A DNA stretch of 35,277 nt from a virus. The notes beneath the pieces are model-generated. The model saw only the letters and a list, made by a program, of their open reading frames with translations, was not told the DNA's origin and did no database searches. Shown here piece by piece: positions 1 to 35,277 of this stretch. The stretch is from IMG/VR virus record IMGVR_UViG_3300037584_003289, positions 1-35,277 of that record, one strand, 5' to 3'. Position numbers and translations under genes: made by a program. Every line of letters begins with the position of its first letter. Position 1 is the first letter of the stretch.

Positions 1-747
1 GACATTGCAATCTTGGCTGCTGGCGAAGATCCAATGTTGGCTATCCGTAATCAGTTAGCTGATGCAATCAACAAGTTGAACAACGCTCGTTTGTTCTCAC
101 AACTTGCTGGTTTATTCGGTACTGCTCTTGCAGGTAACGCACTTGACGTTGCAAAAGCTGGTACTGGTGCTGCTGAAGCAAACTTCTTGACAGCTTCTAC
201 TATTGCTAAAGCTCGCAACAAGTTGGGAGAGCGTGGTGAAGAGCCAGATCTATTGGTTGTTCATCCAGCAGTTGCTTACTACCTATATCAGGTAGGAATG
301 TTGACATTCTCAACAACTGCACTTTCAACTGGAACAGGCATCCAGTGGGGTGGCGGTGGCGTTGGCATCGGTGCTAAAGAAGTTGGTCAATTTGCTGGCT
401 GTAAAGTCATCGTTGACGAAGCTGTTAACACTGTTGCTCCTGGTTCTAGTGGTCATCAGACTGAGTACTACTGCTATCTATTGAAAGCAGGAACCATCAT
501 GGAAGGTGTTCAGCAAGATCTAAGAATTGAAGCTGATCGCAACATCTTGTCTAAGCAGAATGTACTTTCTGTTGACTATCACACTGCGTATCATGTAATG
601 GGTACTAAGTGGGTAGATGCTGGAGACAACCCAACCAATGCAAACTTAGCGACTGCTAATAAGTGGACTGCTACTTATAACGTTGATTTGATCCCTGCTG
701 TTCAGATCACAGTTAACACACCTCTCGATACAACTAATATCTCTTGA
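1..747 (+). CDS. Major capsid protein, 5'-truncated by the window edge
   Basis: The frame is open from base 1 with no start visible, so about 248 C-terminal residues are seen and the TTG at 13 is internal. The sequence has the layout of an HK97-fold phage capsid protein: a helix with the LLVVHPAVAYYL pattern, a glycine-rich loop (IQWGGGGVGIGA), then G-x-x-V-I-V-D-E (GCKVIVDEAVN), and a strand-rich C-terminus near MGTKWV. It would form the icosahedral shell. It is followed by a strong terminator and then the head-tail joining genes, as expected for a highly expressed capsid gene. Family placement is by pattern only; a capsid-like stabilising protein is a less likely alternative. Confidence 0.8.
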   Translation, partial: DIAILAAGEDPMLAIRNQLADAINKLNNARLFSQLAGLFGTALAGNALDVAKAGTGAAEANFLTASTIAKARNKLGERGEEPDLLVVHPAVAYYLYQVGMLTFSTTALSTGTGIQWGGGGVGIGAKEVGQFAGCKVIVDEAVNTVAPGSSGHQTEYYCYLLKAGTIMEGVQQDLRIEADRNILSKQNVLSVDYHTAYHVMGTKWVDAGDNPTNANLATANKWTATYNVDLIPAVQITVNTPLDTTNIS

Positions 748-777
748 TTTATAGTTGAATCACTAGGGAATGAGATA

Positions 778-809
778 AACCCTCACCATTTATTTGGTGG
801 GGGTTTTTT
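778..809 (+). terminator. Rho-independent terminator after the capsid gene
   Basis: A 10-bp stem (AACCCTCACC with GGTGGGGGTT, one G-U pair) closes an 8-base loop and runs into six T. It lies 31 bases after the capsid stop codon. It would separate abundant capsid mRNA from the joining genes downstream; partial read-through is likely, because no strong promoter follows. A TACAAT at 817-822 is a weak candidate -10 box. Confidence 0.88.
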
Positions 810-847
810 ATGACGCTACAATATAGAGGAAATGTATTTTAAGGATT

Positions 848-1378
848 GTGGCTGCAACAATAATTGCCACGTTGAAGTCTGCAACAGCTAATAGCTATGT
901 GACTTTAGCTGAAGCAAACACTTATTTTGAAACCGTCCCAGATTCAACGACTTGGGATAATAAGACCGATGATCAAAAGAATCGAGCATTAATATCTGCT
1001 ACGAGATGGATTGATAGTCTTAATTTCTATGGTGATCGTTGTGATGACGGGCAAGCATTAAAATGGCCTAGAAATAACTATGAAGTTGATAATGTAGAAC
1101 TTGCTTGTACTGCGACTCCTGCAAGTATTAAATATGCACAATATGAATTAGCAGTAGCATTAGCGAATGAAACTGATGCGATGACTGGTAATAAAGGTAC
1201 TGACGGAACTTATGAAGAAGTAAAACTAGGAGATTTAGAAGTTAAATACAACACTGATAGTCAGGGTGTTGGAACGATTAACAATGTATTTGACGTTTAT
1301 CCTTGGTTACAGAGTTACTTAGGTGCTTATTGTCTTGGTGGTTCTGGTAGTTACCAAGTTCGAGTAGTTAGAGGTTAA
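848..1378 (+). CDS. Head-tail connector (adaptor) protein, DnaT-like family
   Basis: A 176-residue protein starting at GTG with AAGGATT just upstream. The N-terminus contains ANSYVTLAEANTYF, followed by a tryptophan/arginine helix (ATRWIDSLNFYG) and LKWPRNN. This arrangement is typical of the phage family often labelled putative DnaT-like ssDNA-binding protein, which by position is a portal/head adaptor. It sits directly after the capsid gene and before the other joining genes, supporting a structural role at the neck rather than replication. Confidence 0.65.
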   Translation: MAATIIATLKSATANSYVTLAEANTYFETVPDSTTWDNKTDDQKNRALISATRWIDSLNFYGDRCDDGQALKWPRNNYEVDNVELACTATPASIKYAQYELAVALANETDAMTGNKGTDGTYEEVKLGDLEVKYNTDSQGVGTINNVFDVYPWLQSYLGAYCLGGSGSYQVRVVRG

Positions 1379-1380
1379 TT

Positions 1381-1767
1381 ATGGCAGGAGCATTAGACAC
1401 AGCATTTAAAGCAATCGCCAAGCAGGTCGTATCTGATCTTGGAACAGCCTTAGATACCACAATCACATATTCCGCTATCTCAAAAGGTAGCTATAACGTA
1501 GCCGCAGGTAAGCAATTAACTGCAACTACCACCTATTCCGATATAAAAGTACCTGTTGAGTTTATAAAATCAGAAGAGGATGGTGGTAGAGAATCAAGAA
1601 GCGCAAAGTTATACATAACACCCAACTTAATAGGAGATCACCAACCTACGTTTGAAGATGAAGTGACATTGACTTATGCGGGCGCAAACCAAACAGCTCA
1701 AATCGTAGATATAGACACAAAAAGAGGTGGTCAGGTTTATTTATACACAGTAATGGTGAGGTTCTAA
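1381..1767 (+). CDS. Putative head-closure/neck protein
   Basis: A 128-residue protein lying 2 bases after the adaptor gene and sharing one base with the next (TAATG). It has an N-terminal helix, then beta-rich sequence with the motif EDEVTLTYAG and a C-terminal VYLYTVMVRF strand. These features suit the small barrel proteins that close the head or join head and tail. No catalytic motif is seen. The function rests mainly on gene order between adaptor and tail terminator. Confidence 0.5.
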   Translation: MAGALDTAFKAIAKQVVSDLGTALDTTITYSAISKGSYNVAAGKQLTATTTYSDIKVPVEFIKSEEDGGRESRSAKLYITPNLIGDHQPTFEDEVTLTYAGANQTAQIVDIDTKRGGQVYLYTVMVRF

Positions 1768-2363
1768 TGGCTAGAAGAGCAGCAAAATCTAGAAGGGCTA
1801 ACCAGCGATCTTACACAGAGATGAAAGCCGATGAGTTCGGAAAGGCAATACGAGAAGAGTTTGGAGAAACAATAGATTTTCAATTAAACGGATTCGTTAA
1901 AGCTGTAGTTGCAGATCTAACAACCAGCTACGCAAAAAAGGGCGTAAGTCCAGTATTAACGGGGTTTTTTGCTTCTAGCTGGAAAGCTGATATTAATAGA
2001 ATTGCTAGAACAGACACACCAAAGGGAACTGAGTGGGAAAAGATAAAATACAGGCATAATAGAGACGCAAAGCTGCTCCCTGGTTACAGACCTTTAATTA
2101 AACAAAGACACCCTGTTCCCAATATTTTTAGTCGGGAAAAAACTGTATTTATAGGTAATACAACAAAGTATGCTCCTTACGCAGTTGTATCTAAAAAATC
2201 TAAGATAAACGCTTACTTACAAGGTGGTGGTGTAGGGGGTGACTCTATGACAACCAAGATAGAGAGGTTTTTCTCCGATAAGGGACCAGATATTAGACTC
2301 GGTGGATCGTCTACAGCAATACCGAATAGCACTGACAGACGTATCAGCTACACTAAATTATGA
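1767..2363 (+). CDS. Neck/tail-completion protein, HK97 gp10-like
   Basis: A 198-residue basic protein, with a lysine/arginine-rich N-terminus. The core has the pattern of HK97 gp10-like proteins: LTGFFASSW followed later by VFIGNTTKYAPYAVVSKKS (compare TG-x-L-x-x-S-W, then I-x-N-x-x-x-Y-A-x-Y in the family). Such proteins act at the head-tail junction. It overlaps the upstream gene by one base and the downstream gene by four (ATGA), so translation is probably coupled through the neck operon. Confidence 0.6.
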   Translation: MARRAAKSRRANQRSYTEMKADEFGKAIREEFGETIDFQLNGFVKAVVADLTTSYAKKGVSPVLTGFFASSWKADINRIARTDTPKGTEWEKIKYRHNRDAKLLPGYRPLIKQRHPVPNIFSREKTVFIGNTTKYAPYAVVSKKSKINAYLQGGGVGGDSMTTKIERFFSDKGPDIRLGGSSTAIPNSTDRRISYTKL

Positions 2364-2788
2364 CCTTAGTTAAAGTCAGAGCCGCCTTAGAGAAATCCAT
2401 CACAGATGAGATTTTAGCGGTCAAACCCAGTGTAAAAGTTGTCTATGACAACGTGGCTTTCACAACTCCGAGTAAATCATTGGAGTATGTCGTAGTTTCA
2501 GTCAATTTTGGACAAGCAACAAAACAAAACCAAGGTGCTGCTACAGCTTTTTATTCTGGCTTCGTTCAATGTGATGTTTACGTTCCAAAAGGTAAAGGAA
2601 CATCAAGAATGGCAGCAATAAGCGAATCAGTCATAACAGGAATGACGGCTGTGAATGAATCAACTTATGCTGATGTGTATTCCTGTAAACCACGCACATT
2701 AGATGTTGTTGGCCCTGGTCCTATAGACAATGATCAGGAATCACATTTCTTAGGTGTAATATCTTGTCAGTTTTCAGCAAGTACCTAG
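2360..2788 (+). CDS. Tail terminator protein
   Basis: A 142-residue protein whose order and size match lambda gpU-like/DUF4128 tail terminators, which cap the tail tube and set its end. Visible features are an N-terminal helix (LVKVRAALEKSITDEIL), a central strand (YVVVSVNFGQA), and a C-terminal LGVISCQFSAS strand. It lies between the neck protein and the tail chaperone. No separate tube (major tail) protein gene is seen between it and the chaperone, which is unusual; the tube protein may be encoded outside this window. Confidence 0.5.
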   Translation: MTLVKVRAALEKSITDEILAVKPSVKVVYDNVAFTTPSKSLEYVVVSVNFGQATKQNQGAATAFYSGFVQCDVYVPKGKGTSRMAAISESVITGMTAVNESTYADVYSCKPRTLDVVGPGPIDNDQESHFLGVISCQFSAST

Positions 2789-2818
2789 TATAGTAATAAT
2801 CTAGCAACTACACTATTT

Positions 2819-3175
2819 ATGACCAGAGCTATAGAACTACTAAAGGGCAGCTTCGGAGTTAGCCAACTCTATCAGCACAAAGTAGTAAAGGACGGAGAAG
2901 TAGTTCTTGAAATATACTGGAACCCCTTAACTATTGCAGAAAGAGAATCCATCCAGAAGAAGACAGGTAATGATGATGCAAACGCTTTTGCATTGTCCCT
3001 AATGATTCAAAAAGCCTTAGATGCTAAAGGTAAAAGATTATTTGCTGATGGAGATAGAGCAACTCTTCGCAGAGAAGTTGAAGCTGCTGTTCTGCAAGAA
3101 ATCCAGTTAGCGATGCTTGAATCTGGAACAGATAAGGAGGTCGAAGACGCTAAAGCGGATCTAAAAAGCGAATAA
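2819..3175 (+). CDS. Tail assembly chaperone, short form (gpG-like)
   Basis: A 118-residue, mostly helical acidic/basic protein directly upstream of the tape-measure gene, the position of lambda gpG. It contains EIYWNPLTIAERESIQ and an Ala-rich C-terminus ending in ADLKSE. No clear Shine-Dalgarno sequence precedes the ATG. The reading frame ends just where a second helical frame opens, so this is probably the short product of a G/GT frameshift pair; the two forms would coat the tape measure during tail assembly. Confidence 0.65.
   Translation: MTRAIELLKGSFGVSQLYQHKVVKDGEVVLEIYWNPLTIAERESIQKKTGNDDANAFALSLMIQKALDAKGKRLFADGDRATLRREVEAAVLQEIQLAMLESGTDKEVEDAKADLKSE
3164..3170 (+). promoter_or_regulatory. 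Candidate +1 ribosomal frameshift site in the tail chaperone
   Basis: In the zero frame the codons are CTA AAA AGC GAA TAA. Lysyl-tRNA on AAA (3164-3166) can re-pair perfectly one base forward on AAA (3165-3167). The ribosome would then read GCG AAT AAA CTT TGG into the T-like frame. The +1 frame has its own stop at 3162-3164, so the slip must occur in this short span before the zero-frame stop at 3173. Confidence 0.45.
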
Positions 3176-3359
3176 ACTTTGGTACTTTATGTTCTCCCTA
3201 GCTAAAGAGTTAGGGATGACTGTTTCTCAATTAACAAACGAATTAACGATAGAAGAAGTAATTGGTTGGTCCGCATATTTCTCATTAAAAGCAGACGAAG
3301 AAGAAAAAGATAGAGATAAAGTTCACCGAGCTGCTGCTACTAGACAACAAACAAGGTAA
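3168..3359 (+). CDS. T-like extension of the tail assembly chaperone (frameshift product)
   Basis: A 63-residue open frame in +1 relative to the chaperone. It reads ANKLWYFMFSLAKELGMTV, then LTIEEVIGWSAYFSLKADEE, and ends with charged residues. Patterns of the type L-x-x-x-LG-x-T-x-x-x-L and E-x-x-x-W-x-A-Y-F are typical of the T part of GT chaperones. The fusion would be about 179 residues. An internal ATG at 3189 would give a separate 56-residue protein, but the upstream hydrophobic LWYF stretch and conserved gene order favour frameshifting. Confidence 0.55.
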   Translation, partial: ANKLWYFMFSLAKELGMTVSQLTNELTIEEVIGWSAYFSLKADEEEKDRDKVHRAAATRQQTR

Positions 3360-3389
3360 ACTAAGCGAAGTTCCTTGGATTAAATAGGA

Positions 3390-6083
3390 GTGGCTGCTGA
3401 CTATACCAGGACGATTGTATTTAAGGTCGAAGACCAGGCGATAAAACGTGCAACAAATCAGATAGTCACCAGTTTAAAAAGGATAGAGACTGTTTTAGAG
3501 AAGATACATCAAAAAGGGTTTAGTAAAATAGCTGCTGATGCAGACAAGGTAGCTTCGGGTATAGATAAAGCTACGGCTGCACTAAATAAGTACAATAAAG
3601 AACTGGAACGTGCCCAAAAGCAGAAAGCTCTTCCAGCCGCTAAGGAATTAATTGAGCCAGGAGCAACTAAGCAACCAGGAAGAGTAAGAAGAGTAGGGAT
3701 GTCTGTAGAAAGAGCAGTAGGTCGTGTGGCTGGTACTGTTGGGATTGCTGGAGGAGCTGGTCTAACTGCTTATGTAGCAGCTATAAGGGCGGTAAATGTA
3801 TCAGTAAATAAAGCTATAAGTCTTTCACCAAAATTTGCAAATTTCTTAGGACTTGTCGAGCAGAAAACAAACGGACTAACTATAGCTACAAATGTACTTA
3901 GAGATGCGTACAGTCATCATCCTGTGGTTTCGGGAGTAATAACTGCGGCTTTAATTGCTCTAGGTATAGATTTTAAAAAGGCAACCACAGCAGCAATGTG
4001 GTTTGGACGTGTTGCTGAAAAAATATCTCGACCTGTAAGAAAACTAGCTCTAGACTTTAACCCTGTAGAAGCGGCACTGAACAGGATAACTGGACAAGCA
4101 CGTATAACGTCTAAGGCATTAATGGGTTTAGGGGGTGTCAAATTTAATCCTATTGACTCTCTTTTTCCTATTGATGCTAGTAAAAGGACTATTGATGTTA
4201 CCCCTATAGAGGGGGGTGAGAGTGGTAGGGGTTACGCAAAAATGGTTGAAAAAATCAGGTTTGGTGAAGCGCAAATGGCAAGGGGTAATGATTTAAGGCA
4301 GAAGTTAGGTATGCGTGGTCGAATCAGTGCAAATGTAGGGGCAAGCCGTAGATCTAGAGCTGCTAGTGGTTTTGCTGACTGGGAAATAGATAGAAAAGGT
4401 ATTAAGACTGCCAGTGCAAGAGATACAATTATGAAATCTATAGAGAGAAAGAATAGAAGGTTAGTTCAGCAAGGTAAGGAAAAACTTAAGACAGAAAGGT
4501 TGATAAATAAGGAGATGCGGAAACAACTAGGAATAGATAAGAAATTGGGCAAGATGTTTACAGATAGAGCAAGGAGAGATAGAAGGAGAGAAGCAAGAAT
4601 TAGGCTTGCAGGTAAGAAGATGGGTATGAATAGGCTGGATTCTAAAGGGGCAGAAAGCTTGATGCTCGGAGCAGGTTTCCCCATGTTATTCGGTGGGGGA
4701 GTTGGCGCAGTTGGTGGTGGTGTAGGAGGTGCATTACTAGGAAATATGATGGGAATGGGTGGCTTCGGAACCCAAATTATCGGTAGTGCTTTAGGTACTC
4801 AACTCGAATTACTACATAGCCGTGTTGTTGCCATAGGAAATGCAACTCAAACACTTAACCTCGACAAACTAGAAGAATCAGGCATACGAGTTAATGCTCA
4901 ATTAGAACTTCAAATAAACAGATTGAAAAAGGTAGGTAAATTCAAAGAAGCTGAAAAACTATTGGAAAGAAAGGTATCTCAGACAACAGGGTCAGTCGGA
5001 ACAACAAATAAAGATATAGCTAATAACGTAGCGATGCTCACAAATGTATGGGACAGCTTGTTAGCAGCAGTAGGAACAACAATAGGAATACTAGCGGCTC
5101 CGTTTGTAACAGCTTTAGCTGCAATTCTTAAGTTAGTACAAATGTTAGTTGTAGGTGTGAACGTGATACTTAGTTCGGTTGCATGGTTAATCAAGAAAAC
5201 AGTAGAGCTAATAGCTTATTTACCAGGAGGACAGAAAATATTAAATGAAATAGAGACGGCAATGAAAAACATGAACGGTGCTTTGGATGATATGGCTGTT
5301 AAATGGGGAACATGGACAGACAAGATGAAGGAAGATAGAGACACACTATTAGAGAAAATAGAGTTAGGAGATAAAGAAGCCCTTATCCAAGCTGATATAA
5401 GAGCTGCCGTAGCTGAACAGGGTATAGAGAAGCTAAAACAAATTGAATACGCCGTTAGAGTGCTACACGCTACAAGAGATCAATACGATGAAGTCAAGAG
5501 AACAAGAGAAGCCTATAAAGCTATGGGTGCAACGATTAAAGACGGCATCGTAGATTCTCTAGAAGCAGCAATATTAAAGACAAAGAGTTTAGGAGATGTA
5601 GCGAGAAATGTATTTAGAATGATGGCTTCTCAGTTGTTAAAAATGGGAGTCAACTCCGCTTTGACAGGCATGTTTGGAGGAACAGGATTTGGCAATTTCT
5701 TGGGATTGGGAAGTAAAATTACCTCTAAAACAGGTATAGAAGAATCTGTTTTAAATAATATATATGTAGATCCACTGTCTGATGAATTCGGAGAATTATA
5801 TCCAGCAGAGGACGCACTAGCAGCAGGGGGTCCAGTTAAAGGAGGATCGTCTTACCTTGTAGGAGAAAAAGGCCCAGAATTATTTGTTCCAGGTTCTAGC
5901 GGTAATATCATTCCAAATCATGCAATGGGAGGATCAAATGTAGTTATTAATGTAGATGCTTCTGGTTCGTCAGTTGAAGGAGATGCAGGGCAAGCTGAAC
6001 AACTTGGAAGTATGCTGGCAGCAGCAGTTCAAGCTGAAATTGCTAATCAGCAACGACCAGGAGGGCTTTTAGCAAATAGATAA
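3390..6083 (+). CDS. Tail tape measure protein
   Basis: An 897-residue protein and the first large tail gene, so it should fix tail length and help DNA entry. It has an N-terminal coiled-coil region. Several hydrophobic stretches follow near residues 105-145, 425-470 and 550-610, rich in Gly, Ala and Val, as in tape measures that reach the host membrane. The C-terminus has the diagnostic GG-x-V-x-GG-x-x-YLVGEKGPELF-x-P pattern, followed by GNIIPNHAM. The GTG start has GGAG too close to be ideal. An upstream in-frame stop at 3381 limits other choices. Confidence 0.9.
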   Translation: MAADYTRTIVFKVEDQAIKRATNQIVTSLKRIETVLEKIHQKGFSKIAADADKVASGIDKATAALNKYNKELERAQKQKALPAAKELIEPGATKQPGRVRRVGMSVERAVGRVAGTVGIAGGAGLTAYVAAIRAVNVSVNKAISLSPKFANFLGLVEQKTNGLTIATNVLRDAYSHHPVVSGVITAALIALGIDFKKATTAAMWFGRVAEKISRPVRKLALDFNPVEAALNRITGQARITSKALMGLGGVKFNPIDSLFPIDASKRTIDVTPIEGGESGRGYAKMVEKIRFGEAQMARGNDLRQKLGMRGRISANVGASRRSRAASGFADWEIDRKGIKTASARDTIMKSIERKNRRLVQQGKEKLKTERLINKEMRKQLGIDKKLGKMFTDRARRDRRREARIRLAGKKMGMNRLDSKGAESLMLGAGFPMLFGGGVGAVGGGVGGALLGNMMGMGGFGTQIIGSALGTQLELLHSRVVAIGNATQTLNLDKLEESGIRVNAQLELQINRLKKVGKFKEAEKLLERKVSQTTGSVGTTNKDIANNVAMLTNVWDSLLAAVGTTIGILAAPFVTALAAILKLVQMLVVGVNVILSSVAWLIKKTVELIAYLPGGQKILNEIETAMKNMNGALDDMAVKWGTWTDKMKEDRDTLLEKIELGDKEALIQADIRAAVAEQGIEKLKQIEYAVRVLHATRDQYDEVKRTREAYKAMGATIKDGIVDSLEAAILKTKSLGDVARNVFRMMASQLLKMGVNSALTGMFGGTGFGNFLGLGSKITSKTGIEESVLNNIYVDPLSDEFGELYPAEDALAAGGPVKGGSSYLVGEKGPELFVPGSSGNIIPNHAMGGSNVVINVDASGSSVEGDAGQAEQLGSMLAAAVQAEIANQQRPGGLLANR

Positions 6084-6430
6084 TGGCAACATTTCCAACA
6101 AGTCCTGCTCCCTCGTATGGAGCGAACCAAAGAAATAACCCTAAAACCCGTGTTAGTAGCATGGGTGATGGGTATGAAATCAGAGTAAACGTAGGATTAA
6201 ACCAAAATCCAAAACAATGGGCTTTGCGTTGGCAAAATATCAGTGAAACCGATGCAGATACAATTTCCGCTTTCTTAGATAACAGAGCTTTAGATGGAGC
6301 AAGCTTTACTTGGACACCTCCTGACACTACGACTTCTTATAAATGGGTGTGCGCTAGTTGGACAAAATCAATACCTTACCTAAACCGAGCTACTATAAGT
6401 GCAACATTTAGACAGGTCTTTGAAGCATGA
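6083..6430 (+). CDS. M: Minor tail protein, lambda gpM family
   Basis: A 115-residue tail-tip protein. It shows the gpM-family layout: FPTSPAPSYGA near the N-terminus, R-x-x-x-MGDGYE-x-R, a Trp-rich centre (QWALRWQNIS), FTWTPP, and a C-terminal ATISATFRQVFEA. It overlaps the tape-measure stop by one base and the next start by four. The lambda order M-L-K-I-J is kept here, with one inserted gene between M and L. Confidence 0.85.
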   Translation: MATFPTSPAPSYGANQRNNPKTRVSSMGDGYEIRVNVGLNQNPKQWALRWQNISETDADTISAFLDNRALDGASFTWTPPDTTTSYKWVCASWTKSIPYLNRATISATFRQVFEA

Positions 6431-6849
6431 GTACCATTGTCACTAGAGCTGGCAAAGGCTCACCATTAACTCATACAGAAGTTGATGCTAATTTCACAAA
6501 TTTAAACACTGACAAAGCTGGTTATATTACTGGTGACGGTGGAACAGTAACTCAAGCTAGTTCAAAATCGACTACGGTTACACTTAACAAAAAATGTGGA
6601 ACAGTCACAATGAATGGAGCTGCTTTAGCGGCTGATGCCATTGTTTCTTTTACTCTTACAAATTCAACAATTGCGGCAACTGACGTTGTTGTTTTAAACC
6701 ATGCTTCTGGTGGTACAGCAGGAAAGTATGCTTTAAACGCACAAGCAGCAGCAGGTTCAGCTTCAATTAATGTGACTAACATTTCAGCAGGATCATTGAG
6801 TGAAGCAATTGTTATTCGTTTCGCTGTTATTAAAGCTGTAACTGCATAA
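6427..6849 (+). CDS. Tail-associated beta-rich protein (fibre or decoration type)
   Basis: A 140-residue protein inserted between the M- and L-like genes. The N-terminus (RAGKGSPLTHTEVDANFTNLN) is the short attachment motif common at the start of phage tail-fibre proteins. The rest is a beta-rich Ser/Thr/Ala domain containing LNKKCGTVTMN, LTNSTIAATDVVV and SEAIVIRFAVIKA. I infer a tail-tip decoration or side-fibre protein. The specific binding target cannot be read from the sequence. Confidence 0.55.
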   Translation: MSTIVTRAGKGSPLTHTEVDANFTNLNTDKAGYITGDGGTVTQASSKSTTVTLNKKCGTVTMNGAALAADAIVSFTLTNSTIAATDVVVLNHASGGTAGKYALNAQAAAGSASINVTNISAGSLSEAIVIRFAVIKAVTA

Positions 6850-6853
6850 ATCA

Positions 6854-7498
6854 ATGCTGTATTGCGTTGTTAATTACTGGGTCGCTGACTACGCAGAAGG
6901 CGAAGGTGAATTTAACTTGCAAAGAACTTTGCAAGGATCTGATGCTAAAACAATTGTTGAGTTATTTGATTTTGAATTAAATACCGCCCAACATGGTTCG
7001 ACAACGACATATAGATTTACTAATACAAAAAATGAGTTAGGTAACGACATTGTATGGCAAGGGAATACTTATACTGCAATACCATTAAAAGCAGAAGGAT
7101 ATGAAGCAACAGGTAAAGGAACATTACCTAGACCCAGCATCTCAGTTGCGAATCTTAATGGTACGTTTACGACAATATTGGCTTTATTAAATGTTGATGC
7201 TGATGGTAATGCTTTGCCTCGTAATACCATAACTTTAGAGGGGTGTAAAGTTACTAGAACTCGTACTCTATCTAAGTATTTAGATGCTGTTAATTTTACT
7301 GGTGGATCAAATAGTGATGCCGATCCAACAAGTTATTTTAGACCGAGAGATATTTATTTTATAGACCGAAAATCAATGGAAAATAGAGATGTTATTTCAT
7401 ACGAAATGTGTAGTGCATTTGATTTAGCTGGAGTAAGATTGCCAAAACGACAGATATTGCCTGATGACTTCCCTGGAGTCGGTACGTTCAGTTATTAA
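6854..7498 (+). CDS. L: Minor tail protein, lambda gpL family, short C-terminus
   Basis: A 214-residue protein. The family core is clear: TIVELFDFELNTA, DIVWQGNTYTAIPLKAEGYE, GTLPRPSISVANLNG, and a C-terminal SAFDLAGVRLPKRQI. It should sit in the tail-tip complex with M, K, I and J. Lambda-type L proteins continue past LP-x-R with a Cys-containing segment tied to an iron-sulphur cluster. Here the chain stops 16 residues after RLPKR with no such cysteines. The gene overlaps K by 35 bases. An upstream leader (CVVNYWVADY) makes the exact start uncertain. Confidence 0.8.
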   Translation: MLYCVVNYWVADYAEGEGEFNLQRTLQGSDAKTIVELFDFELNTAQHGSTTTYRFTNTKNELGNDIVWQGNTYTAIPLKAEGYEATGKGTLPRPSISVANLNGTFTTILALLNVDADGNALPRNTITLEGCKVTRTRTLSKYLDAVNFTGGSNSDADPTSYFRPRDIYFIDRKSMENRDVISYEMCSAFDLAGVRLPKRQILPDDFPGVGTFSY

Positions 7499-8219
7499 CT
7501 GGAAACATACAGCGTTAGAAGCAGCAAAAGAAGCTGACCCGAAGGAAGCCTGTGGCCTTTTGTTGTTAGTTAAAGGAAAGAAAAAATATTGGCCTTGTAA
7601 AAACGTTGCTAAATATCCTGAACAGATGTTTCAGATTGCTGCAATTGATTATGCAAGAGCAGAAGAGAGAGGAGAAATCCTAGCGATTGTTCATAGTCAT
7701 CCTGTATCCGCACCAGAACCGTCTGAGGCAGACAAAGTTGCTGCTAGTAAAGGAAAGATCCCGTGGTATATCGTTAATCCTAGAATGGAGAAATGGAGTA
7801 CATACAATCCTTCTGGAGTTTATATCTCACCTTTATTATCGAGACAATGGGTTTGGGCAGTACAAGATTGCTGGACTCTCGCACGAGATTGGTACAAACA
7901 GGAAGGATTAGAGTTAAGAGATTGGGATAGACCAGACGATCCAGAGCAATTTATCAATGCTCCCATGTTCGATGGAGCGTATGAAGCAACAGGGTTTAGG
8001 TTGCTAAAGGATGAGAAATTAATGAAGGGTGATCTGTTATTAATGTCGATTGGATCGTCTGGATTAAACCATTGTGCTGTGTATTTAGGGGATGGAAATG
8101 TATTGCATCATCTTCAGAATCGTCTGAGTTGTAGAGATTGTTATGGGGATTGGTTACAATCAAGTACAGGTAAGAAATTAAGGCATGAGAACAGTAAAGC
8201 TATATGGGGAACTGGCTGA
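7464..8219 (+). CDS. K: Tail tip assembly protein with JAMM and NlpC/P60 domains (gpK)
   Basis: A 251-residue two-domain protein. The N-terminal Mov34/MPN domain has Glu28 (PKEACG) and the JAMM zinc motif HSHPVSAPEPSEAD (His77, His79, Ser87, Asp90). The C-terminal NlpC/P60 peptidase domain has Cys136 in QDCWTLARDWY and His203 in LNHCAVYLGDG. It is required for tail-tip assembly in lambda-like phages; the second domain may cut peptidoglycan during entry. Both catalytic sets look intact. It overlaps L by 35 bases and I by 35 bases. Confidence 0.9.
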   Translation: MTSLESVRSVINWKHTALEAAKEADPKEACGLLLLVKGKKKYWPCKNVAKYPEQMFQIAAIDYARAEERGEILAIVHSHPVSAPEPSEADKVAASKGKIPWYIVNPRMEKWSTYNPSGVYISPLLSRQWVWAVQDCWTLARDWYKQEGLELRDWDRPDDPEQFINAPMFDGAYEATGFRLLKDEKLMKGDLLLMSIGSSGLNHCAVYLGDGNVLHHLQNRLSCRDCYGDWLQSSTGKKLRHENSKAIWGTG

Positions 8220-8802
8220 ATTTACAGGCAGGAAAGAAATTATTGCGGATATAGCTGATGTTGCAGAAAGCGTAAGGATGTTAGTGGCTAATTTTGCAGG
8301 ATTAGACCGTCACATGGCAGAAAGAGAATACGTTGTCTGTGTAGGGGATACATCAATAGGACTTGATGAATTAAAAGATCCAATTGGGAAGGAAGACATA
8401 TTGATTACACCTGTGATAGCTGGAGCTGGCGGGAATATGGGAAGGATACTTTTAGGAGCAGCAATGGTTGGAATAGCTTTTGCAACAGGAGGTGCAGGTT
8501 TTGGAATCGGAGGTGCTGCGAAAGGTGCGCTTGGTTTTACGAAAGCATCAGGTATCTCTGCTTTTGGATGGAAAGCAATTACTTATATCGGGGCGGCATT
8601 AGTGTTTGGAGGTATAGCAGCGATGCTTGCTCCTACTCCTAAAACACCTGAGAAAACTGAAGACCCTAGAGAATCGTTTAATTTCAGTGGCATCACCAAT
8701 ACAAACGCTGCTGGTGTTCCTGTCCCTATTGTTTTGGGACGTACAATAACAGGAAGCGTTGTTGTCAGCGCAGGTATTGATACCGTTCAGGTGGACACAT
8801 GA
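8185..8802 (+). CDS. I: Tail assembly protein, lambda gpI family
   Basis: A 205-residue protein. It has an N-terminal ubiquitin-like/beta-grasp region (VKLYGELAEFTGRKEI, ending ILITPVIAGAGG) and a Gly/Ala-rich hydrophobic middle from about residue 85 to 150. The C-terminal segment is FSGITNTNAAGVPVPIVLGR, which is characteristic of gpI-like proteins. It lies between K and J and overlaps J by four bases. It acts in tail-tip assembly, probably together with K and J. Confidence 0.85.
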   Translation: MRTVKLYGELAEFTGRKEIIADIADVAESVRMLVANFAGLDRHMAEREYVVCVGDTSIGLDELKDPIGKEDILITPVIAGAGGNMGRILLGAAMVGIAFATGGAGFGIGGAAKGALGFTKASGISAFGWKAITYIGAALVFGGIAAMLAPTPKTPEKTEDPRESFNFSGITNTNAAGVPVPIVLGRTITGSVVVSAGIDTVQVDT

Positions 8803-11800
8803 CTACAACAATTATTGGTGCTGGTGGTGGTGGTAAAGGTGATAAAGGTAGTGATAGAACTCCACGTACTGCTAGAGATAGTTTAGACAGTAGAGAATTT
8901 GCAAACATAACTGAGGTTATAGCAGAAGGGCCAATTGAAGGTCTTGCAGATGGGTTTAAATCTGTTTTCTTCAATGACACTGCTTTACAAAATTCAGATG
9001 GAACTTATAACTTTAAAGACGTAGATTTATACGAAAGGACAGGGACAGCAAATCAAAATTATATTCCTTTAGAATCTTCAACTGCAATCTTATCTGCAAC
9101 GGCTGTTAATGTTCCTGTTACTAAAGAATTTCCTGTAACAAGAACAATATCGGATACAACTGTTGATGCTGTAAGAGTTAAAATTACTATTCCTGTTCTT
9201 CAAAGAATAGACAGCAAAAATGGAGATACTTTAGGTACACATGTTCAGTTGAAAATAGCAATTAAATACACAAACATATCAACAGGAAATGACACTGCTT
9301 ATGATGAAGTTATAGATGATACTATAAGAGGAAGGACAGGTGATGCTTATAACAGACAGTACGAAATAAGGTTAAACAAAGAAGATAATCCCAATTCAAT
9401 TTACACCATAAAAGTTACAAGAGTAACTGATGACAGTAGTGACTCTTTACTATCTAATTCCTTTACATGGAGTGCATTTACTACCGTTAAATTTGACACA
9501 CAAACTTATCCTAATACAGCCTTAATTGGTGTAAGGCTTGATGCCCAACAGTTTAGTTCCATACCTAGTAGAAAATATGACATTAAAGGCTTAAAAGTAC
9601 AGATTCCAACTGGAGTTACAGTTGACAGTGATTCAGGAAGAATCATATATCCAACTAACTTTGTATGGGACGGAACGTTCCAAGCTGCAACTTGGACTTC
9701 CTGTCCTTCTTGGCTGTTACATGCGTTGATGTTAAATGAAAGATTTGGACTTGGGGATCATTTTGATAGCTCACAACTGGATAAATGGGCATTTTTCCGT
9801 GCCAGTAAATATGCAAATGAAGAAGTTGAATATACATTGGATGGGGTAACAACCAAGGAAGCAAGATTTAGTTGTAATGCAACGATTAGTTCAACGGATG
9901 AAGCGTATAACGTAGTTAATCAACTTCTTTCAGTTATGAGAAGTCAAGGTTTCTGGGAAGATGGAAGTTTGACGATTGCTCAAGACTCACCTTCTGATCC
10001 TGTTTATAACTTTAACCAAAGCAATGTAACTGAAGAAGGTTTTTCTTATACCAATCAAAGTTCAAAAACAAAACCTACAGTTGTTGTTGTTGCTTATTTA
10101 GATTTAATTTTAAAAGATAGAGCGTATGAAGTTGTTAAAGATGCAGGTGAAATAGCAAAAAGGGGCGTTGTGAAAAAGAGTGTGACTGCTTTTGCTTGTA
10201 CCAGTCGAGCGCAAGCTAATAGATTAGGAAAATGGTTGTTATATGAGGAGAAATATGGAGAAGTAATTGCTTTCACTTCTAGTTTAGTAACGGCTCAACT
10301 ATTAAAGCCTGGGCAGTTAATTTCTGTTGCTGATCCTGTTAAAGCTGGAACTAGAAGGGCAGGAAGGATTACATCTGCAACAATTAATTCTGTTGGAGTA
10401 GATAGTGGCGCAGAAATTGAAAATATTTCTCTTGCAACATCTCCTACATTAGGAGTTGTACTGCCTGATGGAACGTTTGATGGCGGGCATAATATTACAG
10501 GTATCGCTGGTTATTGTGATGGCAATTATTGGAATACAGATTATGTAAAGGGTACTGGTCTTATTAATATCTCTTCAAGTTTTCAAGCGGTTCCTGATAA
10601 CAATAGTATTTGGATTATAGAGAGTACAGATTTACAGACTTCATATTGGAGAGTTTTAAGTATAAAAGAAGAAAATGATTTTCTTTACACGGTTGAAGCT
10701 GTTTATCATAATCCAAGTAAATACGATCATATAGAACAAAACATTGCTTTAACGGCTAGAGATACTACAAACTTAAATGTTATTCCTGCTGCTCCTTCTA
10801 ACGTTCAAGTTTTAGATATTCCTCGTTACGATGGAAGTACAACAAAAGAGCTTCAATATGAATTAAACGGTAAGATTGCTGTAAAGGTTACATTCCATTG
10901 GTCAGGAGTAGATGGAGTAGATCGTTATAGAGTTAAGTGGAGACATGAAGACGACAATTTCACAACAGAAGTTATAAACGGAACCACAATAGATTTAATG
11001 GATGTCAAAACTGGAGTTTACGCAGTTCAAGTCTCCAGCTTAAGTTCTAGTGGACTTCTTTATAGTACACCTGCTGTTGGTGAATACGATGTTAGAGGTG
11101 TTCAAGGTAATCCAGATGACATCACAAACTTATCAATGGTTCCAATTTCGGAAACATTAGCTGTACTTTCTTGGAAAGAAGTCCCTCAGTTAGATGTTAA
11201 GTTAGGTGGTCGAATTATCATCAGACATGACCCTAGAACTTCAGGTGCTAGTTGGTTAACGAGTAACAAGATTGTTGATGGTGTCTCAGGTGCTTCGACT
11301 CAGAAACAAGTTCCTCTATTAGCTGGAACGTATTTCGTTAAAGCTCAAGATTATTTAGGCAATAAATCAATTAATCCTGCTTCATTTATCACAACTTTAC
11401 CTGCCTCAACAAGACGTTTAAATGTAAAGACATGGAGTGAAGAGACAGCTTTTAGTGGTGCTAAAGTCAATAGTGGTTTAGGTATTACAGGAAACAACTT
11501 AGTTTTAACTCCTAATCCTTATGTATCTTCTGGATACCATGATCCATTTTATGCTGATGGGGATGAAGAGGGAGAATATACGTTTGCAACTACTTTTGAT
11601 TTTGGACATTCTGGTGTTCAATATGACGCTGTTTTAAGAAAGGAGGTTATTAGTAATTCTATTGCTGCAACAGGAGCAGCTTGGGATTCGAGGACTGGTT
11701 TATTTGACGCAGCATCAGGGAAATTTGATGGAGATGTTATTGATGAAGCGAATGTAGATTTATTTGTAAGAACTACACCTGACAATCCTAGTTCTTCTCC

Positions 11801-12182
11801 TACATGGGGAGAATGGGCAGAATTTGAAGCTGCAATTGTAAGAGCGAGAGGATTGCAAATTAAAGCTTCTATTACTTCAACAAACACAGATGCAAAAGTA
11901 ACAATTAGCGATCTTGGCTCGACTTTAGATTTATTAGGTAGAACAGATAGTGCTTCTGTTGCTTCTAACACTTCAGCTTCTACTGGGGTTTATAACGTTA
12001 CTTTTGAAAAACCGTTTTATCAAACACCACAAGTGCAAATCACTCCAAATTCTTCTAGTACTACGTTACATGTAAGTATTTCTAATTTGAGCCGAACAGG
12101 ATTTACCGCAACCTTCAATAATGGGAGTAATGTGAATACAGCATTTATGTATACCGTGACAGGATTCGGGAGGGCCATCTAA
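8799..12182 (+). CDS. J: Central tail tip/host specificity protein (gpJ-like)
   Basis: A protein of 1127 residues. The N-terminus carries the J-family signature (NITEVIAEGPIEGLADGFKS) after a Gly-rich start. A receptor-hub region follows to about residue 640. Fibronectin-III-like segments come next (AAPSNVQVLD at about 665, then a second repeat to about 880), then a beta-rich C-terminus ending in QVQITPNSSS. It forms the central tip that docks on the host surface; the C-terminal part usually decides specificity. The next gene starts with a one-base overlap. Confidence 0.9.
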   Translation: MTTTIIGAGGGGKGDKGSDRTPRTARDSLDSREFANITEVIAEGPIEGLADGFKSVFFNDTALQNSDGTYNFKDVDLYERTGTANQNYIPLESSTAILSATAVNVPVTKEFPVTRTISDTTVDAVRVKITIPVLQRIDSKNGDTLGTHVQLKIAIKYTNISTGNDTAYDEVIDDTIRGRTGDAYNRQYEIRLNKEDNPNSIYTIKVTRVTDDSSDSLLSNSFTWSAFTTVKFDTQTYPNTALIGVRLDAQQFSSIPSRKYDIKGLKVQIPTGVTVDSDSGRIIYPTNFVWDGTFQAATWTSCPSWLLHALMLNERFGLGDHFDSSQLDKWAFFRASKYANEEVEYTLDGVTTKEARFSCNATISSTDEAYNVVNQLLSVMRSQGFWEDGSLTIAQDSPSDPVYNFNQSNVTEEGFSYTNQSSKTKPTVVVVAYLDLILKDRAYEVVKDAGEIAKRGVVKKSVTAFACTSRAQANRLGKWLLYEEKYGEVIAFTSSLVTAQLLKPGQLISVADPVKAGTRRAGRITSATINSVGVDSGAEIENISLATSPTLGVVLPDGTFDGGHNITGIAGYCDGNYWNTDYVKGTGLINISSSFQAVPDNNSIWIIESTDLQTSYWRVLSIKEENDFLYTVEAVYHNPSKYDHIEQNIALTARDTTNLNVIPAAPSNVQVLDIPRYDGSTTKELQYELNGKIAVKVTFHWSGVDGVDRYRVKWRHEDDNFTTEVINGTTIDLMDVKTGVYAVQVSSLSSSGLLYSTPAVGEYDVRGVQGNPDDITNLSMVPISETLAVLSWKEVPQLDVKLGGRIIIRHDPRTSGASWLTSNKIVDGVSGASTQKQVPLLAGTYFVKAQDYLGNKSINPASFITTLPASTRRLNVKTWSEETAFSGAKVNSGLGITGNNLVLTPNPYVSSGYHDPFYADGDEEGEYTFATTFDFGHSGVQYDAVLRKEVISNSIAATGAAWDSRTGLFDAASGKFDGDVIDEANVDLFVRTTPDNPSSSPTWGEWAEFEAAIVRARGLQIKASITSTNTDAKVTISDLGSTLDLLGRTDSASVASNTSASTGVYNVTFEKPFYQTPQVQITPNSSSTTLHVSISNLSRTGFTATFNNGSNVNTAFMYTVTGFGRAI

Positions 12183-13165
12183 TGCCACAAGCAAACCCAA
12201 CAGGAGGAGCTAATTCAGAACGTTTAGAAAATGTCACCTTTCCACAGGCGAGGATTGATATTAATGACAACCTTGAAGCTCTTCAAACCTTAAATAGTGG
12301 GAATAGCGAGCCATCAACAAAAGCTGCATTTATGCAGTGGCTTGATACTTCTTCTAGTCCAGCAGTTTTAAAAGTAAGAAATGCTGCTAATACATCTTGG
12401 ATTGAGGTTGGATCGCTAAGTTCGACTCTTTATAAGTCTTTAGGAGTAACAGATGTTGCTAATGGAGGTACAGGTGCAACAACAGCAGCAGCAGGAATAG
12501 CGGCTTTATTACCAAGCCAATCAGGGAATAGCGGTAAGACTTTGACGACAGATGGTAGTGCTTTAAGTTGGGCTATTTCTTCTTTAGGCGCATCTGTTAG
12601 TACTTTTTCCAGCAATACAACCTTTACTCCCGAAGCAGCTAGGTCTGGGTTTCTATTTATTATTATTGGAGGTGGAGGATCGAGTGGTGGTGGTCGCTCG
12701 AATAACGATGACAATCCCCATAGACCTGCTTATTCAGGTCAGGGTGGTTCAGGCGCAACAGCGATCAAGTTTTATAGCTCAAGTGAATTAGGTTCTAGTG
12801 CTGCAATCACAGTAGGATCGGGTGGTGCAGCATCGAGTAGCAACGGAAACTCTGGGGGTTCTTCTTCTGTTAACCCTACTGGTTCGGGTGCAACTTGTAC
12901 TGCTGGAGGTGGAGGAGGTTCTAATTATGCTGGTCAAGACGCCAGTACAGCAGGTGGCTCAGCAGGATCATGTAGCAATCATCTTATAGGGTGGAACGGT
13001 ACTGCTGGTCTAACAGGCAACGTGACGGGATATACAAATACAAATGTTGCTGAATTTACAGGTAATAGTTATGGAAATGGAGGAGCAGGGAAACATCATC
13101 CTGACTCAAGTGGTTCAACAGGAAATGCAGGTGGGGCAGGCTATATTATTGTATTCCAGTGGTAA
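12182..13165 (+). CDS. Glycine-rich tail fibre/adhesin
   Basis: A 327-residue protein. The N-terminus (ENVTFPQARIDINDNLEALQ) resembles fibre attachment domains, followed by a GGTGATTAAAGIAALL motif common in phage fibres. From about residue 145 the chain turns into long Gly/Ser runs (IIIGGGGSSGGG, AGGGGGSNYAG, GNGGAGKHH), as in poly-glycine-sandwich adhesins. I infer a receptor-binding tip or a distal fibre. It has no enzyme motif. It overlaps the following oxygenase-like gene by seven bases, which suggests that the two work together. Confidence 0.65.
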   Translation: MPQANPTGGANSERLENVTFPQARIDINDNLEALQTLNSGNSEPSTKAAFMQWLDTSSSPAVLKVRNAANTSWIEVGSLSSTLYKSLGVTDVANGGTGATTAAAGIAALLPSQSGNSGKTLTTDGSALSWAISSLGASVSTFSSNTTFTPEAARSGFLFIIIGGGGSSGGGRSNNDDNPHRPAYSGQGGSGATAIKFYSSSELGSSAAITVGSGGAASSSNGNSGGSSSVNPTGSGATCTAGGGGGSNYAGQDASTAGGSAGSCSNHLIGWNGTAGLTGNVTGYTNTNVAEFTGNSYGNGGAGKHHPDSSGSTGNAGGAGYIIVFQW

Positions 13166-14079
13166 TTCGTAATTCATTTCCACCAGAAATAAGTCAGAAA
13201 ATAAAGGAAATAATTGAACCGTATCTGGAAGAAATAAAAGCAAATTCGGAAGCTAAATATATACCTGATTGGGAAAATAATGTATCGGAAGAGAGACTTC
13301 TTTCACTTATAGATTTTGATGTGCCAAAGAGTAATAAAAATAATCTTTCTAAAGCGTTAGTAGATATACCAGCAAAGGAAATAGAAAAGATTGTAAAGGA
13401 TTTATTTCCTGATTTACATGTTTCTTGTAGTGGGACTTTTTTATACCCCGACACTGGTTTTATGAGTTGGCATACAAATCACAATCATCCAACTGATCGG
13501 ATTTATATTACTTACGCTTCAGAACAAGAGAAATCATTTTTTAGATATTACAAAGATGGAAAAGTTATTACTGATTATGACGATAAGGGAATTACTATCA
13601 GACGTTTTACAGCTACAGGAACTAAACCTTATTTTTGGCATTGTGTAGGAAGTGAATGTGATCGGGTTAGTATTGGATTCCAATTATCTAAAATAGAGAA
13701 GAAGGCTTTTAGACCTATGGCTCGTTACGCAATCATTGAAGACAAAAAAGTAATTAATGTTGTGGAATGGAATGGAGATATGACTTTATGGTCGCCACCT
13801 GAAGGATCTATTGCTGTTGTTGCGGAAGGAGAAGTATCAATAGGAGATAGTTATGAGGACTGTACTTTTACTTCTAATATTATTTCCAGTAATGGACACG
13901 ATGCTAAATGGATTTTATTAAGAGAAAATCGTAATAAACTTTTAGCAGAAACGGATTGGTGGGCTAGTTCAGACCTGACAATGAGTGATGCGAGAAAGGA
14001 ATATAGACAAACACTTAGAGATTTACCATCAACTTTATCCAATCCAGAGGAAGTGACTTGGCCTAATAAACCTGCATAA
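13159..14079 (+). CDS. 2OG-Fe(II) oxygenase-like domain fused to a tail-fibre chaperone-like domain
   Basis: A 306-residue protein from a GTG start. Residues about 90-180 look like a double-stranded beta-helix oxygenase: GTFLYPDTGFMSWHTNHNH, a central strand SFFRYYKDG, then FWHCVGSECDRVSIGFQL, with the distal His and Arg in place. The usual HxD iron-binding motif reads HTN here, so activity is uncertain. From about residue 185 the chain changes to RYAIIEDKKVINVVEWNGD, then RENRNKLLAETDWW and YRQTLRDLP, which resemble tail-fibre assembly chaperones. It may modify or chaperone the neighbouring fibres. The fusion is visible directly; the functions are inference. Confidence 0.6.
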   Translation: MVIRNSFPPEISQKIKEIIEPYLEEIKANSEAKYIPDWENNVSEERLLSLIDFDVPKSNKNNLSKALVDIPAKEIEKIVKDLFPDLHVSCSGTFLYPDTGFMSWHTNHNHPTDRIYITYASEQEKSFFRYYKDGKVITDYDDKGITIRRFTATGTKPYFWHCVGSECDRVSIGFQLSKIEKKAFRPMARYAIIEDKKVINVVEWNGDMTLWSPPEGSIAVVAEGEVSIGDSYEDCTFTSNIISSNGHDAKWILLRENRNKLLAETDWWASSDLTMSDARKEYRQTLRDLPSTLSNPEEVTWPNKPA

Positions 14080-14113
14080 GCTTGATATACTTAAAAGATA
14101 AGCAAAGATTCCT

Positions 14114-14455
14114 ATGGCGATAGCACCTGGAACGTATGACATGACGATCCAACGAAGGTCGGATCACAGTGTCTCGGTCACGTTGAAAGATTCGGGAGGT
14201 AGTGCAGTAAATCTTTCAGGATATTCAATCGCAAGTCAGATTTGGGATTCTGGTCGTACGACTAAAGCTGCTGATGCCACTTGTGCTATTACAAGTGCAG
14301 CGAATGGGACATGGACTTGGACGCTTACAGATACTCAAACAACTACATTTACTGCTGATGAATATAAATATGATGTGTTATTAACTAACGGTGCAGGGCT
14401 GAAAGAATACTGGATAGAAGGTACTATTTATATGGATGAAGGATACACTGCATGA
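14114..14455 (+). CDS. Baseplate/fibre Ig-like adaptor protein
   Basis: A 113-residue all-beta protein. The pattern (TIQRRSDHSVSVTLKDSGGS, VNLSGYSIASQIWD, FTADEYKYDVLLT, EYWIEGTIY) resembles BppU/DUF2479-type N-terminal baseplate adaptors. It probably links receptor-binding proteins to the tail tip. It overlaps the next small gene by four bases. Confidence 0.55.
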   Translation: MAIAPGTYDMTIQRRSDHSVSVTLKDSGGSAVNLSGYSIASQIWDSGRTTKAADATCAITSAANGTWTWTLTDTQTTTFTADEYKYDVLLTNGAGLKEYWIEGTIYMDEGYTA

Positions 14456-14682
14456 CTACTGTTAACGTCACCACTAATAAAAACACTGTAACTGTTGATG
14501 AAAGCAATAGTTCAGTCATAACGGTTGCAACTCAAGGGCCGCAAGGTGCTAGTGCTACTGACATAATTAACTTGGATAATGCTGTAAATAGATCTATCGT
14601 TTACTATGACAGTACATCGTCAAGTCTTAAGGCTGACGCATCTTGGACTACTAGCACAATTACAGACGGAGGCAACTTCTAG
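14452..14682 (+). CDS. Small tail-fibre-associated protein
   Basis: A 76-residue Ser/Thr/Asn-rich protein. It has an N-terminal beta segment (VNVTTNKNTVTVDES) and GPQGASATDI, a collagen-like turn seen at the beginning of many fibre proteins, followed by SIVYYDSTSSSLK. It overlaps the upstream gene by four bases and the next by one. It may be a trimeric connector feeding into the long fibre that follows. No independent function can be assigned. Confidence 0.5.
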   Translation: MTTVNVTTNKNTVTVDESNSSVITVATQGPQGASATDIINLDNAVNRSIVYYDSTSSSLKADASWTTSTITDGGNF

Positions 14683-16112
14683 TGGCTAACACTATAAGAA
14701 TCAAAAGAAGCACTGGAAGTTCAGCACCTACCAGTCTCGAAAACGCAGAATTAGCTTTTTCGGAAGGTAATGAGATTCTCTACTTTGGTAAAGGAACTGG
14801 TGGTGCAGGTGGATCGGCAACATCCATTATTCCTGTAGGTGGTAAAGGTAAATATTTCGACAAAGAAACGACCCAGACAGCTAACTACATTCTTGCTGGC
14901 CCTACTGCTGGATCGGCTGCGGCGGCTGCGTATAGAGCTTTAGTTGCTGCTGACATACCATCAATAGCGCATACAAAAATATCTGATTTTGATACAGGAG
15001 TACAAGTAAATAGACTTGATCAGATGGCAGCTCCAACGGCTGCTGTTTCTGCTAATAGTCAGAAAATCACAAACCTTGCAGATTGTACTTCTGATAATGA
15101 CGCAGCAAATAAAGGATATGTAGATGGAGTTGCTCAAGGATTAGATATTAAAGATTCTTGTGTTGTTGTTTCTACTTCAAATTTAACTTTAAGTGGAACT
15201 CAGTCTGTAGACGGTGTTTCATTATCTGCTGATGATCGAGTACTTGTTGCAGGACAATCAACAGCGTCTCAAAACGGTATTTATAAAGTCGTTAGTGGTG
15301 GCAGTTGGACAAGAACAGACGATTTAGCGACAGGGGTTGATGCTGCTGGAGTATTTACTTTTATAGAAAAAGGAACAACTAACGCTGAAAACGGTTTCGT
15401 CTGTACTTCTGATAAAGGTTCAGCAGTTGTAGGAACAAATAATCTTACATTTGCTCAGTTCTCAGGTGCAGGGCAAATTTCAGCAGGTGATGGTCTTCAG
15501 AAATCAGGCAATACAATGTCTGCCGATCTTAAAAGTAATGGTGGTGTTGTTATTGAGTCAGGAGAACTGGCGGTCAAATTAGACGCAAGTTCAATCACTG
15601 GAACGCTTGCGATTGGAGATGGAGGAACAGGAGCAACTTCAGCTAGTGCTGCTCGCACAGCTTTAGGACTTGTAATTGGCACTAATGTTCAAGCTTATGA
15701 CGCACAGTTAGCAGATGTAGCTGGTCTAACTCCTTCAGATAGTGGGTTTATTGTTGGTGATGGATCTAACTTTGTTATCGAATCAGGAGCGACAGCAAGG
15801 GCAAGTTTAGGAGCGCAAGCATCAGCCACAGATTTAACAAACTTATCTTCTTGTCAATCAGGAGGTTCTTCTGCTTTAGCAGCTTTAACTTCCACAGAGA
15901 TAGAAATCCTTGATGGAGCAACCGTAACAACGACTGAATTGAACACTTGTTGTGATGGTGGAACGTCAGCTACTTCAACAACCTTGGCTGCTGCTGATCG
16001 TTTAGTCGTTAATGATGCAGGTACAATGGTTCAGGTCGCTTTATCTGATCTAGTTACATTCCTTGAGAATGGATCTGTTTCTGGTTTTGATATTGATGGT
16101 GGAACTTACTAA
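14682..16112 (+). CDS. Tail fibre protein
   Basis: A 476-residue fibre protein from a GTG start overlapping the previous stop. The N-terminal IRIKRSTGSSAPTSLENAEL is the attachment motif shared with the next fibre (VKLKRGSGSDPSASDMVVGE). Typical fibre segments follow: KGYVDGVAQGLDIKDS, GDGGTGATSASAARTALG, and ILDGATVTTTELNT. It ends in a short GFDIDGGTY tail similar to the end of the upstream small gene. It is structural, probably trimeric, and carries no visible cleavage chaperone. Confidence 0.8.
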   Translation: MANTIRIKRSTGSSAPTSLENAELAFSEGNEILYFGKGTGGAGGSATSIIPVGGKGKYFDKETTQTANYILAGPTAGSAAAAAYRALVAADIPSIAHTKISDFDTGVQVNRLDQMAAPTAAVSANSQKITNLADCTSDNDAANKGYVDGVAQGLDIKDSCVVVSTSNLTLSGTQSVDGVSLSADDRVLVAGQSTASQNGIYKVVSGGSWTRTDDLATGVDAAGVFTFIEKGTTNAENGFVCTSDKGSAVVGTNNLTFAQFSGAGQISAGDGLQKSGNTMSADLKSNGGVVIESGELAVKLDASSITGTLAIGDGGTGATSASAARTALGLVIGTNVQAYDAQLADVAGLTPSDSGFIVGDGSNFVIESGATARASLGAQASATDLTNLSSCQSGGSSALAALTSTEIEILDGATVTTTELNTCCDGGTSATSTTLAAADRLVVNDAGTMVQVALSDLVTFLENGSVSGFDIDGGTY

Positions 16113-16131
16113 ACCATCTGAGGAATAACTA

Positions 16132-18477
16132 ATGTCTACGACAGTTAAGCTCAAAAGAGGTAGTGGCAGCGATCCATCTGCCTCTGACATGGTGGTAGGT
16201 GAACCCGTTATAAGAACGGATACGGCTGAACTGTTTTTTAAAAAAGATGATGGATCGGTAGCAAAGGTAAGTGGTGGTGGTGGTGGCCCAGATTTTAAAT
16301 ACTTAGCTCTTAGGAATGCTGCTAATGATGGATCGGCTAGTTATCCAGGGAATGATTTTACTCTTGTTACTTCTGGAACAACTACAGCAGTTAGTCCAGC
16401 AGCAGCAAATACTTTATTAGTTAGTTATGGCGGTGTAATTCAACGACCTAATTCTGGTACGTCCACAAGTGGAATCACTGGTTTTATTGTTGATGGGTCG
16501 AGATTTAAAACAGCAACTAATTTAGCGGCGGCTCCTGATTTTATTCTTTATCAAGAATCAGGCGGTATAGGCGAACCTAGTGATAACACAGTAACAACAG
16601 CAAAAATTGTTGATGATGCAGTAACGGCTGATAAATTAGCTAACTCTATAAATTCAGCAATTGCAGCAAATACCGCTAAAGTCACCAACGCCACTCACTC
16701 AGGCGAAGTAACAGGTGCTACGGCTTTAACTATTGCAGATAATGTTGTAGATGAAGCGAATTTAAAAGTATCTAACTCACCAACTAATGGATATTTCTTA
16801 TCTGCTCAATCTGGGAATACAGGTGGCTTAACTTGGGCTGGCGTTGATCTATCGGCTTATTTACCTTTGGCAGGTGGAACGATGACGGGGACATTAAATA
16901 TAAGCAGTAGTAATAAATTAAGATTGGGTGATAGTGCTGAAATTCAAATTAATCATTTAGGTGGAAATAGTTTTATTGAACATACACTTTCTACAGGTAA
17001 TCTTTTTATTCAAGCTGATAGTTTAAGGCTAACAAATACAAATAGGGATGAAACTTTTATCGCTTGTAATGACGATGGGAACGTAGAAATCTATTACGAC
17101 AACTCTAAGAAGCTTGAGACAACGAGTTCGGGGGTTCAAATAGATGGTTCAGCATTCAATGTTTTAAAGAGTCATAATTCACACACTATTGCAACCATTC
17201 AAAACAACTGGGGTAGTAATGCTACGGCACAATTAAAACTAATATCACCAACTGATGAATTTAATCTTATTAAATACGCTTCTGGCCCTGCTCATATTGA
17301 GCTTTCCAATTCATCGGATATTAAAGTTTACATAGGTGGTAGTGAAAAACTTCGCCTCGACTCAAATGGAGATTTAGGTTTAGGTACTACTGCCGTTCCA
17401 CAAGATTCAGGAGCAAGGACTCTTCATATACATGACTCAACTGCAACAGAAAGAGCGCATATTAGATTAACTACTGGTACGTCTGGAACTGCCGCCGATA
17501 ATGGTGGTTTTATAGGTGTAGATAACAATCCTGACTTTTATATTTACAACCAAGAAAACGGTAATCTTAGATTTGGGACTAACGGTTCAGAAAGATTTCG
17601 CATATCAAATTCAGGAATTATAGGCGTTAATATTCAGAGTCCGATTGTTGGATATGGTGGAGATACAGGGATACATATACATTCTTCTGCAACTTCTGGG
17701 ACTAGAGGTCCAACCATTCACCTTACCAGTGGCGTAAGTGGAACATCAGCTTCAGATGGCAGCAAAATACATCAAAGCGATACTGATTTAGTTATACAAA
17801 ACCACGAAAATGGAGGGTTATTTCTTGGTAGTGGTAATGCACATAGATTGACTATTACAAGTGGGGGTAGGTGTGGAATAGGGACTACCAGCCCCAGTGC
17901 TCAAATCCATTCTTATACATCTGGTTCTGATGGTTTACTTATCCAAACTTCAAGTTACACTTCTTATGTTTGGCAAATTGAATCTTCTGGAAACTTATTC
18001 AATGGTTCTTTAGCAGGAGAGCTAGGAATCCGAGGTCATAGTGGAATAGGTTTTTCTGCAAATGGTGGATCATCAGCTCAATTCCGTATTGAATCAGATG
18101 GTGACTTACTTGGTGCTGATACAAGTATAGGTTCTATATCTGACAGTCGTGTTAAGAAAAATGTTGTCGACTATACCTATGATCTTGCTAAATTTAAACA
18201 ATTAACACCTAAAACATTTGATTGGATAAACCCAGATGAACATCTTAAAGATACAAATGTACGTGGATTCTTAGCACAAGACGTAAAAACTATTGACGAC
18301 TATTGGATTAAAGAAACAGATAGTGTTAATCAATTAGATAAAGAATTAATAGGTGAAGGAAAAGCTTTATCTTCTAAACTTGGTTCTACTGATGCTATGT
18401 ATGTGTCAGTCATAAAGCAATTAATAGCAAAGATAGAGACATTAGAAACAAAAGTAGCTGCACTTGAGAGTGCCTAA
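16132..18477 (+). CDS. Tail fibre with C-terminal S74 intramolecular chaperone
   Basis: A 781-residue fibre. The N-terminal attachment motif and a long beta-rich shaft include one LYYDNSKKLE-type repeat (DNA near 17090) and several LRLDSNGDLGLGT-type repeats. The last 110 residues are an S74 endosialidase-type chaperone: SDSRVKKNVVDYTYDLAKF holds the Ser/Lys self-cleavage region, then RGFLAQDVK, and a C-terminal coiled coil (IAKIETLETKVAALES). The chaperone trimerises the fibre and then releases itself. A Shine-Dalgarno sequence (GAGGAAT) precedes the ATG. Confidence 0.88.
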   Translation: MSTTVKLKRGSGSDPSASDMVVGEPVIRTDTAELFFKKDDGSVAKVSGGGGGPDFKYLALRNAANDGSASYPGNDFTLVTSGTTTAVSPAAANTLLVSYGGVIQRPNSGTSTSGITGFIVDGSRFKTATNLAAAPDFILYQESGGIGEPSDNTVTTAKIVDDAVTADKLANSINSAIAANTAKVTNATHSGEVTGATALTIADNVVDEANLKVSNSPTNGYFLSAQSGNTGGLTWAGVDLSAYLPLAGGTMTGTLNISSSNKLRLGDSAEIQINHLGGNSFIEHTLSTGNLFIQADSLRLTNTNRDETFIACNDDGNVEIYYDNSKKLETTSSGVQIDGSAFNVLKSHNSHTIATIQNNWGSNATAQLKLISPTDEFNLIKYASGPAHIELSNSSDIKVYIGGSEKLRLDSNGDLGLGTTAVPQDSGARTLHIHDSTATERAHIRLTTGTSGTAADNGGFIGVDNNPDFYIYNQENGNLRFGTNGSERFRISNSGIIGVNIQSPIVGYGGDTGIHIHSSATSGTRGPTIHLTSGVSGTSASDGSKIHQSDTDLVIQNHENGGLFLGSGNAHRLTITSGGRCGIGTTSPSAQIHSYTSGSDGLLIQTSSYTSYVWQIESSGNLFNGSLAGELGIRGHSGIGFSANGGSSAQFRIESDGDLLGADTSIGSISDSRVKKNVVDYTYDLAKFKQLTPKTFDWINPDEHLKDTNVRGFLAQDVKTIDDYWIKETDSVNQLDKELIGEGKALSSKLGSTDAMYVSVIKQLIAKIETLETKVAALESA

Positions 18478-18499
18478 ACCATTCACCTAATTAACAACA

Positions 18500-20161
18500 A
18501 TGACACTTACACAAGTTAATTCGGCTGGTATTGCAGATGGCGCAATTGTTAATGCTGATATAAACAACTCTGCTGCTGTTGCATTATCAAAATTAGCAAC
18601 ATCAGGTACAGCTTCAAGTTCTAATTATTTAAGAGGTGATGGAGCGTGGAGTGCAATAGATTTATCCACTAAATTAAATTTAACAGGTGGAACTTTAACG
18701 GGTAATTTGAGTTTATTAGATAACGTAATTGTTAAATTTGGTACAGGAGATGATCTCCAGATCAAGCATAATGGATCTTCAAATAAAAGTATTATCTATC
18801 ACTCACATGCTTCTGGAGTCTTATCTATTGCCGCAGACCATTTAAACTTAGCTGATTATGGTAATGAACATCCGTTTATAACATGTGATAGAGATGGAAC
18901 CGTAGAACTCTATTATGACAACTCGAAGAAACTAGAGACAGCTAGTTGGGGTACTCAAATTCATGGTGTTTTAGCAACTACAAGTCATGTAGATATTGCT
19001 GCTGATAATGCAATATTAAAAGTCGGAGCCAGTGCTGATATACAAATCTATCATGATGGAACAAACTCTAGGGTCTTTAATAGTACTGGATCTTTAATTA
19101 CAAGGACAACAGGTTCTTTCCTTGTCCAGAATTATGCTGGAGATGAAGTATTAATAGATGCGATTGTAGACGGTGCAGTTTCTCTATATTACAACAATGT
19201 CAAGATGCTCGAAACCACCACTGGTGGTGCGAAGGTTAATGGAATATTAGAAGTTACTAGCCATGTAAAACTAGGTGATCTAGATACACTTATTCTTGGT
19301 GACGGTAGTGATCTGCAGCTCTATCATAATAGTGGTAATAACTACATTGATTCTGCTGCTGCTCAATCATTATTTATAAGAACATCTCAACTCCAAATTT
19401 TAGGTGCAGGCGGTGGTGAAACATCAGCTAAATTTAATGATGACGGAGACGTAAAACTCTATTATGACAACTCACAGAAGCTAGCCACGTCAAGCACTGG
19501 TATTTGGGTTGGTGGTGCAATATCTGGTGAAAGTGTTGACTTGGCAGATAACAAAAAAATTCTACTCGGATCTCATGATGATTTGGAGCTATATCATGAC
19601 GGAGGAAATTCTATTATTGCGGATGTAGGGACAGGAATATTAGCTCTGCGTGGATCTAGAGTTCAGCTTGAAAGTGCTAGTGGTTCCGAAGCTTTAATTG
19701 ATGCGAGAGAAAATAGTCATGTCTCTCTTTACTACGACAACTCACAAAAGTTCTACACTCAATCGGACAAAGTAGTTTCTGCTGGACATCATTATCCTGA
19801 ATCAAATTATACTTACAACCTTGGTCACGAAAGCTATCAATGGCATACAGTCTTTGCAAAGAACACAGCAAAAGCTTACGGTAATTTCAACCAAACGAAT
19901 CACGGCGCAAGAAGAAACTGGAATATTCAGTCTTATACGGATTATGGAACAGGCCAAACACGGGTAACATTTACCACGGCTTTAGCTGCTGACTATATTG
20001 TTTGTGCTTCAGGATCAAGAGATCTTCCAGAAAGTTCTCGTTGTTATCCGACTAATATTGATAATATAAATACAGGATATTTTGAACTTACAAACCATAA
20101 TGATGGCTCAACCAATGTTGATTGGGCTTTAATGATGTTTACCGTTTTCGGATCTTCTTGA
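18500..20161 (+). CDS. Repeat-containing tail fibre/receptor-binding protein
   Basis: A 553-residue protein. Residues about 75-440 are four diverged repeats of about 90 residues. Each begins with a DDLQI(Y/K)H(D/N)G-type segment and ends in LYY(D/N)N(S/V)-x-K. A distinct C-terminal domain follows from about 445 (TYNLGHESYQWHTVFAKNTA to ALMMFTVFGSS), with no S74 chaperone. This last domain is the likely receptor-binding head. It shares its repeat type with the preceding fibre, giving scope for recombination between the two genes. Confidence 0.78.
   Translation: MTLTQVNSAGIADGAIVNADINNSAAVALSKLATSGTASSSNYLRGDGAWSAIDLSTKLNLTGGTLTGNLSLLDNVIVKFGTGDDLQIKHNGSSNKSIIYHSHASGVLSIAADHLNLADYGNEHPFITCDRDGTVELYYDNSKKLETASWGTQIHGVLATTSHVDIAADNAILKVGASADIQIYHDGTNSRVFNSTGSLITRTTGSFLVQNYAGDEVLIDAIVDGAVSLYYNNVKMLETTTGGAKVNGILEVTSHVKLGDLDTLILGDGSDLQLYHNSGNNYIDSAAAQSLFIRTSQLQILGAGGGETSAKFNDDGDVKLYYDNSQKLATSSTGIWVGGAISGESVDLADNKKILLGSHDDLELYHDGGNSIIADVGTGILALRGSRVQLESASGSEALIDARENSHVSLYYDNSQKFYTQSDKVVSAGHHYPESNYTYNLGHESYQWHTVFAKNTAKAYGNFNQTNHGARRNWNIQSYTDYGTGQTRVTFTTALAADYIVCASGSRDLPESSRCYPTNIDNINTGYFELTNHNDGSTNVDWALMMFTVFGSS
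18740..19770 (+). repeat. Four in-gene fibre repeats of about 270 bp
   Basis: LYYDNS-type coding segments recur near 18908, 19183, 19456 and 19724, so the unit is about 270 bp. A fifth related copy sits in the upstream fibre gene near 17090. The copies differ at many third positions, indicating old duplications kept by selection on the protein. Confidence 0.75.
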
Positions 20162-20163
20162 TT

Positions 20164-20370
20164 ATGCTTAACGAAACTGAACTAAAGACCAGATATATCT
20201 ATGAACAAGATGATGGTCGAATTGCAATTGTTATTCCGATTGATGAAAGTTGCACTCTTGATGAAATAAAAGATGGTGCTGTTCCTGAAGGCAAAACCGT
20301 TTACACTGTAACGGCTGATGATATTCCTACAGATCGAACCTTTAGGGATGCTTGGACTTACACCCCTTAA
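20164..20370 (+). CDS. Small tail-fibre accessory protein
   Basis: A 68-residue acidic protein. The ATG at 20164, two bases after the fibre stop, is preferred to the in-frame start at 20122, which would overlap the fibre C-terminus. It contains IYEQDDGRIAIVIPIDESC and VTADDIPTDRTFRDAWTY, a pattern seen in small proteins placed beside tail fibres. It is perhaps a fibre chaperone or cap. No enzyme motif. Confidence 0.5.
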   Translation: MLNETELKTRYIYEQDDGRIAIVIPIDESCTLDEIKDGAVPEGKTVYTVTADDIPTDRTFRDAWTYTP

Positions 20371-20376
20371 TTAATT

Positions 20377-20637
20377 ATGGGATTCGGAATCAACATGGCG
20401 AAAGCCAGAGAAATTCACAAAGCAAAAATCAGAGAAGCAAGAACACCTAAACTCTCTGACCTTGATATTGAATTTCAAAAAGCACAAGAAACTGGTGCTG
20501 ACACCTCAAGCATTGTTTCTAAAAAGCAAGCATTAAGGGACGCTCCAGCCGCTACTGCGATTGGGTCGGCTACTACAACTGATGAACTAAAAGCACAATG
20601 GGATACAGCCACACTTGGTACTAGCCCATACTCTTAG
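20377..20637 (+). CDS. Small tail assembly chaperone-like protein
   Basis: An 86-residue, mainly helical protein. The N-terminus is basic (MAKAREIHKAKIREART). The C-terminus (KQALRDAPAATAIGSATTTDELKAQW) recalls the Arg/Trp helix of phage tail-fibre assembly chaperones. The second ATG at 20395 (MAKAREIH) has a GGA six to eight bases upstream and could be the true start. The position after the fibre genes supports an accessory role. Confidence 0.5.
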   Translation: MGFGINMAKAREIHKAKIREARTPKLSDLDIEFQKAQETGADTSSIVSKKQALRDAPAATAIGSATTTDELKAQWDTATLGTSPYS

Positions 20638-20666
20638 TATTATTGGAACGTATTTCTTAATTACAC

Positions 20667-20846
20667 ATGTCCGATAAACTTACTCAGTGGAAAGAGGCTC
20701 TTGAAGAAAAGACAAAATATAGAGCGCAATTAGAGTCTGCCCTTAACCAAACAACCGCCGAGATTCTTCAATTGAAAGGCGGTATTCAGTTTGCAGAAGA
20801 AACTCCTGAAGTTAATTCAGAAGAACCTTCTCCTGAAAACAGTTAA
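20667..20846 (+). CDS. Small coiled-coil protein of the fibre region
   Basis: A 59-residue protein. Residues 5-40 form a strong coiled coil with LTQWKEALEEKTKYRAQLE, then TTAEILQLKGG. The tail (EETPEVNSEEPSPENS) is acidic and disordered. Such short proteins commonly follow cyanophage fibre genes. The start is a plain ATG 29 bases after the previous stop. No function is known. Confidence 0.55.
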   Translation: MSDKLTQWKEALEEKTKYRAQLESALNQTTAEILQLKGGIQFAEETPEVNSEEPSPENS

Positions 20847-20869
20847 ACTATTTTTAAACGATTTTCAAA

Positions 20870-21193
20870 ATGGCTATTAACAAGGTCTGGGAAGTAAACA
20901 CGATGGATCGTGAGATCTCTGATGGTTACGTCACCAGAGTTATCTATCGCTGTAAAGCAATTGATGACTCTGATAACACAGAGAAAGATGGTACAAGGCA
21001 AACAGGTGAAGTGACTTTCACAAAGCCTTCTAGTCTTCCTTCTGACTTCAAAGCTTACGATTCTTTAGATGCTGCCACTTGCATTGGGTGGGTTAAGACT
21101 TCTTTAGGTGCTGATCGTGTTGCTGCTATAGAAGCTGCAATTGATGCTGCTCTTGCTCCTCCAACAACTGCTGTTGGTAAGCCTTGGTCTTAA
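20870..21193 (+). CDS. Conserved small phage protein of the fibre region
   Basis: A 107-residue protein. It begins AINKVWEVNTMDREISDGYV, continues VTRVIYRCKAID and TGEVTFTKP, and ends in an Ala-rich helix (ADRVAAIEAAIDAALA) followed by TTAVGKPWS. The first half is beta-rich and the second helical. I associate this pattern with small conserved proteins beside tail-fibre genes of marine phages, but cannot name a function. It is the last gene of the plus-strand structural block before a 116-base gap. Confidence 0.55.
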   Translation: MAINKVWEVNTMDREISDGYVTRVIYRCKAIDDSDNTEKDGTRQTGEVTFTKPSSLPSDFKAYDSLDAATCIGWVKTSLGADRVAAIEAAIDAALAPPTTAVGKPWS

Positions 21194-21309
21194 TGGTATT
21201 TAGTTGAACTTGCTGCTGAAGTAACAAATGCAACGGCAGTAAAGCGACTAAACCCATAAAAAGGATTAGAGTTGTATGAGTAATAGCTTTTAAAATAGCT
21301 TCTTTTACC

Positions 21310-21549
21310 ATGCAAAAAATTCTGAACATTATCAGTGTACTGTCTTTCCTGTTGGTGATCTCTTTAACAGGGGGCGGTATTTTTGGCTATCTCTGGATTA
21401 CTAATGAAGAGAATCAAGAGAAGTTAAAGAAGCAGATGATCGAACAGGTCACTGGATCGTTAAAGATGCCTGGACTTTCTGGCCCTGTTCTTCCTACTGC
21501 AAAGCCTAAAGCTGCTGGAAGTGCTGGTATGTCACTGCCTAGATTTTGA
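21310..21549 (+). CDS. Small single-pass membrane protein
   Basis: A 79-residue protein with one hydrophobic segment (about residues 4-30, LNIISVLSFLLVISLTGGG) and then a charged stretch (NEENQEKLKKQMIEQV). The C-terminus is Pro/Ala-rich (PTAKPKAAGSAGMSLPRF). The stop overlaps the TTG start of the next gene by four bases, so the two are likely co-translated. The topology would suit a holin or envelope protein, but nothing specific supports that. Confidence 0.55.
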   Translation: MQKILNIISVLSFLLVISLTGGGIFGYLWITNEENQEKLKKQMIEQVTGSLKMPGLSGPVLPTAKPKAAGSAGMSLPRF

Positions 21550-22292
21550 CAAAGATTTTACGGATAGGTGTTGATAGAATACTGATACAAAATGAACGAA
21601 TAAAGATAGAACCCGTACACACTTACATTATTAACGCTCCATCAATCAATATCCCTAATGTCCCTGTGGTATTGAATGTTGGGATGCCTGTGATTGATAT
21701 ACCTGGCTGCGTAGAGAGTAGAAAAAGTTCAAAAGAGAACGATAATTTAGTAAGTAATGATCCCGATGGAAATGTATTCATCTGCGATGCACAATATCCC
21801 TCCTATAACGCAATGGAGTTTACGCCTAACGAACTTATTTATACAGAAAGAGAAGAGACTCAACGATACGAAGAGCCAGAAACGCTTCCAGCACCAGAAG
21901 TACCAAAAGCAGCGTTAGAAGCTTGTCCTCCCGATGGTGCGCCTGAAGTTGGGACAAAAGTAGAAGAGGGTACTAAACAGATTATTAAGTATGAATTGAT
22001 CGGAAACCGTTGTGTAACTAGATATAAAAAATTAAATGTTCAACAACAGATAATTGATGCTATCCCCACCGTTCCACAAATTGTAAAAACTGGTTCGATA
22101 ACCCTCGTAGCCACTAGCGTGGCATTAAGCTCGCCAATTTTATTGAAGGCCGTGAAACCAATACTCCAGCAGGTTATTAAGAAGATCAAAAAGATATTAG
22201 GTAAGAAAGTGGAGCGTCCAAACTTGTCCGAAAGAAGAACTATTACTTATCGGGAGAAACGGGGTTTACCTCCTCTGAAGAAGAAGAAATAG
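21546..22292 (+). CDS. Unknown protein with one C-terminal membrane segment
   Basis: A 248-residue protein from a TTG start inside the previous stop (TTGA). It has Asn/Ile/Pro-rich strands (TYIINAPSINIPNVPVVLN, VIDIPGCVE), four cysteines spread across the chain, and an acidic Pro-rich linker (ETLPAPEVPKAALEACPPDG). A hydrophobic segment lies near residues 180-200 (SITLVATSVALSSPILL), followed by a very basic tail. The tail overlaps the minus-strand gene opposite by 50 bases. It may be an envelope or virion-associated protein; function unknown. Confidence 0.6.
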   Translation: MTKILRIGVDRILIQNERIKIEPVHTYIINAPSINIPNVPVVLNVGMPVIDIPGCVESRKSSKENDNLVSNDPDGNVFICDAQYPSYNAMEFTPNELIYTEREETQRYEEPETLPAPEVPKAALEACPPDGAPEVGTKVEEGTKQIIKYELIGNRCVTRYKKLNVQQQIIDAIPTVPQIVKTGSITLVATSVALSSPILLKAVKPILQQVIKKIKKILGKKVERPNLSERRTITYREKRGLPPLKKKK

Positions 22293-23040
22293 GAGGAATG
22301 TTATGTCTATGAGGAAGCACTTGTCCCATTTTCGGTAGAACACGGACATCTTCACATAAGGAATAAAAAACTGAACCTTTAGCAAATTCGATTCCAGAAA
22401 GTTTTAGCTGACCGCACTCCTTAAGACGAGCAACGTGCCAGGATAATTGTTTATCAGCAAGGACTTGCTCTTGGATCGCTATCTGGGCATCAGCAGCTCT
22501 CTTACATCTCCTCTGTAAAGAGTTATCTAATGGCATTGAAAAAGTAATACTAAATCCCCAATTTAAACTTGCAGAATCCTTCTGACCAGTACGAACATCT
22601 TGGTAATAAAGAATAGTTCCATCATCGTCATACACTGGCGAGGAGTACCAATATTCATGGGGAAGCTGTTGCTGGAAGCTGTCTGTTAGGAAGGGAGAAG
22701 CCGTAAGCATTGGCCCCTGACAAACTATTCCATTACCGTACTGATTTTGTATCATATTACCTTGCAAAGATTGTATAGCCATATTGGTCACTGAACCACT
22801 GGAATTGGCTACAGGAGCTGCGGTTTGAGAGGTATTTGCTAATACTTTTAAAGGGTTAAGTGCAAATATTATTGAGAGAATGTAGAGGTAGTTTCTGTAA
22901 CGCTTTCTACCTGAGTTTGTCTTGTTATGTTTGTAATATTGGCAAGACCTGGGCCTTGATAAGATTGATTCATTTGAAATGCTGCCCCTGCATTTTTGAT
23001 TGTTACATTGGGCATTGTGGTTAGATCGGCTCCAGTCCAT
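22243..23040 (-). CDS. Secreted protein of unknown function, start uncertain
   Basis: The frame is open for 265 codons from ATG 23040, but the first 172 bases overlap the upstream gene in another frame. A signal-peptide-like stretch (KRYRNYLYILSIIFALNP, then LKVLA) appears only at about residue 48. No ATG, GTG or TTG lies near it; the only nearby options are ATT and ATA codons. The mature part has four cysteines, GIVCQGPMLTASPF, LNWGFSITFSMPLD, and an RCKRAADAQIAIQEQ helix followed by ARLKECG. It probably acts in the envelope. It converges on and overlaps the plus-strand gene by 50 bases. Confidence 0.55.
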   Translation of the reverse strand: MDWSRSNHNAQCNNQKCRGSISNESILSRPRSCQYYKHNKTNSGRKRYRNYLYILSIIFALNPLKVLANTSQTAAPVANSSGSVTNMAIQSLQGNMIQNQYGNGIVCQGPMLTASPFLTDSFQQQLPHEYWYSSPVYDDDGTILYYQDVRTGQKDSASLNWGFSITFSMPLDNSLQRRCKRAADAQIAIQEQVLADKQLSWHVARLKECGQLKLSGIEFAKGSVFYSLCEDVRVLPKMGQVLPHRHNIPPISSSSEEVNPVSPDK

Positions 23041-23297
23041 GTGTAGGTACTTCCATTAACAGTTTGGGTGATGTTTGTGGGGTTAGGTAACATTGTTGAT
23101 CCATCAATATCTATATTCGTACCAGTGATACTTAGAGAATGACCAGTGTTATAATCTGTCGAAACTATTGACTCTGTAATATTTTGTGTGGTGCGGGTTA
23201 CTGCGGTCATACTTCCGCTAGAAAAGTTGGGAACCACTGGCACAGCTAGGATCTCAGTGGTATTTAACAATAGCAACAGTGGGAGATAGCGTTTCAC
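22869..23297 (-). CDS. Secreted Thr/Asn-rich protein, paralogue of the 170-residue neighbour
   Basis: A 142-residue protein from a GTG start overlapping the previous stop by four bases. It has a clear Sec signal peptide (MKRYLPLLLLLNTTEILAVP), then a Thr/Ser/Asn-rich beta domain with GHSLSITGTNID and VTIKNAGAAFQMNQS. The same two blocks in the same order occur in the neighbour at 23389-23901 (GTTYSVTGNNVT, FAITTAGSAYSMTES), so the two genes are probably old duplicates. No cysteines or catalytic motifs. It is likely periplasmic or surface-exposed. Confidence 0.6.
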   Translation of the reverse strand: MKRYLPLLLLLNTTEILAVPVVPNFSSGSMTAVTRTTQNITESIVSTDYNTGHSLSITGTNIDIDGSTMLPNPTNITQTVNGSTYTWTGADLTTMPNVTIKNAGAAFQMNQSYQGPGLANITNITRQTQVESVTETTSTFSQ

Positions 23298-23389
23298 TTG
23301 TTAATATCGTAATAGTGTTTCCACATGATCAGATTGAAGATCAGGAGAACCACGACAAAGATTGAGCAAATAAGGATTGGAACGTGCAT
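23294..23389 (-). CDS. 31-residue single-pass membrane peptide
   Basis: The peptide is MHVPILICSIFVVVLLIFNL followed by IMWKHYYDINK. Its ATG shares a base with the upstream stop (TGATG). Its own stop overlaps the GTG of the next gene by four bases. The tight fit at both ends argues that it is a real translated gene rather than a chance frame. A single transmembrane helix covers most of it. By size and topology it could be a small lysis-type or regulatory membrane peptide. Confidence 0.6.
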   Translation of the reverse strand: MHVPILICSIFVVVLLIFNLIMWKHYYDINK

Positions 23390-23901
23390 CAGTCCACAAC
23401 CGATTCAACTATGGTTTGTGCCGTGCAACTAGATCCAGCTCCCATCGTGCCAGCGCAAGTATGAACACCTGAACTGAGACTCGTTATGGTTCCTCCAGAA
23501 ACACCACCACTTCCTGTAACTGTTGAACCAAGAGAAGGTAATGCAGGAACAACGCCACCTGTAACAGTAGTTGCACTCTGAACTGCATCTCCCATTGTCA
23601 GGCTTTCTGTCATTGAATAGGCAGAGCCAGCAGTCGTGATAGCAAAATCCGTGTCCACAATCGCAGGGACTCCTGCCGTGACACTATCAGCCGTCAACCC
23701 TCCGATAGCACCAGAGGTCGTAGTGCCTGAAACGGTAGTACTAGGAGTCACATTATTGCCTGTAACGCTGTAAGTCGTCCCGATTCTCGAAACCGAAGAA
23801 TAAGCCTGATCTAACTGGACTTTTGCTGAGGTCGTAATTGAGTGCCGCATGTCTGCTTGCACTGGACTTGCTAGTAAAAGCAAGATTAAAAACTTTTTCA
23901 T
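23389..23901 (-). CDS. Secreted Thr/Ser/Gly-rich protein
   Basis: A 170-residue protein. It has a Sec signal peptide (MKKFLILLLLASPVQADMRH), then a low-complexity beta-rich region with TYSVTGNNVTPSTTVSGTTT and a Gly/Ser-rich C-terminus. A cysteine pair (HTCAGTMGAGSSC) near residues 145-157 could form a disulphide. It overlaps the upstream gene by four bases (ATGA) and is related to the 142-residue protein two genes downstream. It is likely exported by the host Sec system; role unknown. Confidence 0.6.
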   Translation of the reverse strand: MKKFLILLLLASPVQADMRHSITTSAKVQLDQAYSSVSRIGTTYSVTGNNVTPSTTVSGTTTSGAIGGLTADSVTAGVPAIVDTDFAITTAGSAYSMTESLTMGDAVQSATTVTGGVVPALPSLGSTVTGSGGVSGGTITSLSSGVHTCAGTMGAGSSCTAQTIVESVVD

Positions 23902-24359
23902 GTGAGTTTTCCTGTTATTGGATCGACTTCTTTCCCTGTGATGGGATCGACCTTTGTAGCAGTAGGGGTTTTAGTAATTAATTCTATAGGTTGTTTGATA
24001 ATGATTGTTTGATAACCGCTACCGTTTCCTACAGTTTTTCCATTTCCATTCGTTTCATCTTCTTTCTTTTTCTTCTTTGCTCCAGCAGCAGCATTAACAC
24101 TGATTCCGAGTCCTCCTAAAATATTTCCCAAAAGACCTGCTGCAAAAGTGCTATCCACACGGGGCTGGTCTGGAATGTCCACTCCAAAGAGTCTTGAAGG
24201 CAATTTTATGTATCCAAGAGACAAGACGAGTAAGCACCAAGTCAAAATAAATCCTTGTGCAACTGTAGAGACAAGGAACGTAATCTTTTCTTGGTAATCA
24301 GGCTTGTCATCTTCCTCTACAGCAATAGCTTTTGCTTGGGAGCTTGATTTTTCAGCCAT
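23898..24359 (-). CDS. Membrane protein leading the secreted-protein cassette
   Basis: A 153-residue protein. It has an acidic cytoplasmic-looking N-terminus, one hydrophobic helix near residues 28-50 (LVSTVAQGFILTWCLLVLSL), an amphipathic Gly/Ala segment (FAAGLLGNILGGLGI), a Lys run, and a C-terminal tandem repeat VDPITGKEVDPITGKLT. It is the first gene of the minus-strand cassette, only 45 bases from the divergent gene at 24405. A holin-like role is possible but not shown. Confidence 0.55.
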   Translation of the reverse strand: MAEKSSSQAKAIAVEEDDKPDYQEKITFLVSTVAQGFILTWCLLVLSLGYIKLPSRLFGVDIPDQPRVDSTFAAGLLGNILGGLGISVNAAAGAKKKKKEDETNGNGKTVGNGSGYQTIIIKQPIELITKTPTATKVDPITGKEVDPITGKLT

Positions 24360-24404
24360 AGAAAACTAGAAACAATAGTCTAAGATTACTCCAAAAGGAT
24401 AAAA

Positions 24405-24593
24405 ATGCCTCAAGAACTACTCGCAGCCTTGATTGGGGCAGCTATCTCTGGAGCGTTAATGGTCTTAGCGAACCGTTCCAATCGAAATCAAGGTAACTTT
24501 CGTGAAATATTCCATCGTTTAAATGCTGTAGAGAAGGACATTGCTAGATTAGAAGTATCTAAGAGGGATCCAAACGGATGGAGGAACAGATAG
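24405..24593 (+). CDS. Small membrane protein, holin candidate
   Basis: A 62-residue protein with AAGGAT six bases before the ATG. One hydrophobic helix (LLAALIGAAISGALMVLAN) is followed by a charged coiled coil (FHRLNAVEKDIARLEVSK). This hairpin-free topology of one helix plus a soluble heptad tail occurs in some phage holins and haemolysin-like proteins. It diverges from the membrane-protein cassette and is coupled to a tiny gene by overlap. Confidence 0.5.
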   Translation: MPQELLAALIGAAISGALMVLANRSNRNQGNFREIFHRLNAVEKDIARLEVSKRDPNGWRNR

Positions 24594-24661
24594 CTAGGGC
24601 TAAGGCCAGGATTAAGGAATTACGAAAACTAATTGAACACTGGGAAAACAAAACCCCCTAG
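24578..24661 (+). CDS. 27-residue helical peptide
   Basis: MEEQIARAKARIKELRKLIE followed by HWENKTP. The frame starts inside the end of the holin-like gene and is one long amphipathic helix. Its stop lies inside the left arm of the hairpin at 24652-24684. A gene this short could be chance, but the overlap and heptad pattern make translation plausible. Confidence 0.35.
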   Translation: MEEQIARAKARIKELRKLIEHWENKTP

Positions 24662-24684
24662 CGTCCTCTAAGAGCTAAGGGGTT
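24643..24684 (-). terminator. Minus-strand terminator hairpin
   Basis: Arms 24652-24661 and 24675-24684 form a 10-bp stem with one G-U pair when read on the minus strand. They close a 13-base loop that holds a small inner stem, followed by TTTTGTTTT. The T-tract exists only on the minus strand. It would end transcripts coming from the 37-residue gene at 24752-24865. Confidence 0.6.
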
Positions 24685-24727
24685 CTGCCCACATTGCAGT
24701 AGGTATCTAATCCCTGCAACAAGTTAA

Positions 24728-24754
24728 TAATTTACTTGCATGATGAGTAAATTA
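24728..24754. repeat. Perfect 9-bp inverted repeat
   Basis: TAATTTACT and AGTAAATTA flank a 9-base spacer. The right arm includes the stop codon of the minus-strand 37-residue gene. It could be an operator or an RNA hairpin; it has no T-tract of its own. Confidence 0.5.
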
Positions 24755-24865
24755 CACAGATAATTTAGCGGCTTTTTTGCTCTTATTCAACTCTCTTAAT
24801 CTTGTTTGCTGTCGTCTTATTTCAAGGCAATGTGAACAAAAACATACAATCGTTTTTTGCTCCAT
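24752..24865 (-). CDS. 37-residue CxxC-type small protein
   Basis: MEQKTIVCFCSHCLEIRRQQ is followed by a basic helix ending KKAAKLSV. Cysteines in CFCSHC suggest half a zinc site, perhaps completed in a dimer. ACAGGAT lies just upstream of the ATG as a Shine-Dalgarno sequence, and terminator-like hairpins lie on both sides. It is the only good frame in the 24662-24980 stretch. No function is known. Confidence 0.45.
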   Translation of the reverse strand: MEQKTIVCFCSHCLEIRRQQTRLRELNKSKKAAKLSV

Positions 24866-24888
24866 AATCCTGTTAGGTTAAGTATCGG

Positions 24889-24929
24889 CTTAAAACACAA
24901 AGCCCCCTTATGAAGAGAAGGAGGCTTTG
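24889..24929 (-). terminator. Hairpin upstream of the 37-residue gene
   Basis: A 12-bp stem (arms 24898-24909 and 24918-24929, one G-U pair on the minus strand) has an 8-base loop and a weak U-rich tail (GTGTTTT) on the minus strand. It lies in the leader of the 37-residue gene, so it may be an attenuator. It may also stop antisense transcripts arriving from the minus-strand cluster at 25.6-27.0 kb. Confidence 0.5.
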
Positions 24930-24980
24930 CTGGATGGGGATCCAAGCCAAATCTAGCGGTTTTATATAGGATTGTGAAGA

Positions 24981-25178
24981 GTGAGTCTATTTATGAGAAA
25001 ACTATTAAAGCCTTTTCTTCCTCTTCTTTATGCTTTTTTGCGTAGTGAAGCAGGTAAAAAACTGTTACTTGATCTATTGAAATCAGCAGCAAAACAGACT
25101 ACAAATACACTTGATGACGAGGCTGTAAATTTCCTTCAGTCAAGGTTATATCCTAGTTCAACTACTACATTGCAATGA
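24981..25178 (+). CDS. Small membrane-associated protein
   Basis: A 65-residue protein from GTG (MSLFMRKLLKPFLPLLYAFL). It has an amphipathic/hydrophobic N-terminal helix, then KKLLLDLLKSAAKQTTNTLD and an acidic end. AGGA lies about 11 bases upstream; an internal ATG at codon 5 is an alternative start. Its stop overlaps the next ATG by one base pattern (ATGA). It may associate with the membrane. Confidence 0.5.
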   Translation: MSLFMRKLLKPFLPLLYAFLRSEAGKKLLLDLLKSAAKQTTNTLDDEAVNFLQSRLYPSSTTTLQ

Positions 25179-25339
25179 CAAATTACGATCCAAAGTGGCT
25201 AGAAGAAGACAAGCAAAGAATGATGGACATGGAACGTCTGTACGTTCTTGATGGTCGTCACCTACCTGACAATCCTATGCATGGCTTATACACTGGGTTA
25301 GCAGCTAAACGGAAAGAACTAGATGGAGAACTTGGATGA
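25175..25339 (+). CDS. Small hypothetical protein
   Basis: A 54-residue protein, MTNYDPKWLEEDKQRMMDME and so on to LAAKRKELDGELG. It is coupled by ATGA to the upstream gene and overlaps the following gene by 17 bases, supporting real translation. It is charged, Trp- and Met-containing, with no known motif. The three genes from 24981 to 25613 look like one small operon. Confidence 0.55.
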   Translation: MTNYDPKWLEEDKQRMMDMERLYVLDGRHLPDNPMHGLYTGLAAKRKELDGELG

Positions 25340-25613
25340 GCAATTCATTCTGTTAGATCAACTAATGGAACCTCCTACAGTTGAACAAGAATTAGAGTTA
25401 GAGAAAAAGATACGGTGGTTAACAGAGGGAGCATCTAAAGAACAGCTCACAAGACATTGCGAAGCAGTAGAAAGAAACCACTTTCATCAAGCACAATTTA
25501 TTGCTAACTGTCTAACCGAAATTGCTAGATGCAAAGCTAGGATTGCTTGTTTAGAAAACCCTGTAAGGCAACCTACATTTAAAAATTGGTTAAGGAAAGT
25601 TCTTGATCTTTAG
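25323..25613 (+). CDS. Small helical hypothetical protein
   Basis: A 96-residue acidic then basic helical protein (LEKKIRWLTEGASKEQLTRH, LTEIARCKARIACLE). It starts inside the end of the 54-residue gene. Its TAG overlaps the TAA of the minus-strand gene opposite (25610-25612), leaving no space for an intergenic terminator. No recognised domain. Confidence 0.55.
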   Translation: MENLDEQFILLDQLMEPPTVEQELELEKKIRWLTEGASKEQLTRHCEAVERNHFHQAQFIANCLTEIARCKARIACLENPVRQPTFKNWLRKVLDL

Positions 25614-25900
25614 TCGTAGTGTGTCTCAACTATGTATTCTTCGTAATCTGTATCTTCTTCCATATATCGACCAAGATTAATCATACAAAGTCTTTTTGCA
25701 GTTAAATAACACTCATCGTCTGTATAACCCTTGCTCTTAAGGAACTCATAAAAACATACTAATGGGCCACATACTTCTCTAACGAACTTGTAGGCTTCTT
25801 CATCTTCATTAATCAAAGCTCGAAGCCTTACCTCACTTAGGCCCATAGGCCCATAAGTTTTTTCTTGTTTTTTGGTTCCTTTGTTCCTTTTAAAATCCAT
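25610..25900 (-). CDS. Small hypothetical protein, end of the minus-strand cluster
   Basis: A 96-residue protein. I use the ATG at 25900 (MDFKRNKGTKKQEKTYGPMG), 4 bases after the upstream stop, rather than the longer frame that would run inside the zinc-ribbon gene. It has a basic N-terminus and a helical middle (SEVRLRALINEDEEAYKFV), then YTDDECYLTAKRLCMINLGR and an acidic tail. It has four cysteines. Not recognised. Confidence 0.55.
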   Translation of the reverse strand: MDFKRNKGTKKQEKTYGPMGLSEVRLRALINEDEEAYKFVREVCGPLVCFYEFLKSKGYTDDECYLTAKRLCMINLGRYMEEDTDYEEYIVETHYD

Positions 25901-25904
25901 TTGT

Positions 25905-26126
25905 TTAGTTAGATGGTACGAATTTCGCTGTGGAGCCTGTTTTGACCCACTTAACCTCGTTGTCTTTAACGGCGACTTCTGGGTACTGAACTGAGTACCA
26001 GCGATGATCACATTTAATACACCGTCTGCGCCTGATAGTTACCCCATCACTGGAGCGTTTAGTGCATACAACTCTAGTCCTAGCTTCAGCGCACTTAGGA
26101 CACGCAGCTTGAATTTTGTTAATCAT
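25905..26126 (-). CDS. Stand-alone NrdR-type zinc-ribbon protein
   Basis: A 73-residue protein. It holds CPKCAEARTRVVCTKRSSDG followed by IRRRRCIKCDHRWYSV. This has the spacing and the RRRRC/HRW signature of the N-terminal zinc ribbon of the NrdR repressor, but without the ATP-cone domain. It may bind nucleic acid and act as a phage regulator. It abuts the genes on both sides in a tight minus-strand operon. Confidence 0.65.
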   Translation of the reverse strand: MINKIQAACPKCAEARTRVVCTKRSSDGVTIRRRRCIKCDHRWYSVQYPEVAVKDNEVKWVKTGSTAKFVPSN

Positions 26127-26348
26127 TTATGGTGCTGGAACTAATATGTGTTGTGCGTGTTCTGACCTTCTACCATCGGGCCATTTAACCTCGTAGTAGT
26201 AACAAATTCGATCTCTTTTGTTGTACTTCTCTATAACCTTGATGATGGTTCCTCTATTGGATTCCGTCTTTAGAAATACTCCTGTGTTTCTCTTCTTATT
26301 GACTTGATCATTGATCTTATATTTGGGAGTTACTGAGGCAGTTGTCAT
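26127..26348 (-). CDS. Small SH3/KOW-like protein
   Basis: A 73-residue basic beta-rich protein: KYKINDQVNKK, GVFLKTESNRGTIIKVIEKY, and CYYYEVKWPDGRRSEHAQHI. The strand pattern G-x-I-x-x-V followed by Y-x-V-x-W-x-DG resembles Tudor/KOW-type barrels that bind nucleic acid or protein. Its stop directly abuts the start of the zinc-ribbon gene. It overlaps the upstream gene by four bases. Confidence 0.5.
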   Translation of the reverse strand: MTTASVTPKYKINDQVNKKRNTGVFLKTESNRGTIIKVIEKYNKRDRICYYYEVKWPDGRRSEHAQHILVPAP

Positions 26349-26533
26349 AGTTCTTTTTTCCAGAGTATTGAAGCGTTAGGGTTATTAAGTTTAGCTTTAT
26401 TGAGTGCCTCTTCTTTTGAATACCCCCAATAATTCATATTTCTACCTTGTCTTCCTTGTTCACAAACCCAGAATTGATGAAGCTTCGCTACTGGTGGAGC
26501 GTTCTCCGATGTAACAGAACTGAAATACGTCAT
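26345..26533 (-). CDS. Small hypothetical protein
   Basis: A 62-residue protein with HQFWVCEQGRQGRNMNYWGY and SKEEALNKAKLNNPNA. The WGYSKEEALNKA helix resembles short domains of small phage proteins, but it is not assigned. It shares one base with the upstream stop (TAATG) and four with the downstream start, fixing its place in the operon. Confidence 0.5.
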   Translation of the reverse strand: MTYFSSVTSENAPPVAKLHQFWVCEQGRQGRNMNYWGYSKEEALNKAKLNNPNASILWKKEL

Positions 26534-26781
26534 TAATCCTCCTTCGATGGTCTGCCTTGAACACGCTTATGGATAGACTTCTTCCATATAGCCTCATCTG
26601 CTGCTTCAGCTTCGTTGTATTTAGATCTGGTGAGTTCTCTTTTTAACTGGGAATAAACAGCATTTCGTATCCAGGCAGTAACTCTTATACCTTCTTGTTC
26701 CGCTTGTTCTTGTGCCAACTTTGCCCTATTCGGGTCAAGAAGAATCTGCATGTAAGTTTTATTACCGTGTTTTAAGGCCAT
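26533..26781 (-). CDS. Ribbon-helix-helix DNA-binding protein
   Basis: An 82-residue protein. The N-terminus has the CopG/Arc-type pattern: strand TYMQILLDP, helix NRAKLAQEQAEQEG, then IRVTAWIRNAVYSQL. A charged C-terminal helix follows. It is probably a dimeric repressor controlling this early cluster; the palindrome at 27020-27036 upstream of the cluster is a plausible operator. Target assignment is inference. Confidence 0.6.
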   Translation of the reverse strand: MALKHGNKTYMQILLDPNRAKLAQEQAEQEGIRVTAWIRNAVYSQLKRELTRSKYNEAEAADEAIWKKSIHKRVQGRPSKED

Positions 26782-26806
26782 TAAAAACTGTGGTATTTGT
26801 ACTACT

Positions 26807-27016
26807 CTACCACGAAATCGGTCTATCGACTTTTCTTCGTGCTGATTCTTTCATCGCTTGCCTAGAAGCTTTACGGTGTCCCGTTTTACCTCGCCTTATT
26901 TCCCTAGCTCCCTCTAAGAACTGTACTGCTCTCTGCAAATCACCAGTAGTGGCTAAACAGATCTCTCCATTTAGCCGTTCTACTATGATTTGTCTAGGGG
27001 ATTTTTCTATAGCCAA
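26807..27016 (-). CDS. Small basic protein, first gene of the cluster
   Basis: A 69-residue protein from a TTG start (MAIEKSPRQIIVERLNGEIC). It has a helix TGDLQRAVQFLEGAREIRRG and a Lys/Arg-rich C-terminus that could bind nucleic acid. The TTG is preceded by no strong Shine-Dalgarno sequence. It leads the cluster transcribed towards 25.6 kb. Not recognised. Confidence 0.45.
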   Translation of the reverse strand: MAIEKSPRQIIVERLNGEICLATTGDLQRAVQFLEGAREIRRGKTGHRKASRQAMKESARRKVDRPISW

Positions 27017-27019
27017 GGC

Positions 27020-27036
27020 GTTAAATGTATTTTAAC
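27020..27036. promoter_or_regulatory. Small palindrome upstream of the minus-strand cluster
   Basis: GTTAAA and TTTAAC flank a 5-base spacer just upstream of the first gene of the cluster. On the minus strand it contains TAAAAT, a possible -10 box. It could be an operator for the ribbon-helix-helix protein two genes in. Weak evidence. Confidence 0.3.
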
Positions 27037-27063
27037 TCTGTACTAGACTAACTATACATTCGA

Positions 27064-29052
27064 TTAGTGCACCTCACTCCATTTTTTACCAACAGATGTT
27101 TCTGCCAATGGAGGTATGTCTCCTTCGTTTGGTGTTAAGTAATCAAGCCATATTCCTTCTGCCTGTTCCATAATGCTGCTGAGTTTCTCAGACCATTTAT
27201 CTTCAAATCCCTCCTTAACTAATAGGAGTAATTCATCATGCACAGCAGCCGCAATCTTGACTTCCTTTTCTCCTGCCTTATAAACCTCTTTCCATAGTTC
27301 ACCTAATGCCATCTTCAATATGGCTGCCCCTGCACCTTGTATAGGTGTGTTGCATCTAACAGTAACTTTATTCAAATCCCCTGGTAATAAACGCTTCATT
27401 TTAGATAAAGGTATGCGAATAAAAGGAATAGCATCCGTTCCACCAGCATCAGTGGCTTTGTTAAGAGTCCTCTGAGTTTTAGCAGCTTCAGCAGCATTGT
27501 CCTCCTGCCACTTCCTTATTCCCTGGTACGTTTGCAACCAATCCTCTCTGATCCTTATTGCTTCAGGCATAGTCATTGTTACTCCACTTGCACCTGCGTA
27601 ATTTCTCAGACCTTCTGCACCCGCCCCATACAACAAACCAAAGTTTGCTGATTTTGCGATCTGCCTATCACAGCCCATTGCACTAGCGGTGAACTCATGT
27701 AAGTCTCCGCCCTCTTTGAACACAGAAGCCATATTTTTATCCTGGGCCAAAGCAGCAGCTAAACGAAGTTCCATCTGTCCGTAATCAGCATCTACTAAGG
27801 ACCAACCATCAGGGGCTTGAACACATTGCCTAAAAGAAGCATCTCTAGGAATCTGCTGATTATTGGGTTTAATACAACTCATCCGACCTGTATCTGCTCC
27901 GAGCTGCATATATGAAGCTCGAACAAAACCATCACTAGCCATTTTCTCCTTAATGGAAGTGACCATCTGCCTTCTCTTTTCTGTCTTCTTCCACAGTAAA
28001 TATTTATGCACTACCTCATGGTCTGCTGTATAAGATCTCAAAGCTTGTCTTGACGCACTAGGTTTACCCTTTGCATCTCTAGGCTCTTCACCTAAAACAG
28101 CAGTGAATTTTTCCAGCAGTTGTTTAGGGCTATTAAGGTTAAATCCCCTGTACTTTTTAGTACCAAGACGTATCGAACCTTCGTCTTTCGCACGTAAATT
28201 AAACGCTTCCATCTCTAACTCCTCTATTTCCTCATACCAACGTGCTCTAGTTTCTGGATCGTGCCCTGGTTCGCACAACTTATCTTTTATCTGATTGATC
28301 TTTACATGAGCATCACCTTCTCTAGGAAGTTTCAGCTCATCAGGCAAAGCCTTATTTAGATCTTCCAAAAACTCTTTACCCATATTCTCTGCATCAAATT
28401 CGTAGTCCTTACGGCACTGCTCTAGTGCTTCAGCGTTCCAGGGTAAACCTGTTCTCCACATTTGAGCCAAAGCTGGTATAGCTCTAGATTCTAGGATCTC
28501 AGCTTTTCTCAACTGCCCATACTGAAGCTTCCTTTCCATGACCTCATATAGATCAGGTAAAACCTCCACATCTTTGGCAGCGTAGGCTTTCTGCTCCTCA
28601 CTTAAATAAGGTGCGCTCCAATCAGAAGTTTGCTGCTCTTTAGATAGTTCTATATCTAAATGCTTTTTGCAAACAGCAGCTAAACCATGCTTTAACCCTG
28701 GTATGCCATTGGTAAGTAAACGATTAGCCAGCATCGTGCATTTAATACCTGTATCCAGAGTGTTGGGATGTATCCCATATTCCTGAAGCCAAGCAATATC
28801 AAATACAGCATTGTGGGCTATCCACATTCGAGGTGTATTGAAGAACCTCCTTACCTGTTCAAAGTCATCCTGCGTTAGCTCAAAGCAGTCGAGGACAACC
28901 ACACTAGCTCTGCTCTTACAAGCAAGCTGGATTAAACGCAGCTTCCCCTGTTCAGGCTGTAGCTGGAGCGTTTCTGTATCAAACGCTATGGATACGGATG
29001 TTTGAAGCACATTTAGATGCTCAATACCGTAGTACACTTTGTAGTTAATCAT
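27064..29052 (-). CDS. polA: DNA polymerase I (family A) with 3'-5' exonuclease
   Basis: A 662-residue replicative polymerase with no 5'-3' exonuclease domain. The exonuclease has DTE (Asp25, Glu27), HNAVFD (Asp85) and YAAKD (Tyr157, Asp161), the DEDDy set. The polymerase motifs are A, DADYGQMELR (421-430); B, RQIAKSANFGLLYG with Phe471 at the position of E. coli Phe762; and C, VHDE (604-607). Motif A has Gly where most have Ser (DYSQIE). All catalytic residues are present. It overlaps the upstream 79-residue gene by eight bases. Confidence 0.93.
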   Translation of the reverse strand: MINYKVYYGIEHLNVLQTSVSIAFDTETLQLQPEQGKLRLIQLACKSRASVVVLDCFELTQDDFEQVRRFFNTPRMWIAHNAVFDIAWLQEYGIHPNTLDTGIKCTMLANRLLTNGIPGLKHGLAAVCKKHLDIELSKEQQTSDWSAPYLSEEQKAYAAKDVEVLPDLYEVMERKLQYGQLRKAEILESRAIPALAQMWRTGLPWNAEALEQCRKDYEFDAENMGKEFLEDLNKALPDELKLPREGDAHVKINQIKDKLCEPGHDPETRARWYEEIEELEMEAFNLRAKDEGSIRLGTKKYRGFNLNSPKQLLEKFTAVLGEEPRDAKGKPSASRQALRSYTADHEVVHKYLLWKKTEKRRQMVTSIKEKMASDGFVRASYMQLGADTGRMSCIKPNNQQIPRDASFRQCVQAPDGWSLVDADYGQMELRLAAALAQDKNMASVFKEGGDLHEFTASAMGCDRQIAKSANFGLLYGAGAEGLRNYAGASGVTMTMPEAIRIREDWLQTYQGIRKWQEDNAAEAAKTQRTLNKATDAGGTDAIPFIRIPLSKMKRLLPGDLNKVTVRCNTPIQGAGAAILKMALGELWKEVYKAGEKEVKIAAAVHDELLLLVKEGFEDKWSEKLSSIMEQAEGIWLDYLTPNEGDIPPLAETSVGKKWSEVH

Positions 29053-29284
29053 CTAACTTAAGCTCCAACTGTCTAGGGTCGTTTGTTCTAAGAAGGTGGT
29101 CCAGTAGATCTGAAACTGCCTTGCTATAACCTTCGTAATAAGCCCACTTTTCACGGGCCAGGTCATAGTCTTTTACTTGCATAGCTTCGTTATACTCTTG
29201 GCGATAACGCTTCTGCTTATCGAACAGCTCTGTATGTGCATCTAGTAATGCAGTTTGCTTGTTCAAACGAGTTTTGAGGTCCAT
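29045..29284 (-). CDS. Small helical protein before polA
   Basis: A 79-residue, highly charged coiled-coil protein (LKTRLNKQTALLDAHTELFD, LAREKWAYYEGYSKAVSDLL). Its stop overlaps the polA start, so the pair is translationally coupled. It may be a polymerase partner by position, but the sequence shows no domain. Confidence 0.5.
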   Translation of the reverse strand: MDLKTRLNKQTALLDAHTELFDKQKRYRQEYNEAMQVKDYDLAREKWAYYEGYSKAVSDLLDHLLRTNDPRQLELKLDD

Positions 29285-29286
29285 AA

Positions 29287-30033
29287 TTAATGTCCGTAGT
29301 GATCTCTGAGGTACTTGGGGATTTTGTCTTTATAACCGTTATTAGTTAGATTTTTAACTAACTTTTTCCACTGAAATTCGTACTTTCTAGATACTTCAGG
29401 AAAGCTATATCCTAAGTAGTATCTTTTACAATTTTCAAACGGTAAGTGGAACATCTGAGGAATAACACGTTTAAGTAAATAACCTAAATTGTGCTTCTGT
29501 TCGTGACTCTTTCTATAGTCGTTGTTTTTATGCCACTTAAATATATAAGTAAGCACTCTATCCACAACTTCTTTATCCGTGATGGCACGATTAGCCTTCC
29601 TAGATTCTCTCTCAATGCTGGTATCTTTCCAGTTAAGAGGTTTCTGTTCTACAGGAGGTAGAACAGTTAATTTAGGTTCAGAATCTTCAAGAACTGCATC
29701 TCTAATGACTTGAACTAAAGCAAGAGGAGCAGGTTTCTTTTCTACTTTCTTTTCCTCTACTTTCTCTTCCTTTTCAAGAGCAGCTTGCTTCGCTTTGATA
29801 GCGGCTAACTCTTTACTGGAGCGTGGTCTAGTACCAACTTCACTTGTTATAAAAGCGAACTGGTCAAGAGAAGTAGAGACAGTAATCCTGGTAATAGTTT
29901 CCTGTTTAATATCTTCCTCTTCGTAAGATATATAGACAGTGTTATCTATAACCTGGACAGCAGAAATACGAGCTGTACTTAAGTCAAGTTTCTTCTTTTT
30001 AATGAAGAACTCCTGTTCAGTAATCTCTATCAT
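29287..30033 (-). CDS. Unknown protein of the replication module
   Basis: A 248-residue protein. It has an N-terminal beta region (VIDNTVYISYEEEDIKQE), a Lys/Glu-rich coiled linker (ALEKEEKVEEKKVEKKPAP), and a C-terminal basic helical domain from about residue 155 (EVVDRVLTYIFKWHKNNDYR to YLRDHYGH) with many aromatic residues. Coupled by ATGA to the 53-residue gene upstream and 2 bases from the gene downstream. It probably binds nucleic acid; not recognised. Confidence 0.5.
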   Translation of the reverse strand: MIEITEQEFFIKKKKLDLSTARISAVQVIDNTVYISYEEEDIKQETITRITVSTSLDQFAFITSEVGTRPRSSKELAAIKAKQAALEKEEKVEEKKVEKKPAPLALVQVIRDAVLEDSEPKLTVLPPVEQKPLNWKDTSIERESRKANRAITDKEVVDRVLTYIFKWHKNNDYRKSHEQKHNLGYLLKRVIPQMFHLPFENCKRYYLGYSFPEVSRKYEFQWKKLVKNLTNNGYKDKIPKYLRDHYGH

Positions 30034-30191
30034 TTAGTCTCTCCCTGAAGGACAAGTATTTTGTGCATAAGTAAATGCAGTCTAGATATTTCATCCTTAA
30101 CTGCATCCCAATCTCCGCACATAACTTTATCGTGTTCATCACGAACTAAGTTATAAAGAATGTCTGTTTCGTCTGTAGTAAAATCGTTCAT
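30030..30191 (-). CDS. 53-residue acidic protein
   Basis: MNDFTTDETDILYNLVRDEH followed by a helical stretch with two Met and one Cys, ending LHKILVLQGETK-like (HLLMHKILVLQGETK). Its start overlaps the upstream stop and its stop overlaps the next start, both as ATGA. This makes translation very likely despite the small size. No known motif. Confidence 0.6.
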   Translation of the reverse strand: MNDFTTDETDILYNLVRDEHDKVMCGDWDAVKDEISRLHLLMHKILVLQGETK

Positions 30192-30391
30192 GCTGCACAC
30201 TCCTGACATACAGAAACGTTTACTCTCATTTGATGTATTACAAAGGCTCCTTTGTCTCTATCAAACGAGTCTGTCATTCCATCTTTCTTTGATCCTAAAG
30301 TAATAGACCTTTGCCCATAACTATCACCTTTGAAAATCTTTTTCTTGCACTCATGGCAAGAACGTTCTTTTCGAGTCCTTTTTAGTTTCAT
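30188..30391 (-). CDS. Small zinc-finger protein
   Basis: A 67-residue basic protein with two CxxC knuckles, CHECKKKIFKGDSYG near the start and VCQEC at the end, about 48 residues apart, forming a single treble-clef or ribbon-like site. The N-terminus is MKLKRTRKERS. It begins the operon leading to polA. It could bind DNA or serve as a replication accessory. Confidence 0.6.
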   Translation of the reverse strand: MKLKRTRKERSCHECKKKIFKGDSYGQRSITLGSKKDGMTDSFDRDKGAFVIHQMRVNVSVCQECAA

Positions 30392-30434
30392 TGGGTTTAA
30401 CGGAATGATTACCGCCCCTGTAAATTACTCTTTT

Positions 30435-30440
30435 ATTGTA
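30435..30440 (-). promoter_or_regulatory. Candidate extended -10 promoter for the polA operon
   Basis: On the minus strand the sequence TGATACAAT (TACAAT at this position with TG upstream) lies 44-49 bases before the zinc-finger ATG, in the 117-base gap after the primase-helicase. No good -35 box is seen. It is offered as a weak candidate. Confidence 0.3.
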
Positions 30441-30508
30441 TCAGGACGTTGTGCTACATGGTTAATTGAAAAGGGTTTTGTTAAGAGATAGAAATAAATG
30501 TGTATCTT

Positions 30509-32995
30509 TTAATCAGCTTCTAGGAAGTCTTTTGCAAAATCCCTATGTCTGTGTTTGGGAGCGTCAAAACTATCTTCCGTTCCAGGGGAAGCGTTCTTAT
30601 TGACAAACGGTGTTTTGTCAGAACTACTTTTGTCAAAAGTATTTGCTTCTGAAGAATCCGCACCAGGACTTTTGACAAAACTACCTTTTGACAATTCCTC
30701 TTTGTCAATAAGATCCGTTCCAGTAGAAGGGGTTTGAGTTAATACACACTTATTATCGGGCGTTAAGGAAACTGGCTCTTTTCGGAAGGTTTTTAGGATC
30801 GTACCAAGAGCAATATAGAAAGCTGGAGGACGACCCTTAAAAGATGCACTTTCTGGTGGATCGCATTTAGCAATCAACTTCTGCGCAAGCAACTTAGAAA
30901 GGCTATATCGAATGGCACGTTTCTTATGTAAACCACCCACCTGATCATGTTCAGTTAATAAATCAGCAGACCAAGGAACCTTTTCCTCTCTCATCAATTT
31001 GAGTATGTCCAACATGTGCTGATTAGGTGTGCTGTCTTTAACCGTATTCTTTCCATCTGGAACGGGACCAATGGTGTACGTGTAATCAGGGAGCAAACTA
31101 AACAACATTTTCTGTCCCTCCCTGTCATCCCTAGATTTCTCTACGGTCACAATCCTGCTATTGAAAGGAGCTGCCATCTCAGCTAATTCCTTGTTACTCA
31201 CTTTCTGCATATTCCACGTTTCATCTACAGCAGCCTTAATAGCAGATGTTCCCCTAAAACCACCGTTCCTATTGTTGTGATGGATCACAATAATTGAACA
31301 AGCACCAAAATCCTGACCATTCCTTCTAGCCAACCTCTTTAGAGGAAGTGCATACTCTCTTCTATTTTCTTCGTAGGGGTTTGAATCGTTACAGCCATCA
31401 AGACTGTCTATAACAACCAAGTCATATCTACCTTTTTTACCTGTACCACCTCCTTGGATCTTGCAGAATTTCCTATACCAAGCCATATCCCATTCACCAA
31501 TAACATCAACACCCCTATCAACACCAATCAAATTGAACTGCCTTCTTGTAATCCTTTCGCTTTGATCTCCATTCAACCAAAGACATTTTCCTCTTTCTAT
31601 ATCAACTAAACCCCCATGAACATTAAAGTTTCTTCCTTGGCTGATGTGCTTACAAAGTGTTTGGCACATAGCAGATTTACCAGTACCACCGTCTGCATGA
31701 ATCAAGAGCAGCCAGGGTTTAGGTAACAAGCCAGGAATTAAATACTCAAAAGCAGTGTCATCTAAATCCCCAACATCTTTAGGCTTACCACCTGCGTTCC
31801 TCTTATAGGAAAGGTGAGCATCAATCAACCTATCAATCGCAACCGCCCCTTCCCTGGCACGTCCAGCTTCCATAGCCAGAACTGTTTTCGCTTGATCTAG
31901 TAGAGCTGGATCTTCTATCTCTTCCTCAAGATCCAAACCTCTAGCAATTAATTCCTCACCATTCAAATATTCAAACTTTACTTTCTGAGGTTGTTTCTCG
32001 ATCTCATCCACCAACGATGCAATATCGTCCCTTTGAAATCGTGACCTCGTTGGGTCAATCTCATCCGCTTCAGCAATAAGACTTCCAAACCCTCTTATGT
32101 TTCCAGTGTGCTTCCAGTTCCTATTCCATTTCTTTTCGCAGGGATTCCCTTTGGTGCGTAAACCTTCTGCTGACCAATCCCATGAATACTCAGGATCTCT
32201 TTTAGACCATTCCTCCCATACTTTTAAACCTTCTTTACCAGGAAGTTCAGAGTTAATCATTGCTCCGACTTGCCACCAATAATCCTCTGAGTAAGCACCC
32301 TTTGGAGGAATAACACTCAAGCAGTTTTCAGCAATAACAATTTTCTCTTCCTTAGTTCTTGCAGACCACCTTGTATCTTTCAGTCTTTTCTTAGGTCTAT
32401 CCTCATTGTCTTTTCTGTATTGCTCCCTCATCCTTTCAAGTAACCAAGTTGGAGCAACAGGTATATCGCTTATATCTCCCTCAAATTTGTATTCCCCAGG
32501 AGGAGTTTTAGTTGGAGCGTGACCACCATAAGCACCAAATAAAACACCTTGCCTTCCCCACAAGACCTCATAACCCTCTTTATCCGCAGCCGTATGCGAT
32601 ATATCCCTTACATGTAAACGATCCTCTTCAGGGACAATGAAGAGATATTTAGCAGCGTTTTTCTTGTTAGATGTAACTTTAGGTCCAGTTAAATCTTTAC
32701 CCCACTTCTTTTGAATCGCTCCGAGGTTGTAATCAACATCAAATATGCACAATCCTGCACTCTTAACACCAGTAAAGACACCAAATGCCTGGAACGTATC
32801 TGGATTTTGTTCAATACATAGAGCTGATCTAGAAGGAGACCACTTTGCACCTGCTTTACTAGCCTCGAAGTGAGGAACCTTCCCTGTAGCTGCATCACCA
32901 TTAGGGAGTGTGGTTCCCTCTTTATATATCGGGCACGTAGACCATTCAGACGGACAATTTTCAATGAAACTTAACAGTGCTTTTAGCTTGCTCAT
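30509..32995 (-). CDS. Primase-helicase (prim-pol plus RecA-like helicase)
   Basis: 828 residues using ATG 32995 with AAGGGA upstream (a TTG three codons earlier is also possible). The prim-pol domain comprises FGVFTGVKSAGLCIFDVD with Asp86 and Asp88, then AKYLFIVPE, EVLWGRQGVLFG and GEYKF. A PriCT-2-like linker lies at about 235-310 (DYWWQVGAMIN, WEEWSKRDPEY). The RecA-fold helicase follows: Walker A HADGGTGKS (433-441), Walker B LVVIDSLD (Asp530), and sensor IIVIHHNN. A winged-helix-like region follows, then a Ser/Asp-rich tail holding repeated F(V/D)K boxes. It should prime and unwind DNA for polA. Confidence 0.88.
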   Translation of the reverse strand: MSKLKALLSFIENCPSEWSTCPIYKEGTTLPNGDAATGKVPHFEASKAGAKWSPSRSALCIEQNPDTFQAFGVFTGVKSAGLCIFDVDYNLGAIQKKWGKDLTGPKVTSNKKNAAKYLFIVPEEDRLHVRDISHTAADKEGYEVLWGRQGVLFGAYGGHAPTKTPPGEYKFEGDISDIPVAPTWLLERMREQYRKDNEDRPKKRLKDTRWSARTKEEKIVIAENCLSVIPPKGAYSEDYWWQVGAMINSELPGKEGLKVWEEWSKRDPEYSWDWSAEGLRTKGNPCEKKWNRNWKHTGNIRGFGSLIAEADEIDPTRSRFQRDDIASLVDEIEKQPQKVKFEYLNGEELIARGLDLEEEIEDPALLDQAKTVLAMEAGRAREGAVAIDRLIDAHLSYKRNAGGKPKDVGDLDDTAFEYLIPGLLPKPWLLLIHADGGTGKSAMCQTLCKHISQGRNFNVHGGLVDIERGKCLWLNGDQSERITRRQFNLIGVDRGVDVIGEWDMAWYRKFCKIQGGGTGKKGRYDLVVIDSLDGCNDSNPYEENRREYALPLKRLARRNGQDFGACSIIVIHHNNRNGGFRGTSAIKAAVDETWNMQKVSNKELAEMAAPFNSRIVTVEKSRDDREGQKMLFSLLPDYTYTIGPVPDGKNTVKDSTPNQHMLDILKLMREEKVPWSADLLTEHDQVGGLHKKRAIRYSLSKLLAQKLIAKCDPPESASFKGRPPAFYIALGTILKTFRKEPVSLTPDNKCVLTQTPSTGTDLIDKEELSKGSFVKSPGADSSEANTFDKSSSDKTPFVNKNASPGTEDSFDAPKHRHRDFAKDFLEAD
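30600..30710. repeat. Cluster of six TTGACAAA/TTTGTCAA boxes
   Basis: Boxes lie at about 30600, 30613, 30628, 30670, 30685 and 30700, in both orientations; the one at 30628 is near-palindromic (TTTTGTCAAAAG). They sit in the 3' end of the primase-helicase gene. Five share one codon phase and encode F-D-K/F-V-K/S-D-K-type tripeptides, and one is in a different phase. They could be an origin or a binding-site cluster, or a simple protein repeat. Confidence 0.5.
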
Positions 32996-33028
32996 GTGAT
33001 ACAATTCCCTTGTAGAAACTTAATTTTT

Positions 33029-33063
33029 AACCCCTTCGGCCTCTCCAGCCCTAGGGGTTTTTT
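33029..33063 (+). terminator. Plus-strand terminator/attenuator between divergent genes
   Basis: AACCCCT and AGGGGTT form a 7-bp stem around a 17-base loop with an inner GGC/GCC pair, followed by six T. No plus-strand gene lies upstream for several kb, so it most likely acts on a leader transcript of the single-strand-binding gene or blocks stray transcription. Confidence 0.7.
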
Positions 33064-33109
33064 CATTATACCTTATAGACAAGGCTCTGTCATTATGCTA
33101 CATTTACAG

Positions 33110-33139
33110 AGCACTCAGGGCATAGCCCACTTAGCACTC
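33110..33139 (+). promoter_or_regulatory. Direct repeat flanking a hairpin in the SSB leader
   Basis: AGCACTC occurs at 33110-33116 and 33133-33139, with a GGGC/GCCC hairpin between. The second copy is 3 bases before the chosen ATG, where a Shine-Dalgarno sequence would lie. It could be a site of translational control, for example self-regulation by the product. If the upstream ATG at 33095 is used instead, this segment is coding. Confidence 0.3.
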
Positions 33140-33142
33140 TTT

Positions 33143-33748
33143 ATGTCATTTTTATCCGACAGAGCCAGAGAGGAAGGCAGTAAGTCTTCTAACTCTACAG
33201 ACAATTATCTGAATCCATCCAAATTGGAGGATGGTGACTCAGTACGTTTCTGTTTATTACAAGAAAATCCCATTGATTTCTTCGAGGTTTGGGGATCTCT
33301 AACTGAAGACCCCACAAAATCTCGCCCATACAGATTTGAAGGAGATCCAACTCCAGAAGATATATCTGAAGCAATGGGCACTGAAGCTACCAGAAGATTG
33401 AACTTTGATGGTACTGCTCCAGATCCTGCAAAGTTAGCTATTGCAATTGCGATATATAACTACGATGCTGGAAGAGTTCAAGTCCTCCAGTTCAGTCAAA
33501 AGACTCTGATTACACAGTTAGATCAGATTGCTCAGATGGAAGATTATAGAGATGATCTTCTTGCTTTTGACTTCTCTCTTAGTAGGACAGGCGTTAAAAA
33601 AGACACCAAATACTCTCTTATCTGTGTTCCTCAAAGAAAGAACGCTAAAAAAGAAAAGGAAGAGGCATGGGAGCAGGTTAAAGCGGATGGCTTCGATATA
33701 TACCGTCTTATTGATGGAACGGACCCATTCAAACCACCAACTGCTTAG
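33143..33748 (+). CDS. Putative single-strand DNA-binding protein
   Basis: 201 residues from ATG 33143 (MSFLSDRAREEGSKSSNSTD); ATG 33095 would add 16 residues. Features are KLEDGDSVRFCLL with EFFEVWG-like DFFEVWG, TPEDISEAMG, AIAIYNYDAGRVQVLQFSQK, and EDYRDDLLAFDFSLSRTG. These are arranged like the phage OB-fold proteins placed beside replication and nuclease genes. The C-terminus is charged. It diverges from the primase-helicase and precedes the nuclease, supporting a DNA-metabolism role. The function is inferred. Confidence 0.55.
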   Translation: MSFLSDRAREEGSKSSNSTDNYLNPSKLEDGDSVRFCLLQENPIDFFEVWGSLTEDPTKSRPYRFEGDPTPEDISEAMGTEATRRLNFDGTAPDPAKLAIAIAIYNYDAGRVQVLQFSQKTLITQLDQIAQMEDYRDDLLAFDFSLSRTGVKKDTKYSLICVPQRKNAKKEKEEAWEQVKADGFDIYRLIDGTDPFKPPTA

Positions 33749-33754
33749 TCACTT

Positions 33755-33783
33755 AGGGGCCATTCATCGGCCCCTTTCTTTTT
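33755..33783 (+). terminator. Rho-independent terminator after the SSB-like gene
   Basis: AGGGGCC and GGCCCCT form a 7-bp stem around the 7-base loop ATTCATC, followed by TTCTTTTT. It starts 7 bases after the stop codon. The loop region reads CCATTCAT, the same octamer repeated in the nuclease gene downstream. Confidence 0.88.
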
Positions 33784-33806
33784 AGCTATTTTATGGTAAA
33801 CTAATT

Positions 33807-34682
33807 ATGGGAACGTGTATCTTAATGCCTACTAATGTCACCTTGGACACTCAAAACGCATTGGCAGGACTAAGGAAATGGCAACTGGAGCGTGATGACT
33901 CCAACACAATATATCCGCACCGTGTATATAGAGATAAAGAAGGCAAGATATATAGCTCAGTTACTCATATCCTTAATCAAACAGCTCCCAAAGAACAAAA
34001 AGATGCCCTGGAACGTTGGCTATCACGCCCTAACAGCCCTGCTGAACGTGATCTTGCCGCCCAAAGAGGAACGTACGCACATGGTCACGCCGAATATATC
34101 CTTAAAACCACGGCAAAGTTGGCAAGACAAACAGCGAATAAGCGAGGAGTTTGGACCACTGGAGGCGATTGCCTGGAACGTGCCCCTTCAAAAATCACGG
34201 CATGGGCAATGCAAAAAGCAATTAAAAATGCCCCTAAAGTCAACTTTTCCGCTAGTGGGTACGCCAGAGGTCTACGGACTTTTATAGAAGCAAACGTTAC
34301 TGCCATTCATGCCGTAGAATTTTCCATTCATTACACACCAAACGCCATTCATAACGGTAAAAATCCCATTCATGGATTTGCTGGAACGTGCGATTGCATG
34401 GTGGACATCCAGGGTGAGGGGCCATTCATAGTTGATTGGAAAACTAGCCAGAATAAAAGAACAGAAGAAATGTATGAAAGCTATAAAGATCAACTTGGAG
34501 CGTATTCACTAGGATTAACCCGCCTCACTGACATTCAACCCAAAGGAGCTGTAGTTGTCTGTGCTAGAAGATCGGGTGAACCTGACGTTAAATTTTTGAA
34601 TGATATACAGCTAAAACAACATCAACAGAATTATCTGGAACGTTTCAGTCAATATTTGTCGAACTTGAGTTTGCCAGAATAA
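33807..34682 (+). CDS. RecB/Cas4-like PD-(D/E)XK exonuclease
   Basis: 291 residues from ATG 33807; ATG 33825 (MPTNVTLD) is an alternative start. The N-terminal half has SSVTHILNQTAP and AAQRGTYAHGHAEYIL, with a His often involved in the active site. The core is GFAGTCDCMVDIQGEG, then FIVDWKTS, and a YKDQLGAYSLGL helix, giving the Asp, Asp-x-Lys and Gln/Tyr set of RecB-type nucleases. It probably processes DNA ends for recombination or packaging. The gene is unusually rich in the TGGARCGT motif and contains the 21-bp CCATTCAT array. Confidence 0.82.
   Translation: MGTCILMPTNVTLDTQNALAGLRKWQLERDDSNTIYPHRVYRDKEGKIYSSVTHILNQTAPKEQKDALERWLSRPNSPAERDLAAQRGTYAHGHAEYILKTTAKLARQTANKRGVWTTGGDCLERAPSKITAWAMQKAIKNAPKVNFSASGYARGLRTFIEANVTAIHAVEFSIHYTPNAIHNGKNPIHGFAGTCDCMVDIQGEGPFIVDWKTSQNKRTEEMYESYKDQLGAYSLGLTRLTDIQPKGAVVVCARRSGEPDVKFLNDIQLKQHQQNYLERFSQYLSNLSLPE
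34303..34429 (+). repeat. CCATTCAT array with 21-bp spacing
   Basis: The octamer starts at 34303, 34324, 34345 and 34366, exactly 21 bp apart, and again at 34422. The first four encode a 7-residue periodic x-I-H pattern (AIH, SIH, AIH, PIH). The fifth is in another codon phase (GPFI). A sixth copy lies at 33760 in the terminator loop. The spacing of two DNA turns is typical of iterons. Confidence 0.6.
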
Positions 34683-34753
34683 AAAATGACCAAAAAGTTC
34701 ACCAAAGTCGAGCAAATTTCAACTCTAAAAAAGTAAAAAATGTTGCGGATAAA

Positions 34754-34789
34754 GTGTAAAAATGTAGTATATATGTACTACATTTACAC
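34754..34789. repeat. Inverted repeat between convergent genes
   Basis: The inner arms AAATGTAGTA and TACTACATTT are 10 bp around TATATG. The outer GTGT/ACAC pairs after a two-base bulge. It sits between the nuclease stop (34682) and the minus-strand stop at 34789. It may be a two-way terminator, though the T-tracts are poor, or a protein site. Confidence 0.5.
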
Positions 34790-35115
34790 TATGTAATATA
34801 TGGTCTCTCTATACAAATAGTGTCGAATTTGTAAAAAATATCATTCATAGCTTGTTTTTCTGTTTTAAAAGGGCCATTAACTTTTCTAATACTTGCCTGG
34901 TAATCGTTTACAAATCTTCTATAACCATTATTTGAGTAGTGTCTGTAAGTGGGAAAATATGCATTCATTCTGCCTTGAATCTCTTCAAACTCCCATTTTG
35001 GCACGTGTAACTCCCAGTAATACCCAGGATTAAAAGGGATATATTCGTTTTCATCTAATAAAAGATTGGCTCCTTTTTTCCATGAATCGGAGTAATAGAT
35101 TTCTACTTTTCTCAT
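34789..35115 (-). CDS. Hypothetical aromatic-rich protein
   Basis: A 108-residue protein (MRKVEIYYSDSWKKGANLLL, YIPFNPGYYWELHVPKWEFE, AYFPTYRHYSNNGYRRFVND) with an unusually high Tyr/Phe/Trp content and a C-terminal FYKFDTICIERPYIT. The start overlaps the upstream stop as ATGA. No domain was recognised. Confidence 0.55.
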   Translation of the reverse strand: MRKVEIYYSDSWKKGANLLLDENEYIPFNPGYYWELHVPKWEFEEIQGRMNAYFPTYRHYSNNGYRRFVNDYQASIRKVNGPFKTEKQAMNDIFYKFDTICIERPYIT

Positions 35116-35261
35116 TTGTGTAAAGAATTTCTTTGGGCTGGAGTGAGGGCAGAGTCATAATAATCCTGCGATTCAAGATCTAATCTCATTTGCTCCAGCT
35201 CTTCTGGCGTTGGCTCGTATGCTTCAAGACCTTCCAAAAATTTTTGTTCTGTGGGGTCCAT
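35112..35261 (-). CDS. 49-residue acidic protein
   Basis: MDPTEQKFLEGLEAYEPTPE, then a helical ELEQMRLDLESQ stretch and ALTPAQRNSLHK. TTGGAGG precedes the ATG as a strong Shine-Dalgarno sequence, and the stop overlaps the next start by four bases. It is probably the first gene of a small minus-strand operon at the window edge. Function unknown. Confidence 0.6.
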   Translation of the reverse strand: MDPTEQKFLEGLEAYEPTPEELEQMRLDLESQDYYDSALTPAQRNSLHK

Positions 35262-35277
35262 TAATCTGCCTCCAAGT

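What the first reader, a model, noticed from the sequence alone, without database searches (positions are those of the whole stretch)
34303..34429. Iteron-like CCATTCAT array inside the nuclease gene
Four copies are spaced at exactly 21 bp, two helical turns, so they face the same side of the DNA. A fifth copy 56 bp on is in another codon phase, and a sixth forms the loop region of the terminator at 33755-33783. I noticed only one complementary copy elsewhere (near 6608). The first four also encode a periodic x-I-H heptad, so protein-level repetition could contribute. The array could be a replication origin, a packaging site or an operator read by a phage protein.
Basis: partly seen in the sequence, partly recalled or inferred. 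Interest (0 to 1): 0.62.

Follow-up and report, generated by a model that had tools for sequence, protein, structure and literature searches.

The report
Polar phage DNA-signal cluster in nuclease gene
A whole family of uncultured marine phages piles up two short DNA words, always on the same strand, in and around one nuclease gene just before the packaging genes; this is a DNA-level signal, not a protein repeat, and it resembles the Chi signals that stop bacterial nucleases from destroying DNA, although the protein that reads it is unknown.

Summary
In detail: five CCATTCAT in the nuclease gene (four exactly 21 bp apart), a sixth in a terminator loop, one on the other strand. Synonymous-codon shuffles never reach five (0 of 20,000). 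Relatives keep the DNA word by codon choice, in all three frames and between genes. In 35 non-redundant nuclease loci, CCATTCAT occurs 86 times on the gene's strand and never on the other. A second word, CTGGARCG, behaves the same way (98:1 and 93:2 for its two forms) and is strand-polar genome-wide. Both peak in the nuclease gene, between replication genes and terminase. The 21-bp phasing is not conserved: outside the gene spacings run 18-26 bp without helical periodicity. The array is lost in close relatives, while replication and terminase alleles vary without it changing. I favour a polar, Chi-like signal read by a translocating nuclease-helicase, probably the host's (0.40), over an iteron origin (0.30) or packaging site (0.12). 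The host-genome test could not be run.

The parts
34303..34310 (+). motif A copy 1 (CCATTCAT; A-I-H codons)
34324..34331 (+). motif A copy 2 (S-I-H codons)
34345..34352 (+). motif A copy 3 (absent with its 7-aa segment in the 80%-identical group)
34366..34373 (+). motif A copy 4 (P-I-H)
34422..34429 (+). motif A copy 5, other codon phase
33760..33767 (+). motif A copy 6, loop of the terminator
33755..33783 (+). intrinsic-terminator-like hairpin between ssb and nuclease
   Evidence: -17 kcal/mol, z -3.6
34842..34848 (+). degenerate copy CATTCAT downstream of the gene
34962..34968 (+). degenerate copy CATTCAT
34008..34016 (+). motif B CTGGAACGT
34173..34181 (+). motif B CTGGAACGT
34381..34389 (+). 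motif B CTGGAACGT in another codon phase (A-G-T)
34635..34643 (+). motif B CTGGAACGT
33810..33816 (+). motif B core GGAACGT at the gene start
34068..34074 (+). motif B core GGAACGT
33807..34682 (+). PD-(D/E)XK exonuclease gene holding the cluster
   Evidence: PF12705 1.7e-8; phrog_298 3.7e-26
33095..33748 (+). single-strand DNA-binding protein gene, upstream neighbour
   Evidence: phrog_14578 1.2e-5
30509..33004 (-). primase/helicase-like gene (PriCT_2 + AAA_25), divergent from ssb
27064..29052 (-). DNA polymerase A gene
   Evidence: PF00476 4.8e-60
34683..34788 (.). A+T-rich convergent intergenic stretch; relatives carry motif A pairs or arrays in this interval

Best explanation
Shown: CCATTCAT (motif A, consensus GCCATTCATR) and CTGGARCG (motif B) are strand-polar DNA signals that this phage family accumulates in and around the exonuclease gene, between the replication genes and the terminase, and that protein coding has been bent to accommodate. 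Inferred: they act like Chi. A helicase-nuclease that enters at a free DNA end, such as the unpackaged end left when terminase cuts upstream of its own genes, runs leftward and meets the words from their 3' side. It is then switched from degradation to recombination, or stalled, which protects the replication end of the genome and feeds concatemer formation.
For: Polarity: CCATTCAT 86:0, CTGGAACG 98:1, CTGGAGCG 93:2 in 35 non-redundant loci. Copies lie in all frames and in noncoding DNA. The + bias persists inside minus-strand genes: CTGGAGCG 52:15, CCATTCA 22:1, so it is not tied to gene sense. Selected over synonymous codons: A 41 vs 4.2, B 88 vs 17, 0 of 1000 shuffles. Density falls away on both sides of the nuclease gene: A from 4/kb to about 0.05/kb, B from 5/kb to 0.3-0.6/kb. 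The location matches Chi in lambdoid phages, concentrated between replication genes and terminase (PMC3784561). RecBCD Chi octamers share GCTGG with variable last bases (GCTGGTGG, GCTGGCGC, PMC5959072); B shares CTGG. Marine Prochlorococcus and Synechococcus carry recBCD (PMC5101192); the capsid's best relatives are a seawater single-cell virus and cyanophages. A is lost between near-identical relatives while B stays. Primase and ssb alleles change without A changing, and G031 keeps TerS 72% and TerL 91% but has no A, pointing away from those phage readers.
Against: No host genome could be examined, so over-representation in the host is untested. Motif A does not resemble any known Chi, and arrays with 18-26 bp spacing are far denser than known Chi (about 0.2/kb in lambdoids). 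Other cyanophages show no such B enrichment (S-H1 4:5, KBS-S-2A 7:3). The phage encodes its own exonuclease. Motif A polarity is regional, not genome-wide. The physical genome end and packaging direction are inferred from gene order, not mapped. The host assignment rests on relatives only.
Confidence: 0.4

Rival explanations
1. Iteron replication origin: the direct repeats bind an initiator that opens the adjacent A+T-rich stretch, as lambda O does at repeats inside gene O.
For: Direct repeats at about 20 bp, beside replication genes, partly inside a gene, with A+T-rich intergenic DNA next to arrays in several genomes (window +915, G011 +898, G017 +1041, G018 +1314, G026 +884 from the nuclease start). 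Arrays of three to six copies downstream of the gene in many relatives.
Against: Single copies with the same polarity are scattered over several kb; spacings are not helically phased. The array is absent from L067/L068, G029, G031 and G034 although these have polymerase, primase, ssb and nuclease. Primase/ssb alleles swap without motif change. GC skew gives no matching turning point in circular genomes.
Confidence: 0.3
2. Packaging (pac/cosB-like) site read by the small terminase, located upstream of the terminase genes.
For: Family genomes with the array have one TerL type (69-97% identical), and the clade without A and B has no match to that TerL. The array lies 2-5 kb upstream of terL.
Against: G031 (TerS 72%, TerL 91%) and G034 (TerL 87%) lack the array. 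Distance to terS is larger than in known pac phages (from memory), and the signal extends into the primase region. The small-terminase assignment itself rests on position; no PHROG hit.
Confidence: 0.12
3. RNA-level or transcriptional element (operator, nascent-RNA signal) of the ssb-nuclease operon.
For: Copies are on the sense strand of the nuclease gene; one sits in a terminator loop.
Against: The same strand is used across minus-strand genes, where the copies are antisense, and in the window the array lies within coding DNA with convergent, not promoter-bearing, DNA after it.
Confidence: 0.06
4. Protein-level repetition: an I-H heptad under protein selection alone.
For: The four copies encode x-I-H every seven residues; I167 and H168 are invariant in the family alignment.
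Against: GCCATTCAT is used in 11 of 13 loci although ATT and CAT shares are 0.31 and 0.35; the clade without the signal keeps IH with mostly ATC CAC. Copies exist in other frames and noncoding DNA; the 3rd and 4th repeats are simply missing in the 80% group.
Confidence: 0.02

Closest known systems
Chi sites in lambdoid phages and their RecBCD hosts (PMC3784561, PMC5959072)
   Same: short non-palindromic words, in or out of genes; concentrated between replication genes and terminase; motif B shares the CTGG core of RecBCD Chi octamers
   Different: density 10-25 times higher at the peak; two different words; motif A unlike any Chi; reader and host over-representation not shown
Iteron origins inside genes (lambda ori in gene O; P1 and P4 origins; from memory)
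   Same: direct repeats about two helical turns apart, partly inside a replication-module gene, near A+T-rich DNA
   Different: no fixed spacing, scattered polar single copies, absent from close relatives, no matching initiator identified
pac/cosB sites of headful and cos phages (from memory)
   Same: repeat elements upstream of the terminase genes, co-occurring with one terminase type
   Different: spread over kilobases, missing in some genomes with nearly the same terminase
PD-(D/E)XK phage exonucleases (PF12705, phrog_298)
   Same: the gene that holds the array is an ordinary member
   Different: its codon choice is shaped by the DNA words

Membership tests
Chi-type recombination signal | over-represented beyond composition and coding constraint | tested here: met
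   in the phages only:
Chi-type recombination signal | asymmetric word with strand polarity | tested here: met
Chi-type recombination signal | location between replication and packaging genes as in lambdoids | tested here: met
Chi-type recombination signal | over-represented in the host genome | not testable with these tools
   host not identified; no cyanobacterial genome could be reached
Chi-type recombination signal | attenuates a RecBCD/AddAB-type enzyme entering from the 3' side | not testable with these tools
   needs biochemistry
Iteron replication origin | direct repeats with regular, helically phased spacing | tested here: not met
   21 bp in the gene, but 18-26 bp elsewhere, Rayleigh p 0.25
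Iteron replication origin | present in relatives with the same replication genes | tested here: not met
   absent in L067/68, G029, G031, G034
Iteron replication origin | adjacent A+T-rich unwinding region | tested here: inconclusive
   present in several genomes but ordinary for intergenic DNA
Iteron replication origin | replication starts there | not testable with these tools
   GC skew uninformative
pac site | follows the terminase allele | tested here: inconclusive
   co-occurs with one TerL type but missing in G031 and G034
pac site | virion DNA ends map there | not testable with these tools
   no reads available
PD-(D/E)XK exonuclease (gene at 33807-34682) | profile match over curated cut-off | tested here: met
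   PF12705 35.2 bits over 22; phrog_298 3.7e-26

The most novel reading that the evidence does not exclude
An abundant uncultured marine phage family carries two coordinated polar DNA words, one of them (GCCATTCATR) a new kind of array-forming signal unrelated to Chi in sequence, that mark the replication-packaging junction for a dedicated, still unknown reader acting in one direction along the DNA.
Probability: 0.3. Interest if true: 0.8.

Novelty: new variant of a known kind. Interest (0 to 1): 0.62.

Why it matters
It is a clear case where a phage gene is forced, codon by codon, to carry a DNA signal. The signal's strict polarity and its place between replication and packaging genes make a direct test possible: what is the Chi sequence of marine picocyanobacteria, the most abundant photosynthetic cells, and do their phages carry it for protection? 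If A turns out to be an origin or packaging signal instead, it still gives a first cis-element map for an uncultured but widespread phage family.

Tried and rejected
Searching papers for CCATTCAT returned only chance primer-like matches. Cumulative GC skew of five circular genomes and of the merged contigs gave no origin. The merged 69-kb model of window plus G001 was dropped once both were seen to carry the same capsid gene: the contigs overlap by 2,772 identical bases but are different phages or recombinants. A fixed A-to-B composite was suspected from single sites, but spacing counts show no single preferred distance. A trade-off between A and B counts was tested: Spearman -0.14, p 0.55. 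A replacement motif in the clade without A and B gave only weak candidates (ACCCCTTA 13:0, CACCCGCT 11:0). The nuclease tree does not say whether that clade lost the signal or never had it (root unknown).

Full report
OBSERVATION. CCATTCAT lies at 34303, 34324, 34345, 34366, 34422 and 33760 on the + strand and once at 6610 on the - strand, against 1.35 expected and no shuffle of 100 reaching seven. The first four are 21 bp apart and read A-I-H, S-I-H, A-I-H, P-I-H in the gene's frame; the fifth is in another phase. The sixth is in the loop of a stable hairpin followed by T's. Permuting synonymous codons within the gene gives 0.40 copies on average and never five in 20,000 trials. The gene is a PD-(D/E)XK exonuclease (PF12705 1.7e-8, phrog_298 3.7e-26), next to ssb and divergent from a primase/helicase and a family A polymerase.

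A SECOND WORD. The same gene holds six GGAACGT, four of them as CTGGAACGT, in two codon phases. In the window GGAACGT is 18:2 by strand.

RELATIVES. 18 close and then 80 wider relatives of the nuclease were fetched from viral contigs. Against a 70%-identical relative, wobble codons inside motif A are identical in 11 of 12 cases, against 65 of 171 elsewhere; against the 80% group 7 of 7 (A) and 14 of 14 (B), against 63% elsewhere. Across 35 non-redundant loci the most enriched 8-mers are exactly these: GCCATTCA 90:0, CCATTCAT 86:0, CTGGAGCG 93:2, CTGGAACG 98:1. Copies fall in all three frames of the nuclease gene, and CCATTCA is 57:0 within 1 kb downstream of it. Where A-I-H is encoded, GCC ATT CAT is used in 11 of 13 loci although ATT and CAT make up 31% and 35% of their codons; in a clade without the signal it is 0 of 6. 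24 genes together hold 41 CCATTCAT against 4.2 expected and 88 CTGGARCG against 17, never reached in 1000 shuffles. These counts treat loci as independent; the 35 were dereplicated but still share ancestry.

WHERE IT SITS. Relatives share the order polA(-), primase(-), ssb(+), nuclease(+), then putative terS, terL, portal and capsid. Counting over 15 genomes, motif A (CCATTCA) reaches 4/kb (60:0) in the first kilobase from the nuclease start and falls to about 0.05-0.1/kb beyond -4 kb and to no + copies beyond +3 kb; motif B reaches 5/kb (75:0) and stays + biased all around the genome. In the circular genomes the B strand ratio is 53:8, 45:5, 55:11, 23:9 and 22:2. The bias holds inside the minus-strand replication genes (CTGGAGCG 52:15, CCATTCA 22:1), so it is a property of the DNA strand, not of gene sense.

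WHAT IT IS NOT. Helical phasing is not general: outside the gene, neighbouring copies are mostly 18-26 bp apart with no 10.5-bp periodicity. The array is not indispensable: L067 and L082 are 92% identical over 1.3 kb, yet L082 has an intergenic array where L067 has almost none, B sites remaining. G029, G031 and G034 lack A. No phage protein obviously explains this: primase and ssb alleles range widely in identity to the window's (36-100% for primase) among genomes with A, and G031 shares 72% of the putative TerS and 91% of TerL but has no A. A clade with the same replication genes but no match to this terminase has no A and little B.

MECHANISM. Shown: strand-polar, DNA-selected words concentrated between replication and packaging genes. 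Chi is the known signal with these properties. In lambdoid phages Chi sites concentrate between replication genes and the terminase, and are proposed to protect free ends near the packaging site (PMC3784561). RecBCD Chi octamers differ after GCTGG (GCTGGTGG in E. coli, GCTGGCGC in P. syringae, acting when the enzyme enters from the 3' end, PMC5959072), and motif B is (S)CTGGARCG. Marine Prochlorococcus and Synechococcus have recBCD, unlike model cyanobacteria (PMC5101192), and the capsid's best relatives are a seawater single-cell virus (69%) and cyanosiphoviruses (28-35%). The polarity is what protection of the end left behind by rightward packaging would need; packaging direction and end position are inferred from gene order. 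Against this: no host test, motif A is unlike Chi, the density is very high, and other cyanophages lack the B bias.

RIVALS. An iteron origin explains the arrays and the neighbourhood but not the scattered polar copies, the loose spacing or the losses. A pac site explains the co-occurrence with one terminase type but not G031 and G034. A transcription or RNA signal conflicts with antisense copies in minus-strand genes. Protein repetition alone is excluded.

VERDICT. A genuine, family-wide DNA signal cluster; mechanism open, with Chi-like action (0.40) ahead of an origin (0.30).

Noticed in passing
window 1-35277; genomes G012, G016, G017, G018, G020, G028: CTGGARCG is on the + strand genome-wide (for example 53:8, 48:6, 51:11), with no switch point, including minus-strand gene blocks.
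   Followed up: yes
window 32506-35277 and L019 1-2772: Contig G001 (36,785 bp, same family) is identical to the window's last 2,772 bases, then continues to terminase, portal and its own capsid (90% identical to the window's) and different tail genes: a recombinant relative or an assembly junction.
   Followed up: partly
window 34760-34785: Near-perfect 13-bp inverted repeat AAATGTAGTATAT/ATGTACTACATTT in the A+T-rich stretch just after the nuclease gene.
   Followed up: no
genomes G008, G009, G021, G022, G024, G025 (nuclease -1 to +3 kb): The clade without A and B shows weak candidate polar words of its own (ACCCCTTA 13:0, CACCCGCT 11:0).
   Followed up: partly
G003 and G011 against window: Primase and ssb look exchanged as a block (36% and 37-44% identity) while nuclease and polymerase stay at 64-72%.
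   Followed up: partly
L019 5570-6067, L069 7895-8362: Putative small terminase next to terL lies antisense to terL in the window-type phages but in the same sense in others; no PHROG match.
   Followed up: no
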